A stretch of DNA of 64,000 nt from Bacteroidota bacterium (GTDB lineage: Bacteria > Bacteroidota > Ignavibacteria > UBA10030 > UBA6906). Within the stretch, counting starts at the first letter, position 1. Each line of letters opens with the position of its first letter. The notes under the pieces are model-generated. The model did no database searches. It had not been told where the DNA came from and saw only the letters and a list, made by a program, of their open reading frames with translations. Shown here in pieces: positions 1 to 64,000 of the stretch. Position numbers and translations under genes: made by a program. Where the stretch lies: positions 1 to 64,000 of the forward strand of contig JAUQWO010000025.1 in assembly GCA_030835135.1 (NCBI GenBank), written 5' to 3'.

Positions 1-348
1 CGTGGTATCGCTCTGGCCGACAAGGCGGGCGTGAGCCTGAAGGAGATCGTGGGTGTGAGTCAGAAGGTGACGGACATGGTCACGCAGATCGCCGCGGCGA
101 GCGAAGAGCAATCGAGCGCCAGTGAAGAGATCTCGAAGAACGTGGAAGCGATCAGCAAGGTGACGAGCGAGACCGCCCAGGGTACGCAGCAGATCGCGCA
201 TGCGGCCGAGGACCTCAACCGCCTGACGGACAATCTGCAGAGCCTCATCGCAGCATTCAAGGTAGGAAGGGGGGGGCGGGATGATGGAACGCCGGTGCAC
301 CACCCTCATGCAGCGGTCGAGGAACGCGGTATGCTCGTGGGAGGCTAA
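1..348 (+). CDS. Methyl-accepting chemotaxis protein, C-terminal fragment (starts before window)
   Basis: The frame is open from base 1, so only the last 115 codons are present. They encode the end of the cytoplasmic signalling helix of an MCP, including [17 protein letters not shown] and the final [15 protein letters not shown] segment. About 230 bases match the end of the next MCP gene (2980 onward) with only about six mismatches, after which the tails diverge. The protein would be a membrane chemoreceptor coupling ligand sensing to CheA through CheW. Sensor and HAMP parts lie outside the window. The assignment is certain from the paralogue; the ligand is unknown. Confidence 0.93.
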   Translation, partial: RGIALADKAGVSLKEIVGVSQKVTDMVTQIAAASEEQSSASEEISKNVEAISKVTSETAQGTQQIAHAAEDLNRLTDNLQSLIAAFKVGRGGRDDGTPVHHPHAAVEERGMLVGG

Positions 349-414
349 GCGGGGGCAACGGACCGGGAGGAGTGCCAGATCAGTGACCGTCCCACAGGGT
401 CAGGGGAGAAGCAG

Positions 415-430
415 CGTCCGTTGCCGGACG
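415..430. other. Short inverted repeat between two MCP genes
   Basis: A perfect 6-bp stem (CGTCCG / CGGACG) with a TTGC loop lies in the 129-base spacer between the first two MCP genes. No T-run follows, so it is not a typical intrinsic terminator. It could attenuate read-through or stabilise an mRNA end. Confidence 0.3.
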
Positions 431-477
431 GGAAGCATTGTGAAAGGTGTGAGACAGATAAACGGGGAGAAGGTACT

Positions 478-3327
478 ATGTCAATAGCGAAGCGTATCAG
501 TCTGATCGTAGCCGCGGTATTGACCGTGGTTCTGCTCGTCATGTTCATCATCCTCCGGATCACCCAGGAGGACAATATGATGGCCAAAGCCCGCGACTCG
601 GTCCACCAGTCGGGCGAGGTTCTTGTCCGGTCGATCACGTCGGCCATGGGGCAGGGGGTCACGGAGGTCAAACCGCTCCTGGACAAGATGGAGGGGGTCG
701 ATGATCTCCGGGAGTTGCGGGTCCTCCCGGCGGAAGTGATCAAGACGGGTGGTGAGGCCGCCATGGACTCGATCGAACGCATGGTCATGCGCACCCAGAA
801 GGGGTTCGTTCAGGAGGAGGAGTTCAAGGGAGAGCCGGTGATCCGGTCGGTGGAGCCGATGCTTTCTGATGACGGATGCGCCGCCTGCCACGATACCAAG
901 CCAGGCACGGCACTGGCGACGATCAGCATGCGGATCTCGATGGCCAAGCACCATGCGGCCATCACCAGTGAACGGTGGCTGGTGATCGCGACCGCCGTCC
1001 CCACGATCCTCCTCACGTTCCTTGTGGTCACGTTCATGGTGAAGCGTCAGGTGGTGAAGGACCTGGCGCTCGGTGTGGCGGATCTGCGGCAACTGGCATT
1101 GGGCGATCTTTCGAATAGCCGTGAGGTGACGCGCCAGGATGAGATCGGACAACTGGGGCGGTCGATCCAGGACCTGCAGGCCAGTCTGCGCGGCAAGACC
1201 GAATCCGCCCACGCCATCGCCCAGGGTGATCTCTCCACCGAAGTGCCGGTCGCTTCGGATGCCGACGTTCTCGGCAAAGCACTGACCGAAGCGTGCATCG
1301 CATTGCGCGGGCTGGTGGCGGAAGCGGGCATGCTCTCCCGTTCCGCGGTGGAGGGCAAGCTTGCCACGCGCGGTAACGCGGAGAAGTTCCAGGGTGGGTA
1401 CCGGGAGATCGTGCAGGGTGTGAACGATACGCTGGACGCGGTGATCGGTCCGTTGAACGTGGCGGCGTCGTATGTGGAGCGGATCTCCAGGGGAGATATC
1501 CCGGCGAAGATCACGGATGATTATAGTGGTGACTTCAACGCGATCAAAGACAATCTGAACCAGGCGATCGGGGCGGTCAACGCGCTGGTGGCCGATGCCA
1601 ACATGCTGTCGCAGGCGGCCGTGCAGGGCAAGCTCGCCACCCGGGCCGATGCCTCGAAGCATCAGGGCGATTTCCGCAAGATCGTGCAGGGGGTGAACGA
1701 TACGCTCGATGCGGTGATCGGGCCGTTGAATGTGGCCGCGGAGTACGTGGACCGGATCTCGAAGGGAGATATCCCGGCGAAGATCACGGACAGCTACAAC
1801 GGTGATTTCAATGAGATCAAGAACAATCTGAACCAGGCGATCGACGCGGTCACTGCGCTGGTGGCCGATGCCCATATGCTGTCGCAGGCGGCGGTCCAGG
1901 GGAAACTCGCCACGCGGGCCGACGCGACGAAGCACCAGGGGGATTTCCGGAAGATCGTGCAGGGTGTGAACGATACGCTGGATGCGGTGATCGGCCCGCT
2001 GAACGTGGCGGCGACATACGTGGACCGGATCTCCAAGGGTGATATCCCGGCCGTGATCACAGATACGTACAACGGCGATTTCAATGAGTTGAAGAACAAC
2101 CTCAATCAGGCGATCGGGGCCGTGCATGCCCTCGTGGCGGATGCGAACATGCTCGCCCAGGCGGCAGTGGAGGGACGGCTGAAGACGCGGGCCGACGCGA
2201 CGAAGCATCAGGGCGACTTCCGGAAGATCGTGCAGGGTGTGAACGATACGCTGGATGCGGTGATCAAGCCGGTGCAGGAGGGGTCGTCCGCGCTCGCGGT
2301 GATGGCCACGGGAGACCTCACGGTGCGGATGCAGGGGGACTATCGTGGCGACCTGCAGCTCATCAAGGAGAGCATCAACAAGGTGGGTGGATCACTCGAG
2401 GAGGCTCTCCGGAAGGTGGGTGAGGCGGTGAGCGCCACGGCCAGTGCCTCGAGCCAGATCAGTTCGAGCACGGAACAGATGGCCGCCGGCGCGCAGGAGC
2501 AGACGAGTCAGGCCGGCGAGGTGGCCAGTGCGGTCGAAGAGATGACCAGCACGATCCTGGAGAACTCCAAGAACGCGAGCATCGCCGCGGAGACGGCAAA
2601 GCAGGCGCGGGTGAGCGCGGAGGCCGGCGGGAACGTGGTCGGTGCAACGGTGGACGGCATGAAGCGCATCGCGGAGGTGGTGAACAAGAGCGCAGCGACG
2701 GTGAAGGAACTCGGGAGATCTTCCGATCAGATCGGTGAGATCATCGGGGTCATCGATGACATCGCGGATCAGACGAATCTGCTGGCGCTCAACGCGGCGA
2801 TCGAGGCGGCGCGTGCCGGAGATCAGGGACGGGGCTTTGCGGTGGTGGCCGACGAGGTGCGGAAGCTTGCCGAGCGGACGACGAAGGCGACGAAGGAGAT
2901 CGCCGGGATGATCAAGAAGATCCAGTCGGACACGACGGGCGCCGTGCAGTCGATGGAGGAGGGAACGAGCGAAGTGGAACGAGGGATCGCTCTGGCCGAC
3001 AAGGCGGGCGTGAGCCTGAAGGAGATCGTGGGGGTGAGTCAGAAGGTGACGGATATGGTCACGCAGATCGCCGCGGCGAGCGAAGAGCAATCGAGCGCCA
3101 GTGAAGAGATCTCGAAGAACGTGGAAGCGATCAGCAAGGTGACGAGCGAGACCGCCCAGGGTACGCAGCAGATCGCCCATGCCGCCGAGGACCTCAACCG
3201 CCTGACGGACAATCTGCAGAGCCTCATCGCAAGGTTCAAGGTGAGAAATGGGATGGATGAAGATCCATCCGCGGCCCGACGGTCAGGTGTTGCCGTGCGT
3301 GAGAACGGATCCCTGGTAGCGGGATGA
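478..3327 (+). CDS. Methyl-accepting chemotaxis protein with periplasmic c-type haem motif and tandem HAMP array
   Basis: A 949-residue chemoreceptor. I chose the ATG at 478 because a GGGGAGAAGG ribosome site precedes it and a hydrophobic helix follows at once (residues about 7-27). The periplasmic part (about 28-166) contains CAACH at residues 134-138, the CxxCH signature for covalent c-type haem. TM2 is about 167-189, followed by HAMP and by 91-residue HAMP-type units starting at residues 281, 372, 463 and 554. The signalling domain has the conserved tip near residue 760-800 ([18 protein letters not shown]). Haem-bearing sensors of this layout are known in Geobacter MCPs and sense redox, gases or oxygen. 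That role here is inference. It lies between a near-identical MCP tail and a convergent carbonic anhydrase. Confidence 0.93.
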   Translation: MSIAKRISLIVAAVLTVVLLVMFIILRITQEDNMMAKARDSVHQSGEVLVRSITSAMGQGVTEVKPLLDKMEGVDDLRELRVLPAEVIKTGGEAAMDSIERMVMRTQKGFVQEEEFKGEPVIRSVEPMLSDDGCAACHDTKPGTALATISMRISMAKHHAAITSERWLVIATAVPTILLTFLVVTFMVKRQVVKDLALGVADLRQLALGDLSNSREVTRQDEIGQLGRSIQDLQASLRGKTESAHAIAQGDLSTEVPVASDADVLGKALTEACIALRGLVAEAGMLSRSAVEGKLATRGNAEKFQGGYREIVQGVNDTLDAVIGPLNVAASYVERISRGDIPAKITDDYSGDFNAIKDNLNQAIGAVNALVADANMLSQAAVQGKLATRADASKHQGDFRKIVQGVNDTLDAVIGPLNVAAEYVDRISKGDIPAKITDSYNGDFNEIKNNLNQAIDAVTALVADAHMLSQAAVQGKLATRADATKHQGDFRKIVQGVNDTLDAVIGPLNVAATYVDRISKGDIPAVITDTYNGDFNELKNNLNQAIGAVHALVADANMLAQAAVEGRLKTRADATKHQGDFRKIVQGVNDTLDAVIKPVQEGSSALAVMATGDLTVRMQGDYRGDLQLIKESINKVGGSLEEALRKVGEAVSATASASSQISSSTEQMAAGAQEQTSQAGEVASAVEEMTSTILENSKNASIAAETAKQARVSAEAGGNVVGATVDGMKRIAEVVNKSAATVKELGRSSDQIGEIIGVIDDIADQTNLLALNAAIEAARAGDQGRGFAVVADEVRKLAERTTKATKEIAGMIKKIQSDTTGAVQSMEEGTSEVERGIALADKAGVSLKEIVGVSQKVTDMVTQIAAASEEQSSASEEISKNVEAISKVTSETAQGTQQIAHAAEDLNRLTDNLQSLIARFKVRNGMDEDPSAARRSGVAVRENGSLVAG
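1318..2409 (+). repeat. Four 273-bp coding units of tandem HAMP domains in MCP1
   Basis: In-frame units begin at 1318, 1591, 1864 and 2137, exactly 273 bases (91 residues) apart. Each opens with an A-D-A-N-M-L-S-Q-type motif and contains [20 protein letters not shown] and [14 protein letters not shown]. The last unit keeps its first half, then switches to the terminal HAMP ([18 protein letters not shown]). Such poly-HAMP arrays relay signals between membrane and kinase-control domain. DNA similarity between units is high enough to permit copy-number change. Confidence 0.85.
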
Positions 3328-3352
3328 TGGGTGGAAGGGGCGGCCCACAACG

Positions 3353-3387
3353 AACGGCGCGTACGGGAAGACCCCGTACGCGCCGTT
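3353..3387. terminator. Strong hairpin between convergent genes, probable bidirectional terminator
   Basis: A perfect 15-bp stem (AACGGCGCGTACGGG pairing with its complement) with a 5-base loop sits 25 bases after the MCP stop and about 75 bases beyond the stop of the convergent carbonic anhydrase. Flanking CACAAC (3346-3351) could also pair with GTTGTG (3385-3390). There is no long T-run on either side, so efficiency is uncertain, but position and stem strength fit transcription termination from both directions. Confidence 0.65.
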
Positions 3388-3461
3388 GTGTATCATGCCG
3401 ATGATCCTCTGTCCCGTTGAACGATCCACGCGCTGAGCCGGGTGTTCCGGGGACGCTGCAC

Positions 3462-4373
3462 TCAGTGTTCCTGCTTTCTCTTCTCCGCGGTGGCGGGGAC
3501 AGGTGCCGGTGCTGCATGGGATGCACCGGCGTGGGTCCCGGATGAGGCTCCCTCGAGGAATGTCACACCGCCGGTCGTCAGACTGTAGGTCGCTCCGAGG
3601 ATGCGGAGGTGGCCCTCGTCAACCATGGACTTCAGGAGTGCACTCTGTCCGGTGACCTGGGCAACCTGATAGCGGACATTCTCGTGAATGCAGACGCTGT
3701 CGATCCTGACGCCCTTGAGATGTTGCGCTTTCACCTTCTCAACCGGCGGTGAGATGCGTTGGACGATCTGGCCGATGTTGGGGGGCACTTCTCCGCCCTT
3801 GATCGTAGCATTCACCGCGCCACATGCCTCGTGTCCCAGAACGACCAGGAGTCCGGCGTGGAGATGTTCGGCGGCATATTCGATGCTGCCGAGGACCACC
3901 GGGTCCACGACGTTGCCGGCATCGCGGACCACGAACAGTTGTCCGAGCGATTCATCGAACAGCAGTTCAGGCGGGACGCGTGAATCGGAGCAGGTCAGGA
4001 TGATGGCATACGGATGCTGCCCTGCGGTCAGGGCCGGTCGCTCGTGCACGAAGTCCCGGGCAGCGGTCCTTCCTTCCACGAACCGGCGGTTGCCGTCCAG
4101 CAGGCGCGCCACCGGGTCGTTGCTCACCGCGTGCCCGCCGGGTTCATGCGATGCGGTTGCGCCGGTCTGCACCGATCCTGGCTGTGTTGCCGAGAGCTCG
4201 GACCGCAATTGGTTCACGGCCGCCTTCCGGGCGCGTTCCTCTTCCGCGAGCATCTTCGTAAGGCGTTCTTCCATCCGCTGCACGATGTCGATCACCTTCC
4301 GGTAATCCTGTGCGCCTGCCGCGGTGTGTACAACGGCGACCATGATGAGGACTGCAAGTCCACGGCGTCCCAT
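3462..4373 (-). CDS. Secreted beta-class carbonic anhydrase
   Basis: A 303-residue protein that reversibly hydrates CO2 to bicarbonate. The chosen ATG (complement of 4371-4373) has AAAGGA upstream and starts a clear signal peptide (MGRRGLAVLIMVAVVHTAAG), so the enzyme is predicted to act in the periplasm. A charged, coiled-coil-like stretch (about 24-60) precedes the catalytic domain. Zinc ligands and partners of beta enzymes are visible: C128-S-D130-S-R132, then H181-E-A-C184. The C-terminal tail is rich in Ala, His and Pro. It is the only minus-strand gene in the window, convergent with MCP1 and divergent from MCP2. A link to CO2 or pH sensing by those receptors is only inferred. Confidence 0.93.
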   Translation of the reverse strand: MGRRGLAVLIMVAVVHTAAGAQDYRKVIDIVQRMEERLTKMLAEEERARKAAVNQLRSELSATQPGSVQTGATASHEPGGHAVSNDPVARLLDGNRRFVEGRTAARDFVHERPALTAGQHPYAIILTCSDSRVPPELLFDESLGQLFVVRDAGNVVDPVVLGSIEYAAEHLHAGLLVVLGHEACGAVNATIKGGEVPPNIGQIVQRISPPVEKVKAQHLKGVRIDSVCIHENVRYQVAQVTGQSALLKSMVDEGHLRILGATYSLTTGGVTFLEGASSGTHAGASHAAPAPVPATAEKRKQEH

Positions 4374-5026
4374 GACACGTATCCTTTCGTCTGGTGGTTT
4401 CCATGATCCCGCGCCTTCCGGTGACGGCGGGAACAGGGAGTGGGCCCGACATTCTCCCAGCATGGGGTTCAAGATACATGCCAGTCATGGAAGAGAACGG
4501 TGGAGAAGTGGAACTCCGGCAAAGTGCGCGATCTGAAGTGAATTGAGGCCGTCCGGAACCGTCAGGCCACGGCGCTGAGACGGGTGCCAAGTCCGCTAAG
4601 TCTCGCAATATGAAGGATATTGGACTCCTGGCCAACAGTGTTGACGGGGATTCCTTGAGCGCATTATGGAACGGGGGATGACCTTATGTAGGGGGGTGAG
4701 TACCCTCATGGATTCCCGGCGGAGTGCGGGGTCAGTGCTGCACCATTATCAGGTTTTGATGGCAATTGACAGAGACTGGTGACAGAGAACAGAGGAGGGC
4801 ATGTGGTCATATTTAGTCACCGTTCGGCAGGCCTTGAATCCAAGAGTCCTTCCTCTCGTTGAGCAGAAATGCTAATCGCTTGATGTTCTTGATGTTACAG
4901 CAGGTGTGGGGCCGGGGGCTCCCGGAGGATTTTTGGTACACTGCTTGCGCACAAAATCGGTGCGAAATAGCGTCGTCATCCGTTGGGGCGGGGATGCGGC
5001 ATCACAAAATATCAGGAGATACTCCA
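4374..5026. other. Long intergenic region between divergent carbonic anhydrase and MCP2
   Basis: This 653-base stretch is the longest gene-free DNA here and has no credible ORF with a ribosome site; reading frames extending upstream of the MCP2 ATG lack initiation signals. It holds promoters for two divergent genes. Small inverted repeats include GGGT-GAGT-ACCC (4692-4703) and CCGGG-GGCT-CCCGG (4912-4925) just before the sigma-54-like site at 4934. TTGACG at 4641 and TTGACA at 4766 lack convincing -10 partners. A small RNA cannot be excluded. Confidence 0.55.
4934..4949 (+). promoter_or_regulatory. Sigma-54 (RpoN)-type promoter for MCP2
   Basis: TGGTAC-N5-TTGC matches the -24/-12 consensus TGGCAC-N5-TTGC with one change and correct spacing (GG to GC). 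It lies 78 bases upstream of the chosen MCP2 ATG, giving a plausible leader of roughly 65 bases. A short GC hairpin and TTTT lie directly upstream. Sigma-54 control of chemotaxis and flagellar genes is common; an enhancer-binding activator is not visible nearby. Confidence 0.6.
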
Positions 5027-7933
5027 ATGGCTCGACTGAAGGATTGGTCGCTGCAGGTCAAACTTCTTGTCGCCTTCGCACTGGTCGCGGCGATCACGAT
5101 AGCGGTAGGATATGTGGGGATCAGCACGGCACAGCAGCTTGTGGACGCAGACAAGGAATTGTTCGACGACAAGACGACACCTCTCACGCACATCGCGGAC
5201 GCGCGCGAGGCATTCCACAAGACCCGTCATCAGTTGCTGGTCCTCGTTCTGGCAAAGACCTCCCAGGATCGCCAGGCACCGCTGGATGCGATCAAGCGGA
5301 ACGTTGAGGTCTACGAAGCGGCGATGGCAGAATTCGGGAAGACGATGGACTCTGAAGCGGGTCAGAAACTCTTCAATGCATACAAGGAAGAGTACGGGGT
5401 CTACGCGCCACTCCGGGAGCTGTTCATCGAACTCGTGAAGGCCGGCAAATCCGATGAGGCCTTTGCCCTCATGAAGAAGGAAGGCAACGCGGCGGTCAAG
5501 AAACTGGATGAACGGCTCATCTCGTTCCAGGCGCGCAAGGCGGATGGCGCGAAGGAACTCCATGAGGAAACAGAAGCCCTTGCCGAACGTTCTGACCTCA
5601 TCATGATGGTGTCGATCATCGTGGCGGTCATTCTTTCCGTGGCATTGGGGCTGGCGTTGACACGTGCGATCGCGCGTCCGGTGAACCAGGTGATCGAGGC
5701 CGCCAATGCGGTCGTTCGGGCCAACAAGGAACTCACCGACGCCGCAACGCGGATCGCTGCAGGCGATACGGACGTGCATCTGGGCGAGAGTGCGTCGCGG
5801 ATCGGGCTGGCACGTGAGGATGAGATCGGCAAGCTGGGCACGGTGGTCGATGAACTCGTCGACTCGCAGCAGGCGCTCCGTACGTCGTTCACCGGCATCG
5901 CGGGCACGCTCACGGATCTCGTGACCGAGGCCAACACCCTCTCGAAGGCAGCAGTGGACGGCAAGCTTGCCACGCGCGGGAACGCGTCGAAGTTCCAGGG
6001 TGGCTATCGCGAGATCGTGCAGGGTGTGAATGATACGCTGGACGCGGTGATCGGTCCCCTCAACGTTGCCGCGGAATATGTGGACCGGATATCGAAGGGC
6101 GACATCCCGGCGGCGATCACGGACAGCTACCATGGCGATTTCAATGAGATCAAGAACAACCTGAACCAGGCGATCGGGGCCGTGCACGCCCTTGTTGCCG
6201 ACGCCAACATGCTGTCGCAGGCGGCCGTGCAGGGCAAGCTCGCCACCCGGGCCGATGCCTCAAAGCATCAGGGCGATTTCCGGAAGATCGTGCAGGGCGT
6301 GAACGAAACACTGGATGCTGTGATCGGACCTTTGAACGTGGCCGCGGAGTATGTGGACCGCATCTCCAAGGGTGATGTCCCGGCGAAGATCACGGACAGT
6401 TACAACGGTGATTTCAATGAGATCAAGAACAACCTGAATCAGGCGATCGATGCGGTCACGGCGCTGGTGGCCGACGCGAAGATGCTGTCTCAGGCGGCCG
6501 TGGACGGGAAGCTTGCCACGCGCGCGGATGCTTCGAAGCATCAGGGCGACTTCCGCAAGATCGTGGAAGGCGTGAACAATACCCTTGATGCGGTGATCGG
6601 GCCACTCAACGTCGCGGCGGAGTACGTGGACCGGATCTCCAAGGGCGACATCCCGGCGAAGATCACGGACAGTTACCATGGCGACTTCAATGAGATCAAG
6701 AACAACCTGAACCGGGCGATCGATGCCGTGAACGCGCTCGTGGCGGACGCGAACATGCTTGCCCAGGCGGCAGTGGAGGGACGGCTGAAGACGCGTGCCG
6801 ACGTCGCGCGGCATGAAGGCGACTTCCGGAAGATCGTCCAGGGGGTCAACGAGACACTGGATGCGGTGATCAAGCCGGTGCAGGAAGGGTCCAGCACCCT
6901 GGCCGTCATGGCCACGGGTGACCTTACGGTGCGGATGCAGGGGGACTATCGTGGCGACCTCCAGCTCATCAAGGAGAGCATCAACAAGGTCGGCAGTTCC
7001 CTCGCCGATGCCCTCCGCAAAGTGAGCGAAGCCGTGAGCGCCACGGCGACCGCGTCGACGCAGATCAGCTCAAGCACCGAAGAAATGGCCGCGGGGGCGC
7101 ACGAACAGACGAGCCAGGCCGGTGAAGTGGCGAGCGCGGTCGAGGAGATGACCACCACGATCATGGAGAACTCCAAGAACGCGAGTGTTGCCGCCGAGAC
7201 CGCGAAGCAGGCGCGCATCAGCGCGGAGCAGGGTGGACAGGTGGTCGGCGAGACGGTGGACGGTATGCGGCGCATCGCCGAGGTGGTGAACAAGAGCGCC
7301 CAGACCGTGAAGGAGCTGGGGCGGTCGTCGGACCAGATCGGCGAGATCATCGGGGTCATCGACGACATCGCGGACCAGACGAATCTCCTGGCCCTCAATG
7401 CCGCGATCGAAGCAGCCCGTGCGGGCGAGCAGGGACGCGGCTTCGCGGTGGTGGCGGACGAAGTGCGGAAGCTTGCCGAGCGGACGACCAAGGCGACGAA
7501 GGAGATCGCCGGCATGATCAAGAAGATCCAATCCGACACGACCGGCGCGGTGCAGTCGATGGAAGAAGGCACCAACGAGGTGGAGCGGGGGATCGAACTC
7601 GCGGACAAGGCGGGTGCGAGCCTGAAGGAGATCGTCGGGGTGAGCCAGAAGGTGACGGACATGGTCACCCAGATCGCGGCGGCGAGCGAGGAGCAGTCGA
7701 GCGCGAGCGAGCAGATCTCGAAGAATGTCGAGGCCATCTCGAAGGTGACGGGTGAAACGGCACAGGGGACGCAACAGATCGCGCGCGCGGCGGAGGGTTT
7801 GAACCAGCTGACCAACACGCTGCAGAGCCTTGTCGGACAGTTCCGTGTGGATCGTGGCGCCGGCGCGAGCGCGCAGGGTCCGGGGCGGTCCGGTGTTGCC
7901 GTCAAGGAAGATGGCGCCCTTGTGGCGCATTGA
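5027..7933 (+). CDS. Methyl-accepting chemotaxis protein with 4-helix-bundle sensor and tandem HAMP array
   Basis: A 968-residue chemoreceptor. Start at ATG 5027 is supported by AGGAG eight bases upstream and an immediate N-terminal TM helix (about 12-32). The alpha-helical periplasmic part (about 33-189) looks like a 4HB_MCP sensor and lacks the CxxCH of its neighbour. TM2 is about 190-214, then HAMP and 91-residue HAMP-type units from residue 300. The signalling domain closely resembles MCP1, with the tip [18 protein letters not shown] around residue 783. It is followed 48 bases later by cheW, probably cotranscribed. A sigma-54-like promoter precedes it. Ligand unknown. Confidence 0.94.
5924..7015 (+). 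repeat. Four 273-bp coding units of tandem HAMP domains in MCP2
   Basis: Units begin at 5924, 6197, 6470 and 6743, the same 273-base period and unit number as in MCP1, and they share long near-identical segments with it. As in MCP1 the fourth unit switches after about 45 residues to the final HAMP and signalling helix. The shared period and number point to duplication of the whole receptor body with exchange of sensor domains. Confidence 0.85.
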
Positions 7934-7981
7934 CGGATGAAATTCACTCGATCGAGAGTTTGACAACCAAGGAGGAGTAGC

Positions 7982-8473
7982 ATGGCAGACGTCGCATCGG
8001 TGCACCAGGCGGGGGAGGCACGGCATGGCAGCGGAGAGGAACTGCTGCAGCTGGTCAGCTTCAATATCGGCGAAGAGGAGTTCGGTGTTGATATCCTGCA
8101 GGTGCAGGAGATCAACCGGATGCTGGAAGTGACACGCGTCCCGAACGCCCCGGAGCATGTGGATGGCGTGATCAATCTGCGCGGCAAGGTCATTCCGATC
8201 ATCGATCTCCGCCGCCGGTTCGGGATGGATCGCAAGGAGCATGATAAGCATACGCGCATCGTGGTCGTCGAGTTGGGTGGCAAGGTGGTCGGCTTCGTCG
8301 TCGATGCCGTGCGTGAGGTCCTGCGCATACCGCGCAGTGTCACCGAACCACCCCCGTCCATCGCGGGCAGCGTCAACGAGGAGTACATCACCGGGGTCGG
8401 CAAGCTCGAAGACCGGCTGCTGATCCTGTTGGACCTCGAGAAGGTGTTGGGGGCCGAAGGCAAAGCCGCCTGA
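7982..8473 (+). CDS. cheW: Chemotaxis adaptor CheW
   Basis: A 163-residue cytoplasmic coupling protein linking MCP tips to CheA. The CheW fold spans about residues 22-160, with typical segments LLQLVSFNIGEEEFGVDIL, NAPEHVDGVINLRGKVIPI and DLRRRFG. ATG 7982 has a strong GGAGGAG site just upstream. It is the only stand-alone CheW in the window and lies 48 bases after MCP2, so probably in the same transcript. A GC hairpin without T-run follows the stop. Confidence 0.96.
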   Translation: MADVASVHQAGEARHGSGEELLQLVSFNIGEEEFGVDILQVQEINRMLEVTRVPNAPEHVDGVINLRGKVIPIIDLRRRFGMDRKEHDKHTRIVVVELGGKVVGFVVDAVREVLRIPRSVTEPPPSIAGSVNEEYITGVGKLEDRLLILLDLEKVLGAEGKAA

Positions 8474-8496
8474 TACCCCGACAGGAGCATGACTCC

Positions 8497-8537
8497 CCCT
8501 CCGGCCGAAGCGCGAATCCCGCGATCAGGCCGGAGGG
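8497..8537 (+). terminator. GC-rich hairpin after cheW
   Basis: A perfect 10-bp stem, CCCTCCGGCC (8497-8506) with GGCCGGAGGG (8528-8537), has a 21-base loop and starts 23 bases after the cheW stop. No T-run follows, so it may be a weak or factor-assisted terminator, or an mRNA end stabiliser. The rest of 8474-8696 shows nothing further. Confidence 0.4.
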
Positions 8538-8696
8538 AGGAGAGCAATGGAACCATGAGGGGACCTCGCTGTGCCATGGGGGCATCTCAGCGTTGACGCA
8601 CCGACCGATGGTCATCCCCCGGTTATCGGAGACCGTGCCCCCGCATGCATGCGGGTCCATATCATATCCGCGGCAGCGAGTCACAGATCGCGGTGA

Positions 8697-8963
8697 AGCA
8701 GAGTTGATGGCATCAGCAGCGTGACCCGCGAGACCGCGCTGGCGGTGCATCGGATCGCCACGGCGGCGGATGATCTCAGCAGGCTGACGGAGTCGCTGAT
8801 GGCTTCGGTCCATCTCTTCAAGACGCACGACGGGGATGCGTCGCGTGGGTTGGGAGGTCTCTCCTCGCACACTGCCACGATGATCACGGCCAGACACCGG
8901 CCACCCATCCTGGCGGAACAAGAGCACACTCTGGAAGGGGGAAATGCTGGTCCTGATCGCTGA
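8697..8963 (+). pseudogene. Remnant of an MCP C-terminus
   Basis: After an in-frame TGA at 8694 the frame reads a short stretch (VDGISSVTRETA...AATAADDLSRLTESL...LFK) that aligns with the end of the intact MCPs ([12 protein letters not shown]...AAEDLNRLTDNLQSLIAAFK). The upstream signalling domain is gone and no good ribosome site precedes the possible GTG at 8721. The frame runs on to a stop at 8961, overlapping the next gene. I read it as the eroded 3' end of a former receptor gene between cheW and the receiver gene. An expressed 80-residue peptide is less likely. Confidence 0.6.
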
Positions 8964-9327
8964 AGACGATGTGGCGACCCGGATGACGCTCGCCAAGCAG
9001 CTGAAGCAGCTTGGGCATAGGGTCCTCGAGGCCGAAGACGGGGAGGTCGCCAAACATCTGTATGACCAGCATCATCCGGATGCAGTGTTCACGGACTGGA
9101 TGATGCCGGAAGTGGATGGTGTGGAGCTGTGCCGGTACATCCGCACGCATTCCCAAAGCAAAGGCACGTATGTCTGCATGGTGACCGTGAAGGGAGGCGA
9201 CTGGAGCCGGCGGGAAGGTTTCGAAGCCGGCGCCAACGACTATCTCGTGAAGCCCGTGCGTCAGGAAGACCTGGAACAGAAGCTCCGTGCGGTGGTTGAT
9301 CTGAGAACTGTGACCCGGATACGCTGA
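8944..9327 (+). CDS. Single-domain CheY-like response regulator
   Basis: A 127-residue receiver with no output domain. Acidic pocket E7-D8-D9, phosphoacceptor D51 in TDWMMPEVDG, and conserved K in YLVKPV are present. ATG 8944 follows GGAAGGGGG. It lies two bases before a CheB-like gene, so the pair is cotranscribed. The receiver probably serves as a phosphate-carrying signal or sink in this accessory chemotaxis cluster; its partner kinase is not identifiable here. Confidence 0.9.
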   Translation: MLVLIAEDDVATRMTLAKQLKQLGHRVLEAEDGEVAKHLYDQHHPDAVFTDWMMPEVDGVELCRYIRTHSQSKGTYVCMVTVKGGDWSRREGFEAGANDYLVKPVRQEDLEQKLRAVVDLRTVTRIR

Positions 9328-9329
9328 GT

Positions 9330-10340
9330 ATGAGAGTTCTGATCGTTGAAGATGATGCTGTCAGTCTGGTCCTGTTGAAGAAAGTGCTCCGCAAGGAGCA
9401 ATACGAGATCCTCACCGCCAGGAACGGCGCCGAGGCCTTCGAAGTTCTCCGCCGGGAACCGGTGGATGCCGTCCTGACGGATTGGATGATGCCGGAGATG
9501 GACGGGATGGAACTCGTGAAGAAGATCCAGACGAACATCACACCCATGCCCTTGCTCATGATGGTGACGGCGCTTGCCTCGCCCCAGGCACGGCAGCGGG
9601 CGCTGGAGGCAGGGGCGGATGTGTATGTGACCAAACCGATCGATGCCGGGCAGGTGATCGATGCCCTGCAGAAAGGGTTGGCGCAGAAGCGGCAGGGCCA
9701 GCAGTATGAGAAGGTGTTGAAGGGCGCCGACGGTGGGTGGCGGGGGAATGTCGTGGGTGTCGGCATCACGGCGAGCACCGGCGGTCCCCCGATGGTGCGG
9801 GAACTCCTACATGGGATCTCGCCGACCACGGATGCGGCGTTCTTCATCGTGCAGCATGGCCCGGCCTGGATGCTGGAAGCATTTGCGACACGGCTTCAGG
9901 AAGAAACCACGATGCCCGTGCGCCTCGGCAAGCACGATATGCGCGTGGAGGCGGGCACCGTGTATCTCGCCCCGGGCGACAGGCACATGATCGTCGACCC
10001 TGGACAACCACGCCTCCTGCTGACGGATGATCCGCCGGAGAACTATGTACGTCCCGCCGCCGACCCGCTCTTCCGGAGCATGGCCACGGCGTTCCGGCAG
10101 CGGGCGCTCGTTGCCGTGCTCACGGGTATGGGGCGCGATGGAACGATCGGCTCTGGATATGTGAATGTCTCCGGAGGCGTGGTCCTCGCCCAGGACCCTG
10201 CAACCGCCACGGTCGAATCCATGCCGGGCTCTGTTGTCGCACTGCGGATCTCCCGGATGCATGCACCGGTGCCGAAGCTTGCGACCGAGATCAACCGGTT
10301 GATCCAGGAACTGCAGCACGCTACGGTAAGGGCTCTCTGA
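9330..10340 (+). CDS. cheB: CheB-type receiver-methylesterase (accessory copy)
   Basis: A 336-residue protein with an N-terminal receiver (D51 in [10 protein letters not shown]) and a C-terminal CheB methylesterase domain. The catalytic triad is visible: S149 in TASTGGP, H176 in IVQHGP and D270 in TGMGRDG. It would remove methyl groups from, or deamidate, MCP glutamyl sites. The linker is short (about residues 122-140), and the sequence differs clearly from the main CheB at 28749. It sits in an operon with a stand-alone receiver upstream and a CheR-like methyltransferase downstream (1-base overlap), suggesting a second adaptation module. Confidence 0.9.
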   Translation: MRVLIVEDDAVSLVLLKKVLRKEQYEILTARNGAEAFEVLRREPVDAVLTDWMMPEMDGMELVKKIQTNITPMPLLMMVTALASPQARQRALEAGADVYVTKPIDAGQVIDALQKGLAQKRQGQQYEKVLKGADGGWRGNVVGVGITASTGGPPMVRELLHGISPTTDAAFFIVQHGPAWMLEAFATRLQEETTMPVRLGKHDMRVEAGTVYLAPGDRHMIVDPGQPRLLLTDDPPENYVRPAADPLFRSMATAFRQRALVAVLTGMGRDGTIGSGYVNVSGGVVLAQDPATATVESMPGSVVALRISRMHAPVPKLATEINRLIQELQHATVRAL

Positions 10341-10954
10341 TGGCCTTCACGTTCTTCTTCCGGGACATGAGCATCCTGGATCTCATCGGTCAGCACGTCG
10401 TTCCCGCCGTCTCGGGCTTCACCCGGGTGCGGGTCTGGGATGCCGGGTGTGCGATGGGACCCGAACCGTATTCGCTCGCGATCGTCATCGCGGAACGCAT
10501 GGGGCATTTCATGTTCCGCAATGTCCGCATCGATGCCACCGACATCGATGAACAGGACCAGTTCGGCAAGACCATCATCGCCGGCGTCTATCCCGAAGAA
10601 CCCCTGAAACGCATCCCGCCGGAGTTGTTCGCGCGGTATTTCGAACCGGCGGACCAGCCCGGCCAGTACCGCGTGGTCCAGATGGTCCGCGACAGGATCC
10701 ATTTTCAGAAGCATGATCTGCTGTCACTGAAATCCATCGGCTCGTCCTATCATCTCGTCATGTGCAAGAACGTCCTCCTGCACTTCCAGCAGCACGAGCG
10801 CGCAGAGGTGATCCGCATGTTCCATGCGTCCCTCGCCCCGGGCGGGTTCTTTGCCACCGAGCAGACCCAGAAGTTGCCCGATGAGGTCGCGGGGTTGTTC
10901 GAACAGGTGTCGCCGGAAGGACAACTCTTCCGGAAGCTCGAGCGCGCGCCGTGA
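10340..10954 (+). CDS. CheR-like methyltransferase lacking the N-terminal helical domain
   Basis: A 204-residue SAM-dependent methyltransferase related to CheR. It has the SAM-binding segment VWDAGCAMGPEPYSLA, the acidic loop ATDIDEQ, and MCKNVLLHF in place of the family's CRNVLIYF. Canonical CheR has about 280 residues with an alpha-helical N-terminal domain that contacts the receptor; here only about nine residues precede the SAM domain core. The start overlaps the CheB-like stop by one base. It may methylate a noncanonical target, or have lost receptor recognition. The intact CheR is at 23791. Confidence 0.8.
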   Translation: MAFTFFFRDMSILDLIGQHVVPAVSGFTRVRVWDAGCAMGPEPYSLAIVIAERMGHFMFRNVRIDATDIDEQDQFGKTIIAGVYPEEPLKRIPPELFARYFEPADQPGQYRVVQMVRDRIHFQKHDLLSLKSIGSSYHLVMCKNVLLHFQQHERAEVIRMFHASLAPGGFFATEQTQKLPDEVAGLFEQVSPEGQLFRKLERAP

Positions 10955-11565
10955 AGGTCATCCCTCTCCGGTCGCCGGGCCCGGTGTATTCGGGCTGGGC
11001 GTATCTGCTCCTCGGCGAGTGGAACAGATTGGAGGACGTGAATGCCCTCGTGGATACCGGGACCGATGGAGGGATCGTCGATATCGTACAGACGATGAAC
11101 ACCGGGATCGGCAAGCGGCAGGTCGACATCGTTCTTCTCACGCATTCTCATTTCGATCATGCCGGCGGCGTCGGACGCGTGACCGCCACCTATGGCTGTC
11201 CCGTTGCAGCCATCGCTCCCACCGACGGTGTCACACGCCTTGTGCATGATGGAGAGATCATTCGACTCGCAGACAGGGACGCGGAGATCATGGCGTGTAA
11301 CGAGCACTCCATGGACTCCATGTGCATCTATGTGCACGGCGATGGCTATCTGTTCACCGGCGATACCCCGCTGTTCGTCCGGTCGACGGGGGGAACCTAC
11401 AGCGACGAGTTCGCGACCCTCCTCCGGCGTCTCACCCGCCTGCCAGTGCGAGCCATTTTTCCTGGCCACGATGTCCCTACCGTCGAAGGGGCCCAGGAGC
11501 TCATCTCCAGGACACTGGCCATCGTCGAGGCAGATATCGAGAAATCCCGTCCATGTGCACAATAG
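10951..11565 (+). CDS. MBL-fold metallo-hydrolase
   Basis: A 204-residue metallo-beta-lactamase-fold protein. The metal motif THSHFDHAGG, the bridging Asp in FTGDTP, and a late His in FPGHD are visible; the usual TPGHT-type segment reads CNEHSMDS. No signal peptide, so cytoplasmic. The GTG start overlaps the preceding stop (GTGA). Substrate unknown. MBL-like di-iron oxygen-binding proteins occur in some chemotaxis systems, but this one keeps the hydrolase-type HxHxDH, so that role would be speculation. Confidence 0.85.
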   Translation: MKVIPLRSPGPVYSGWAYLLLGEWNRLEDVNALVDTGTDGGIVDIVQTMNTGIGKRQVDIVLLTHSHFDHAGGVGRVTATYGCPVAAIAPTDGVTRLVHDGEIIRLADRDAEIMACNEHSMDSMCIYVHGDGYLFTGDTPLFVRSTGGTYSDEFATLLRRLTRLPVRAIFPGHDVPTVEGAQELISRTLAIVEADIEKSRPCAQ

Positions 11566-11721
11566 TCACCACCTAGATCCTCTCCGCTTCGTTCACACCT
11601 GTTCTTCTCCGATCCGCACTCATCATTTCCTGCTAAATCCCTGAAATTTCAATGGAATAATTGTAATAATTACACGCATCCTTGGCATGGGTTTAGAAGT
11701 GTAATTTTTGTCCGGGGAGTG

Positions 11722-11741
11722 GGATGAGCCGGTGCTCATCC
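11722..11741 (+). promoter_or_regulatory. Perfect inverted repeat in leader of giant hybrid kinase
   Basis: GGATGAGC-CGGT-GCTCATCC, an 8-bp perfect stem with 4-base loop, ends 35 bases before the chosen kinase start. The surrounding gap (11566-11776) is unusually AT-rich at 11635-11710. The repeat could be an operator or a leader hairpin. No recognised regulator site. Confidence 0.35.
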
Positions 11742-11776
11742 AGCATTCTCCTCCATTGGCGAACGCAACAGGGATC

Positions 11777-14700
11777 ATGTCCAGGGCAAAGATACTTATC
11801 GTTGAGGATGAGCGGATCGTGGCCAACGATCTGCGCGGCCGTCTGGACCGCATCGGGTACGATGTGGTGGGGATGGCGTGTACGGGTGAGGATGCCATCG
11901 CCCGTGCGCGCGAGCATCTGCCCGATATCGTCCTGATGGATATCACCCTCAAGGGAACAATGGATGGCGTGGCAGCCGCGGAAGAGATCGGTCGCGTCTC
12001 CGATATCCCTGTCATCTTCATGACCGCTCACTCGGACGATGTGACACTGCAACGTGCGAAGCTGACCGGCCCGTTCGGGTACATCCTCAAGCCGCTGGAA
12101 GAGCGTGAACTCCACACCACCATCGAGATGGCTCTGTACAAGAGCACCATGGACCGGCGGTTGCGCGAGAATGAGCGATGGCTTTCGACCACCCTTGGTT
12201 CCATTGCCGATGCCGTCATCACAACGGATGCGGCAGGCCTCATCCGGCTCGTGAACCCGGTTGCGGAGATGATGACCGGATGGACAAAGGAAATGGCGCT
12301 CGGCAAGCACATCAACGAGGTGTGCCGGCTGGAGACGGAGCAGGGTCATGGTGACCGCCACGCCCCGTTCGTGTTGCTCGTCGGACGCGATGGGCGCCGG
12401 ACACCTGTCGAGCAGAATGTGACGTCCATCCGCGATGCGCGTGGCAGCGTGAGCGGCATGGTCCACGTGTTCAGGAACCGGACAGAGCAGCAACAGGTCC
12501 TTTCGGTCTTCGACAGCATCGCGGAATCCATTTATGTCTCCGATCCGGTCACCTACCAGATCCTGTTTGCGAACAGGCATTTGCAGGATGTCACCGGAAG
12601 GCAGCTCATCGGCGGGACCTGCTACAAGGAATTGCACGATGCGTCGGCCCCGTGTTCCTTCTGCACCAATGAGATCATCCGCCGGCCCGGCAATGAGTCG
12701 CTCCAGTGGGAATATCACGACGAGGCGAGCGGTCGTGACTACCTGATCACGGACAAGATGATCATGTGGTCCGACGGCCGGCCCGTCCGGTTCGAACTTG
12801 CGCTCGACATCACCGAACACAAACGTGCGGAATCGGCGATCCACCAGCAGGCGGTGTTCCAGCAGTTGATGCTTGACGCGATCCCGTTGCCGGTCTACTT
12901 CAAGGCGTCGGAGGGACACTTCCTCGGGTGCAATACCGCATTCGAGACATTCACCGGGTGGACCCGAGACGCATTGGTCGGGAAGACGGTGTATCAGATC
13001 TTCGGCGACCAGCATGCGCCTGTGCAGGAGCAGCTCGAGCAGGAGATCATCCGTGACGCGCATGTCCTCGTCCGCGAGATCGAGGTGCGTAATCATGCCG
13101 GAGAACTCCGGCAGGTGCAGTTCCATGCCGCCCCATTCTCTTCCGGCGAGGGGGGCCCTGTCGCAGGGTTCGTGGGGGCCCTGCTGGATGTCACCGAGCG
13201 ACAGCACAACGAAGAGGAATTGCGCAAGCTTTCGCGCGCTGTGGATCAGAGTCCCACGTCCATCGTGATCACGAATATGGACGGCAATATCGAATATGTG
13301 AACCCGGCGTTCGAGACACTGACCGGATATTCGCGGGCCGAAGCACTGGGCCAGAATCCGCGCATCCTCAAATCGGGTCTCACAGACCCCGCGATCTACC
13401 GCGACATGTGGATGCAGCTCAGCAGCGGGCGTGTGTGGCGGGGCGAGCTGGCGAACAGGAAGAAGGATGGCGAGACCTTCTGGGAAACCGCCTCGATCTC
13501 CCCGGTCCGCAATAACGAAGGAGAGATCACGCATTTCGTGGCCGTGAAACAGGATGTCACGGCGAGAAAGAAGCTGGATGACGAGCTCTCCCGTCTGGCG
13601 TATGTGACCCGTTCGATCGGCGAATTCGTGGTCATTGCCGACACGCACGCGCGGGTGACGTATGTGAACAAGGCGTTCGCCGACCGGTTCGGCTACGCCG
13701 CTGAAGAGATCACCGGCCACCGGCTCGAGGAGTTCATCTCCTCGTCCACCGATCCCCTTCTCATGCGGGGTATCCTCCGGGGTACCATCCGCGGTGGCTG
13801 GAGCGGCGATCTTCGCGGCCGGACGAACACCGGCGAGGAGTTCTGGATGTCGCTGACCACCTCCCTGTTGTCGCAGGAGGGTCGTGTCATCGGCGTCGTT
13901 GTGGTCGGTCGCGATATCTCGGAACGGCGGCGCGCCGAGGACCTCCTGAGGAAATCCGAGGCGCAGTTCCGTTCGGTGTGGGAGCATTCCCAGGATGGCA
14001 TGCGGCTCACCGATCCCCTCGGAAACGTCCTGATGGTGAACGAGGCCTTCTGCCGGATGGTCGGGAAGACCCGGGCCGACCTGGAAGGCGGGATGATCGA
14101 TGCCTTTTATGCTCAGGGCGACAGTGTGCGTGTGCTCCACCAGTACCGCGTGCGGTTCGAGACACGCACCGTGGAGAAGTTCTTCGAGCGGGAGATGTGG
14201 CTCTGGGACAACCGCCGCGTGTGGTTCGCGGTGTCGAACACCATCATCGAGGTCGAAGGCCAGCAGCCTATGCTGCTGAGCCTGTTCCGGGATATCACCG
14301 AGCGGAAGATCGCGGATCAGGCGCTGGCAGACCATGCCGCGGAGCTGCTCGTGGCCAAATCCAAGGCCGAGGAACAGGCGCGGATGCTTGAACTGCAGGC
14401 GGTGGAACTCCGTCAGGCCAAGGAAGAGGCGATCCAGGCGTCGCGCTTCAAATCGGAGTTCGTCGCGAACATGAGCCATGAGATCCGCACACCCATGAAT
14501 GGTGTCATCGGCATGACCGGCCTGTTGCTGGACACGCGGCTGTCCGATGAGCAGCGCGAGTATGCGGAGATCATTCGGACCTCGGGCGACGCGTTGCTGA
14601 CGATCATCAATGATATCCTCGACTTCTCGAAGATGGAAGCCGGCAAGCTCACCCTCGAGAACACGGATCATGATCTGCGGTCAACCGTGGAGGAGGCCAT

Positions 14701-16417
14701 CGACCTGCTTGCCACCCGTGCGCACGAGAAGCACCTCGAGCTTTCCTGTGTGGTGGATGAGAATGTACCGGTCATGGTCTATGGTGACCCCGGCCGTCTG
14801 CGCCAGGTGCTGGTCAATCTGCTGGGCAACGCGATCAAATTCACCGAGCAGGGTGAGGTTGGGATCCGTGTCCATTGCGAGCATCAGGACGGCGAAGGGA
14901 TACGGCTGCGGTTCGAGGTGTGGGACACGGGGATCGGATTGACGCCGGAGGGCCGGAGCCGTCTCTTCCAGCCGTTCTCACAGGCGGATGGCTCGACGAC
15001 GCGGAAGTTCGGAGGGACCGGTCTGGGACTCATGATCTCCAAGCAGCTGGTCGAACTGATGGGTGGCATCATCGACGTGCAGAGCGAACATGGCAAAGGC
15101 AGTACATTCTGGTTCACCGTCCGCTTCCTCCAGAGTTCCCGTGCGGTGCCCGTCTCGCTGGATGCCCGCCCCCTGATCGGCCGGAGGGTGTTGATCGTTG
15201 ACGACAACCAGACGAGCCGATCGATCCTGCTCCATCAGCTCGAGCGGTGGGGCATGCGGTGTGTCGCGGTAGCGGATGCGTTGCAGGCTCTCCGGCTGAT
15301 GCAGGAGAGTGCTGCACTGGGCGATCCGTTCGCCCTCATCCTGGTGGATATGCAGATGCCGGGGATGGATGGCTCATCGCTGGCGGCAACGATCAAGCAT
15401 GATCCGTTCCTCAGGAGTTCCATCATCGTGATGCTCTCGTCGCTTGGCGGTGGGCAGATCCCTGTGGATGCGGCCGAAGGCGTGGCGTTGTGCCTGACGA
15501 AGCCCGTTAAAGAGGGTGCGTTGTACGAAGCATTGCTGACCGTTCTGGATGGAGAAGGGTCCTCCGCGAGCATGGTCCCCGTTCCCCATGGACAGGACTC
15601 GACGGTGCGGACCAGAAAATCGTTGCGGATCCTGGTGGCTGAAGATAATCCTGTGAACCAGAAAGTGGCATTGCGCATGCTGACCAAACTGGGCTGCCGG
15701 GCGGATGTCGTCGGGAACGGGAAGGAGGCGGTCGAAGCCGTCCGCGCCGTGCCGTATGACATGGTCTTCATGGACTGCAATATGCCCGAGGTGGACGGAT
15801 TCGAAGCCACCCGGATGATACGGGCACTGAATCATAATCATAAACAAACGGTGATCATAGCCATGACAGCGAACGCGTTGAAGGGCGACAAGGAGAAATG
15901 CCTTGAAGCGGGGATGGATGACTACATAGCGAAGCCGGTGCGGCAGAACGAGCTCGCGGCCATGGTCGACCAGTGGAGCGGAACACAGGATCCGGCGCCG
16001 GATATCCCTGTTGCTGCTCCGGCGCCGGGCCCGGTCGCAGAAGATCTGGGGGGGCCTGCGGTGGACGTTGCACGCCTGGACGAGCTCGCAGAACTCGGGG
16101 ATGAGGAGGATCCGGACTGGCTGGTCAGCATACTGGACAAGTTCGTCGAGGATGCATCCTCCCGGATCGTGAAACTCGTGGTCGCATCCGAGTCCGGCGA
16201 TGCCACCCAGCTTGGCCAGGTGGCACACGCCCTCAAAGGGAGCTGCGGGAATATAGGTGCGGCAGGCATGGTGACCGTGTGCCAGCAGCTCCAGGTGCTG
16301 GGGAAAGCTGGCTCCGTGCAGGGTGCGGGGGACATGATCACGGCCCTGGAAAAGGAGTTTGCCCGGGTGCGAACGTCACTCACGGGCTACATGCAGACGA
16401 AAGTCAAGGCGCAATGA
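11777..16417 (+). CDS. Giant multi-PAS hybrid histidine kinase (REC-PAS x6-HisKA-HATPase-REC-REC-HPt)
   Basis: A 1546-residue cytoplasmic phosphorelay kinase without TM segments. Order: receiver (about 4-120), six PAS-like segments (about 135-860; the second has CYKEL plus PCSFC cysteines), HisKA with H901 in [11 protein letters not shown], HATPase (about 1015-1125), two receivers ([18 protein letters not shown]), and HPt with H1484 in [11 protein letters not shown] chose ATG 11777 because the receiver core begins directly ([11 protein letters not shown]); a longer TTG start at 11708 is possible. The next gene, a receiver with zinc ribbon, overlaps its stop and is the likely phosphate acceptor. 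Signals sensed are unknown. Confidence 0.92.
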
Positions 16418-16944
16418 AGGTCCTGATCGCAGAGGATGACCCGGTCTCCAGTTACGTGCTGGCGGCGCGGATCAAGAAGATGGGGCATGAGGTCCTCGTG
16501 ACCGAGAACGGCAAGGAAGCCTGGCAGGCATATCAGCAGGACCATCCCCGGCTCGTCATTACGGACTGGATGATGCCGGAGATGAACGGCATCGAACTGA
16601 TCCGCCTCATCCGCAATGCGGACTCGAACCTGTACACCTATGTGATCCTGCTGACGGCCCTGAGCAGCCGGGCGCACTATCTGGAGGGGATGAACGCCGG
16701 CGCAGATGATTTTGTGACGAAACCGCTGGAGGCCGATGGCCTCCGGATCCGGCTCCAGGTGGCCGAGCGCATCCTCTCGTTGCAGCAGGAGCGGCACCAG
16801 CTGGAGGGACTTCTCCCGATCTGTGCGTACTGCAAGCGCATCCGGGATGAGCATGATGAGTGGCACGTGTTGGAAACATATGTCGGGGAGAAGACGGAAG
16901 CCTTGTTCTCGTCGACCCTCTGCCCCGATTGTCAGTCGACGTAA
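16414..16944 (+). CDS. Response regulator with C-terminal zinc-ribbon-like segment
   Basis: A 176-residue protein: receiver (about 1-120; phosphoacceptor in [10 protein letters not shown]) plus a tail carrying [14 protein letters not shown] and LCPDC, i.e. two CxxC pairs that could bind zinc. ATG 16414 overlaps the kinase stop (ATGA), so production is coupled to the upstream hybrid kinase. No DNA-binding domain. The same tail occurs in the gene at 20338 and is widespread in phosphorelay proteins, but its output is unknown. Confidence 0.88.
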
Positions 16945-16964
16945 TACACTAAGGGAACGATGGT

Positions 16965-17315
16965 ATGGGACTGATCAGTCTGAATGATATCAAGCCGGGA
17001 ATGAAACTGGCTGCCGAGGTGAAGGACCGCGCAGGCCGGACGCTGCTGGCGGCAGGCCAGGAGATCACGGAAAAGCACCTGAAGATCTTCAAGACCTGGG
17101 GGGTCACGGATGCCAATATCGAGGGGGCATCGCAGGAAGATATGGTCTCCCAGGATCTGGTGGATGTGGATCCCGAGATCCATGCGAAGGCCGAGGAGTT
17201 CATTCTGGCGAAGTTCCGCCATGCGGGAACGACCCATCCCGGTCTGAAAGAACTTGCACGCCTTGCCACCATGCGGCGGGTGCGCGAAATGACGGAGGGT
17301 GGCCATGGAAATTAG
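16965..17315 (+). CDS. Small DUF3391-like protein preceding HDOD
   Basis: A 116-residue soluble protein. Its first 50 residues (LNDIKPGMKLAAEVKDRAGRTLLAAGQEI) resemble the small beta domain found before HD-GYP domains (DUF3391-like). The rest is helical with no catalytic motif. ATG 16965 has AAGGGAA nearby. The end overlaps the HDOD gene by 11 bases, so the two are translationally coupled and may form one functional unit. Function not known. Confidence 0.7.
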   Translation: MGLISLNDIKPGMKLAAEVKDRAGRTLLAAGQEITEKHLKIFKTWGVTDANIEGASQEDMVSQDLVDVDPEIHAKAEEFILAKFRHAGTTHPGLKELARLATMRRVREMTEGGHGN

Positions 17316-18156
17316 TCCGCGTGACCTGCTCAAAGGCTATGTGGAGGTCTCCTCATTGCCGATGATCCACCTCCGGCTCGAGGAGGCGATCAACAATCAG
17401 AACAAGTCGATGTCCGACATCGCGAAGGTCATCCGTGAGGACCCCGGCCTGACCGCACGGCTGCTCCGCATCGTGAACAGTGCGTTCTACAACTTCCCGT
17501 CCAAGATCGAGACGATCTCGCAGGCTGTCACGATCGTCGGCACCCAGCAGCTCAGCGCGCTCGCCCTCGCGACATCGGTGATGAAGATGTTCAAGGGGTT
17601 GCCGCAGAACCTGGTGAGCATGGACTCCTTCTGGCGGCACAGCATTGCGTGCGGTCTCGCCGCGCGTATGATCGGGTCGCTCCGGCGGGAGACCAAACCG
17701 GAACGGTTCTTCGTGGCGGGCATGCTGCACGACATCGGCCGGTTGATCATGTACACGAAGCTCACCGACCCGATGAAGGAGATCCTGGATACGGCGGCAA
17801 AGCAGCAAACCCTGCTCTACGAAGAGGAGCGCACCAGACTCGGGTTCACCCATGCGGTCGTCGGAGGCATCCTGTTGCAGACGTGGAAGTTGCCGACCAG
17901 CCTGGAAGAGATCGTGATGTATCATCACAACCCGAAAGCTGCCACGCGCTATCCGATGGAGACCGCCATGGTGCACGTCGCTGATATCATCGTGCATTCG
18001 ATGGGCCTCGGCAGCAGCGGCGAAGTGTTCGTGCCGCCGCTCGACAACGAGGCGTGGGACAAACTCGGGCTGTCGCCCAGCGTGATGTCGAGCGTGGAGG
18101 AACAGGTCGACCGGCAGTATCAGGACGCGCTTCAGACCATGTTGACGGACATGTGA
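17305..18156 (+). CDS. HDOD domain signalling protein
   Basis: A 283-residue HDOD-family protein. The domain covers nearly the whole chain: [44 protein letters not shown] and a retained HD pair in MLHDIG. ATG 17305 is preceded by GGAGGG; a GTG at 17299 is an alternative. HDOD proteins lack established enzymatic activity and act as scaffolds in signalling and motility. It starts inside the DUF3391-like gene and ends one base before a hybrid kinase, so it likely acts with that kinase. Three further HDOD proteins lie at 52.8-55.8 kb. Confidence 0.9.
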
Positions 18157-18157
18157 C

Positions 18158-20341
18158 ATGACCGAATTGACCGATATCATCGAGCATCTGCGGCAGACGG
18201 AAAGCCGCGTGCGGCACCTGGAGGACGTGAACCGTCGCGTGCTTGACGCACTCGACTTCGTTGCCTCGCTGGGTGATTTCCAGAACAGTCTGAATGCGGA
18301 CCAGGATACCGGGTCGATCCTCGCTGCCACGAGGGCGAATTTGTCCCGCCTCCTCTCCTTCCGGGCCACGGCATTCCTGTTGGATGAGGCCGGGGACGGC
18401 AACCTGGTCGTCGCCGACTGCGAGCCGGGGGACGGGCGCGACAAGATCCAGACCGAGATCGATCAGCAGATCGAAGAGGGGACCTTTGCGTGGGCCCTGA
18501 ACCAGAACCGGTCGCTGGTGGTGCCCGCGCGCACCTTCGACAGCTCGATCATCCTGCACGGACTGGCGACACGCTCCCGTATCATCGGCATGTTCGTGGG
18601 CATCCTGCCGAATGACGATCAGATCATCACCGATGTGCCGTTGAACCTGCTCACGATCCTGCTCTTCACCTGCGCGAACGCTCTGGAGAACGCCTCGCTG
18701 TACGCCCAGGTCCGGGACTACAACAAGACCCTGGAGCAGGCCATCCAGGAGCGGACCCGTGAATTGCAGGCCGCCCTCGAGCAGGCCCAGGTCGCGAACG
18801 TCGCAAAGCGCCAGTTCCTGGCAAACATGAGCCATGAGATCCGTACGCCGCTTAACGGGATCATCGGTCTCGTGGATATCATGAAGAATACGTCGCTGGA
18901 TCCGGAACAGCGGAAGTACATCAGCATCATCCAGGGGAGCAGCGGGGCGCTCCTGACGGTCATCAACGACATCCTGGATTTCTCCAAGATCGAGGCCGGG
19001 AAACTCACACTCGAGAAGCGGGCGTTCGACCTCCGGTCGGTCGCCGAGCAATCCGTGAATCTGTTCAGCAAACGTGCCGAGGAGAAGGGGCTTGAACTCA
19101 CGCTGTCGATCGATCCCCAGGTGCCAGGGGGTGTGAGCGGCGACCCGGTGCGTGTTGCACAGATCCTGAACAACCTTATCGGCAACGCCGTCAAGTTCAC
19201 CGAAAGGGGAGGGGTGACCGTCCGGGTGGAGGTCGTGCAACAGACCACCACCGAGGCGTTCATCCGGTGTGGTGTCACCGACACCGGGATCGGGATCTCG
19301 CCGGAGCACCAACGGGCGCTCTTCCAGTCGTTCTCCCAGGTGGACGGATCCGCGACGCGGAAATATGGCGGGACCGGGCTGGGGCTTGCGATCTCACGCC
19401 AGCTGGCCGAAATGATGGACGGCGCCGTGGGGGTGGACAGCACGGTGGGCAGCGGCAGCACGTTCTGGTTCACCGCGCGTTTCCCGGTGGATGGGAGCGC
19501 ATCGGTCGAGCATGCCTCGCCGGCACCGAAACTGGAGCGTCAGAGCGATGCGTTGCAGGGTGCCCGCATCCTGGTGGCCGAGGACAATGAAGCCAACCGT
19601 CTTGTTGCATCGATCATGCTTGGCAAACTCGGGTGTGTCACCACGATCGTGGGGAATGGCAGCGAGGCTCTGACCGCACTGACCACGGCCGATTTCGATG
19701 TGATCCTGATGGACTGCCACATGCCGGTCATGGATGGCTTCGAAGCCACGCGGATGATCCGGCGTACCGAGGGTGCCGCGAATCACCGGACCATCATCGC
19801 GATGACCGCCAACGCATTGCAGGGAGAGAAGGAGCGGTGCCTGGCAGCGGGAATGGATGATTTCCTGTCCAAGCCGGTGATCCTGGATGACCTGGCGGAC
19901 AAGTTGCGCGAATGGGTCCGCCGCCCGCAGGGCGGTGCCCCTGCCCGCCCGATCGCAGAGACCCCGGTCGTCCCGCCCATGCGGCTGGACCATGCGCGGT
20001 TGCGCCATCTCCGGGATCTGGGTGTGAAGCAGGACCCGGGGATGTTCGAACGGATCCTGCAATCCTTCCTTGAGGATGCGCCGCAACGGATCGTCACCAT
20101 GTGGCACGGGCTGGAGACCGGCGACGCGGAGAAATTCTTCGCGGCCGCGCATTCGTTGAAGGGGATCAGTGGCAACCTGGGTGCGATGATCATGATGTCG
20201 ATGTGTCAACGGTTGCAGACCGTCGGACATTCCGGGATGTTGACCGGTGCCGAGAGCATGATCCGGGAACTCGAAGCGGAATTTGAGACCGTGCAGAGTG
20301 AACTCCGGGAAACGTACCTCACATGTGAGAGTGGGTCGTGA
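18158..20341 (+). CDS. GAF-containing hybrid histidine kinase (GAF-HisKA-HATPase-REC-HPt)
   Basis: A 727-residue cytoplasmic kinase. An N-terminal coiled coil (about 1-30) and GAF-like sensor (about 30-190) lead through a helix to HisKA with H226 in [11 protein letters not shown]. HATPase (about 335-450) shows DTGIGI and [10 protein letters not shown] receiver (about 468-590; DCHMPVMDG) and HPt with H665 in [10 protein letters not shown] follow. Start ATG 18158 is one base after the HDOD stop. The downstream receiver gene overlaps the stop (GTGA), repeating the arrangement of the giant kinase and its receiver. Confidence 0.92.
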
Positions 20342-20913
20342 ACATCCTTCTGGCCGAAGACGACGCCGTCACCCGCCGCGTGCTGGTCTCCCAGCTGCGG
20401 AAGCTGGGCCACGTCGTCACCGAGGCCGAGGATGGGGTGGAGGCGCTGACCCGGTACCGTGCCGTTGCGCCGCAGGTGCTGATCACGGACTGGATGATGC
20501 CGAACATGGACGGTCCGACCCTGTGCCGCAACATCCGGGATGAGAAGGCGCGTGAATACATCTTCATCATCATTCTGACCGCTCTCGAGAAAAAGATCGG
20601 GTATGCGGAAGGGATGAAGGCAGGGGCGGATGATTTCATGACCAAGCCGGCCGACATCGTGGAACTGAATGTCCGGTTGCGGGTCGCCGAACGCATCGTC
20701 CGGCTGCAAAAAGAGGTCCAGCAATTGCAGGGCCTGTTGCCGATCTGCTCGAAGTGCAAGCGGATCAAGGTTGCGGAGAACCGATGGGAGCAGGTGGAGA
20801 GCTATATCACCAAACGATCGGTGGCGCAATTCTCGCACGGCATCTGTCCGTCGTGCTACGCCGCGGTCGTTCAGCCGCAGTTGGAAGCATTGAAGCAGAA
20901 ACGCAGCGTGTAA
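20338..20913 (+). CDS. Response regulator with C-terminal zinc-ribbon-like segment
   Basis: A 191-residue protein: receiver (phosphoacceptor in [10 protein letters not shown]) then [13 protein letters not shown] and GICPSC, giving two CxxC pairs. It is the paralogue of the gene at 16414. The GTG start overlaps the kinase stop by four bases, so it is coupled to the GAF hybrid kinase and is its probable phosphoacceptor. No recognisable output domain beyond the cysteine tail. Confidence 0.88.
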
Positions 20914-20950
20914 ACCGTACGAATACTGTGTTACGCAGGGAGGGACCCCG

Positions 20951-22333
20951 ATGGCTGAAGTGATCAATCCTCCACAGGTGCGCTGTCGCATCGGCGATGG
21001 TGGTGCGCGCGCCTATCTGGAATCGCACGAACCCGTGCCGCCGGGTGCCGTCACACTTGCCGCGCTCAAAGAGATCGTGAAGGAGGCCGGTGTTATATAC
21101 GGGCTCCAGGAAGACGTCCTGGCGCGGATCGTCACGGAAGGCTATGACGGCCAGCCACTGAACATCGCATTGGGCGATGCCGGGGTGCCCGGCAAGGACG
21201 GCCGGGTCGAATACACGTTCGAGGTGGATGCGGCGACCCCGCATGCCGGATCGGGCGACGAGGCCACGTTCGTTCCCCGGGTGATCACCAGCATCGCTGC
21301 CGGACAGCCGCTTGCGGTGCAGATCCCTCCGGAGCCGGGGAAACCCGGACTCAGTGTCACGGGACTCCCGATCGCCGTGAAGCAAGGCAAGGCCGCCCGG
21401 TTGGGCGCTGGTCCGCACACAACGTTGAGCGAAGACAAGTTGACCCTGCTCGCGGCCGTCGATGGATGTCCGATATGGCGACCCGATGGTTCCGTCGAGG
21501 TGCAGCCGGTGGTCACGTTGCCGGCGAACCTGGACTATACGATCGGCACGGTGGATTTCATCGGATCGCTGGTGGTGCGCGGCGACATCGTCGGGGATGC
21601 TGTGGTGAAGGTCAAGGGCTCCATCGAAGTGAAAGGGAATGTGGAAGATGTCAGCATCGAAGCAGGTGGCGATGTGACCGTTCACCAGGGATTCTCCGGG
21701 CATGGCAAAGGGAGGATCCACGCCGGTGGCAACGTCAGTGTCCTGTATGTGATGAACCAGACGGTCGTGGCGGCAAAGGACATCACGATCGGGCGGGAGT
21801 GCATCAATGCCACGATCGATGCGGGGGGAAAGATCCATGCCCCACGGGCGTTGATCGCGGGTGGGAAGCTCGATGCGGTGCAGGAAGTGGAGGTGGGGGA
21901 TATCGGTACCATGGACATCTCATCGGCGAAGATCCGGGTAGGGCGGCACGGGAAGCTCTTGGAGCATCTTGCGCAGGTGGACAAAGACATCAAGCAGGTC
22001 GAACGCCAGATCGTGGAAGTGAAGGAGGCCGTCTACAAGCTTGTGAAATTCAAGCTCGATACGGGGAACTTAGCCCCTGACAAGGAACAACTCTTGTCAA
22101 AATTACAAGAGGCACAGAAATTGCTCCCCAAACGGGCTGAAGGACTGAAGGGCGAAAAGGCGGCGATCGAGGCTGAACTCCAGAAGAAAAGCGATGTGCG
22201 GATCGTGGTCCGGGGCACGATCCATAAGGACACGATGGTGGAAGTGAACGGTGTCCGCAAATTCATCGATAGTGCGCTGGAAGGCGTGATCTTTGTGGAA
22301 CGTGCGGGGGCTCTGGAAGCCCGCGCAGTTTGA
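20951..22333 (+). CDS. FapA/DUF342-family polymer-forming protein
   Basis: A 460-residue protein of the FapA (DUF342) family. The N-terminal part (about 1-180) includes the typical GEPLxV-like AAGQPLAVQIPPEPGKPG. The middle (about 185-345) is a right-handed beta-helix-like array of short Gly/Val repeats (VRGDIVGDAVVKVKGSIEVK, IEAGGDVTV, IHAGGNVSV). A C-terminal coiled coil follows (about 350-415). Start ATG 20951 has GGAGGGA upstream. Such proteins are often found in motility and polarity loci; the exact role is unknown. Next gene begins 27 bases later. Confidence 0.85.
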   Translation: MAEVINPPQVRCRIGDGGARAYLESHEPVPPGAVTLAALKEIVKEAGVIYGLQEDVLARIVTEGYDGQPLNIALGDAGVPGKDGRVEYTFEVDAATPHAGSGDEATFVPRVITSIAAGQPLAVQIPPEPGKPGLSVTGLPIAVKQGKAARLGAGPHTTLSEDKLTLLAAVDGCPIWRPDGSVEVQPVVTLPANLDYTIGTVDFIGSLVVRGDIVGDAVVKVKGSIEVKGNVEDVSIEAGGDVTVHQGFSGHGKGRIHAGGNVSVLYVMNQTVVAAKDITIGRECINATIDAGGKIHAPRALIAGGKLDAVQEVEVGDIGTMDISSAKIRVGRHGKLLEHLAQVDKDIKQVERQIVEVKEAVYKLVKFKLDTGNLAPDKEQLLSKLQEAQKLLPKRAEGLKGEKAAIEAELQKKSDVRIVVRGTIHKDTMVEVNGVRKFIDSALEGVIFVERAGALEARAV

Positions 22334-22360
22334 TGGAGCAGACCAGGAGAACGATCAGTC

Positions 22361-23785
22361 ATGATTCCTGAAACCAGAAAACAGCTTGCGGCCCTGCTTG
22401 CGGATGAGGACCCGGATCTCCGGCGGCGCGCAGCAGAGGATCTGAGTCATTGCACGGGCCTGGCGGCGGTAGCGGCGCTGGCAGCAGCGTTGGAGGATGA
22501 GAGCAAGGGTGTCCGGGATGCGGCCGCCCGCTCCCTCCAGTCCATCGGCGGCGTGAATGTATCCCGGGCGATCGTGGAGTATCTCGATGCGAAGAACATC
22601 GTCACACGGAACCTGGCCTCCGAACTTCTGATGAAGCTCGGTTCGACATCGATCCCCGCGATCATTCCGTATCTGGAGCATCCGAGTCAGGACACCAGGA
22701 AATTCGCCGTCGACATCCTCGGGCTGATCGGCAACGAAGAGCCGACGCAGCACCTGCTGCCGTTGCTGGTGGACCCGGACGAGAACGTCGTGGTATCGAC
22801 CGTGGAAGCGCTCGGCAATATGAAGAGTGCACGGTCGTTGCCCTTCCTGTTTGAGGCGTATGATCGTGACGAGTATACCCGTCCCGCTGTGGCGGAAGCC
22901 CTCGGCAAGATCGGTGACCCCAGCGCCAGCGGGTTCCTGATGGACCGCCTGCGTCAATCGCTGGTGACGGTTGCCGCGGACCCGGTGACGCCGTTCGCGA
23001 TCATCGAGGCGCTCGGCACACTCGGTGGCGATGGCGTTCTGACCGTCCTGGAAAGCATCGTCACCCAGGTCAAGGGCCGGCTGCGGTCGGCCGTGCTGCT
23101 GGCCATCTCACGGATCTCGGACCGCCACCAGCGGCCATTGCCGTCGCTGCCCGGCCTGCGTGCAGACTTCCTGTCGGCCCTGAAGGAGGACGACCTGTCC
23201 GTTCAGATCTCGGCGGTACAGTGGCTTGCCGGGTTCAAGGAGGAGGATGTGACCGCCGCGCTGGTCGGCCGCCTCGGGCTGTCGGCGGAGCTGGATGCGG
23301 TGCTCGGCACAGAACTCGCGACCCGGGAGGATACCTTCCGTCTCTGCGTCAACGGATTGCCCGTGCTGCCGGTGCCGCAACATAAATCCGTGGTCGCCAT
23401 CATCGGCCGGCTGACCATGGATGTGATCCGTCACGTGATGTCCGGCGGGCTCGGGAAGTACGACGAAGACTTCTTCACGCGTGCCTTCGATGTCGTTGCG
23501 GCGGAGTGGGAGAGTGGCGACGAAGAGACGCGTGCTGCGATCGTCGACGTCCTGTTCCATCTGGATGGTGACAGGGCGGTGACGTTCCTGGACGCCATCA
23601 TGAACGATCCGGATCCCTGGTTGCGCATCCATGTGATCGAGGTGATCGCCGCGATCGCGGACCGCCGCGCCCCGGACTTCATCGCCCGTTTCCTCGAGGA
23701 TGATGATGAGATGGTCCGTGAAGTTGCGGTGAGTACACTGCAATCGCGAGGATTTGATCCGGCAATCGTGACACCTGGAGCTTGA
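22361..23785 (+). CDS. HEAT-repeat protein
   Basis: A 474-residue all-helical protein made of about a dozen HEAT/PBS-lyase-type repeats, e.g. DPDLRRRAAEDL, SKGVRDAAARSLQSIG, TRKFAVDILGLIGN, VVSTVEALGNM and EMVREVAVSTLQSRG. No catalytic motif, signal peptide or TM helix. It probably serves as a protein-binding scaffold. It lies between FapA and CheR, and its stop overlaps possible starts of cheR, placing it in the chemotaxis operon. Confidence 0.88.
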   Translation: MIPETRKQLAALLADEDPDLRRRAAEDLSHCTGLAAVAALAAALEDESKGVRDAAARSLQSIGGVNVSRAIVEYLDAKNIVTRNLASELLMKLGSTSIPAIIPYLEHPSQDTRKFAVDILGLIGNEEPTQHLLPLLVDPDENVVVSTVEALGNMKSARSLPFLFEAYDRDEYTRPAVAEALGKIGDPSASGFLMDRLRQSLVTVAADPVTPFAIIEALGTLGGDGVLTVLESIVTQVKGRLRSAVLLAISRISDRHQRPLPSLPGLRADFLSALKEDDLSVQISAVQWLAGFKEEDVTAALVGRLGLSAELDAVLGTELATREDTFRLCVNGLPVLPVPQHKSVVAIIGRLTMDVIRHVMSGGLGKYDEDFFTRAFDVVAAEWESGDEETRAAIVDVLFHLDGDRAVTFLDAIMNDPDPWLRIHVIEVIAAIADRRAPDFIARFLEDDDEMVREVAVSTLQSRGFDPAIVTPGA

Positions 23786-23790
23786 CGAAC

Positions 23791-24666
23791 GTGACCGTAG
23801 GCGCGCCTCTCATAGGAAAAGCACCCCTGACCTCCGGCGTCAAGATGTCCGACGATACCTTCCGGCTCATCAGGGAGTTCATCTATCAGCAGACCGGCAT
23901 CTATTTCCAGGACAACAAGAAGTATCTCCTGGAAGGTCGGCTGGGCAAACGGCTGCAGGTGCTGAACCTCGGGACCTTTGAGGAGTATCTCCAGCTGATC
24001 AAGTACGGCACCCGGCGGAACGAAGAGCTGAAGTTCTTCTATGATGCCATCACCATCAATGAGACCTTTTTCTTCCGGAACGAGCCGCAATTCGAGGCAT
24101 TCGAAAAGACCCTGGTCCCGGCGATCCTGGCCGGCAAACCGCCACGGTACAAGCTCCGTGTCTGGAGTTCCGCGAGTTCGTCGGGGGAAGAGGCCCACAC
24201 GATCGCGATGCTGTACCTCGAACGCCTGAAGCCGAAATATCCGGCACTGGAACTGGAGGTCGTCGGGACGGACATCAACTCGACGGTCCTGGATACGGCG
24301 CGGAAAGGAGTCTACCGGGATTACTCGGTGCGGAACATGCCGAAGATGTACCTGGACAAATACTTCAAGGCGGAAGACGGCCGCTTCACGGTGCGGGATG
24401 ATGTCCGGCGGCTGGTCCGGTTCGAGCACCTGAATCTGTACGACCAGATCCGGATGCGGCAGATGGGGACCTACGATATCATCTTCTGCTGCAACGTCCT
24501 GATCTACTTCGATGCGCCCTCGAAGATCCAGGTGGTCTCGAATCTGTATGACGCATTGAACCGGGGGGGGTTCTTGTTCATCGGGTATGCCGAATCGCTC
24601 CACGGGATCTCCACAGCATTCAAACTCGAGAACTTTCCCAAGACCGTAGCCTATAAGAAGGAGTGA
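23791..24666 (+). CDS. cheR: Chemotaxis protein methyltransferase CheR
   Basis: A full-length CheR (291 residues from GTG 23791) that methylates MCP glutamates with SAM. The N-terminal helical domain (FRLIREFIYQQTGIYF...KRLQVLNL) is present, followed by the SAM domain: INETFFFRNEPQF, WSSASSSGEEAHTIAM, GTDINSTVLD and CCNVLIYFD. GTG 23791 has GGAG ten bases upstream; TTG 23782 and ATG 23845 are alternatives. Unlike the truncated homologue at 10340 it has all family parts. It opens the main che operon. Confidence 0.95.
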   Translation: MTVGAPLIGKAPLTSGVKMSDDTFRLIREFIYQQTGIYFQDNKKYLLEGRLGKRLQVLNLGTFEEYLQLIKYGTRRNEELKFFYDAITINETFFFRNEPQFEAFEKTLVPAILAGKPPRYKLRVWSSASSSGEEAHTIAMLYLERLKPKYPALELEVVGTDINSTVLDTARKGVYRDYSVRNMPKMYLDKYFKAEDGRFTVRDDVRRLVRFEHLNLYDQIRMRQMGTYDIIFCCNVLIYFDAPSKIQVVSNLYDALNRGGFLFIGYAESLHGISTAFKLENFPKTVAYKKE

Positions 24667-24673
24667 TGCCCTC

Positions 24674-25048
24674 ATGAGCAAAGTCATTATGGCGGTCGAT
24701 GATTCCACGACGGTGCGCAAGTTCGTCTCCGTGGCGCTCACCATGCAGGGCTTCACGGTCGTGACAGCCTCCGACGGCATGGATGCATTGGAAAAGCTCC
24801 CGCATTCGCATGTGGACGTCCTGATCACGGACCTCAACATGCCGAACATGGATGGTTTCGAGTTGATCCGGGCGATCCGGGATATCCCGCAGTACAAGGA
24901 GCTCCCGATCATCATTCTGAGCTCGCTGTCGGATAATGCGAGCAAGGAACGCGGCGTGGAGCTGGGGGTCGGCTCCTACCTCGTGAAGCCGTTCAGTCTG
25001 GAGAAGATCCAGTACGAGGTCTCAAAATATGTGAGCTGGGTGGAATGA
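24674..25048 (+). CDS. CheY-like response regulator
   Basis: A 124-residue single receiver. D9-D10, phosphoacceptor D53 (TDLNMPNMDG), T/S in LSSLSD and K in LVKPF are present. It follows cheR by seven bases. It resembles stand-alone receivers of che operons; it could be the motor-binding CheY, a phosphate sink or an adaptation regulator. The next gene is a more classical CheY. Confidence 0.92.
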   Translation: MSKVIMAVDDSTTVRKFVSVALTMQGFTVVTASDGMDALEKLPHSHVDVLITDLNMPNMDGFELIRAIRDIPQYKELPIIILSSLSDNASKERGVELGVGSYLVKPFSLEKIQYEVSKYVSWVE

Positions 25049-25091
25049 ACCACGCTGCTCTGCAACCCCTCATAACAGTCAGGATGATGCG

Positions 25092-25484
25092 ATGGCAACG
25101 GTAAAGTTTCTCGTGGTGGACGACTCCCTGACCATGCGGCGGATCGTCATCAATACCTTGAAGACGATCGGGTACGCCGACGTGGTGGAGGCCGCCGATG
25201 GCAAGGATGCGATGGCCAAACTCCTCAGCGAGGGAGCCGATTTCCTGATCACCGATTGGAACATGCCCGAGATGAACGGGCTGGAGCTGACCAAATGGGT
25301 GCGGGGCAACGCGCAATTCGCCGCGATGCCGATCCTGATGGTCACGACCCGCGGCAACAAGGAAGACGTGATCGAGGCGATGAAAGTGCGCGTGAACAAC
25401 TACATCGTCAAACCCTTCACGGCGCAGGGCCTCAAGGAGAAGATCGACGCGATCCTGAAGGCGGGCGAAGCAAAACCGGCATAA
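25092..25484 (+). CDS. cheY: Chemotaxis response regulator CheY
   Basis: A 130-residue receiver with the sequence style of motor-binding CheY: FLVVDDSLTMRRIV at the N-terminus, D55 in ITDWNMPEMNG, MVTTRGNKEDV and YIVKPFTA. Phosphorylated by CheA, it would bind FliM and FliN; FliM here retains the N-terminal LSQQEIDSLL docking motif. It lies directly upstream of two cheZ genes whose products would dephosphorylate it. Confidence 0.93.
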   Translation: MATVKFLVVDDSLTMRRIVINTLKTIGYADVVEAADGKDAMAKLLSEGADFLITDWNMPEMNGLELTKWVRGNAQFAAMPILMVTTRGNKEDVIEAMKVRVNNYIVKPFTAQGLKEKIDAILKAGEAKPA

Positions 25485-25526
25485 GGTACGGGCCGGACAA
25501 CCGGAGCATTTGGAAAGCACAGGCAG

Positions 25527-26303
25527 ATGAAACCTGAGGAACTCAATATCATCGTTCGCAAGGTCGAGGAACTGCGGGCGCTGATGGTCTTCACCCAGCG
25601 CACGATCCCCTTCCTTGAAGATGTCTTCGCATTCGTCAAGGACATCGTCCCGTTGCTCGATGTCCTCAAATCGTCCGTCGAGACAACGTCTGAAAAACTG
25701 CCTCATGCATCGAAGCAGCTGGACAAGATCACGACGGCGACCGAGCTGGCATCCACCGAGATCATGAACATCGTGGACGGCATGTACCCGAAGGTGGACC
25801 GGATGCGGGCGGAACAGGACGTGCGGAAGGCAGCGATCGCGTCCGTACGGGCAGCATTGCAGCGGCTCGCGGAACTCGCGGCGGGCACCCCCGGTGCCGG
25901 CGAGGCGAATGCGATCTGTGCCAGCGTGACGGCACAGATGGACGCGCTGATGCCGACCGAGGTGGCCGTGCAGGAGCTGGAGAGCATCCAGTCCGATTGC
26001 ACGAACATCATGATCGCCCTGCAGGTGCAGGACATCACCGCGCAACAGATCGCGGCGGTCAACAAACTGATGCAATCGGTGGATGAAGGGCTGAACCGGC
26101 TGCTCAAACACTTCAGCAAATCATCCAGCGAGCCCCAGCTGTCGCGCTACAAGCATCGCCGCCTGGACATCGTGTTCGATTCTTCCGCGGAGTTCGATGC
26201 CAGTGGTGAGCGGCAGCGCGCCGCGGATGCAGTGGTGGAGGAGGAGGCCCGGAAGACCCAACCCGCGCGCGCCCCGCGCGCACGGCGCAAGAAGGCCCAC
26301 TAA
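25527..26303 (+). CDS. cheZ: CheZ-type CheY-P phosphatase, long copy
   Basis: A 258-residue, mostly helical protein. The CheZ active-site pattern D-x3-Q is visible as D169-I-T-A-Q173 within ALQVQDITAQQIAAVNKL, where the family Gln positions the attacking water. The helical hairpin extends from about 65 to 195. A flexible region then leads to a tail (about 217-237) with GERQ-x2-AD, also present in the second CheZ. A basic Arg/Lys-rich end follows. ATG 25527 is within the che operon, 42 bases after cheY. Confidence 0.85.
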   Translation: MKPEELNIIVRKVEELRALMVFTQRTIPFLEDVFAFVKDIVPLLDVLKSSVETTSEKLPHASKQLDKITTATELASTEIMNIVDGMYPKVDRMRAEQDVRKAAIASVRAALQRLAELAAGTPGAGEANAICASVTAQMDALMPTEVAVQELESIQSDCTNIMIALQVQDITAQQIAAVNKLMQSVDEGLNRLLKHFSKSSSEPQLSRYKHRRLDIVFDSSAEFDASGERQRAADAVVEEEARKTQPARAPRARRKKAH

Positions 26304-26351
26304 CGACCGGCCGCCCTGCCGGGGTGGCATGTGTCCGGATGAAAGGTCGCT

Positions 26352-26915
26352 ATGTCAGTGAGAAATGTGCTCGATACGCTCTTCGGGATGATCCCCCTTC
26401 TGGACCGTATCAAGGTCTCGATCGAGGAAAGCAGCGGCGCGATCCCTAAGGCGTCCACACAACTGTCCAGCGTCACCCAGGCAACGGAGTCCGCCACCGT
26501 CGAGATCCTCAATACGCTCGACCGCATGACGGGGAGGATCGATGCAGGCGAGACCAGTATCGGGGTTCTGCGCGCCGGTATCGAGGCAGGGTCCCCGCTG
26601 CAGGAGCAGATCGCGGTGATTGAAAAGGTCCTCATGGATACCCGGCAGGACTCGATGGCCATCGCGATGGCCCTCCAGGTCCAGGATATCACGTCTCAGC
26701 AGATCGCGGGTGTGACGGCGATGATCGAGGCGGTCCGCGCACAATTGCTCGATGTTGCCGGTCAGCTGGACCGCGAACACGAGCGTTCCACGTCACAGAT
26801 GTCCCCGCAGCCGAGCGGCCACTTCGACAGCAACGCGCAGTACAATCTGACGGGGGAACGGCAGCAGACCGCGGATGAGATCATTCAACAATGGCAGAAG
26901 GTGCACCATGAGTGA
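26352..26915 (+). CDS. cheZ: CheZ-type CheY-P phosphatase, short copy
   Basis: A 187-residue paralogue of the preceding gene. The active-site motif is D112-I-T-S-Q116 in ALQVQDITSQQIAGV. The N-terminal helix is shorter, and the C-terminal tail repeats FDS-x-A...GERQ-x2-AD, suggesting a conserved docking peptide, probably for a CheY. The stop overlaps the cheA start. Two CheZ genes in one operon may match the two CheY proteins encoded just upstream. Confidence 0.83.
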   Translation: MSVRNVLDTLFGMIPLLDRIKVSIEESSGAIPKASTQLSSVTQATESATVEILNTLDRMTGRIDAGETSIGVLRAGIEAGSPLQEQIAVIEKVLMDTRQDSMAIAMALQVQDITSQQIAGVTAMIEAVRAQLLDVAGQLDREHERSTSQMSPQPSGHFDSNAQYNLTGERQQTADEIIQQWQKVHHE

Positions 26916-28752
26916 GCAGGCGACGGAGACCGGTGGCGAGGGTCCGGTGTTCGATAGTGAGATGGCCGAGATCCTTGAAAGCTTCATCATTGAGACCCGT
27001 GAGATCTTTGAACGCCTGGGGCAGGACCTGCTCACGCTTGAAAAGGGCGTTACCGACAACGAATTGCTGAACACCATCTTCCGGGCGGTCCATACCGTGA
27101 AGGGGACGTCGTCGTTCCTCGGCCTGGAGCAGATGACGTCGCTCGCCCATGTGTTCGAGGATGTGCTCAACAAGCTGCGCCGTGGCGAGATCACGGTGAG
27201 CTCGGGCAAGATGGATGTGATGTTCGAGGCGTATGACATCATGAAGGACCTGCTGGCGCGGATCGAGGCCAAGAACCTTGCGAAGATCGACCTGGAAGGG
27301 ATCATTGCCAAGCTCCGCGTGATCGGGCAGGTCGGCATGGCCGCCCCCGATGTACCCGCACTGGCCCCGGCTGACGAAGCAGCGACACCGGACATCGATA
27401 TGGCGGAGCCCGATGCGTCCGGGTTACCGGAGGAGGCAGAGACCCCCGCTCCGGTCGCCGCGGCCCCGGCCCCTGCGCCCGTTCAGGCGAAGGCTCCGGC
27501 GCCGTCAGCCGCGGCTCCGGCCCAGCATCCGGAAGCGGCCCAGGCGGCGGCAAAGGCCGCCGATACGACCATCCGCGTGGATGTGGCGCGCCTTGACAGT
27601 CTCATGAACCTGGTGGGCGAGCTCGTGCTCGGCCGGAACAGGCTCACGCAGATCTCCTATCTGATGAACCAGCAGCACGAGGGGATCCCGATCACCAAGG
27701 ACCTCACGGAGACGAGTTCCCAGATCGATTTCATCACGACGGAGCTGCAGATGGCGGTGATGAAGACCCGCATGGTGCCCATCGCGAAGGTCTTCAACAA
27801 GCTCCCGCGTCTCGTCCGCGATCTGATGAAGGAAACCGGCAAGGACATCGAGCTGGTCACCTTCGGCGAGGATACGGAACTCGACAAGTCGATCATCGAA
27901 GAGCTGAACGACCCGTTGGTCCATCTCATGCGTAACGCCGGTGACCACGGACTCGAATCAACGGCGGACCGCCGTGCCGCCGGGAAATCCGAAAAGGGGA
28001 CCATCACGGTCCGTGCCGAGCATGAAGGGAATCATATCGTCATCTCCGTGGCGGATGATGGACGGGGCATGGATCCCGAGAAGCTGAAGGCCAAAGCCAT
28101 CGAGAAGGGCATGATCACCGAGGCCCAGGCGCGCGAGATGTCGAAGACCGAAGCCTTCAACCTGGTGTTCGCGCCCGGGTTCAGCACGGCCGCCAAGGTC
28201 ACGAACGTGTCGGGACGCGGCGTCGGGATGGATGTCGTACGGACGAATATCCAGAAGCTCAAGGGCATCATCGAGATCGAATCCGAGATGGGGAAGGGGA
28301 GCAAGATCATCATCAAGCTTCCCCTCACCCTCGCCATCATCCAGGCACTGCTGGTTGAAGTGGACCGGGAGGTGTTCTCCGTGCCGCTGGAATCGGTCCT
28401 GGAGGTCGTACGCATTCAGCCCAGGGACATCAATACGATCAGCGGCCGGGAGGTCGTCCGGCTCCGCAATACCGTCCTGCCCCTCGCGCGGCTCCAGAGC
28501 ATCATGGGGACGTCCAATGGCAACGAGCAGCAGGACGACTGGATCTACATCGTGGTCGTGGGTCTCGCGCAACAGCGGTTGGGTATCGTCGTCGACTCGT
28601 TGCTCGGACAGAAAGAGGTCGTGATCAAATCGCTCGGCGGGTATCTCGGGACCGTGCCCGGCATCGCGGGTTCGACGATCCTTGGCGATGGCCGCGTGAT
28701 CATGATCATCGATGTTGGTGAACTGATGAAGTTGTACACGGAGCTCAGATGA
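26908..28752 (+). CDS. cheA: Chemotaxis histidine kinase CheA
   Basis: A 614-residue kinase. P1 HPt has H62 in VHTVKGTSSFLG. An Ala/Pro/Glu-rich linker (about 143-219) takes the place of a recognisable P2 CheY-binding domain. P3 dimerisation (about 221-285), P4 ATPase with MRNAGDHGLE, ADDGRGMD and GRGVGMDVVR, and P5 CheW-like domain (about 475-614) follow. ATG 26908 overlaps the cheZ end; an upstream in-frame ATG at 26875 is less suitable. It phosphorylates the CheY and CheB proteins of this operon. Confidence 0.96.
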   Translation: MSEQATETGGEGPVFDSEMAEILESFIIETREIFERLGQDLLTLEKGVTDNELLNTIFRAVHTVKGTSSFLGLEQMTSLAHVFEDVLNKLRRGEITVSSGKMDVMFEAYDIMKDLLARIEAKNLAKIDLEGIIAKLRVIGQVGMAAPDVPALAPADEAATPDIDMAEPDASGLPEEAETPAPVAAAPAPAPVQAKAPAPSAAAPAQHPEAAQAAAKAADTTIRVDVARLDSLMNLVGELVLGRNRLTQISYLMNQQHEGIPITKDLTETSSQIDFITTELQMAVMKTRMVPIAKVFNKLPRLVRDLMKETGKDIELVTFGEDTELDKSIIEELNDPLVHLMRNAGDHGLESTADRRAAGKSEKGTITVRAEHEGNHIVISVADDGRGMDPEKLKAKAIEKGMITEAQAREMSKTEAFNLVFAPGFSTAAKVTNVSGRGVGMDVVRTNIQKLKGIIEIESEMGKGSKIIIKLPLTLAIIQALLVEVDREVFSVPLESVLEVVRIQPRDINTISGREVVRLRNTVLPLARLQSIMGTSNGNEQQDDWIYIVVVGLAQQRLGIVVDSLLGQKEVVIKSLGGYLGTVPGIAGSTILGDGRVIMIIDVGELMKLYTELR

Positions 28753-29864
28753 CACGCACCATCAATTGCATCGTGGTGGACGACTCCGCGTTCATGCGCA
28801 AGTCGTTGTCCATGATGTTGGAGTCGGATCCACAGATCAAGGTCGTTGCGACAGCGCGTGATGGCAAGGAAGGGATCGAGAAGATCAAGCAGTTCGGCCC
28901 CGACCTGGTGACCATGGACATCGAGATGCCGGGGATGGACGGTCTGACCGCGCTCGGCATCATCATGAAGGAATGTCCCCTGCCGGTCCTGATGGTCAGC
29001 TCGCTGACGACGGACGGCGCGAAGTCGACGCTGGACGCCCTGAACCTCGGGGCTGTGGATTTCATCCCGAAGGAACTCTCCTTCGTGTCGCTGGACATCG
29101 TGAAGATCAAAGCGGAACTCGTGAGCAAGGTCCGTTCGATCGTCCAGAGCCGGTCGTTACAGTTCCGCCTGCAACGCATCAGGGCCGCATCGCAGGGGAT
29201 CCGGGATTCGGCGAATGCCACGAAGGGTGGCCACACCGCGACCGCGGCGCCGGCCAAAGCGGTGACTCCCGCGTCCATCGCACGCCGGAAGGACCTCCGT
29301 GCGGTGGTCCTGGGCATCTCGACCGGAGGGCCGTTCGCACTGCTGCAGACGATACCGAAACTCCCGAAGGATTTTCCCCTGGGCATCGCCGTGGTCCAGC
29401 ACATGCCACCGCGGTTCACGAAGTCGATGGCGGAGCGTCTGGATGGCCTGAGCCAGGTGAGCGTGAAGGAAGCGGAGGAGGGTGATGCCCTGCTTCCCGG
29501 CCGGGTGTTGATCGCACCGGGAGGACAACATCTGACGTTCCGGCATCAGGGGAGTGAGTTGGTGGCCCGTATCACGGCCGAGCCGGCAGACACTCTGTAC
29601 CGGCCGTGTGCGGATGTGATGATGCTCTCGGCACTGCAGGCGATCAACGCGCCGCTGCTTGGCGTGATCATGACGGGCATGGGGAAGGATGGCCTGGAAG
29701 GACTGAGGAAGATCAAGCAGAAGGGTGGCATGGTCGTGGCACAGAACGAAGAAACCTGTGTCGTGTACGGCATGCCGAAGGCTGCCGTGGACGATGGGAT
29801 CGCCGATCTGGTCCTTCCTCTCGAGGAGATCCCTGGCGCACTGACAAAGATCACGAAAGGGTGA
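28749..29864 (+). CDS. cheB: Protein-glutamate methylesterase CheB
   Basis: A 371-residue response regulator-enzyme that demethylates MCPs when phosphorylated. Receiver with D57 (TMDIEMPGMDG) is joined by a linker to the esterase domain. The triad is S191 (GISTGGP), H218 (VVQHMPP) and D313 (TGMGKDG). The start overlaps the cheA stop (ATGA). Length and composition are typical of canonical CheB, in contrast to the shorter homologue at 9330. Confidence 0.96.
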   Translation: MTRTINCIVVDDSAFMRKSLSMMLESDPQIKVVATARDGKEGIEKIKQFGPDLVTMDIEMPGMDGLTALGIIMKECPLPVLMVSSLTTDGAKSTLDALNLGAVDFIPKELSFVSLDIVKIKAELVSKVRSIVQSRSLQFRLQRIRAASQGIRDSANATKGGHTATAAPAKAVTPASIARRKDLRAVVLGISTGGPFALLQTIPKLPKDFPLGIAVVQHMPPRFTKSMAERLDGLSQVSVKEAEEGDALLPGRVLIAPGGQHLTFRHQGSELVARITAEPADTLYRPCADVMMLSALQAINAPLLGVIMTGMGKDGLEGLRKIKQKGGMVVAQNEETCVVYGMPKAAVDDGIADLVLPLEEIPGALTKITKG

Positions 29865-29870
29865 CGGAGG

Positions 29871-30161
29871 ATGACGATGGTTCAGCAGGGTGTTCCGCAG
29901 GGGGATGAATTCACCGATCTGGCAGCCTACAAGAAGGTCAGTATGCCCGGGGTCCGGTCCGACGACAACGTGATCAAACGGGTCCACGTCGTCCATTCAG
30001 GGGTGGAGGAGATCCACCGGGATACCCAGGAGGCGGGGTCTCCGGACATTGTTGTGCACCGTGATGGTGACGTTGTGGTTGGAGTCGATTTTGTCTGCAA
30101 ATGCGGCCATTCTGCGGGCATTCGGTTCACATATGACGAAGAACAGCCATCACATGGCTGA
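29871..30161 (+). CDS. Small conserved-looking protein of unknown function with CKCGH motif
   Basis: A 96-residue soluble protein starting six bases after cheB, so probably the last gene of the che operon. The final third has a Val-rich strand pattern, then FVCKCGHSAGIRF, where two Cys and one His might bind metal. No family is recognised. Codon use resembles its neighbours, supporting a real gene. It could be a small adaptor for the chemotaxis proteins, which is only a guess. Confidence 0.65.
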   Translation: MTMVQQGVPQGDEFTDLAAYKKVSMPGVRSDDNVIKRVHVVHSGVEEIHRDTQEAGSPDIVVHRDGDVVVGVDFVCKCGHSAGIRFTYDEEQPSHG

Positions 30162-30224
30162 TATTGACCAGATTTAGGCTAGCCAGAGCCCCCCTCGATT
30201 CACGATTCTCCTATCTGTCGTACT

Positions 30225-30234
30225 CATTCCTGCA
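30225..30234 (+). promoter_or_regulatory. Upstream element CATTCCTGCA before flagellar promoter
   Basis: CATTCCTGCA lies 21 bases ahead of the -24 box at 30246. The identical ten bases lie 20 bases ahead of the -24 box at 42284. A shared site at matching distance suggests a protein contact near the polymerase. Confidence 0.45.
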
Positions 30235-30245
30235 GAAACCAAGGT

Positions 30246-30261
30246 TGGCACCGGTCTTGAT
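30246..30261 (+). promoter_or_regulatory. Sigma-54-like promoter for flgB operon
   Basis: TGGCAC-N5-TTGA matches the -24 element exactly, but the -12 element has A in place of the conserved C (TTGA for TTGC). The same deviation occurs at 42284. It stands in the 148-base gap after the che operon and 64 bases before the first small gene of the flagellar operon. The remainder of the gap contains GGCTAGCC, a small palindrome at about 30177. Confidence 0.5.
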
Positions 30262-30309
30262 AGAGAGATGCAAGGTAACCATGACAGCATCTTTCATCAG
30301 AGGAACACC

Positions 30310-30480
30310 ATGATCACGCATCAGAGTAACAGCCTGAACCTTGGAGTCGGTAGCATCGCCTTCCTTGCCGGTGTCTTTGCCACAATTGTGACGGCCTATG
30401 CCATGGTCTCGAAGAAGAACCGGACCGTGCAGAAACTCCAGGACCACTACGAGGGCTGGGAAGAGGGGCTTGGTGTCTGA
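30310..30480 (+). CDS. Small single-pass membrane protein
   Basis: A 56-residue protein with one predicted TM helix (SIAFLAGVFATIVTAYAMV, about 16-34) and a charged cytoplasmic end. ATG 30310 has AGAGGA six bases upstream; an upstream ATG at 30268 would add 14 polar residues. It is the first gene after the sigma-54-like promoter and lies 168 bases before flgB. No family recognised. It may be a motility-associated small protein. Confidence 0.55.
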   Translation: MITHQSNSLNLGVGSIAFLAGVFATIVTAYAMVSKKNRTVQKLQDHYEGWEEGLGV

Positions 30481-30648
30481 TGTCTGATCGTCCGTTGCAG
30501 CCGTGGCCGCGTGTCAGGGTCAGAGGGCTGCACCGGGCGATGCCGGAGTGTGCGGCCAAACACGGATGTTGGGCCGGAGGTGTAGGTGCAGGACGCGTGT
30601 TGTGACCGGACAGTGAACGAACGGCGAACAATCCTGTGTGGAAAACCC

Positions 30649-31074
30649 GTGAAACTGTTTGATGGAACGAAGATCCCTGTGTTGAACAGGGCGCTGGATG
30701 CGTACGCATTGCGTCAGAAGACCATCGCGACGAATCTGGCGAATATCACCACGCCGGGGTACCGGGCGCGGGCGGTCGCATTCGAGGATCAACTTGCCTC
30801 GGCGATGCAGACGCCGTCCATCCCCGGTCTCGTCACGAACGAGCGCCACATCCAGTTCGGCGGGCCGAACCTCGCCGCGGTCCAGGCGCAGGTCGAGCAG
30901 CCACCGGCCGATGCGAACCTGCAGGGGGATGCGGTCGCCAGCGGGATGAACAACGTGGATCTCGATCAGGAGATGGCCGAACTGGCGAAGAACCAGATCC
31001 GGTTCCGGTTCTCCAGCCGCATCATCGCCGACACATTCCGCGGACTCCAGAAGAGCATACGGGGTACCCAATGA
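30649..31074 (+). CDS. flgB: Flagellar basal-body rod protein FlgB
   Basis: A 141-residue proximal rod subunit exported by the flagellar type III system. The rod-family signature is clear: LDAYALRQKTIATNLANITTPGYR near the N-terminus and a C-terminal helix with MNNVDLDQEMAELAKNQIRF. GTG 30649 begins the protein at the usual position; longer in-frame starts (from 30586) would add a cysteine-rich leader not seen in FlgB. The end overlaps flgC by four bases. The 168 bases upstream contain no other gene. Confidence 0.93.
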   Translation: MKLFDGTKIPVLNRALDAYALRQKTIATNLANITTPGYRARAVAFEDQLASAMQTPSIPGLVTNERHIQFGGPNLAAVQAQVEQPPADANLQGDAVASGMNNVDLDQEMAELAKNQIRFRFSSRIIADTFRGLQKSIRGTQ

Positions 31075-31568
31075 GACTTGATCGAGTGTTCGGCGGATTG
31101 AACATCAGTTCCGAAGGTCTCGGCGTCCAGCGGCGCCGCATGAATGCCATCGCGGAGAACCTCGCGAACGCGGATACGACGCGCACCGAGCAGGGCGGGC
31201 CGTACAAGCGCAAGATCATTCAGCTCAAGGCAAAGGGGGCGCAGATGTTCTCGTCCATGCTGCGCCAGTCGTCGCTCCCGATGAGCACGACCCAGCGCGG
31301 CCACATCGCGAACGCACCCACGTCGCTTCCGGGCAGCCCGACGACAGTGTCCACGGTCGAAGCGACGGAAGCGGTGGATCCTGCACCGCCCCGCGTGGTC
31401 TATGATCCGGGCAATCCGGACGCCGACCCCAACGGGTACGTCACCATGCCGAACGTCAATATCGTGACGGAGATGGTGAATATGATCTCGGCCTCACGGG
31501 CGTTCGAGGCGAACGTTGTGGCGGTGAATGCGGCAAAGAACATGGCGAAGGACTCTCTGGAGATCTGA
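31071..31568 (+). CDS. flgC: Flagellar basal-body rod protein FlgC
   Basis: A 165-residue proximal rod protein. It has the N-terminal segment RRRMNAIAENLANADTTRTEQGGPYKRK and C-terminal GYVTMPNVNIVTEMVNMISASRAFEANV typical of FlgC. ATG 31071 overlaps flgB. It forms the rod with FlgB, FlgF and FlgG inside the P and L rings. Confidence 0.95.
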   Translation: MRLDRVFGGLNISSEGLGVQRRRMNAIAENLANADTTRTEQGGPYKRKIIQLKAKGAQMFSSMLRQSSLPMSTTQRGHIANAPTSLPGSPTTVSTVEATEAVDPAPPRVVYDPGNPDADPNGYVTMPNVNIVTEMVNMISASRAFEANVVAVNAAKNMAKDSLEI

Positions 31569-31570
31569 TC

Positions 31571-31849
31571 ATGGATGTTCGCAGTGTAACACCACATGCA
31601 TTCCCGGTCCTGACCCCGCCGCAGGGTACACGCAAGGGGACACCGGCGACGGGTGATACAGCCCCGGCCAGCGATGCACAGAGTGCCGCGTCACCGCGGC
31701 ACCCGGCGCTGACGTCCGAGGAACAGCGGTACTTCGAATCGGCATTCCCTGCGTCAACGCAGGAGAACGCCGGCACCACCACCTACAGCGGGGGCGGTGC
31801 CATGCGGCAGACGTTGCGGTCCGGGACATTGGTCGACAGAAAGGCGTGA
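31571..31849 (+). CDS. Uncharacterised protein between flgC and fliE
   Basis: A 92-residue, Pro/Thr/Ala-rich and probably disordered protein with no TM helix or signal peptide. The only ordered-looking motif is LTSEEQRYFESAFP (about residues 47-60). It begins two bases after flgC and ends three bases before fliE, so it belongs to the operon. Position suggests an exported or assembly-related flagellar protein. No known family is recognised. Confidence 0.65.
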   Translation: MDVRSVTPHAFPVLTPPQGTRKGTPATGDTAPASDAQSAASPRHPALTSEEQRYFESAFPASTQENAGTTTYSGGGAMRQTLRSGTLVDRKA

Positions 31850-31852
31850 GCG

Positions 31853-32161
31853 ATGAAGATCGGGCAGGCACTCACATTGATGCCGAATATCCGTCAGGTC
31901 AATAAGAACGGCCTGATCGATAAGACGCTCAAAGAGACGCAGGCATCGTTCGGCGAGACGTTACAGCGTGCGATCACCGACGTGAACACGTTGCAGAACG
32001 AAGCGGGGAAGGCTGTGGACAAGATGGTAACGGGTGAAGCGGTGGATCTGCATGAGGTGATGATCGCCGTGGAGAAGGCCAGGACGAGTTTCGACCTTCT
32101 CATGGAGATCCGGAACAAGACGATGGACGCGTATCGTGAAATCATGAGAATGCAGGTGTAA
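31853..32161 (+). CDS. fliE: Flagellar hook-basal body complex protein FliE
   Basis: A 102-residue protein joining the MS ring to the rod. The second half carries the family pattern GEAVDLHEVMIAVEKARTSF...LLMEIRNKTMDAYREIMRMQV. ATG 31853 is three bases after the preceding stop. Size and location beside flgBC and fliF are standard. Confidence 0.95.
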   Translation: MKIGQALTLMPNIRQVNKNGLIDKTLKETQASFGETLQRAITDVNTLQNEAGKAVDKMVTGEAVDLHEVMIAVEKARTSFDLLMEIRNKTMDAYREIMRMQV

Positions 32162-32164
32162 TCC

Positions 32165-33709
32165 ATGGCCTCCAGCGGCGCAACAGTGCAGCAGCAAATG
32201 ACCGGTTTCATGAACCGGTTGACGGGATCCCAGAAACTCATGCTGGGTGTCGTGACCCTCGGCGCGATCGCCGCGATCATCACGCTCGTCACCCTCGTGA
32301 ATGCCCCGAGCTATACGACCCTCTTTTCCAACGTGAATGCCGAAGACGCGTCGAAGATCGTCGCGAAGCTCAAGGAGAAGGACGTTGCGTACCAGCTCGA
32401 CGACGGCGGCAAGACGATCCTGGTGCCGAAGCAGAGCGTGTACGAACTCCGTCTCGCCCTGGCGGGCGAAGGGCTGCCCCAATCGAGCACGATCGGGTAC
32501 GAGATCTTCGACCGCACGAACCTGGGTGTCTCGGACTTCGTGCAGAAGGTGAACTACCGCCGGGCGTTGGAAGGTGAACTGGCACGGACGATCCTGACCC
32601 TGGAAGAGGTCGAGGCAGCGCGCGTGCATCTTGTGGTCCCGGAACGGGCGCTCTTCAAGGAGGACGAAAAGGCCGCCACGGCCTCGGTGGTCCTGAAACT
32701 GAAATCCGGCAAGCCGCTCCGCCGCGAGACGGTGCAGGGTATCTCCCATCTGATCGCGAGCAGCGTCGAGGGCATCGAGTCCGGTAACGTGACGATCGTG
32801 GATTCCCGCGGACAGCTCCTCTCGGACGTGCACAAACCGAATTCCATCGCCGGCATGACGTCGTCGCAGTATGAACTCCAGCAAAAGGTGGAAGCCTATC
32901 TCGGCCAGAAGGCACAATCGCTGCTCGAAAGTGTCGTGGGCACGGGGAACGCGCTGGTGCAGGTGAATGCCGATCTGGATTTCCGGCAGGTGGAGCGCAC
33001 CCTCGAACAGTACGATCCGGACAGGACCGCCGTCCGCAGCGAATCGATCACGGAATCCAAGAGCACCGGCAGCGATTCGTCGCAGCTGAGCACCAACTCG
33101 CTCACGACGACGAACTATGAGGTCAACAAGACCGTCGAACATATCGTCGAGAATATGGGCAATATCCGCCGGTTGACCGTCGCGGCGCTGGTCAATGGCG
33201 TGCCGCGGAAGGTCACGAAGGATGGTCAGGAGACCACGGAGATCACGCCGCGCAGCGAAGAGGAGATCGGGCAGTTGACGGATCTCGTGCGCCGTTCCGT
33301 GGGCTACGATCAGTTGCGGAATGATGAGGTGTCCGTGACCAACCTGACCTTTGGCCCGACGGAGCACGAGCAGGAGTTCGTCTACAAGTCGTCGCCGCTC
33401 TCGGACTGGACCGAATACACGGAAGAGATCTTCATCATCATCGCCATGCTGGGTGCCGTGATCGTGTTGCGCTCCCTGTTGAACCGCGTGCGCACGCGTA
33501 TCGAGCCGCCGACCATCGAGAAGGATGTGGAAGAGCTGGCGAGCCAGCTGACCGGCAAGAGACCGCCGATCGCCCTCCCGCCTGAAGAAGAGGAAATGAA
33601 CGCCGAGGTGCTCCTGCGGCAGGAGCGCCGCAAGCGGGTGGTCTCGTATATCCGCGAGAAACCCCATGAGAGTTCACGGTTGTTGAAAGTCTGGTTAGCA
33701 GAGGAGTAG
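32165..33709 (+). CDS. fliF: Flagellar MS-ring protein FliF
   Basis: A 514-residue inner-membrane ring protein. TM1 is about residues 20-42 (LMLGVVTLGAIAAIITLVTLV) and TM2 about 420-440 (IFIIIAMLGAVIVLRSLL). Ring-building segments such as VAYQLDDGGKTILVP, NYRRALEGELARTI and ARVHLVVPERALF are conserved. The C-terminal end (residues about 490-514) is the FliG-binding part. It starts three bases after fliE. Confidence 0.96.
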   Translation: MASSGATVQQQMTGFMNRLTGSQKLMLGVVTLGAIAAIITLVTLVNAPSYTTLFSNVNAEDASKIVAKLKEKDVAYQLDDGGKTILVPKQSVYELRLALAGEGLPQSSTIGYEIFDRTNLGVSDFVQKVNYRRALEGELARTILTLEEVEAARVHLVVPERALFKEDEKAATASVVLKLKSGKPLRRETVQGISHLIASSVEGIESGNVTIVDSRGQLLSDVHKPNSIAGMTSSQYELQQKVEAYLGQKAQSLLESVVGTGNALVQVNADLDFRQVERTLEQYDPDRTAVRSESITESKSTGSDSSQLSTNSLTTTNYEVNKTVEHIVENMGNIRRLTVAALVNGVPRKVTKDGQETTEITPRSEEEIGQLTDLVRRSVGYDQLRNDEVSVTNLTFGPTEHEQEFVYKSSPLSDWTEYTEEIFIIIAMLGAVIVLRSLLNRVRTRIEPPTIEKDVEELASQLTGKRPPIALPPEEEEMNAEVLLRQERRKRVVSYIREKPHESSRLLKVWLAEE

Positions 33710-33717
33710 GCGCAGGA

Positions 33718-34740
33718 ATGGCACAACCCGTAAGCACGGATCGTTTGAACGCGCGGCAGAAGGCCGCCATGCTGATGCTGTCCCTGGACGTCGAGACGGC
33801 GACGCGGCTCATGCGCCAGCTGTCGCAGGAAGAGATCGAGATGCTCACCATCGAGATCGCGAACGTCCGCGGGATCAGTTCGAGCGTGGCCGATGCCGTG
33901 ACGGAAGAGTTCCACCACATGATCACCGCCCAGGAGTATGTGATCCAGGGCGGTATCGACTATGCGCAGAAGTTGCTGGAACACTCCCTGGGGTTCAGCA
34001 AGGCGACGGACGTGCTCGAGAAGGTGAAAGCGCTCACGCATGTGAAGGGCTTCGGCATGTTGAAGAAGGCCGATGCACAGCAACTCGCCAGCTTCCTGGG
34101 GAAGGAGCATCCCCAGACGATCGCCCTGATCCTCTCGAACCTCACGGCGGACCAGGCGGCGCAGGTCCTGACGGAGTTCTCGGAGGAATTGCGGAACAAT
34201 GTGAGTTATCGCATGGCAACCCTCGGCAAGGTATCGCCGTCGCTGCTTGCGGAGGTGGAGGATGTCGTCGAGGATATCGCGCGCACGGAGATCAGCCAGA
34301 GCATGAGCTCCATGGGCGGATCGAAATCGATGGCGTCCGTGCTGAACAAATGTAATGGCGCCACGGCGAAGGTCATTCTCGAACACATCGAACAGTCCGA
34401 TCCGCAGCTGGCCAGCGAGATCAAGCGGCTCATGTTCATGTTCGAGGACCTGCTGTATGTGGACGACCGCGGGATCCAGCGCGTGCTGCGCGAAGTGGAC
34501 AAGCGCGATCTGGCGATGTCGCTGAAGGTCGTGGACGACAAGCTGAAGGAGAAGGTCCTGCGCAATATGTCGGAACGCGCGCGCGAACTGTTGCAGGAGG
34601 AGCTCCAGTACATGGGGCCGGTCCGCCTCAAGGAAGTGGAAGGCGCGCAAACGCGCATCGTGGAGATCGTCAAGCAGCTCGAAGACCAGGGCGAGATCGT
34701 GGTCGCGGGCCGCGGAGGGTCGGAGGAAGTCTTTGTCTAG
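33718..34740 (+). CDS. fliG: Flagellar motor switch protein FliG
   Basis: A 340-residue rotor protein. N-terminal FliF-binding domain, middle domain with EHPQTIALILSNL, and the charged C-terminal torque helix region (DDRGIQRVLREVDKRDLAMSLK) are all visible. It starts eight bases after fliF and overlaps fliH by eight bases. Confidence 0.96.
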   Translation: MAQPVSTDRLNARQKAAMLMLSLDVETATRLMRQLSQEEIEMLTIEIANVRGISSSVADAVTEEFHHMITAQEYVIQGGIDYAQKLLEHSLGFSKATDVLEKVKALTHVKGFGMLKKADAQQLASFLGKEHPQTIALILSNLTADQAAQVLTEFSEELRNNVSYRMATLGKVSPSLLAEVEDVVEDIARTEISQSMSSMGGSKSMASVLNKCNGATAKVILEHIEQSDPQLASEIKRLMFMFEDLLYVDDRGIQRVLREVDKRDLAMSLKVVDDKLKEKVLRNMSERARELLQEELQYMGPVRLKEVEGAQTRIVEIVKQLEDQGEIVVAGRGGSEEVFV

Positions 34741-35458
34741 CGTCCTGCATATGTCCCGGAAACCCGGCAGCACGATCCGCATCATTCGGACCGCCCCGCC
34801 AAAACCCAGGCCCGCTCCCGTGGTCCGGCCCGCTGAAGTGCGGCCGAGCCCGGCAGAGCAGACCCATGTCGCAGCCACGCCGCCGGAGCCGTACCGGATC
34901 CCGGTGGATGATAGCCTCACGGAGGAACGCCTCCATGAGGAATTCGAGCGCGGACGGGTCCAGGGGCTGACGGAAGCCGCGGCAGCCATCGGCGAGAGGG
35001 ATGAGGCAGAGCGGATGGCCGCCGGCCGCCGGTTGGACACTCTCCTGGAATCCATGGCGAAGGAAACCGCGGCATTCGCGGCAGAACTTGAACGGGAGGC
35101 GTACCAGTTCGCGGTGGCCGTTGCGGAACGGATCGTGAAGCGAGAGATCACTCTGGACGAGGCGGTGGTGATGCGGCAGATGCGGGAGGCCATACGGCGG
35201 ATCGTTGGCGTCGACAAGATCACGGTGCGCGTGCATCCGGAGGATGAAGCCCTGGTCCGCTCGCACCGGGCGGCCCTGCTGTCGTCATCGGACGCGGTCC
35301 GGGAGATCCTGATCGAAGGGGATGAGTCCATCGAGCGGGGCGGATGCATCCTCGAAAGCGCCACGGGCAATGTGGATGCACGGATCGGGTCGCAACTGCG
35401 TCAGATCGAGACGGCACTGTTCGGGCCACAACTACCCAGCGAGGAAGAAGCAGGGTGA
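34733..35458 (+). CDS. fliH: Flagellar export stator FliH
   Basis: A 241-residue protein that binds and restrains the ATPase FliI. Pro-rich N-terminus (about 1-60), Ala/Glu-rich coiled coil (about 65-115) and the FliH/V-ATPase-E-like C-terminal domain (VAVAERIVKREITLDE, GGCILESATGNVDARIGSQLRQIE) are seen. ATG 34733 overlaps fliG. An alternative internal ATG at 34751 would shorten it by six residues. Confidence 0.92.
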   Translation: MSSVLHMSRKPGSTIRIIRTAPPKPRPAPVVRPAEVRPSPAEQTHVAATPPEPYRIPVDDSLTEERLHEEFERGRVQGLTEAAAAIGERDEAERMAAGRRLDTLLESMAKETAAFAAELEREAYQFAVAVAERIVKREITLDEAVVMRQMREAIRRIVGVDKITVRVHPEDEALVRSHRAALLSSSDAVREILIEGDESIERGGCILESATGNVDARIGSQLRQIETALFGPQLPSEEEAG

Positions 35459-36816
35459 ATCCGTCGACACTGACATCGCCCCCCCCGGCAACGCCTGCGC
35501 CGTCGCTCGTGACGCATTCGGATTACACGGACCGCCTCCGTCGCGTGGACCTGCTGAAGGTGAACGGCAGCGTGAAGCAGGTGATCGGTCTGGTCATTGA
35601 GTCCAGCGGCCCCAACTGCGCCCTGGGCGATGTCTGTGTCATCAAATCCAAGGACGGACAGGACCAGTGTCTGACCGAGGTCGTCGGGTTCCGCAATGAC
35701 CGGGTCCTCTCGATGATCCTTGGCGACGCGGCACGGGTCGGCCCCGGCAGCGAGATCGTGGCAACGAACCAGGTCCTGTCCGCGACGGTGGGGGAGGAAT
35801 TGCTCGGGCGCGTCCTGAATGGCCTCGGCCACCCGATCGACGGCAAGGGCCCCCTGCATGCCCGCGAGGTACGCTCCATCTATAATGCGCCACCGAACCC
35901 TCTCGAACGTCAGCGCATCAGTAAACCGATCGTGACCGGGATCCGGTCCATCGATACGTTGCTCACCTGCGGTGAAGGTCAGCGCGTGGGTATCTTCGCT
36001 GGAAGCGGCGTGGGCAAGAGTGTGACGCTGGGCATGATCGCGCGGCACACCAGCGCGGATGTGAATGTGATCGCCCTTGTCGGCGAACGCGGACGCGAGG
36101 TCGCGGAATTCCTGGACCGCGAGCTCGGTGCGGAGGGGTTGCGCCGCTCGGTGGTCATCGTGGCCACGAGCGACCAGGCCGCCCTGATCCGCATCAAGGC
36201 GGCATTCCTTGCCACCACGATCGCGGAATATTTCCGTGACCGCGGCCTGAACGTGATGCTTCTCATGGATTCGGTGACACGCCTGGCGATGGCGCAGCGC
36301 GAAGTGGGGCTGGCCATCGGCGAACCGCCGACCACCAAGGGGTATACGCCGTCCGTCTTTGCGATCCTGCCGAAACTGCTGGAGCGTGCGGGCACGGCCC
36401 GCCGGGGCAGCATCACCGGCATGTATACCGTGCTGGTGGAAGGCGATGACATGAGCGACCCCGTGGCCGATGCGGTGCGGTCGATCCTGGACGGCCACAT
36501 CGTCCTTTCGCGTCGGCTGGCGTCCTCCGGTCATTACCCGGCAGTGGACGTCCTGGAGAGCGTAAGCCGCGTGATGCCGGCGGTGACCACGGAACAGCAC
36601 CGGAAAGCGGCACACCGGTTGCTGGACATGATGGCGACGTACCGTGAAGCGGAGGACCTGATCAACATCGGGGCCTATGTGAAGGGAAGCAACCCGCGCA
36701 TCGATGAGGCGCTGCGGAACTGGGAGAAGATCCGGACCTTTCTGCGTCAGGCGTCCACCGAGAGGGCGGAGTTCGAGCCGAGTATTCAGCATTTAATATC
36801 CATGATGGGACAGTGA
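35455..36816 (+). CDS. fliI: Flagellum-specific ATPase FliI
   Basis: A 453-residue export ATPase of the F1-beta-like family. Walker A GSGVGKS lies at residues 183-189, Walker B around NVMLLMDSVTRLAMAQRE, and GEPPTTKGYTPSVFA is the family hallmark. GTG 35455 overlaps the fliH stop (GTGA); a longer frame from 35344 is not needed. It drives export substrate unfolding with FliH and FliJ. Confidence 0.96.
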   Translation: MNPSTLTSPPPATPAPSLVTHSDYTDRLRRVDLLKVNGSVKQVIGLVIESSGPNCALGDVCVIKSKDGQDQCLTEVVGFRNDRVLSMILGDAARVGPGSEIVATNQVLSATVGEELLGRVLNGLGHPIDGKGPLHAREVRSIYNAPPNPLERQRISKPIVTGIRSIDTLLTCGEGQRVGIFAGSGVGKSVTLGMIARHTSADVNVIALVGERGREVAEFLDRELGAEGLRRSVVIVATSDQAALIRIKAAFLATTIAEYFRDRGLNVMLLMDSVTRLAMAQREVGLAIGEPPTTKGYTPSVFAILPKLLERAGTARRGSITGMYTVLVEGDDMSDPVADAVRSILDGHIVLSRRLASSGHYPAVDVLESVSRVMPAVTTEQHRKAAHRLLDMMATYREAEDLINIGAYVKGSNPRIDEALRNWEKIRTFLRQASTERAEFEPSIQHLISMMGQ

Positions 36817-36823
36817 GGGGTGC

Positions 36824-37258
36824 ATGCGCGTGTCGGACTCACCATTGTCGACGGTCATTCGTGTCAGGGACATGCAGCTCAAGAAGACCCAGCGTGAGCT
36901 GGCGGTCATCAAGGTTGAGCGGCAGACGGAAGAAGGCCGCCTTTCCACGCTGGAAGAGCAGCAGAGCAGCGCCATGACCGATGCGGTCCGGAAGATGAAG
37001 ACGCGGGCGGTCGATCTGCAGACGAGCCAGGCATTCTTGCAGAGTCTCTCCCGGAAGATCGAGCATCAGGAGGAGAAAGTGCGTGAAGTGACGACCGCGG
37101 AGGAGGGGAAACGCGTGGAGCTGGTCGAGCGGTCGCAATCGAAACAGATGGTCGAAAAGATCGATCAGCGGCGGCGGGACGAAGAGACGAAGGAGCAGGA
37201 GCGGAAGGCCCAGCGGGTGATCGATGTGCTTGCACAACGGATAAAGACGGACCATTAG
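36824..37258 (+). CDS. fliJ: Flagellar export chaperone FliJ
   Basis: A 144-residue, almost fully coiled-coil protein (LSTVIRVRDMQLKKTQRELAV... to EEQERKAQRVIDVL) of FliJ size in the fliI-fliJ position. FliJ proteins couple FliI to the FlhA export gate. Sequence identity in this family is low, so the call rests on length, coiled-coil pattern and gene order. Confidence 0.88.
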   Translation: MRVSDSPLSTVIRVRDMQLKKTQRELAVIKVERQTEEGRLSTLEEQQSSAMTDAVRKMKTRAVDLQTSQAFLQSLSRKIEHQEEKVREVTTAEEGKRVELVERSQSKQMVEKIDQRRRDEETKEQERKAQRVIDVLAQRIKTDH

Positions 37259-37262
37259 CCGT

Positions 37263-37808
37263 ATGAAGCAGCTGCTTCCCGTATTGATCGTGGTCATCGT
37301 TGCCGCGCTGGCGGCGATGATGCTTGTCGGTACCGTGTTCTATGTCAGGCCGGACCTCCTGGGGGTCGTCCCCCCGGCAGCCCCGGTCGATTCTGCTGCG
37401 CACGCTGGTGCGGCCCGTGATTCAGTTGCCGGACCGCACGCCGCCCCCGTCATGCAGGAGGGGGAGGATAGTACGCACGTTGCGGAATCACACGTTGTGA
37501 GTCCAGCGGACTCGCTCATGGGTGTCGTGACAGCGGCACTCATGCGTTCCGACTCGCTGTCGGAACGGCTCCGTCAGGTCATGGAGAACAACCGTGCGGT
37601 CGTCGCTGCCACGGACAGCGCGCGCGGTGCTCAGCGAACAGCCATGGCCAAGGTCCTGGAAGCGATGGATCCGGCGAGCGCAGCCCGGATCCTTGCCGAC
37701 TTCCCGGACGAAGATGTCAAACATGTTGTCCTATCCATCAAAAAGAAGCAGGCGGCGAAGATCCTGGCTGCGCTCCAACCGGATCGGGCTGCCCGCATCA
37801 TGAGGTGA
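37263..37808 (+). CDS. MotE-like flagellar protein with MgtE-N-type C-terminus
   Basis: A 181-residue protein. An N-terminal TM helix (about 5-28) is followed by an Ala/Pro-rich periplasmic linker and a helical domain (about 125-181; MDPASAARILADFPDEDV...KKKQAAKILAALQPDRAA) resembling the MgtE N-terminal repeat. Proteins of this layout at the fliJ-fliK junction are called MotE and act as chaperones for the stator MotC in some bacteria. That function here is inferred. Confidence 0.78.
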   Translation: MKQLLPVLIVVIVAALAAMMLVGTVFYVRPDLLGVVPPAAPVDSAAHAGAARDSVAGPHAAPVMQEGEDSTHVAESHVVSPADSLMGVVTAALMRSDSLSERLRQVMENNRAVVAATDSARGAQRTAMAKVLEAMDPASAARILADFPDEDVKHVVLSIKKKQAAKILAALQPDRAARIMR

Positions 37809-37813
37809 ACCCT

Positions 37814-39418
37814 ATGAACAGTACTCCCGTACAGCTGCTCGCGATGGGCGGGCAGTTGAACGTACTGGGAGCTGGCGTCCGGCCTCCGGGTGCTGACGAC
37901 ACCGCGGCAGGTGGCGATGCGTTCCTCGGGCTTCTGCAACAGATGCTGCTCGGTGGCGGCATGCAGATGACCATGAATGCACTGGCCCCTCCGGTGGACA
38001 CCGGTACCACAGGTTCAGGAGAGAACGGGTCGGGAGGAGAGGATCCTCCCATGGAACAGCTCAGCGTGCCCGCCACAGGCGTGGTGGTGAGCGACCTGGT
38101 GTCTTCGGAACTTGCCGGAGCGGTACTCCAGCCAGCCGGTACAGGAAGCGGCAGCATCGAGACAGCGGCGCAGGCGGCACTACCTTTCACCGCCACAGCC
38201 GTTGATGCGAACGTCGCCCCGGTGGCAGCACAGGAACAGGCCGTACCAGCCCCCGTTCCTGCCGCGCCCGCCCAGGCGATGGACGCCATACTCGCCATGA
38301 TGGAACCCGTTGCAGAAGGCCAGAGCACCGCGCCAACCGTCGAAGCCCCGCAGGCCGTTCCGGTTGCGGTCGAAACCCCGGATCCGGTCGCGGTCTTCAC
38401 GACAACGGTCGTTGAGGAGCCGGCCACGCCGGTGGTGGTACCGGTCGACGCCGAAGAGCCGAAGCCCGTTCCCGTTCAGAACCCGAAGCAGGGGAAGACT
38501 GGGGCCGAGGCGAAGCCCGTCCGTCGTGCAGGTACGCTCGCGGTGACACCTGAACTCTCTTCCAATGTCCCGGTCTCCCCGAAGGAGGGGGACAAGATGC
38601 CGGTTCGAGCGCAGGCAACTGCACCGGCCTCGATGGAAGATGTGACGGGTAGTGAGGATCTCCGCCGTATGGTGCGTGTGCTGCAGCACGTGTCAGGTTC
38701 CACTGATGTCCGGTCTTCCGCCAGCACGGAAGCGGCAGCGCGGACTGAACGTGTGACGGCACAGGCGGCCACGAAGGAGATCACCGCAGAGACGTCATCG
38801 CCGGCGGCGACGCGTGAGCAGGATGCGACGGTGCTCAAGACCGTGCAGCCGCCCGCACACACAGGCCAGGATGGCATGCGTGACAGCTTGCAACACAAGG
38901 ACCCGTCCTTTGCGCAGGCTATGCCGGTGCTGACGAAAGTCGATACGTCACGCACCACCGAGTTCACCGTCCGGATGCCGGAGTCGTTCGTCTCGTTGCC
39001 GCCCGAAACGGCGAAGAGCGTGGCGGACCAGGTCGTGAAAGGCATGGCTCTCCAGGTGAACGGTGAGAACTCCGAGGTGCGGATCAGGCTGGTGCCGGAA
39101 TCGCTGGGCGAAGTCTCGGTGCATGTGAAGATGGAAGGCGGGAAGATGCAGGCCCAGATCGACGTGTCACAGGCGGGTGTCAAGTCCGCCCTCGAGGTCC
39201 AGCTGCCCCAGATACGCCAGTCGCTGAGTGAACGTGGCATCGATGTGCAGCGTCTGGATGTGTCGTTCGGCGGCGATCATCCGGCGAAGGAGTCGGGTGG
39301 TGGCCAGGGCGACCGCCGGCAGCGTCAGGGATCGAAACACGCCTACATGGTGGACACGGTGGAGCAGTTCGACACCGGCCGGACCATGGGGTACAACACC
39401 ATGGAAATGGTCATGTAG
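37814..39418 (+). CDS. fliK: Flagellar hook-length control protein FliK
   Basis: A 534-residue protein. The first about 370 residues are low-complexity, Pro/Ala/Val/Glu-rich ruler-type sequence. The C-terminal Flg_hook domain (about 400-490) has VNGENSEVRIRLVPESLGEV and GKMQAQIDVSQAGVKSALE, typical of the FliK switch domain contacting FlhB. A GTG at 37805 overlaps the previous stop and would add three residues. FliK sets hook length and switches export specificity. Confidence 0.9.
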   Translation: MNSTPVQLLAMGGQLNVLGAGVRPPGADDTAAGGDAFLGLLQQMLLGGGMQMTMNALAPPVDTGTTGSGENGSGGEDPPMEQLSVPATGVVVSDLVSSELAGAVLQPAGTGSGSIETAAQAALPFTATAVDANVAPVAAQEQAVPAPVPAAPAQAMDAILAMMEPVAEGQSTAPTVEAPQAVPVAVETPDPVAVFTTTVVEEPATPVVVPVDAEEPKPVPVQNPKQGKTGAEAKPVRRAGTLAVTPELSSNVPVSPKEGDKMPVRAQATAPASMEDVTGSEDLRRMVRVLQHVSGSTDVRSSASTEAAARTERVTAQAATKEITAETSSPAATREQDATVLKTVQPPAHTGQDGMRDSLQHKDPSFAQAMPVLTKVDTSRTTEFTVRMPESFVSLPPETAKSVADQVVKGMALQVNGENSEVRIRLVPESLGEVSVHVKMEGGKMQAQIDVSQAGVKSALEVQLPQIRQSLSERGIDVQRLDVSFGGDHPAKESGGGQGDRRQRQGSKHAYMVDTVEQFDTGRTMGYNTMEMVM

Positions 39419-39429
39419 GAGGAAGAACC

Positions 39430-40116
39430 ATGGCAACGATCTCTGAGACATCTCTGAGTGCGGCTGCTCCGAATTATGTGACATCGTCCGCCAATGTCCT
39501 GGGGAAGGACGATTTCCTGAAACTGCTGGTGGAGCAGTTGAAGAATCAGGACCCGCTCAACCCGCTGGATGGAACCGAATTCGCGTCGCAGCTGGCGCAG
39601 TTCAGTTCCGTCGAGCAGTTGACGAACATGAACAGCAATCTGGAAGCGAGCGTCACGACCAACCAGCTGATGGCGCAATCCATCGGGAACTCGCTGGCCA
39701 CCACGATGATCGGGAAGGAGATCAAGGCTGCCGGGAATACGCTGCAGTGGGACGGCGAACATGACCTCCGGTTCGGTTTTACCGTGGGCGCGGTGGGTCT
39801 GAAGTCGACGGTCAAGATCTTCAATGCCGACGGCGAACTCGTGAAGGAATTCAACCCCACGGACATCCCGGCCGGCGACACGAGTCTGACCTGGGACGGG
39901 ACGAACCTGGGGGGGAAGACCGTAGAGAAAGGGAAGTACACGTTCAAGGTGGAGGTTCTGGACGCGAAAGAAAAGGCGATGGAGACCTCGTCATTCGTCC
40001 TTGGCAATATCACCGGGGTGCGCTTCACGGCGAACGGGACCGTGTTCCTTGTCGATGGTGTCGAGATCCCGGTGGCGAACATCCTGGAGATCCTGAACGG
40101 AGCGACCCATGGCTGA
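39430..40116 (+). CDS. flgD: Flagellar hook assembly protein FlgD
   Basis: A 228-residue hook cap. The N-terminal export and cap segment LGKDDFLKLLVEQLKNQDPLNPLDGTEFASQLAQFSSVEQL is near-consensus, followed by FlgD Ig-like/tudor domains (GLKSTVKIFNADGELV, GDTSLTWDGTNLGGKTVEKGKYTF). It starts 11 bases after fliK, with GGAGGAA upstream, and overlaps the next gene. Confidence 0.95.
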   Translation: MATISETSLSAAAPNYVTSSANVLGKDDFLKLLVEQLKNQDPLNPLDGTEFASQLAQFSSVEQLTNMNSNLEASVTTNQLMAQSIGNSLATTMIGKEIKAAGNTLQWDGEHDLRFGFTVGAVGLKSTVKIFNADGELVKEFNPTDIPAGDTSLTWDGTNLGGKTVEKGKYTFKVEVLDAKEKAMETSSFVLGNITGVRFTANGTVFLVDGVEIPVANILEILNGATHG

Positions 40117-40495
40117 TACCTATGTGAACGGCGTGCGGGTACCGTTCCTGCCCGCGCGCGGGGTGGAGGGCTTCAAAGAGCGGACCGGGGTCGGCGAGAC
40201 CAAGGGACCGTCCTTTGATGCCGTCTTTCAGGAGGAACTCCGTGGCCTGACCTTCTCGCGTCATGCCCAGGAGCGGCTCCAGGCACGCAAGATCCAGCTC
40301 AACGATGTGGATCTGGCGAGCCTGCAGAATGCCGTGAACCGGGCGGACGAGAAGGGAGCGAAGGATTCGCTCGTGCTGATGCGCGACATGGCATTCATCG
40401 TCAGCGTGAAGAACAGGACGGTGGTCACGGCAATGGACAGCGAGCATTTGAAGGAGAACGTCTTCACCAACATCGATAGTGCAGTGATCGTGTAG
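40109..40495 (+). CDS. Flagellar operon protein, TIGR02530 family
   Basis: A 128-residue protein. The C-terminal part (SRHAQERLQARKIQL...VNRADEKGAKDSLVL...AFIVSVKNRTVVTAMD) matches the TIGR02530 flagellar operon family, commonly located between flgD and flgE. It overlaps flgD by eight bases. Biochemical role is not firmly established; hook assembly is likely from context. Confidence 0.88.
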   Translation: MADTYVNGVRVPFLPARGVEGFKERTGVGETKGPSFDAVFQEELRGLTFSRHAQERLQARKIQLNDVDLASLQNAVNRADEKGAKDSLVLMRDMAFIVSVKNRTVVTAMDSEHLKENVFTNIDSAVIV

Positions 40496-40510
40496 ATGTC
40501 ACGTTGTACC

Positions 40511-40541
40511 GGGGCTGGCCCTCTCGAATAGAGGAGGCCCC
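40511..40541 (+). terminator. Compound hairpin between TIGR02530 gene and flgE
   Basis: Outer stem GGGGC/GCCCC (40511-40515 with 40537-40541) encloses an inner stem CCTCT/AGAGG with a 5-base loop. It begins 16 bases after the preceding stop. No T-run follows, so it may be an attenuator or an mRNA processing/stability element that lets flgE be expressed differently. The palindrome GACCGGTC follows at 40545-40552. No promoter match was seen in 40496-40618. Confidence 0.4.
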
Positions 40542-40618
40542 TCCGACCGGTCCGAACGAACGAGGAACGGTCATCAGACATACTCAACAACATACCTGAA
40601 TCAAGGAGGGTTAGTATT

Positions 40619-41896
40619 ATGGCATTCCTGAGATCACTCTTCTCCGGCGTTTCTTCCCTGCGCAACCATCAGACCATGATGGACGTCATCGGCAACAACA
40701 TCGCCAACGTGAACACGGCGGGGTACAAGGCAAGCCGCGCAAGTTTCTCCGAGCTCTACTCACAGACCATCCAGACCGCCAGCCGTCCGTCGGCAACCAA
40801 TGGCGGTACGAACGCGATGCAGGTCGGTCTGGGCATGTCGGTGAGCTCCCTGGATGCGACGTTCAATCAGGGCAGCATCGAGCGCACCGGCGGCGATCTG
40901 GACCTTGCGGTGTTCGGCCCCGGGTTCTTCGTCGTGAAGTCCAATGGCCAGAATATGTACACGCGTGATGGCCAGTTCAAGTGGGATGCGGATGGCCGTA
41001 TTGTGACGGGTTCGGGCGCCATCCTGCAGGGCAAGATGGCCGATGCGAGCGGTGTGGTCCCGTCGGGCACGGCGATGGGAGACATTCAGGTCGATGCCGG
41101 CATCAAGTCGCCGGCAAAGGCGACCAGCGAGGTCAAGTTCGCCGGAAACCTGCTGAGCGATGAGGATATCTATGTGGCCGGATCACAGGAAGGGCTCCTG
41201 AAGTCCACCGTCGACGTGTTCGATTCACTCGGCAACAAGATGTCCGTTGAACTGACGTTCACGAAGACCGCGATGGACACCTGGACGTGGAGTGCCGACA
41301 TCCCGGCGACGACAACGGGCGGGACCCCCACGCACGTGGGCGACGGAAGTCTGACGTTCGACAACGTCTCGGGAGCCCTGTCCGTGCCCGGAACGCAGCA
41401 GGTGACATTCACACCGCCGACCGGGGCCAGCGACATGACGATCGATTTTGTCTTCGGCACGCAGGGCGAATTCACCGGCGTGACGGGTTCCAAACTCGGT
41501 TCATCGTCGATCGTGAAGATGAGCACGCAGAATGGTTATGCGGCCGGCACGCTGCTGAGCGTGGCATTCGATGAGAAGGGATTCATCAACGGGACGTTCA
41601 GCAATGGGACGATCCAGAAGCTTGCGCAGATCATGCTCGCGGAGTTCGCGAACCCTTCCGGTCTGATGCGCGCCGGGGACAACGCCTTCTCGTTGAGTGC
41701 CAACTCGGGGAGCGAGGTGCTGGTGAATCCGGGAGACTCTTCAACGCTGACCGCGGGCGCGATCGAGCAGTCGAACGTCGACCTCGCGGATGAATTCACG
41801 AAGATGATCACCGCCCAGCGGGGATTCCAGGCGAGTGCGCGCGTCATCAGCACGAGCGATGAGTTCCTGCAGGAAGTGGTCAACTTGAAGCGGTAA
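40619..41896 (+). CDS. flgE: Flagellar hook protein FlgE
   Basis: A 425-residue hook subunit. N-terminal LRNHQTMMDVIGNNIANVNTAGYKA and C-terminal VDLADEFTKMITAQRGFQASARVI are rod/hook signatures; TRDGQFKWDADG and GSIERTGGDLDLAVFGPGFF are also typical. A strong AAGGAGG site precedes ATG 40619, fitting high-level synthesis. A good intrinsic terminator follows. Confidence 0.95.
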   Translation: MAFLRSLFSGVSSLRNHQTMMDVIGNNIANVNTAGYKASRASFSELYSQTIQTASRPSATNGGTNAMQVGLGMSVSSLDATFNQGSIERTGGDLDLAVFGPGFFVVKSNGQNMYTRDGQFKWDADGRIVTGSGAILQGKMADASGVVPSGTAMGDIQVDAGIKSPAKATSEVKFAGNLLSDEDIYVAGSQEGLLKSTVDVFDSLGNKMSVELTFTKTAMDTWTWSADIPATTTGGTPTHVGDGSLTFDNVSGALSVPGTQQVTFTPPTGASDMTIDFVFGTQGEFTGVTGSKLGSSSIVKMSTQNGYAAGTLLSVAFDEKGFINGTFSNGTIQKLAQIMLAEFANPSGLMRAGDNAFSLSANSGSEVLVNPGDSSTLTAGAIEQSNVDLADEFTKMITAQRGFQASARVISTSDEFLQEVVNLKR

Positions 41897-41907
41897 GGCA
41901 TAGGTGA

Positions 41908-41949
41908 CCGGGGACGGGCCATGCGGCCTGTCCCCGGCCGCTCATTTTT
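41908..41949 (+). terminator. Intrinsic terminator after flgE
   Basis: A 13-bp stem (41908-41920 with 41925-41937; one G-T pair) with an ATGC loop is followed, after a short CCGCTCA, by TTTTT at 41945-41949. It lies 11 bases after the flgE stop and closes the flgB-flgE operon; flbD downstream may depend on read-through or its own promoter. Confidence 0.8.
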
Positions 41950-41961
41950 CCGGAGACGGGA

Positions 41962-42162
41962 ATGATCGAACTCACGAAATTGCAGAACGCCAAGATCGTG
42001 GTGAATGCCGACCTGATCGAATTCGTCGAATCTACGCCGGATACGCTGATTACCACGACCACAGGGAAGAAGTTGATGGTTCGCGAGACCGTGGATGAGG
42101 TCGTCAAGGCGGTCATCGCGTATAAACGCCGTTGTCTCGCAACTCCTCGAAAAATGGGGTAA
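41962..42162 (+). CDS. flbD: FlbD/SwrD-family flagellar protein
   Basis: A 66-residue protein beginning MIELTKLQN and containing NADLIEFVESTPDTLITTTTGKKLMV-type sequence, the hallmark of FlbD (SwrD). Family members lie next to flgE or motA, and SwrD raises motor torque in Bacillus. CGGAGACGG upstream provides a ribosome site. It is isolated between a terminator and a 176-base gap. Confidence 0.9.
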   Translation: MIELTKLQNAKIVVNADLIEFVESTPDTLITTTTGKKLMVRETVDEVVKAVIAYKRRCLATPRKMG

Positions 42163-42164
42163 TT

Positions 42165-42183
42165 TGAGGGTATACGTCCCTCA
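42165..42183 (+). terminator. Small hairpin after flbD
   Basis: TGAGGG and CCCTCA pair (6 bp) around a 7-base TATACGT loop, starting two bases after the flbD stop. There is no T-run, so terminator strength is doubtful. Confidence 0.35.
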
Positions 42184-42222
42184 GTAGCCACCACCTGGCT
42201 AATATTATCATCTCAAAATCCG

Positions 42223-42274
42223 CTTCCTGCGCGGTGTTACCCCTCTTCCTGCGCAAAGTTACGCATTCCTGCAC
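42223..42274 (+). repeat. Three TTCCTGC direct repeats upstream of fliL promoter
   Basis: CTTCCTGCGC at 42223 and 42245, and ATTCCTGCAC at 42265, form repeats 22 and 20 bases apart, about two helical turns. The first two are also followed by GTTAC. The third is CATTCCTGCA at 42264-42273, the element also found before the flgB operon promoter. Placement on one DNA face just upstream of the -24 box suggests binding sites for an activator or repressor. Confidence 0.5.
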
Positions 42275-42283
42275 AAGACTCCG

Positions 42284-42299
42284 TGGCACATGATTTGAC
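42284..42299 (+). promoter_or_regulatory. Sigma-54-like promoter for fliL operon
   Basis: TGGCAC-N5-TTGA: perfect -24 element, correct spacing, and A for C in the -12 GC, the same deviation as at 30246. It lies 55 bases before the fliL ATG. It would drive the long fliLMNOPQR-flhBAFG-fliA transcript. Confidence 0.5.
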
Positions 42300-42338
42300 C
42301 TCTGCTAAAGGAGTGTCCCACAACTACCTGCAAGAACT

Positions 42339-42881
42339 ATGGCAAAACAAGAAGAAGCGGCACCGGCTGCACCGGCAGCAGCAGGCGGCGCAATCTCCAT
42401 CAAACAATTGTTGATGTTCGGCGTGCCGGTATTCGTCGTCATCTGCGGACTCATGATCTGGCTGCTTCCGAAGTTCATCGGACCGCCGAGCGCCGCCACA
42501 CCGGAGACGACCGCGGCCGGAGAAGCGTCGGCGCATGGCGAAAAAGCCGAAGGGGGCGAGGAAGGCGAAGGCGCTGCCGAACCGAACATCTATATCGTCA
42601 AAGACGTGATCCTCAACCCGGCAGGGACGAACGGAACGCGCTTCCTGCTCACCACCGTCGGCTTTGAGGTGAGCAATGCCGAAGCCAAGAGGGAGATCGA
42701 GGCGAAGGACGTTCAGGTCCGCGATGCACTCAACACGATCCTGACCGCCAAATCCTTGACGACACTTTCGATGCCCGAGAATCGCGATTCCATCCGCCTG
42801 GAGATCTCCGAACGCGTAGGAAAACTCCTCGGCACCGGAAAACTGACCAGCGTGTATTTCAGCAAGTTCATCATCCAGTAG
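42339..42881 (+). CDS. fliL: Flagellar basal-body-associated protein FliL
   Basis: A 180-residue inner-membrane protein supporting stator function. Short cytoplasmic N-terminus rich in Ala/Pro, one TM helix (about 27-45; MFGVPVFVVICGLMIWLLP), a Glu/Gly-rich linker, and the FliL periplasmic domain (VKDVILNPAGTNGTRFLLTTVGFEV...TTLSMPENRDSIRLEI). It opens the second main flagellar operon. Confidence 0.92.
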   Translation: MAKQEEAAPAAPAAAGGAISIKQLLMFGVPVFVVICGLMIWLLPKFIGPPSAATPETTAAGEASAHGEKAEGGEEGEGAAEPNIYIVKDVILNPAGTNGTRFLLTTVGFEVSNAEAKREIEAKDVQVRDALNTILTAKSLTTLSMPENRDSIRLEISERVGKLLGTGKLTSVYFSKFIIQ

Positions 42882-42891
42882 CGAGCGCACC

Positions 42892-43890
42892 GTGCCGGAG
42901 ATCCTTTCCCAGCAGGAGATCGACAGTCTGTTGTCCGGTATATCCACCGGAACGATCGAGGCCGTCGAAGCACCACCGGAACCGAAGAAGTCGGAGAAGG
43001 AAGCCATTACCTTCGACTTCCGGTTGCCGCACCGTCTGTCCAAGAACCAGCTGCGCACGTTCCAGGCGGTGCACGAGAGTTTCGGCGAAACGTTCAGTTC
43101 GTACCTCGTCTCCCGGCTGCAGACGACGGTAACGATCAACGTGTCGTCCGTCGATCAGTTGTTCTATTCCGAGTTCGTATTGTCGATCGCGAGCCCCAGC
43201 TCCCTGTACGTCTTCCGGATCACGGAATCGGACGCGCTCGCCGTGCTGGAGGTCAGCCCCCAGCTGCTGCTGGCGATGGTGGAGCACCTCATGGGCGGCG
43301 TCGCGGAAGGCGAGAAGAACGCCCGTCCGATCACCAAGATCGAACAGAGCATCGTGAAGGGCATCATTCAGCGCGCGTTGTCGGATATCCAGCGTGCCTG
43401 GAAGACGGTCGCCGAACTCACGTTCAAGCTCGAACGCTATGAGATCGAGGGCGACTTCGTGCAGATCGCACCGGCCAGCGAGATCGTGATGGTGGTGTCG
43501 TTCGAGGTCATTATCGGCACGCAGAAGTATATGATGAACCTCTGCTTCCCGACCTTCGCGCTCGAGGACGTTCTCGCGAAGCTGAACATGCAGCACTTCA
43601 GTGTCGGGGCAGGGGTGAAGGGTGAGAGTGACTGGCGCGCGCCGTTGTTCCGGCAGGTGGGCAAGACGCGGGTGAATGCCACATGCCTGCTGGGAGAGAC
43701 CTCGCTTTCCCTGCGCGAGCTGCTGCACCTCGAGCCGGGCGACATCCTGCGCACGAATATCCCGGTGAACGGGGAAGTGCAGGTGCAGATCGGCGGGAAG
43801 ACGCGCGTGCTGGGCCGCCCCGGTGTGTCGAAGGGCAAAGTGGCCGTGAAGGTAACGAATGTGCTTCATGAACACTCATCAGGAGCCTGA
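42892..43890 (+). CDS. fliM: Flagellar motor switch protein FliM
   Basis: A 332-residue C-ring protein. The N-terminal LSQQEIDSLLSG is the CheY-P docking motif. The middle CheC-like domain includes MVEHLMGGVAEG and the C-terminal SpoA domain spans about 250-330. GTG 42892 follows fliL by ten bases. Its intact CheY motif fits the CheY encoded at 25092. Confidence 0.96.
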   Translation: MPEILSQQEIDSLLSGISTGTIEAVEAPPEPKKSEKEAITFDFRLPHRLSKNQLRTFQAVHESFGETFSSYLVSRLQTTVTINVSSVDQLFYSEFVLSIASPSSLYVFRITESDALAVLEVSPQLLLAMVEHLMGGVAEGEKNARPITKIEQSIVKGIIQRALSDIQRAWKTVAELTFKLERYEIEGDFVQIAPASEIVMVVSFEVIIGTQKYMMNLCFPTFALEDVLAKLNMQHFSVGAGVKGESDWRAPLFRQVGKTRVNATCLLGETSLSLRELLHLEPGDILRTNIPVNGEVQVQIGGKTRVLGRPGVSKGKVAVKVTNVLHEHSSGA

Positions 43891-43895
43891 AGGGT

Positions 43896-44303
43896 ATGCA
43901 AGAGTCGACAGGAACAGAGATGGACGGACTGCTCGGGATGGATCCGAACGAAGGGATGGCGGCACCGGATGCGTCCGTGGAGGTCCGCAATGCACAATTC
44001 CAGAACCTCGAAGCGTCGAACGGGCTGGAAGGCGAGCGCGACAAGAAGCTCGACCTGCTGATGGACCTCACCTTGCCCGTGGCGATCGAGCTGGGCCGCA
44101 CGAACATGCTGATCCGGGACGTCCTGGACCTCCAGCGCGGTTCCGTGGTGGAGTTCGAGAAGCTCGCCAGCGAGCCGGTGGATGTGCTGATCAATGGCAA
44201 GAAGATGGCGGAAGGGGAGGTGGTGGTGATCGAGAAGCACTTCGGCATCCGCATCACCAATCTCGTCGAGGCGTCGGAACGCGTACGGGGACTGGGACGC
44301 TGA
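43896..44303 (+). CDS. fliN: Flagellar motor switch protein FliN
   Basis: A 135-residue protein with a SpoA domain in its second half: LDLLMDLTLPVAIELGRTNMLIRDVLDL and GEVVVIEKHFGIRITNL are close to family consensus. The acidic, variable N-terminus (about 1-55) is longer than in minimal FliN. It starts five bases after fliM. Confidence 0.95.
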   Translation: MQESTGTEMDGLLGMDPNEGMAAPDASVEVRNAQFQNLEASNGLEGERDKKLDLLMDLTLPVAIELGRTNMLIRDVLDLQRGSVVEFEKLASEPVDVLINGKKMAEGEVVVIEKHFGIRITNLVEASERVRGLGR

Positions 44304-44305
44304 TC

Positions 44306-44689
44306 ATGGAATGGCTCTTCGTCAAAATGCTGCTGTCGCTGGGTGCCGTGCTGGCGCTCATGTTCGGCCTCATGTACGTCCTGAAGCGCTACGTGATGCC
44401 GGGTGCCCAGGCACCGGGCCAGCGGCTGGAGATCGAGGTGCTCGGGCGCAAGGCCCTGCAGCCCAAGAAGTCGGTCGTGGCCCTGAAGATCGCGGACCGC
44501 GTCGTGGTGGTGGGTGTGAGTGAACAGGGCATGCAGACCCTGACGGAATTCGCGGCCGAGGAATGCGGCCAGGCGGAGAAGCCGCGGCCGGCGGGCATCG
44601 CCGCAGGGCAGCCGACGGGGTTCGCCGCCCATCTGCAGGCAACATTGCATACCCTCGTGAACCGGAAGCTGGAGAAGAAGAGCGCATGA
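44306..44689 (+). CDS. fliO: Flagellar export-apparatus protein FliO
   Basis: A 127-residue protein with an N-terminal TM helix (about 4-26; [21 protein letters not shown]) and a small cytoplasmic beta domain ([31 protein letters not shown]) typical of FliO/FliZ. FliO assists assembly of the FliP ring. ATG 44306 is two bases after fliN, and the end overlaps fliP. Confidence 0.9.
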
Positions 44690-45435
44690 AGCGGGTGATC
44701 GTGGTGATACTGTTGTGCCTCCTGGTGGCGGGCGTTGCGGCATCGCAGGACAAGGCGATCCCGATGCCGAAGATCTCGGTGGAAGTGGGCAAAGCCACCA
44801 GTCCGGATGATGTAGCCGTGACATTGCAGATCCTGTTCCTGATGACCGTGCTGTCGCTCGCACCGGCCATCCTGATCATGACCACCGCCTTCACGCGGAT
44901 CGTGGTCGTGCTGCATTTCCTCCGTCAGGCCATCGGCACGCAACAGGTGCCCCCGTCGCAGGTCCTGATCGGCCTCGCGATGTTCCTGACGTTCTTCGTC
45001 ATGGCCCCCACATGGAACCGGGTCAATCAGGACGCCATTCAGCCGTACATGAAGAACACGATCACGCTCCAGCAGGCGTATGACCGTGGGGTCGTGCCCC
45101 TGCGGGAGTTCATGCTCCGGCAGACCCGGGAAGAGGACCTGGCGTTGTTCGTGAAACTGGCCAATGTGGAGAAGCCCGAAACGCGGGACGATGTGCCCAT
45201 TCACGCGTTGATCCCGGCATTCGCCATCAGCGAATTGCGTATAGGGTTCGAGATCGGATTCCTCTTGTTCATCCCGTTCCTGGTCATTGATATGGTGATC
45301 TCCAGCATCCTGCTCTCCATGGGCATGATGATGCTGCCCCCGGTCCTGATCTCTCTGCCGTTCAAGATCCTGTTGTTCATCCTGGTCGATGGCTGGCACC
45401 TGGTGATCCGGTCACTCCTTGAAAGTTTCCGGTAA
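44686..45435 (+). CDS. fliP: Flagellar export gate protein FliP
   Basis: A 249-residue polytopic membrane protein with the cleavable-type signal sequence expected of FliP ([20 protein letters not shown]). Conserved stretches include [17 protein letters not shown]-like sequence, [23 protein letters not shown] and [26 protein letters not shown] 44686 overlaps fliO by four bases. Confidence 0.96.
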
Positions 45436-45454
45436 CACAGGAAAGGCCCGACCC

Positions 45455-45724
45455 ATGAACGAACAAATGGTTGTCTATCTGTTCCGTGAGGCATTCTACA
45501 CCATGATCCTGGTCTCGTCACCGATGCTGGTGCTCTCCCTCATTATCGGCTTGATCATCGCGATCTTTCAGGCCGCGACGTCGATCCAGGAGGTGACCCT
45601 GACATTTGTGCCCAAGATCATCATTGTGGCGGTCGTTGCGGTCCTGACTCTCCCCTGGATGATGGAGATCATGATCGGCTTCACGATCACCATTTTCAAT
45701 CAGATCCCTGCGTTGGGACGCTAA
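45455..45724 (+). CDS. fliQ: Flagellar export gate protein FliQ
   Basis: An 89-residue protein with two TM helices (about 15-40 and 55-78). The family motif IFQAATSIQEVTLTFVPKI is intact. ATG 45455 lies 19 bases after fliP. Confidence 0.96.
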   Translation: MNEQMVVYLFREAFYTMILVSSPMLVLSLIIGLIIAIFQAATSIQEVTLTFVPKIIIVAVVAVLTLPWMMEIMIGFTITIFNQIPALGR

Positions 45725-45727
45725 ACC

Positions 45728-46492
45728 ATGGAAGTGTATGCCCTTCAGCTGGTGCTGTTCTTCATGATCTTCGTGCGATGCACGACGCTCCTGTCGGTCG
45801 CGCCCATGCTGGGTCATGTGAGCGTGCCCGTGCAGGTGAAGGCAGGCCTCGGCATGTTCATGGCCATCGTCCTGTATCCCGTGCTGGCGGCGCAACACCC
45901 CGAGGTCGATCTGCGTCTCCTCCCGCTGGCGATCATGGCCGTGCAGGAAGCGTTGACCGGCCTGGTGATCGGGTTCGCGATGTCGCTGGTGTTCGCCGGT
46001 GTCCGCGCGGGCGGCGAACTCATCGGTTTCGATCTGGGCCTGTCCATTGCCACTGCCTTCGATCCCGAGACGGGGTCCAACAATATCGTGGGCGCCTTCC
46101 TGTACCTGGCGCTGCTGCTGGTCTTCATCCTGATCAACGGCCACCACTTCGTGCTGCAGGCGATGGTGCTCAGTTACGACGCGATCCCGCTCGGCGGGTT
46201 CTCGGTCGGCGGACCCGTGGCGGAGCAGTTGATCCGCATGTCGGGGATCATGTTCGTGGTGGGATTGAAGTGCGCCGCTCCGATCATCGTGGCGTCGTTC
46301 CTGATGAACGTGGCGCTCGCGATCCTGTCGCGCGTCGCACCGCAGGTGAATGTGTTCATCGTGAGTTTTCCGGTGAAGATCGGCGTCGGCGTGCTGGTGC
46401 TGATGGCCGCCGCACCGTTGCTCGTGTACGCCTTCAAGAACCTGCTGACGGGGTTCGAGGAGGACATTGTGGAACTGATCCGTGTGATGTAG
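45728..46492 (+). CDS. fliR: Flagellar export gate protein FliR
   Basis: A 254-residue membrane protein with about six TM helices. Segments such as VKAGLGMFMAIVLYP, VQEALTGLVIGFAMSLVF and GGELIGFDLGLSIATAFDP are typical. Three bases separate it from fliQ and four from flhB. FliPQR form the export channel. Confidence 0.95.
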   Translation: MEVYALQLVLFFMIFVRCTTLLSVAPMLGHVSVPVQVKAGLGMFMAIVLYPVLAAQHPEVDLRLLPLAIMAVQEALTGLVIGFAMSLVFAGVRAGGELIGFDLGLSIATAFDPETGSNNIVGAFLYLALLLVFILINGHHFVLQAMVLSYDAIPLGGFSVGGPVAEQLIRMSGIMFVVGLKCAAPIIVASFLMNVALAILSRVAPQVNVFIVSFPVKIGVGVLVLMAAAPLLVYAFKNLLTGFEEDIVELIRVM

Positions 46493-46496
46493 GGCC

Positions 46497-47582
46497 ATGG
46501 CCGAAGAATCATTCCAGGAAAAAACCGAACCAGCGAGTGATCGCAAGCGCGAGGAAGCGAGACGCAAGGGAAAGGTCGCCCGCAGCGTGGAGCTCAACTC
46601 GGCCCTGGTCCTGCTGTTCGGGCTGATGATCCTGTATGCGGGCGGGACGGTCCTGGCGAGCGGCATGGCGGATATCGCGCGGACGGCGTTCATGCGGTCG
46701 GGTTCGCTCGCCGTGAATGCCGAAAACGTCCATGCGCTCGTGGGTGGCGGCGTGGTCCGGCTGGGGATGCTGCTGGCTCCGGTGATCTTCGGGATCATGG
46801 TGGTCGGACTGGCGTCCTCGTACATGCAGGTCGGGTTCGTGTATTCGCCGGAAGTGTTACGGCCGACCTTTGACAAGCTGAATCCGTTCAAAGGCATCCA
46901 GAAGATCCTGGTCTCCCGCCGGTCGGCGATGGAACTCGGCAAGAGTCTGGCGAAGGTGGCTGTTGTCGGCATGGTCTCGTACTGGGCGATCGAGGATGTG
47001 ATCGCCGAATCGCCCCTTCTCGTGGACAGCGATCCGGTGGCGGTGATGGGGTATCTGGGCAGCGCCGCGTACGGTCTCGGCATGAAGGCAGGACTCGCCT
47101 TCCTGGTCCTGGCCGTGGCGGATTACTTCTTCCAGCGATTCGAGCACGAACGGGACCTGAAGATGAGCAAGGAAGAGGTGAAGGAAGAAACGAAGTCCAC
47201 GGAAGGCGATCCGGCAGTGAAGGGGCGCATCCGGAGCATCCAGCGCCGCATCGCGTATCGCCGCATGATGGCGGATGTGCCGAAGGCGGATGTGGTCGTG
47301 ACCAACCCGACCCACCTTGCGGTGGCGCTGAAATACGACGCGGAAGAGATGCACGCCCCCACGGTGGTGGCGAAGGGGGCCGATCTCGTGGCACTCAAGA
47401 TACGCGAGATCGCGACCGCCAATAGCGTCCCGATCGTCGAGGACAAACCCCTGGCCCAGACATTGTTCCGTTCGGTCGAGATCGGACAGGAGATCCCGGA
47501 GAAGCTGTTCCAGGCGGTGGCACAGTTGCTGGCATCCATCTACCGGCTCAAGCATGCAACACAGACAACGATCCTGAACTAG
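46497..47582 (+). CDS. flhB: Flagellar export switch protein FlhB
   Basis: A 361-residue export gate component. N-terminal EKTEPASDRKREEARRKGKVARS, four TM helices, then the cytoplasmic domain with the autocleavage site N270-P-T-H273 in VVTNPTHLAVALKYD. It cooperates with FliK in switching from hook to filament export. The tail ends soon after the conserved domain. Confidence 0.96.
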   Translation: MAEESFQEKTEPASDRKREEARRKGKVARSVELNSALVLLFGLMILYAGGTVLASGMADIARTAFMRSGSLAVNAENVHALVGGGVVRLGMLLAPVIFGIMVVGLASSYMQVGFVYSPEVLRPTFDKLNPFKGIQKILVSRRSAMELGKSLAKVAVVGMVSYWAIEDVIAESPLLVDSDPVAVMGYLGSAAYGLGMKAGLAFLVLAVADYFFQRFEHERDLKMSKEEVKEETKSTEGDPAVKGRIRSIQRRIAYRRMMADVPKADVVVTNPTHLAVALKYDAEEMHAPTVVAKGADLVALKIREIATANSVPIVEDKPLAQTLFRSVEIGQEIPEKLFQAVAQLLASIYRLKHATQTTILN

Positions 47583-47586
47583 GCAT

Positions 47587-49692
47587 ATGGCGACAACAGC
47601 GGTCCAGACAGGCAGTACCGGCGCGTGGAAGACCCCGATGCGCATGATGAACGCCAACAGCGACGTTGTCCTCGCTGTGAGCGTGATCTTCATCCTTGCG
47701 CTGCTCGTGGTGCCGATCCCCGCGATGATGCTGGACGTGCTCCTCGCCGCCAATATCGCCGTCGCCATCGTGATCCTGATGGTCTCGATGTATCTCACCA
47801 ACCCCCTTGAGATCTCGGTGTTCCCGGGGTTGCTGCTCATCCTGACCATCTTCCGCCTTGGACTGAACGTTGCCTCGACCCGCCTGATCCTTGGTGAGGG
47901 GTATGCCGGCGAGGTGATCACGGCGTTCGGGTCGTTCGTGGTCAAGGGGAACTATGTGGTCGGGTTCATCATCTTCCTGATCCTCGTGTTGATCCAGTTC
48001 GTGGTGATCGTGAAGGGTGCCGGGCGTATCGCCGAAGTGGCGGCACGCTTCACGTTGGACGGGATGCCGGGCAAGCAGATGGCCATCGATGCCGATCTGA
48101 ATGCCGGCATGATCTCGGAGAAGGAGGCCCGTGAGCGCCGCCGCGAGATCTCCCGCGAAGCGGAATTCTATGGCGCGATGGATGGCGCGACCAAGTTCGT
48201 CAAGGGAGACGCCATCGCCGGCCTGCTCATCAATATCGTGAACATCCTGGGCGGATTCGTCATTGGTGTGGCCCAGCGCGGGATGTCGTTCACGGATGCA
48301 CTGCAGACCTACACGCTGCTGACAGTAGGCGATGGCCTCGTCACCCAGATCCCGGCCCTGATCGTGGCCGTGGCGTCCGGTATGATCGTGACCCGCAGCG
48401 CTGCGGGCAATGCCTTCGATATGGAGATCCGTGGCCAGGTGTTCGGGCGGCCGAAGACCATGCTCATCACGGCCGGGGCATTGTTCCTTTTCGCTATCGT
48501 TCCCGGACTCCCGACCATTCCGTTCATGATCCTGGCGATCATCTCGGGCAGCGTCGGCTATGTGAAAATGCGCGATGGGCAGGCCCCGGCCGCTCCCGTG
48601 GAGGGTGCGGCTCCGGCGGCTTCCGCCGCCCCCCGTGAAGAACGCGTGGAGGATTACCTGCAGGTCGATCCGGTGGAGCTCGAGATCGGCTATGGCCTGA
48701 TCTCCCTCGTGGACGAAGCCCGTGACGGCGATCTGTTCGCGCGCATCACGAACCTCCGCCGGCAACTGGCGATCGACCTCGGCATCATCATCCCGCCGGT
48801 GCGGGTGCGCGACAATCTTCAGCTGGATCCGAATGACTATGTGATCAAGATCCGCGGCAATGTCACCGCCACCGGCTCGTTGCTGATGGACCGCTATCTC
48901 GCGATGAACCCCGGGACGGCGGATGGATCGTTGGATGGCTTCAGCGTGCAGGAGCCCGCGTTCGGCCTGCCGGCCGTATGGATCGCCGGTGGCGACCGTG
49001 ACCGTGCGGAGCTGTACGGGTATACGGTCGTGGAGCCGTCCGCCGTGCTCTCGACGCACCTGCAGGAGGTGCTGCGCAGGAATGCCGACCGCATCCTCGG
49101 GCGGCAGGATGTGAAGAAGCTGGTGGAGAATCTGAAGAAGGACTATCCGGCAGTGATCGAAGAGCTCACGACGGACCTGCTGCCGACGGGTTCGGTGCAG
49201 AAGGTGTTGCAGAACCTCCTGCGCGAAGGGATCCCGGTGCGTGACCTGGTCACGATCCTCGAGGCGCTCGTCGATTATGCGCGTGTCACCAAGAACGTGG
49301 ATGTGCTGACCGAGTACGTCCGTCACGCGCTGTCGGAGACCATCGCCCGGCTGTACAGCGATGCCCGGGGCATGGTGCATGCGATCGCCATGGATCCCCG
49401 GTTGGAGCAGACGATCACGGCGGCGCTGCAGAACCAGCGCGATACGAGCCCGAGTCTCGGCCTGTCGCCGCGTCAGATCCAGTCGATCCATGTGAGTCTG
49501 ACCGAGAATATCGAGGCCGTGCGTGCGGCGGGTTACGCCCCGGTGGTCCTGTGCGCGGCGACCGTGCGACCGTACTTCTACCGTTTGATCCATACGACAT
49601 TCCCCGGCGTGGCGGTCTTGTCGTTCACCGAACTGCCCCCGGACACAGAAGTGGAATTCTTAGGAAAACTTGAGGCCAGTCATGAGGATTAA
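47587..49692 (+). CDS. flhA: Flagellar export gate protein FlhA
   Basis: A 701-residue protein. N-terminal half (about 30-320) has the TM helices, with the FHIPEP-family loop FTLDGMPGKQMAIDADLNAGMI-type sequence and MDGATKFVKGDAIAGLLI. The cytoplasmic domain (about 350-695) binds export chaperones. It starts four bases after flhB and overlaps flhF by 11 bases. Confidence 0.96.
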   Translation: MATTAVQTGSTGAWKTPMRMMNANSDVVLAVSVIFILALLVVPIPAMMLDVLLAANIAVAIVILMVSMYLTNPLEISVFPGLLLILTIFRLGLNVASTRLILGEGYAGEVITAFGSFVVKGNYVVGFIIFLILVLIQFVVIVKGAGRIAEVAARFTLDGMPGKQMAIDADLNAGMISEKEARERRREISREAEFYGAMDGATKFVKGDAIAGLLINIVNILGGFVIGVAQRGMSFTDALQTYTLLTVGDGLVTQIPALIVAVASGMIVTRSAAGNAFDMEIRGQVFGRPKTMLITAGALFLFAIVPGLPTIPFMILAIISGSVGYVKMRDGQAPAAPVEGAAPAASAAPREERVEDYLQVDPVELEIGYGLISLVDEARDGDLFARITNLRRQLAIDLGIIIPPVRVRDNLQLDPNDYVIKIRGNVTATGSLLMDRYLAMNPGTADGSLDGFSVQEPAFGLPAVWIAGGDRDRAELYGYTVVEPSAVLSTHLQEVLRRNADRILGRQDVKKLVENLKKDYPAVIEELTTDLLPTGSVQKVLQNLLREGIPVRDLVTILEALVDYARVTKNVDVLTEYVRHALSETIARLYSDARGMVHAIAMDPRLEQTITAALQNQRDTSPSLGLSPRQIQSIHVSLTENIEAVRAAGYAPVVLCAATVRPYFYRLIHTTFPGVAVLSFTELPPDTEVEFLGKLEASHED

Positions 49693-50935
49693 AAAATTCG
49701 TCGCCCATTCCCTCAAGGAAGCGACCGAGCAGATGAAGACGGAGCTCGGACCGGATGCGATCGTGGTGAGCAGCCGCAAGGTCACCCGTGGCGGCCCGTT
49801 CAACTTCCTCGGCCGCGATGCCTTCGAGGTCACCGGGGCCATCGATGACGCACCGGCGCCGGCTCCCAACACCTACCGGCGCCGCCAGGCCGCGGGCGGG
49901 TTCGAACGGCAGCTCGAGCAGTCGCGCGCCGCGGGAGATGATGAGACCGCCCTCACGGAATTGCGCCGCATCGCGGAGCAGTTCGGCGACCGTCAGGCCG
50001 ACGACGTGCGTGCGGCCGCGGCCGGCCGCCGCCGCTCCGACACCGGGCTGGTGGAATTGCGCAGCGACATGGAAGATGTGAAGGGGACATTGAAGGCGAT
50101 CGTGGAGCAGCTCAAATACGCCCACCTGCCGCCCATGCCGGACATGCTGCAGAAGGCCTATGGCCGTCTGATCCAGCACGATGTGGACGAGCATCTCGCC
50201 GCGGACATCATCCAGTCCGTGTACACGCGCTCGAATCAGGACCAGATCACGAACAAAGTGTATCTCGAGAAACAACTGCTCGCGGCCATCGCCGGCATCA
50301 TCCCGACGCCGGATGTGGAGAAGGGGCGCCGCAAGAAGACCAAGATCATCGCTCTCGTCGGGCCTACCGGGGTCGGCAAGACCACGACCATCGCCAAGCT
50401 GGCGGCGATCAACAAGCTGCTCAGCGGCCTGGACGTCGGTCTGATCTCCGCCGATACCTACAGGATCGGGGCCATCGAACAGCTCCGGACGTTCGCCGGC
50501 ATCGCCGACATCCAGATGGATGTCGTGTACAAGCCGTCGGAGATGAGCACGGTGTTGAAGAAGTTCCGCGGGAAGGATCTGGTGTTCCTCGATACGGTCG
50601 GCCGGAGCCAGCGGTCGAAGAAGGAACTGTACGACCTCGCGAAGTTCGTGTTCGCGGCCGAGCCGGACGAGACCCATCTGGTGCTCAATGCTTCCACGAA
50701 CGTTAAGACCTGTGAGGAGATCATCGACCAGTTCAAGGTGGTGAAGCCGAACAGGCTGATCTTCTCCAAGCTGGATGAAGCGGCGACCTACGGCCCGATG
50801 CTCAGCATCATTCACCGCCACAATCTGCCGTTGTCGTATGTGACCACCGGACAGGCCGTTCCTGACGATATCCGCCAGGTCCAGGCCCCGCAACTTGCCG
50901 CCATGGTGTATACGGGAGAGATGGCCCATGCATGA
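49682..50935 (+). CDS. flhF: Flagellar GTPase FlhF
   Basis: A 417-residue SRP-type GTPase controlling flagellar placement and number. Variable N-terminal B domain (about 1-130), then NG domains with P-loop GPTGVGKT (227-234), DTYRIGAIEQL, DTVGRS and KLDEAATYG. ATG 49682 is chosen since the family begins MRIKKF. It overlaps flhA and flhG. Confidence 0.95.
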   Translation: MRIKKFVAHSLKEATEQMKTELGPDAIVVSSRKVTRGGPFNFLGRDAFEVTGAIDDAPAPAPNTYRRRQAAGGFERQLEQSRAAGDDETALTELRRIAEQFGDRQADDVRAAAAGRRRSDTGLVELRSDMEDVKGTLKAIVEQLKYAHLPPMPDMLQKAYGRLIQHDVDEHLAADIIQSVYTRSNQDQITNKVYLEKQLLAAIAGIIPTPDVEKGRRKKTKIIALVGPTGVGKTTTIAKLAAINKLLSGLDVGLISADTYRIGAIEQLRTFAGIADIQMDVVYKPSEMSTVLKKFRGKDLVFLDTVGRSQRSKKELYDLAKFVFAAEPDETHLVLNASTNVKTCEEIIDQFKVVKPNRLIFSKLDEAATYGPMLSIIHRHNLPLSYVTTGQAVPDDIRQVQAPQLAAMVYTGEMAHA

Positions 50936-51767
50936 TCAGGCAACAGGGATGCGCGCACTGATGCGGGGGTATGCCGATGCCGGCCGGCCCGCGCGTCCGT
51001 ATCTGCTGACCATCACCAGCGGGAAAGGCGGCGTGGGTAAGAGCACGGTCGCCCTCAATGTCGGTCTTGCACTTGCAAAGCTCGGGAAGAAGGTGCTGCT
51101 GGTCGATGCCGATGCGAATCTGGCAGGTCTGGATGTCATGGCGGGTGTGGCACCGCGATTCCGTCTCGGCGATGTGTTGCGCGGCGATCAGGATGTGGAC
51201 AGTGTTCTTGTGACCCTGGCACCGGGACTGCAACTCCTCCCCGGGAGCAGCGGCGACCCGTCGTATCCGCAGCCGACGATCGGTGAACAGGAGGCATTGC
51301 TTGCGGAGGTCATGGACCGTGAGGAGCACGTGGATGTGGTGATCATCGATACGGCGGCAGGGCTCACGCCCGAGATCATCCGGTACGGCGAAGAAGCGGA
51401 CAGTGTGCTGGTGGTCACGACGCCGGAACCGACCGCGGTCATGGATGCCTATGCGATGATCAAGGTGCTCGGGCTGAATGCGCCCGGACAGATGGTGGAG
51501 CTGGTGATCAATACTGCGCGGACGATACGGGATGGTGAGGAGACGTACACGAAGATCCGTGCGGCGATCCAGCATTTCCTCGGTCGCGAGGTGGCGTGTG
51601 CCGGTATCATCCCGGCGGATGTGCGGGCGGGCGAAGCGATCCGCGGCCAGAAGGCGCTGGTGAGTGCGTTCCCGCATTGCGCGGCGGCGCTCTCGCTGCA
51701 GTCGCTGGCCCGGACGATCCTTCGTGATCATGTTCATGCATCGATCCATCGGACGGTGGCGTTATGA
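50928..51767 (+). CDS. flhG: MinD-like ATPase FlhG (FleN/YlxH)
   Basis: A 279-residue ATPase. The N-terminal DQATGMRAL matches the DQAxxLR helix by which FlhG activates FlhF. Deviant Walker A SGKGGVGKS follows at 31-39, with DADANLAGLDVM and IIDTAAGL further on. ATG 50928 overlaps flhF by eight bases. It limits flagellar number with FlhF and, in some species, restrains the flagellar master regulator. Confidence 0.95.
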   Translation: MHDQATGMRALMRGYADAGRPARPYLLTITSGKGGVGKSTVALNVGLALAKLGKKVLLVDADANLAGLDVMAGVAPRFRLGDVLRGDQDVDSVLVTLAPGLQLLPGSSGDPSYPQPTIGEQEALLAEVMDREEHVDVVIIDTAAGLTPEIIRYGEEADSVLVVTTPEPTAVMDAYAMIKVLGLNAPGQMVELVINTARTIRDGEETYTKIRAAIQHFLGREVACAGIIPADVRAGEAIRGQKALVSAFPHCAAALSLQSLARTILRDHVHASIHRTVAL

Positions 51768-52042
51768 CGAAAGTGATGTTTCAGATCGGATTGCTGGCCT
51801 TCTTCGTGTCGGCCGTGATCTTCGGTTCCCAGGGGATGCCGGTGATGGCTGCCGTTGCCCGCGCCTTCATCGTCTTCATCGCGGTGGTGGCAGGCCAGAT
51901 CGTCGTGCTCGTCGTGGCGAGCAGCATGAAACGGCAGCCGCACCCGACAGCACCGGTCGTCGCACAGTCGTCCCGCAGTGAGGAGGGGGCTGCGGAGGAT
52001 CAGGAACCCCCAACAACGCAGACATCCGCTTCGGCGGCGTGA
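51764..52042 (+). CDS. Small two-helix membrane protein
   Basis: A 92-residue protein with two predicted TM helices (about 5-24 and 28-52) and a hydrophilic Ser/Thr/Glu/Ala-rich tail. It overlaps flhG by four bases and precedes fliA by 18, so is cotranscribed. No family recognised. It could help tether a neighbour such as FlhG or FliA regulators to the membrane, which is speculative. Confidence 0.65.
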   Translation: MTKVMFQIGLLAFFVSAVIFGSQGMPVMAAVARAFIVFIAVVAGQIVVLVVASSMKRQPHPTAPVVAQSSRSEEGAAEDQEPPTTQTSASAA

Positions 52043-52060
52043 TCTGCAGGACGCTAGACC

Positions 52061-52816
52061 ATGCACACAACGGCACAGCACCTGTGGGATGAGTTCCTCC
52101 AGCACCGGAGTCCGGAGCTGAAGCGGAAGCTCGTTGTCCAGTATCTGGACCTCGTCCGCTATGTCGTGTCCAAGTACAACCTGCACCTGCAGGCGCGCTC
52201 CCAGGGGTTGGAATTCGACGATGTCGTGCACTTCGGCATCCTCGGATTGTTGACGGCGGTGGACCGGTTCCTTCCGGCGCAGAACGTGAAGTTCGAGACC
52301 TATGCGGTGCCCCGGATCCGCGGTGCGATCCTGGATGAAATGCGGAAGCTGGACTGGGTGCCGCGGTCGGTCCGTGAAACGTCCCGGAAAGTGGGGAAGG
52401 CCGCCCACGAGGTGGCACAGGAACATGGCCGGGAGCCGCTGGAGGAGGAGATCGCAGGAAAACTGGAACTCTCGCTGGAAGAGTACCACAAGCTCATCGG
52501 TGGCGGGAATGCGGTCCCCGCCCGTGATGCAGAGTATATGATTGACAGTGAGAGTGCGGAAGCACTCGACGCGGCGCCCTCGGATGGTCCGAGTCCGTTT
52601 GACCGGATCAGCGAGCAGGAGACCAGGGCGATCCTGGTCGAAGCCGTGGAGCGGTTGTCGGAGCGTGACCGGACCGTCATCGCGCTCTATTATTATGAGG
52701 GGTTGAAATTCACTGAGATCGCGAAGGTGCTCTCGATCTCCGAAGGCAGGGTGTCGCAGATCCACTCAGAGGTATTGAGATCATTGCGCAACAAACTCGT
52801 GACGATGGAAGCATGA
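52061..52816 (+). CDS. fliA: Flagellar sigma factor FliA (sigma-28)
   Basis: A 251-residue sigma factor of the FliA/WhiG group. Region 2 includes DLVRYVVSKYN and FDDVVHFGILGLLTAVDRF...FETYAVPRIRGAILDEMRKLDWVPRSVR; region 3 spans about 105-150; region 4 is residues 191-248 (52631-52804). It would transcribe late genes such as flagellin and receptors. ATG 52061 lies 18 bases after the small membrane protein gene. Its stop overlaps the first HDOD-sigma4 gene. Confidence 0.96.
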   Translation: MHTTAQHLWDEFLQHRSPELKRKLVVQYLDLVRYVVSKYNLHLQARSQGLEFDDVVHFGILGLLTAVDRFLPAQNVKFETYAVPRIRGAILDEMRKLDWVPRSVRETSRKVGKAAHEVAQEHGREPLEEEIAGKLELSLEEYHKLIGGGNAVPARDAEYMIDSESAEALDAAPSDGPSPFDRISEQETRAILVEAVERLSERDRTVIALYYYEGLKFTEIAKVLSISEGRVSQIHSEVLRSLRNKLVTMEA

Positions 52817-53901
52817 AAACGAACCAGCAGACAGCCGGCATCACGTTCGAACACCGGGCATTGGATACGGGAGCGTCCTTCCCGTTCAAGGCACGTGTGA
52901 TGGAGTACGTGGTGGATCTCGTGAACGACCCGGGTGCTTCGGCCTCCCGGCTTGCGGCGGTGATCGGATGGAACCCCATCCTCTTCCGCTCGTTGTCTGC
53001 CTCCGCGAATTCCGCGTTCGGATTGCCGGGGCGGGTCCGCGACGTCAATCTGGCTGTCGGCCTCCTGGGTGCCCAGCGGGTGAAAGACACCGTGAAGTGG
53101 GCGGTGGCCGGGCGAGCCACGCGCCATATCGCGAACAGCTTTCATATGTGCGAACCCCTGTGGAATCACTCGCTGCTCTGCGCCCTCGTGTCGCGGGCAG
53201 TGGCGCTCGAGACCGGATACGCCGACCCGAACCGGGCATTGATCGCGGGGCTCGTGCACGATATCGGCTTTCTGTTCCTCGCGGAAGACCTCCCCTCTCC
53301 CGAAGTCGACGCGATCCATGACTGGGACACGGAGGATGAGAACGGACCGATGGGCATGGACCAGCAGGCACGGATGCACGAAGAAGCGGGGTCGTGGATG
53401 CTGGACAGGTGGGAAACGCTCGATCCCGCGATCCGGGATGCTGTGCGCCATCATCATGCACCGGGCGGGAACGAGACCGATCCCGGGCTTGCCGCGATCG
53501 TGCACGTCGCCGACGTGATCTGTCACCGCTTGTTCGGCGGTCCTCCGGGCAGCAAGCCTCGGACCCTTTTCTCGGCCAATGCGCTGCTCACCCTCGGCCT
53601 CCAGCCGGGGAACAAGGGCAAGAAGGGGGACGACCCGGCCGTGCTGCTGGAAACCCGGATCACTCACCGCGCACCGGCACTGGAGTTGAAAGCCCGCGTC
53701 CTCCGTGAGGATCTCGTCAACACGTACGAAGAGCTGGAAGAGCGCGAACGGCTTGTCATCGCGCTGCACTATTTCGAGGGGATGTCCCTCATCCGCATCG
53801 CGGGCATGATCGGGGTGTCGCGGGCGGATGTGGATGTCCTCCACCGCCGGGCCGTGACTGGCGTGGCGGAGATGCTGGCTGGATTCGGAGAATGGTCATG
53901 A
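52813..53901 (+). CDS. HDOD protein with C-terminal sigma-70 region 4-like domain (copy 1)
   Basis: A 362-residue protein. HDOD domain occupies about 20-260: LSASANSAFGLPGRV, WNHSLLCALVSRAVA, HD pair H149-D150 in GLVHDIG and HVADVICHRL. Residues 300-358 (53710-53886) align without gaps to FliA region 4, with about 19 identities in 58 by eye (EERERLVIALHYFEGMSLIRIAGMIGVS). No sigma region 2 or 3 is present. Most basic residues of the FliA recognition helix are replaced, suggesting protein rather than DNA contact. ATG 52813 overlaps the fliA stop by four bases. Function unknown; control of FliA activity is inferred from context. Confidence 0.88.
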   Translation: MKTNQQTAGITFEHRALDTGASFPFKARVMEYVVDLVNDPGASASRLAAVIGWNPILFRSLSASANSAFGLPGRVRDVNLAVGLLGAQRVKDTVKWAVAGRATRHIANSFHMCEPLWNHSLLCALVSRAVALETGYADPNRALIAGLVHDIGFLFLAEDLPSPEVDAIHDWDTEDENGPMGMDQQARMHEEAGSWMLDRWETLDPAIRDAVRHHHAPGGNETDPGLAAIVHVADVICHRLFGGPPGSKPRTLFSANALLTLGLQPGNKGKKGDDPAVLLETRITHRAPALELKARVLREDLVNTYEELEERERLVIALHYFEGMSLIRIAGMIGVSRADVDVLHRRAVTGVAEMLAGFGEWS

Positions 53902-54938
53902 CCGTCAGGGCGGCCAGAGCGAACGAGCCGGAGAGCGCAACCGTGACCCGGCCAGCAGACCAGGCGCCATTGCTGGAACAGGTGCTCGAGCTCATGCGCG
54001 ATCCCGCGTCGAGCGTGTCGCAGCTCGGCGCCGTCGTTGCGACGGACCGTGATCTCAGCGAACGCATCATCCAGCGTGCGAATTCGCCGGTCCTGGAAAT
54101 GCCATCGCGCGTGGCAACCGTCTCCGAAGCCATCACCGTGCTGGGCTTCGATGCCCTGCGCGATACGCTGATGCGCATGGTGGTCTCCGGTGCACTGCAG
54201 ACCGTTGTGACCCTGTTCTCGCAGTATGAACAGTTCTGGCGTCATTCGATCGCATGCGGACTGGCGTCCCGGTTGCTTGCCCGCAAACACAAACTGGTCC
54301 ATCCAACGGATGCATTCATCGCCGGATTGTTCCATGATCTCGGATTGCTCATCCCGGCGGGTGCGGTGGATGGTTCGATCCGGTCGGTGCTGCAGAAGTC
54401 GCGGCCGGCCGGCTCGCCCGAGGATCATGAGCAGGCCGGGGCTGCCCTCGTGGAGCGTTGGGGCCTGGGCGCGCGCATCGTGGAAGCAGTGCGGTGCCAT
54501 CACCAGCCCGCCGCGGCCGTCGCCGATCCGGCGCTCACGGCCACGGTCCACATTGCGGATGTGCTCTGTCACCGGATGGAGATCGGGGCGTACGGCGCCG
54601 ATCATGTCGGGACGATCGCGCCGGGTGCGCTGGCGCTGCTCGGACTGACGGAAGAGGACCTTGTGGTGGAGCGGCTCACGGAAGAGACCGCACTGCTGAA
54701 GCATGATCTGGAACAAGCCCCGTCGTTCGACCGCCTGGTGTCCGCACTACGGTTGTCGCTGGTGGAGGCGGTCGGCAAGCTGCCGTATCAGGAACGGCTG
54801 GCACTTGCCCTCTGCTACCAGGAGGGGTTGACAATGGGGGAGGTCGCGAACCTGATGGGTGTGACCGAACCCGAAGCACGTCAGGTCCACGACAATGCCC
54901 TGGGCCGGCTTGCATCGATCATTCATGACTGTGTCTGA
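53898..54938 (+). CDS. HDOD protein with C-terminal sigma-70 region 4-like domain (copy 2)
   Basis: A 346-residue protein from ATG 53898, which overlaps the previous stop (ATGA) and has GGAG eight bases upstream; ATG 53892 would add two residues. The HDOD part shows [42 protein letters not shown] and HIADVLCHRME. The C-terminal 60 residues (54753-54935) align to FliA region 4 with about 20 identities in 58 by eye (LPYQERLALALCYQEGLTMGEVANLMGVTE). It is diverged from copy 1, so the fusion is old or arose twice. Likely a signalling protein acting on transcription of flagellar genes. Confidence 0.87.
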   Translation: MTVRAARANEPESATVTRPADQAPLLEQVLELMRDPASSVSQLGAVVATDRDLSERIIQRANSPVLEMPSRVATVSEAITVLGFDALRDTLMRMVVSGALQTVVTLFSQYEQFWRHSIACGLASRLLARKHKLVHPTDAFIAGLFHDLGLLIPAGAVDGSIRSVLQKSRPAGSPEDHEQAGAALVERWGLGARIVEAVRCHHQPAAAVADPALTATVHIADVLCHRMEIGAYGADHVGTIAPGALALLGLTEEDLVVERLTEETALLKHDLEQAPSFDRLVSALRLSLVEAVGKLPYQERLALALCYQEGLTMGEVANLMGVTEPEARQVHDNALGRLASIIHDCV

Positions 54939-54956
54939 CGGGAGAATGGCCACGAC

Positions 54957-55832
54957 ATGATGTCACCCGAGACAATAAAGGAAAAGGTCCAGACGATCAT
55001 CCAGCTGCCGGCGCTGCCGACGATCGCGATGGAGATCGTCGATCTGGTCGACAACCCGAAGACCAGCGCATCGAAGCTTGGGAAGCTGATCTCGACCGAT
55101 CAGGCCCTGACGGCCAAGGTGCTCAAGATCGCGAATTCGCCGTTCTACGGCTTCCCGCGGAAGATCTCGACCATCGACTTTGCGATCATCGTCCTGGGCT
55201 ACGATGCCCTGAAAGAGATCGTGATCTCGATCTCGCTCGTGAGTTCGCTGCAGAAGAAGGGTGATGCGATGTTCGATGCCAAGGGGTTCTGGGACCATGC
55301 CATCATGAGCGGCGTGCTCGCGCGGCGCCTGGCCCGTGACCTCGGCTACCGTGTGTCGGGCGAGGTTTTCGTTGGCGGATTGCTCCACGATATGGGTGTC
55401 TCGGTCCTTCACCGGTACTTCAAGAGCGAACATAAGCGGATCATGGAGATCGTCCGTGAGACCGATCTGACGGCCCTGGAGGCGGAAGAGAGCGTTCTCG
55501 GCGTGACGCACGCCGAGGTCGGTGGCTGGCTTGCCGAACGGTGGAACCTGCCGAGCCATCTGGTGGAAGCGATCTCCATGCACCATACGCCGGGCAGGGC
55601 GGAGAACAACAAGGAGCTTGTTGCGCTGATCCACTGTGCGGACGTGTTTGCCGGGCGCATGGCGGCGCAGACGGTGGAGTTCGACAAAGGGATCGATTTC
55701 GATCAGGAGGCGCTGAACCGTCTCCAATTGACGGATGCAGCGGCACTGCAGGATTACATGGAGAATTACCGGGAGCTCGTGAAGGGCGACCTGGAAGCGG
55801 TCACACAGTTTGAACAGACGCGGGAGGCGTGA
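54957..55832 (+). CDS. HDOD domain protein without sigma-like domain
   Basis: A 291-residue, classic HDOD protein: LPALPTIAMEIVDLVDNP, KVLKIANSPFYGFPRKISTI, FWDHAIMSGVLARRLA, GGLLHDMG and AISMHHTPG. It ends with a short acidic tail and lacks the sigma4-like extension of its two upstream neighbours. Tandem ATG codons at 54957 and 54960. The end overlaps a histidine kinase gene, so it may modulate that kinase, as seen for HDOD-kinase pairs elsewhere. Confidence 0.92.
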   Translation: MMSPETIKEKVQTIIQLPALPTIAMEIVDLVDNPKTSASKLGKLISTDQALTAKVLKIANSPFYGFPRKISTIDFAIIVLGYDALKEIVISISLVSSLQKKGDAMFDAKGFWDHAIMSGVLARRLARDLGYRVSGEVFVGGLLHDMGVSVLHRYFKSEHKRIMEIVRETDLTALEAEESVLGVTHAEVGGWLAERWNLPSHLVEAISMHHTPGRAENNKELVALIHCADVFAGRMAAQTVEFDKGIDFDQEALNRLQLTDAAALQDYMENYRELVKGDLEAVTQFEQTREA

Positions 55833-57211
55833 CCATTACGTCGGCCATGGAACACGGGACCAAACGAAAGAATCGGACGCAATTGCTGGAGGAAGGCCTT
55901 CCGCAGTTCGAACAGTTCATCGAGAGCCGTGAGAACTACATCAAGGCCCTCGAGAAGACGATCGACGTGCTGCGGGCGGAGAATGTCCAGTTCACACAGA
56001 ACAATCTGGCGATCCGCAGTTCGATCGATGAACTGGTCGCCACCCAGCGTCTCTCCAACATCATCAGCACCGCCACGGAACCCGAACTGATCGTGAGCGC
56101 GTTGATCGAGCTGACCCGGCAGGTGATCCCCGTGCTGGACTGCAACATCTTCCTGTTCCACACGACCTCGGGCAAGCTGCTCCCGTTGTCCTCGAAGGGT
56201 GCGCCACGTCTGCAGGCCGAAGCCGAGCACCAGCTCGAGGCCGGCATCGTGGACTGGGTGATCGCCGAGAAGAAGACCGTCATCATCCCGGACCTGGAGC
56301 ATATGCTCGCGAAGTCGAGCGCGCGCAACTTCGTGATCGTTCCGCTCATTCTCCGGTCCCAGGGGATCGGGATCTTCATCATCCATACCGAGAAGCCGCA
56401 GCAGGAGTTCTCGAACCAGGACATCCAGCTGCTGTCGGTGCTGGCGAACCAGACGGCCGTGGGGGTGGAGAACTGGCGGACGTACAAGCAGCTCCTCAAG
56501 GCGAACGAGGAGCTCAAGGCCTCGCAGGCCCAGATGGTGCAGGCCGCAAAGCTGGCGGCGATCGGCGAACTGGCGGCAGGCATCGCGCACGAGATCAAGA
56601 ACCCCCTGCAGGTGCTCATGCTCCACCTCGAACTCGTCCAGGCCGGCAGGCCCCTGCCGAACTGGATCGAGATGTTCAGCAAACAGCTCAAGCGCCTGTC
56701 GGATATCACCCTGCGCCTGATGAACTTCTCGCGCAATGCCTCCGAAGAGGTGACCGCGGAACCGATCGATGTCAACCGCGCGATCGAAGATATCGTCATG
56801 ATGGTCCAGCATGAGTTCGAAGGGAATGGGATCGACATCGAGCAGAGCCTTGCGCAAGATCTGCCGCCGGTCGGCGGGAATGGGAACTATCTGCAGCAGG
56901 TGTTCCTGAACCTGCTCATCAACGCCCGCGATGCGATGCCGAAGGGGGGCACAGTGGCGGTGTCCACCAGTCTCACCGGGTTCCACGTGTGCATCCGCTT
57001 CACGGACACGGGCACGGGCATCGCGAAGGACCTGCAGGAGAAGATCTTCAAACCGTTCTTCAGCACGAAGGGCGACAAGGGGACCGGGCTCGGGCTCGCG
57101 ATCTGCAGCAAGATCATCGCGCAGCACAAGGGGGATATCAGGGTTGAAAGTGAGATCGGCAAGGGTACGACGTTCACCATTTTTCTGCCAGTGTGGAGAG
57201 GAACACGATGA
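55829..57211 (+). CDS. GAF histidine kinase of NtrB/FleS type
   Basis: A 460-residue soluble kinase. N-terminal coiled coil (about 15-70), GAF domain (about 75-225), HisKA with GIAHEIKNPLQVL, then HATPase with NARDAMPKGG, DTGTGI and GTGLGLAI. The HEIKNPL box and lack of an attached receiver resemble NtrB, AtoS and FleS kinases that feed NtrC-family sigma-54 activators. This suits the sigma-54-like flagellar promoters here, but no such activator is encoded in the window. GTG 55829 overlaps the HDOD stop; ATG 55847 is an alternative. Confidence 0.9.
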   Translation: MTITSAMEHGTKRKNRTQLLEEGLPQFEQFIESRENYIKALEKTIDVLRAENVQFTQNNLAIRSSIDELVATQRLSNIISTATEPELIVSALIELTRQVIPVLDCNIFLFHTTSGKLLPLSSKGAPRLQAEAEHQLEAGIVDWVIAEKKTVIIPDLEHMLAKSSARNFVIVPLILRSQGIGIFIIHTEKPQQEFSNQDIQLLSVLANQTAVGVENWRTYKQLLKANEELKASQAQMVQAAKLAAIGELAAGIAHEIKNPLQVLMLHLELVQAGRPLPNWIEMFSKQLKRLSDITLRLMNFSRNASEEVTAEPIDVNRAIEDIVMMVQHEFEGNGIDIEQSLAQDLPPVGGNGNYLQQVFLNLLINARDAMPKGGTVAVSTSLTGFHVCIRFTDTGTGIAKDLQEKIFKPFFSTKGDKGTGLGLAICSKIIAQHKGDIRVESEIGKGTTFTIFLPVWRGTR

Positions 57212-58353
57212 GATCGGTCGTTTGCACGTTGGTCCTAACAGTGGTGCTGGGTGTGCCGGGCACGGCATGGGCCCAGGAGATGTCGGTATTGAACACCGTC
57301 AGCGCCTCGGTCGTGGGCGGACATACGCGCGTTGCGTTCCGGTTCGCGGGTGATGTCCGATTTTCCACCGAACCGGCCAAGAATGGCGTGCGGATCGTGT
57401 TCTCCCGAACGCGTCCGGCATCGACGCCGGTGCTGAGCCGCCGGCTGCTCAACGCAGGGCCCCTCGAAAGCATCGGCTTCCATCGCCCCGCTATGGACAG
57501 CATCATTGCGGTGCTCGCGTTCGTGCAGGGGAGCACCTACCGGTGCGTGTGCCCGGCAAGTGGCAATGAACTGTATGTGGATGTGAACGGGAGTGCTGCG
57601 GTGCGTCAGGTGCCCGTGGCGAAACCCGCCCCGGCGAAACCCGCCCCCGCACCGGTGGTCGCGGCCCAAGCGCAGCAGCAGGCACCCGAACAGGCCCGCC
57701 CTGCCGGCGGATCGTCGCTGATCGACATCCCCGGTGTCGCACGGATGCAGATGGAACGCGAGAGCGCCACAGCAACACGACGCACCGGAGGGTCAACATC
57801 CCTGACAATGCCCGTCCTCGTGGCGGTCAGTGTTGGTGTGAGCCTGGCCATCACGGCGGTCGCCCTGCTGCTTCTTGCGAAGACGATGCAGCGTGAGCCC
57901 GCGCCCGCCCCGACCCCGGTCGTTACAGCGGCCGCGCGGCCGAAGGCAGGCATCGCGGCCCAGGTGAAGGCGTACCAGCAGCAGCCGGTGCTCCCGGAAC
58001 CGGAAGAAGATGATGATATGAAGCCGGAACCTGAGAGGGTCCGGGCACTCTTCAATGCCCCGGTGCGGGAAGAAGAACCGGACGAGGATGCCGGCCGCGA
58101 GACCTCCCTGCAGCTGGCCCGGACGTTCCGGCGCGGGAGCGAGGAGATCACGCTCGCCCGGAAATTCCACGAACGGCCCTCACCGGCATTGACGCCGGCG
58201 AAGATGCAGACCGTCATGGCGCGCGCGACGACCAAGAGTCAGCGCCTGACGGCAGCGCGGAAGCTCGGTGTGGGCCGCGGTGAGTTTGACCTGGCAGAGA
58301 AACTGAAGGCACTGTCGCAGCCACCGGTAACGAACGAGGAGAAGCGGGGATGA
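57208..58353 (+). CDS. Periplasmic AMIN-like protein with central transmembrane helix
   Basis: A 381-residue protein. Signal peptide (about 1-21, ending AWAQ), then an AMIN-like beta domain (about 22-120; VSASVVGGHTRVAFRFAGDVRFST). An Ala/Pro linker leads to a TM helix (about 200-225; MPVLVAVSVGVSLAITAVALLLLA). The cytoplasmic tail (about 230-381) is acidic then basic with repeated LARTFRRGSEEI and LARKFHERP-like motifs. AMIN domains target proteins to peptidoglycan or secretin complexes. Its start overlaps the kinase stop and its stop overlaps flgF, so a flagellar role is likely. Confidence 0.72.
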   Translation: MRSVVCTLVLTVVLGVPGTAWAQEMSVLNTVSASVVGGHTRVAFRFAGDVRFSTEPAKNGVRIVFSRTRPASTPVLSRRLLNAGPLESIGFHRPAMDSIIAVLAFVQGSTYRCVCPASGNELYVDVNGSAAVRQVPVAKPAPAKPAPAPVVAAQAQQQAPEQARPAGGSSLIDIPGVARMQMERESATATRRTGGSTSLTMPVLVAVSVGVSLAITAVALLLLAKTMQREPAPAPTPVVTAAARPKAGIAAQVKAYQQQPVLPEPEEDDDMKPEPERVRALFNAPVREEEPDEDAGRETSLQLARTFRRGSEEITLARKFHERPSPALTPAKMQTVMARATTKSQRLTAARKLGVGRGEFDLAEKLKALSQPPVTNEEKRG

Positions 58354-59093
58354 TCAAGGGCATCTATTCTTCCGAGGCCGCGATGCGGCCCAAGATGGCG
58401 CGGATGGAAGTTCTCGCGAACAACCTCGCGAACATCAACACGACGGGTTTCAAACGGGACCGTGTCTTCGTCCGCATGCTCGAACAATCCGCCCAGGCGG
58501 CGGCAGATGGGCGTGGCGACATGACCGGCGTGACCACGGGACGGTATATCGATACCACAGCCGGTTCGTTGCAGCAGACCGACAATCCGCTGGACCTGGC
58601 GATCGACGGGGACGGCTTCTTTGCGGTTCAGACGCCCCGGGGAACGCGGTTGACCCGCAACGGGAACTTCACCCTGAGCACGGAGGGCGTGTTGACCACG
58701 TCCGAGGGATACCCCGTCATGGGCGTGAACGGCGCGATCCGATTGCCCGAGCGTGACCGGCTGGATGTCCGTTCCCTGTCGGTCTCGCAGTCCGGCGAGG
58801 TCGTCCTGAACAAGGAGCCTCTGGGCCAGCTGCGCATCATGGTGCCGGAGCGGCCGGATGCGTTGCAGAAGGACCATGAGTCGCTGATGTTCGTGGACCA
58901 GAGTGAACGGCTCCTGGATGTTGCGCCGGACAGGGTCAATGTCCGTCAGGGGTTCGTTGAAGAATCGAACGTGGAAGGCATCGAAGAGATGATCGCGATG
59001 ATCGAACTGAGCAGAGGGTTCGAAACAGACCAGAAAATGATCCAGTCGCAGGACGCGACGCTCGACCGGTCCTTAGAGATCGGCCGGGTGTAA
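58350..59093 (+). CDS. flgF: Flagellar rod protein FlgF
   Basis: A 247-residue proximal rod protein. N-terminal EVLANNLANINTTGFKRD, middle DNPLDLAIDGDGFFAVQTPRGTRLTRNGNF and C-terminal QGFVEESNVEGIEEMIAMIELSRGFETDQKMIQS match FlgF/FlgG. Shorter than FlgG downstream. ATG 58350 overlaps the preceding gene. Confidence 0.94.
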   Translation: MIKGIYSSEAAMRPKMARMEVLANNLANINTTGFKRDRVFVRMLEQSAQAAADGRGDMTGVTTGRYIDTTAGSLQQTDNPLDLAIDGDGFFAVQTPRGTRLTRNGNFTLSTEGVLTTSEGYPVMGVNGAIRLPERDRLDVRSLSVSQSGEVVLNKEPLGQLRIMVPERPDALQKDHESLMFVDQSERLLDVAPDRVNVRQGFVEESNVEGIEEMIAMIELSRGFETDQKMIQSQDATLDRSLEIGRV

Positions 59094-59120
59094 CGACAAC
59101 ACCGTGAGAGGAGAGGAAGT

Positions 59121-59912
59121 ATGAACAGAGCATTGCGCACTGCGGCGACCGGGATGTACGCACAGCAGTTGAACGTCGACACGATCGCACACAACCTGGC
59201 CAACGTGAATACGACCGGGTTCAAGAAGAGCCGTCCGGAATTCCAGGACCTGATGTATCAGACCCTGAAGACCACCGGCGTATCCCAGAATCCGAATGTG
59301 CAGGTGCCCGGCGAATTGCAGGTCGGCACCGGCGCGATCCCCATCTCCACGAACCGGAGCTTCATTCAGGGTGACATGCAGCCCACCCAGAACCAGCTCG
59401 ATGTCGGGATCGAAGGCGAAGGGTTCCTGCAGGTCCGCCGTCCTGACGGCACGATCGCCTACACCCGCGACGGGTCGTTCAAGATCTCGGGCGAAGGGAC
59501 CCTGGTGACCTCGCAGGGGTACCTGGTGGAACCGGCGCTGACCTTCGCGGACGATACCGCCTCGATCTCGATCGCCACGGATGGGACGATCGAGGCCACG
59601 TCGACGGGAAGTGCGGAATCGTTCAAGGTGGGACAGTTCGAGCTTGCGAAATTCATCAACCCTGCCGGACTCCGTTCGATCGGCGGGAATCTCTTCGTGG
59701 AAACGGTGGCCTCGGGGACGCCGATGGTGGGCATGGCCGGCAGCGAAGGATTCGGCGAGATCAAGCAGGGCATGCTCGAATCATCGAACGTCGATGTGGT
59801 GGAAGAGATGGTGAGCATGATCACCGCGCAGCGGGCCTATGAGATCAATGCCAAGACCATCAAGACCGTCGAAGACATGTTATCGATCGCGAACAACGTC
59901 AAACGTGGCTAA
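59121..59912 (+). CDS. flgG: Flagellar distal rod protein FlgG
   Basis: A 263-residue protein near FlgG consensus: MNRALRTAATGMYAQQLNVD, HNLANVNTTGFKKSR, TQNQLDVGIEGEGFLQVRRPDGT and LESSNVDVVEEMVSMITAQRAYEINAKTI. AGGAGAGGAAG precedes ATG 59121. It forms the distal rod through the P and L rings. Confidence 0.97.
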   Translation: MNRALRTAATGMYAQQLNVDTIAHNLANVNTTGFKKSRPEFQDLMYQTLKTTGVSQNPNVQVPGELQVGTGAIPISTNRSFIQGDMQPTQNQLDVGIEGEGFLQVRRPDGTIAYTRDGSFKISGEGTLVTSQGYLVEPALTFADDTASISIATDGTIEATSTGSAESFKVGQFELAKFINPAGLRSIGGNLFVETVASGTPMVGMAGSEGFGEIKQGMLESSNVDVVEEMVSMITAQRAYEINAKTIKTVEDMLSIANNVKRG

Positions 59913-60627
59913 GCTGATCACCATACTGGCGGCTGCCCTCGGTGCCGCATACCTGCTCACCAGCTGTGCGGTGGCCGGAGGGTTCAGCGTCGTCCGTGCA
60001 GAGGAGCTGCGCGAGGCGGTGCGCGCATACCTCGTCCAGCGCGAAGGTGAGGCCGTGGAGCGCACGGAGCTGTCGTTCCGGTCCGTGCCGGACAGCATCG
60101 GCATCACTGCGACGGCGTACGACCTCCGGGTCGGGATGGGATCGTCGACACGCGCACGCGGGCCGGTCGGGTTCGTCGTGGAGGTGGTGGTGGGCGGACA
60201 GACGGTGCACCGTTGCCTGGTCACGGCGGTCATCCGCTCGTTTGACACCGTGCTGGTGGCGGACAGGACCATCCTGCGCGCAGTGACCCCGGTTGCAGAG
60301 GATGTCCGGCGTCTGCGGATCGAGACGACGGGAATCGACCGGGCCCTGGTTTCCGCGTTGGATGATCTGATGGGACAACGCACACGGAGGGTCATCACCA
60401 GGGGCAACATACTGTACAGGGACATGTTCGAAGGTGTGCCGCTGGTCCGTCAGGGTTCGCCGGTGTCCGTCCGGGTCACGTCGGGCTCCGTTAGCGTCAC
60501 GGCAGAGGGTGTTGCGTGCCAGGATGGCAGGTTCGGAGAATGCATTGAGATCACGGTCCCTGGCAAGGCCGGGCGGCTGAAGGCATGGGTGGCCGACGAT
60601 CGTACCGTTGCCATCCGGGCAGATTGA
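59905..60627 (+). CDS. flgA: Flagellar P-ring assembly chaperone FlgA
   Basis: A 240-residue protein. The C-terminal part (ITRGNILYRDMFEGVPLVRQGSPVSVRVTSGSVSVTAEGVA) is the SAF/FlgA domain. GTG 59905 overlaps flgG and starts a hydrophobic leader ending LLTSC21, a good lipobox, so this FlgA is predicted to be a lipoprotein. That is unusual, since FlgA is normally a soluble periplasmic chaperone. It precedes flgH and flgI. Confidence 0.88.
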   Translation: MAKLITILAAALGAAYLLTSCAVAGGFSVVRAEELREAVRAYLVQREGEAVERTELSFRSVPDSIGITATAYDLRVGMGSSTRARGPVGFVVEVVVGGQTVHRCLVTAVIRSFDTVLVADRTILRAVTPVAEDVRRLRIETTGIDRALVSALDDLMGQRTRRVITRGNILYRDMFEGVPLVRQGSPVSVRVTSGSVSVTAEGVACQDGRFGECIEITVPGKAGRLKAWVADDRTVAIRAD

Positions 60628-60640
60628 GAAAGGGAGTGTC

Positions 60641-61210
60641 ATGAAAACAACGATCATCGCGCTGTTCCTGTGTGCCTCCGTCGCGGGCGGCCAGACCATG
60701 CGCTCGAGCATCGGGAGGTCACTGTTCTCCGATCAGAAGGCAACGATGCCGGGCGATGCGGTGACGGTCGTCGTCGTTGAGGTGTCGAGCGCATCGAACG
60801 ATGCAAGCACGTCCGCCGGACGTGCCAGCAATCTCTCGCTCTCCGGCTCCGGCAACTCCTCCGGGACTTCGCTTGCCGACGTCTCGCTGGGCGTCGGGAC
60901 CGGGAATTCGTTCAAGGGTGAGGGGTCGACATCGTCGCGTGGATCGATCCGGGCACGGATCAGCGCACGCGTGGACTCCGTGCTCGCCAACGGGAATCTG
61001 GCGATCACCGGCAACCGTACGATCGAGATCAACGGCGAGGAACAGATCATCTCGCTCTCGGGGATCGTGCGTCCATCGGATATCCAGTCGGACAATTCGG
61101 TCTTCTCGTACAACATCTCCGATGCCCACATCGTGTTCAAGGGCAATGGCATGGTGGACCGGGCGCAGGGCCCGGGGTGGATCACGAAACTGTTGCATTG
61201 GCTCTTTTGA
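60641..61210 (+). CDS. flgH: Flagellar L-ring protein FlgH
   Basis: A 189-residue protein with FlgH segments PGDAVTVVVVEVSSASNDAS, GSIRARISARVDSVLANGNLAITGNRTIEINGEEQIISLSG-like sequence and GIVRPSDIQSDNSVFSYNISDAHI. ATG 60641 follows AAAGGGAG. The leader ends SVAGGQ and looks like a signal peptidase I site; no lipobox is seen, although FlgH is classically an outer-membrane lipoprotein. Confidence 0.93.
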   Translation: MKTTIIALFLCASVAGGQTMRSSIGRSLFSDQKATMPGDAVTVVVVEVSSASNDASTSAGRASNLSLSGSGNSSGTSLADVSLGVGTGNSFKGEGSTSSRGSIRARISARVDSVLANGNLAITGNRTIEINGEEQIISLSGIVRPSDIQSDNSVFSYNISDAHIVFKGNGMVDRAQGPGWITKLLHWLF

Positions 61211-61221
61211 GCGAGGGTGAC

Positions 61222-62325
61222 ATGAGAACGAAACTGACAGTCGTAGCGATCGCGGTGATCCTGTGCGTGCAGGCCGCATCCGGTGTGGTCCGGATCAAGG
61301 ACATCGCCTCCGTCCAGGGTGTGCGCAATCAGCAGCTCATCGGGTACGGGCTTGCTGTGGGCCTGAATGGCACCGGGGATACGCAGCGGTCCACATTCAC
61401 CCTGCAATCCGTTTCCAGCATGTTGAAGCGTTTCGGCATCACGGTCCCGCAGTCGGATCTCCGGCTGCGCAACGTCGCCGCCGTCATGGTCACGGCGACC
61501 GTGCCGGGATTCACGCGGGAAGGCGCTGCGATCGATGTGATCGTGTCGTCGATGGGCGATGCCACAAGCCTGCAGGGGGGGACGCTCCTGATGACGCCCA
61601 TGGCCGGCATCAATGACAGTCTGTATGGCATGGCCCAGGGGCCACTGTCGGTGGGCGGCATGAGCGTCCGTGCGAATGGCAACGAAGTGCGGAGGAACCA
61701 TACGGCGGCCGGTCGGATCCCCGGCGGCATGATCATGGAGAAAGCGGTGACCAGTTCGCTCATGCAGGATTCCACGGTGGGGATCTCTCTGCAGCAGGCG
61801 GATTTCACGACCGCAACGCGTGTGGCGGAGGCGGTGAACCAGAAGGTTGGTGAGCGCATAGCGAATCCGGTGGATGCATCGAGCATCGCGGTCCGGGTGC
61901 CGGAGGCCTTCCGGAAGGACGGGCGCCTGGTGGAGTTCATCTCTCTCGTCGAGCTTCTCGAAGTGCAACCGGATGTGACGGCGAAGGTGGTGATCAATGA
62001 GCGGACGGGCACGATCGTGGTGGGTGGCGCGGTCACGATCCTTGCCGCTGCCATTTCACACGGCGGATTGAACATCGAGATCGAATCGGTGCCCATGATC
62101 TCCCAACCGGCACCATTTTCCCAGGGGCAAACGGTGTCGGCCCAGTTGACGGCGGTGTATGCAAATGAGGATAGCACGACGGTGACGGCCTTTGAGGGAG
62201 CCGCAACGGTCCAGGATGTTGCGAAGACATTGAATGCGTTGAAGGTGACGCCGAGGGATATCATCGCGATCTTCCAGGCGCTGAAACGGTCGGGTGCATT
62301 GAATGCTGAACTGGTGATCATCTGA
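61222..62325 (+). CDS. flgI: Flagellar P-ring protein FlgI
   Basis: A 367-residue periplasmic ring protein. Signal peptide (about 1-20), then RIKDIASVQGVRNQQLIGYGLAVGLNGTGD, the strongest family motif. Later ATVPGFTREGAAIDVIVSSMGDA and VRVPEAF also match. ATG 61222 lies 11 bases after flgH. It overlaps flgJ by one base. Confidence 0.96.
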   Translation: MRTKLTVVAIAVILCVQAASGVVRIKDIASVQGVRNQQLIGYGLAVGLNGTGDTQRSTFTLQSVSSMLKRFGITVPQSDLRLRNVAAVMVTATVPGFTREGAAIDVIVSSMGDATSLQGGTLLMTPMAGINDSLYGMAQGPLSVGGMSVRANGNEVRRNHTAAGRIPGGMIMEKAVTSSLMQDSTVGISLQQADFTTATRVAEAVNQKVGERIANPVDASSIAVRVPEAFRKDGRLVEFISLVELLEVQPDVTAKVVINERTGTIVVGGAVTILAAAISHGGLNIEIESVPMISQPAPFSQGQTVSAQLTAVYANEDSTTVTAFEGAATVQDVAKTLNALKVTPRDIIAIFQALKRSGALNAELVII

Positions 62326-63395
62326 TGGCACCGATCCCGGCACAGCCCGCCACGACGGGCACCGAACAGCAGCAGCGGGTCCTGGACCCGAAGGCAAAGC
62401 TGCGTCTGCAGCGCGCGGTGAAGGAGTTCGAGTCGGTGATGGTCGGCTATATGCTTAAGAGCATGCGCTCGAGCATCCCCAAGGACGATATGGGTGGGGA
62501 GAGCTACGGGGGCGATATGCTCGAAGGGATGTTCGATGGCGAGCTGGCGCGGTACGTATCGCGCGGCAGCAACCTGGGATTGGGTGAGATGCTCTATAAA
62601 GAGATCACCGGCGAAGAGATGCCGCGCCTCACTGCTGCCGCGTCGGGCATGCCGAGGTTCGCGCCACCGGAGGTCCGCGTCGCGGTCCCGCCCATGACGC
62701 CCCTCGTGCCGCGTCCGGCGATCACGCCGGCAGCGGCGCACGCAACCGCGACCACACCGTCATCCGCGGACGAGGCGGCTGTGACGACCGGTGTGGCAGT
62801 GGGTGAGTCGATGCCAGCTCGTCCGGGAGTGTCGGCGGGAATCCCGGCTCCGGCAGTCCCCGTCGCACCGGCGGTTCGTGAGCAGATGAAGCCGCACGAG
62901 GCTCCGCTGCAGCGCAAGAGCGGGGAGTCGGTTGTCGCTCCGGCCACGGTGACCGCACCGTCCGATACGATACGGCGCCGGCTCGACGCCCTCGATCCGA
63001 TCATCAGGACGGCGTCGGATACGACGGGTGTGCAGGCGAGTCTGCTGAAGGCGGTGATCGCGACCGAGTCGGGTGGACGCACGCAGGCACAGTCGCACCG
63101 CAACGCGAAGGGGCTGATGCAGCTCATCGATTCGACCGCAACGGCGATGGGTGTGAGGAATGTCTGGGACCCGTTGCAGAATGTGCAGGGCGGGGCACGG
63201 TACCTCGGTCAGATGATGGACCGCTTCGGCGGGAACCTCGAGCATGCGCTGGCCTCGTATAATGCCGGTCCGGGTGCCGTGGAAAAACACAAAGGCGTGC
63301 CCCCCTACCGGGAGACACAGCAATATGTCGGCAAGGTACTGGAATATCTCCGGTACTTCGAACAACAGGAGACAGGCGGCGATGACCAGGATTGA
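62325..63395 (+). CDS. flgJ: FlgJ: rod-binding domain fused to SLT-type lytic transglycosylase
   Basis: A 356-residue protein. N-terminal rod-cap domain (about 20-100; VKEFESVMVGYMLKSMRSSIP, YGGDMLEGMFDGELARYV), a long Ala/Pro/Val linker (about 110-215), and a C-terminal SLT domain with catalytic-type Glu in ATESGGRTQAQSHRNAKGLMQL and LASYNAGPGAV. It would cap the rod and open peptidoglycan. In enterobacteria the enzymatic part is an unrelated glucosaminidase, so this is the transglycosylase version. Confidence 0.93.
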   Translation: MAPIPAQPATTGTEQQQRVLDPKAKLRLQRAVKEFESVMVGYMLKSMRSSIPKDDMGGESYGGDMLEGMFDGELARYVSRGSNLGLGEMLYKEITGEEMPRLTAAASGMPRFAPPEVRVAVPPMTPLVPRPAITPAAAHATATTPSSADEAAVTTGVAVGESMPARPGVSAGIPAPAVPVAPAVREQMKPHEAPLQRKSGESVVAPATVTAPSDTIRRRLDALDPIIRTASDTTGVQASLLKAVIATESGGRTQAQSHRNAKGLMQLIDSTATAMGVRNVWDPLQNVQGGARYLGQMMDRFGGNLEHALASYNAGPGAVEKHKGVPPYRETQQYVGKVLEYLRYFEQQETGGDDQD

Positions 63396-63840
63396 GGAAC
63401 TCGAGCGGGTCCTTGCGGCGGAAGTGGAACTCGGGGAGGCGCTGCTGCAACTGTTGATGAACAAGCAGCGATCCATCGTCGGCTTGCAGAGTGATGAACT
63501 GTCCATGGTGCTGGCACAGGAGGAACAGCTCCTCCGTCCTTTCCAGAACCTGGAAGCGGAACGTGTGCGGCTCACGGCGGAGCTCGTGGGTGCGACGGAC
63601 CGGAGCAGGGGGGGCGCGGGCATGCCGTTGTCGGTGGTCGAGCTCATGGACCACATCCCGGCGACGGACTCGCTGCGGATCTCCACGATGGCCACGCGGT
63701 TGCGGACGGTCGTGGAGCGGATCCTGCAGATGAACGGTCAGAACCGGGTGCTGTTGCAGCGCTCGCTCCGGTTCGTTCAGGATACCCTGCGGTTGGTCAC
63801 GGACGACCATACACGCGCACTCGTCGATCATCGCGCGTAA
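63382..63840 (+). CDS. flgN: FlgN-type flagellar chaperone
   Basis: A 152-residue helical protein (LERVLAAEVELGEALLQLLMNKQRSIVG...LEAERVRLTAEL) overlapping flgJ by 14 bases and followed by flgK. FlgN proteins escort the junction proteins FlgK and FlgL. Assignment rests on pattern, size and position. No flgM gene is seen beside it, though flgM often sits there. Confidence 0.85.
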   Translation: MTRIEELERVLAAEVELGEALLQLLMNKQRSIVGLQSDELSMVLAQEEQLLRPFQNLEAERVRLTAELVGATDRSRGGAGMPLSVVELMDHIPATDSLRISTMATRLRTVVERILQMNGQNRVLLQRSLRFVQDTLRLVTDDHTRALVDHRA

Positions 63841-63860
63841 TCACGGAAGGAGAAGGCAGC

Positions 63861-64000
63861 ATGTCGGGCATATCGCAGGTTCTGGAGATCGCGCGTCGCG
63901 CACTGCTGGCACAGCAATACCAGATGAACGTGACCGGGCACAACATCGCGAACGCAAGCACGCCGGGGTACTCGCGGCAGCGGGCCCATGTGGTCACCAC
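63861..64000 (+). CDS. flgK: Hook-filament junction protein FlgK, N-terminus (cut by window end)
   Basis: The first 46 codons are present. LEIARRALLAQQYQMNVTGHNIANASTPGYSRQRA is the FlgK N-terminal signature. AAGGAGAAGG precedes ATG 63861. The gene continues beyond the window. Confidence 0.95.
   Translation, partial: MSGISQVLEIARRALLAQQYQMNVTGHNIANASTPGYSRQRAHVVT

Follow-up and report, generated by a model that had tools for sequence, protein, structure and literature searches.

The anti-sigma factor FlgM wraps the flagellar sigma factor FliA and blocks the RNA-polymerase-binding determinants of sigma regions 2 and 4 (PMC4598750). The sigma mimic PhyR binds an anti-sigma factor (PMC4598750), and HsbA of Pseudomonas aeruginosa sequesters FlgM, freeing FliA (PMC5085249). 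HDOD proteins alter motility in Pseudomonas, Xanthomonas and Campylobacter, without a known output (PMC11813219, PMC11004494). Here we describe two genes directly behind fliA, each encoding an HDOD domain joined to a sigma region 4 (sigma4). In the literature that we searched, which left most subscription journals outside, we found no description of an HDOD–sigma4 protein; an earlier reading of the same DNA, made from the sequence alone, had likewise named no precedent for this architecture.

An HDOD–sigma4 gene pair behind fliA

The window, that is, the whole stretch of 64,000 nucleotides that we analysed, comes from the genome of an uncultured bacterium and carries these features:

52061–52816, + strand: fliA, encoding sigma-28 (Pfam regions 2, 3 and 4; NCBIfam FliA_WhiG above its cut-off)
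52813–53901, + strand: protein A, an HDOD–sigma4 fusion of 362 amino acids (open reading frame and Pfam)
52891–53463, + strand: HDOD domain of A, residues 27–217 (Pfam)
53704–53877, + strand: sigma region 4 of A, residues 298–355 (Pfam, alignment to FliA and model)
53892–54938, + strand: protein B, an HDOD–sigma4 fusion of 348 amino acids (open reading frame and Pfam)
53970–54509, + strand: HDOD domain of B, residues 27–206 (Pfam and predicted model)
54750–54923, + strand: sigma region 4 of B, residues 287–344 (Pfam, predicted fold and PDB sequence search)
54957–55832, + strand: HDODc, a conserved single-HDOD protein found in every such cluster examined (Pfam)
55829–57211, + strand: GAF–HisKA histidine kinase, the gene after HDODc, conserved in the cluster (Pfam)

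The coordinates, reading frames and HDOD–sigma4 architecture that the sequence-only reading gave for positions 52813–54938 are confirmed. The fliA stop codon overlaps the start of A in the ATGA at 52813–52816. Translation of B may begin at the ATG at 53898 rather than at 53892, because the former provides an ATGA overlap with the stop codon of A and agrees with the start in a relative. The genes lie in the order flhB-flhA-flhF-flhG-small membrane protein-fliA-A-B-HDODc-GAF histidine kinase-orf-flgF-flgG-flgA-flgH-flgI, and the flagellar cluster around fliA is kept in flagellated members of the order. HDODc is likely to be a partner of the HDOD–sigma4 module.

flhG and fliA are separated by a gene for a small membrane-like protein (51764–52042), which is conserved across the class and matches no Pfam family. 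The interval between the GAF kinase and flgF holds a fast-evolving protein of unknown family (57193–58353) that can be recognised in many of the order's clusters. Away from the fliA cluster, the window encodes another strong HDOD protein (17299–18156), followed by a 727-amino-acid open reading frame.

The C-terminal domains derive from a FliA-type region 4

Both HDOD domains are unambiguous by score, with E = 4e-30 and 105 bits for A and E = 1.3e-39 and 136 bits for B against a cut-off of 22.9 (Pfam PF08668). Sigma70_r4 is matched by residues 307–348 of A (33.2 bits; cut-off 24.1) and by residues 294–340 of B (32.7 bits, also above the Pfam cut-off). Neither protein has a Pfam match to Sigma70_r2 or Sigma70_r3 at E values up to 10, which bears out the earlier statement that region 2 is missing from both and, region 2 being absent, rules out A or B as a functional, short sigma-70 factor.

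Gap-free alignment of the tails of A and B to the neighbouring FliA region 4 gives scores of 101 and 99, whereas the best of 2000 shuffles reached 48 and 41. The gapless alignment of about 58 residues had been noted before; identity is 36% for each tail, or about 21 of 58 positions, slightly above the 19 and 20 counted by eye. A search of the PDB with the last 69 residues of B returned only FliA and WhiG proteins as its first seven matches, headed (at E = 1.6e-8) by P. aeruginosa FliA, WhiG, E. coli FliA and Aquifex FliA. FliA_WhiG is also the best NCBIfam model for the tail of B; for that of A, the general sigma70 model comes first, slightly above FliA in second place. Other helix-turn-helix (HTH) families score lower than region 4, and the shuffled alignments and the PDB search rule out a chance HTH similarity.

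AlphaFold2 models of A and B contain four high-confidence helices in the tail, with the HTH scaffold intact. In Foldseek, 54–55 residues of the B model align to SigD region 4 at 0.8 Å, and VIA-align 2 matched residues of about 280–348 of B to WhiG, sigma-28 and many region 4 domains. The predicted tail structure is thus that of region 4. Alignments, profile searches and predicted models together show that the tails derive from a FliA-type region 4, for which the adjacent fliA is the probable source. The homology proposed in the sequence-only reading stands on fold prediction, on PDB and NCBIfam searches and on comparative genomics, and the two comparisons that it named, of fold and of score against unrelated HTH families, both come out in its favour.

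The HDOD fold of B has 3hc1 as its best match (Z = 14.0). Because the residues of an H...HD...D pattern (H118, H148, D149 and mostly D223 of B) are retained across the fusions, ligand or metal binding by the HDOD domain is possible.

A variable slot between fliA and HDODc

A neighbourhood comparison of the kind suggested in the earlier reading shows that HDOD–sigma4 proteins recur behind fliA in related genomes. We surveyed the interval from fliA to HDODc in 27 related flagellar clusters of the order and found a sigma4 protein in 12. Eight genomes encode the full fusion (G000, G001, G009, G029, G035, G045, G456 and G464), which is doubled in the window's genome (G000) and in G001 and single in the other six. 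Two genomes have an N-terminal half-HDOD with sigma4 (G015 and G038), and two have a free sigma4 protein of 93–100 amino acids (G010 and G016). In the remaining 15 of the 27 clusters the slot between fliA and HDODc is empty. One genome of the window's own genus, G002, has no fusion; the 142 bases between its fliA and HDODc (L061, 7825–7966) translate without a detectable remnant.

In a more distant lineage, all ten genomes of genus g47 (family f10) carry a 389-amino-acid HDOD–sigma4 protein in the slot. In two genomes, belonging to families f7 and f14, a plain HDOD protein occupies the slot, giving the order fliA-HDOD-HDOD-kinase (L211, 5958–7735; L212, 5870–7645), and in several other families fliA directly adjoins HDODc. 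From the plain-HDOD slots and the free sigma4 proteins, it appears that region 4 was added to an HDOD protein sitting behind fliA and that it can outlive the HDOD domain in some relatives. Across the phylum samples, the fusion was seen in this class only. A search of genome contigs with the HDOD stretch returned only three already-sampled genomes and HDOD-only proteins, and the viral contigs searched contained no fusion.

The trees separate the HDOD domains of the main fusion clade from HDODc (100/100) and place the split between A and B before the split of the genera. The half-fusion of G015 clusters with A, and the sigma4 of B is grouped with the two free sigma4 proteins (G010 and G016). In G038, the HDOD falls among the HDODc proteins and the sigma4 next to the genome's own FliA (96/83); this fusion looks to have been made anew, independently in both domains, although holding it with the other fusions is not rejected (p-AU = 0.165). 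The g47 fusions also fall outside the main clade in the HDOD trees, whereas a single sigma4 origin for the two is not rejected (p-AU = 0.505). With shared origins not rejected by either value, three independent origins are unsupported. The fusion may have formed in two steps: fliA-HDOD would have been duplicated in tandem, and an in-frame deletion would then have joined HDOD to the second region 4. We put forward, with some reserve, a history in which HDOD–sigma4 mimics arose in this slot one or more times, probably at least twice, bringing the flagellar sigma/anti-sigma checkpoint under HDOD control, and in which some lineages were reduced to a free region-4 protein that would act alone.

Retained residues and candidate partners

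As a reference for conservation we used 27 FliAs, in which 17 positions of region 4 are at least 89% invariant, and compared 14 sigma4 copies of the order. The eight invariant positions in helices 1–2 are kept in 78% of cells and the five in the recognition helix in 40% (column permutation p = 0.019, the related sequences not being independent). L21 is kept in 14 of 14 copies, L11, Y23 and E25 in 13 and R16 in 12 to 14, and the motif ALxYYEGL is conserved. Given this site-specific pattern, the predicted fold and the comparative genomics, the tails probably act through protein contact, whichever the partner, and the preference of the sequence-only reading for a protein–protein role over DNA binding is upheld.

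We lean towards A and B being mimics of FliA region 4 that bind FlgM, the polymerase flap or both under HDOD control. Production of A would be coupled to fliA translation, the ATGA overlap being visible in the DNA. The kept helix 1–2 half of region 4 would bind FlgM, and perhaps also the beta-flap, in competition with FliA, and the HDOD domain, together with the neighbouring HDODc and GAF histidine kinase, would set the availability of the mimic. A cell signal could then free FliA from FlgM, or hold FliA back, apart from the hook-completion checkpoint.

Our choice of FlgM as the favoured partner is tentative. Of the 27 genomes of the order, 26 encode a divergent FlgM-like protein, as do nearly all the other genomes that we checked, which makes the FlgM decoy of the sequence-only reading plausible; the protein is just as frequent without the fusion as with it, and FlgM is thus not a dedicated partner of the fusion. 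Because FlgM also grips sigma2, sigma4 alone might bind it weakly. The window's genome encodes two FlgM-like paralogues (C7:35642 and C7:32675), which we call divergent because both score below the Pfam and NCBIfam cut-offs. Each lies behind a flagellin gene and a gene that we take to be FlaF-like. A second FlgM paralogue was found only in G000, G001 and G010, all of which have a sigma4 protein (3 of 12 genomes versus 0 of 15); at p = 0.075 this is a trend, and a strict tie between FlgM number and the fusion is set aside. The stretch L124 (G000:C7:28000–44000) contains, at 3322–7942, two flagellins, two FlaF-like proteins, the two FlgM paralogues and an FlbT-like protein, an apparent duplication of a flagellin-flaF-flgM cassette.

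Alternatively, sigma4 may bind the beta-flap and make A and B HDOD-controlled, anti-sigma-like competitors or co-regulators of the FliA holoenzyme, with no FlgM decoy. The retained residues lie in helices 1–2, the half that lies away from the promoter-reading helix; since the region 4 determinants for polymerase binding are those that FlgM covers (PMC4598750), the flap might use this face too. Indeed, the putative FlgM surface, which we based on the general statement in PMC4598750, is the flap-binding surface, so the sequence does not separate the two partners. This alternative would also suit the overlap of A with fliA and the persistence of free sigma4 proteins. We nevertheless regard it as unlikely, given that FlgM co-occurs throughout and that low affinity for core polymerase is expected without region 2.

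The recognition helix bears on whether A and B are instead DNA-binding regulators, in which the sigma4 HTH brings HDOD either to −35 elements of the FliA type or to new sites. The models preserve the HTH scaffold, but among the 14 order copies R42 and R55 are each kept in one (absent in 13), Q45 in four (absent in ten) and E40 in four, and mean net charge is −3.2 against +1.2 for FliA. The loss of basic residues claimed earlier for this helix holds by position, with R42, R52, R55 and K57 replaced in both A and B, although A has new basic residues nearby. The g47 copies keep L11, R16, L21, E25 and L27 in 10 of 10; Q45 and H47 are not kept and Y22 and Y23 are replaced. Because R or K at position 42 is mostly kept in these copies (9 of 10) and their charge is positive, DNA contact by the g47 domain is possible. 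For A and B, we judge a DNA-binding role to be improbable.

The g47 sigma4 has a dN/dS of 0 to 0.025 at dS of 0.4 to 1.05, as low as that of FliA, and is under strong purifying selection; for the sigma4 of B compared with G001, dN/dS is about 0.2, with dS nearly saturated. Patchy presence, fast evolution and the many relatives without a sigma4 protein might suggest that a tandem duplication left the tail behind as an unselected remnant, accidentally fused to an HDOD domain that does the work, but these dN/dS values, the conserved motif and the survival of free sigma4 proteins after loss of HDOD make such a degenerate tail the least probable explanation.

Comparison with known systems

WhiG, whose anti-sigma factor RsiG is c-di-GMP-bound, has a region 4 of the FliA/WhiG family, which the tail of B matches in both structure and sequence; RsiG, unlike A and B, is an anti-sigma factor and not a sigma mimic. 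The motility regulators GsmR, Cj0248, PSPTO_4229 and SadB share the HDOD domain and the link to motility, but neither a sigma region 4 nor a position after fliA is described for them in the literature searched. If our preferred reading of A and B as region-4 mimics is true, it would offer a molecular target for HDOD, which is widespread and has been linked to motility more than once, and a new way of controlling flagellum building, and it is amenable to tests with small purified proteins. HsbA is of the STAS type. Like the role proposed here, the HsbA–FlgM switch has a signal-controlled protein hold FlgM and free FliA, but HsbA is described as a phosphorylation-switched anti-anti-sigma factor, with neither sigma mimicry nor HDOD.

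In PhyR-NepR-EcfG, the alphaproteobacterial general stress response, a non-functional sigma-like piece is likewise joined to a signalling domain and draws off an anti-sigma factor, as we propose for A and B. PhyR has both sigma2- and sigma4-like parts of the ECF type, N-terminal and with a receiver domain, whereas A and B have region 4 only, of the FliA type, C-terminal, with HDOD and beside a flagellar operon. They have no receiver and no region 2, and the PhyR sigma-like profile matches B only at E = 0.07. If binding to FlgM or the flap holds, A and B would thus work like PhyR, yet with a different sigma family and not as members of its type. Beside the well-known mimicry of PhyR, they would then represent a second, separately evolved kind, built from the flagellar sigma factor, and would suggest that cells can, as a general strategy, couple a signal to a sigma/anti-sigma pair by copying one of their own sigma domains.
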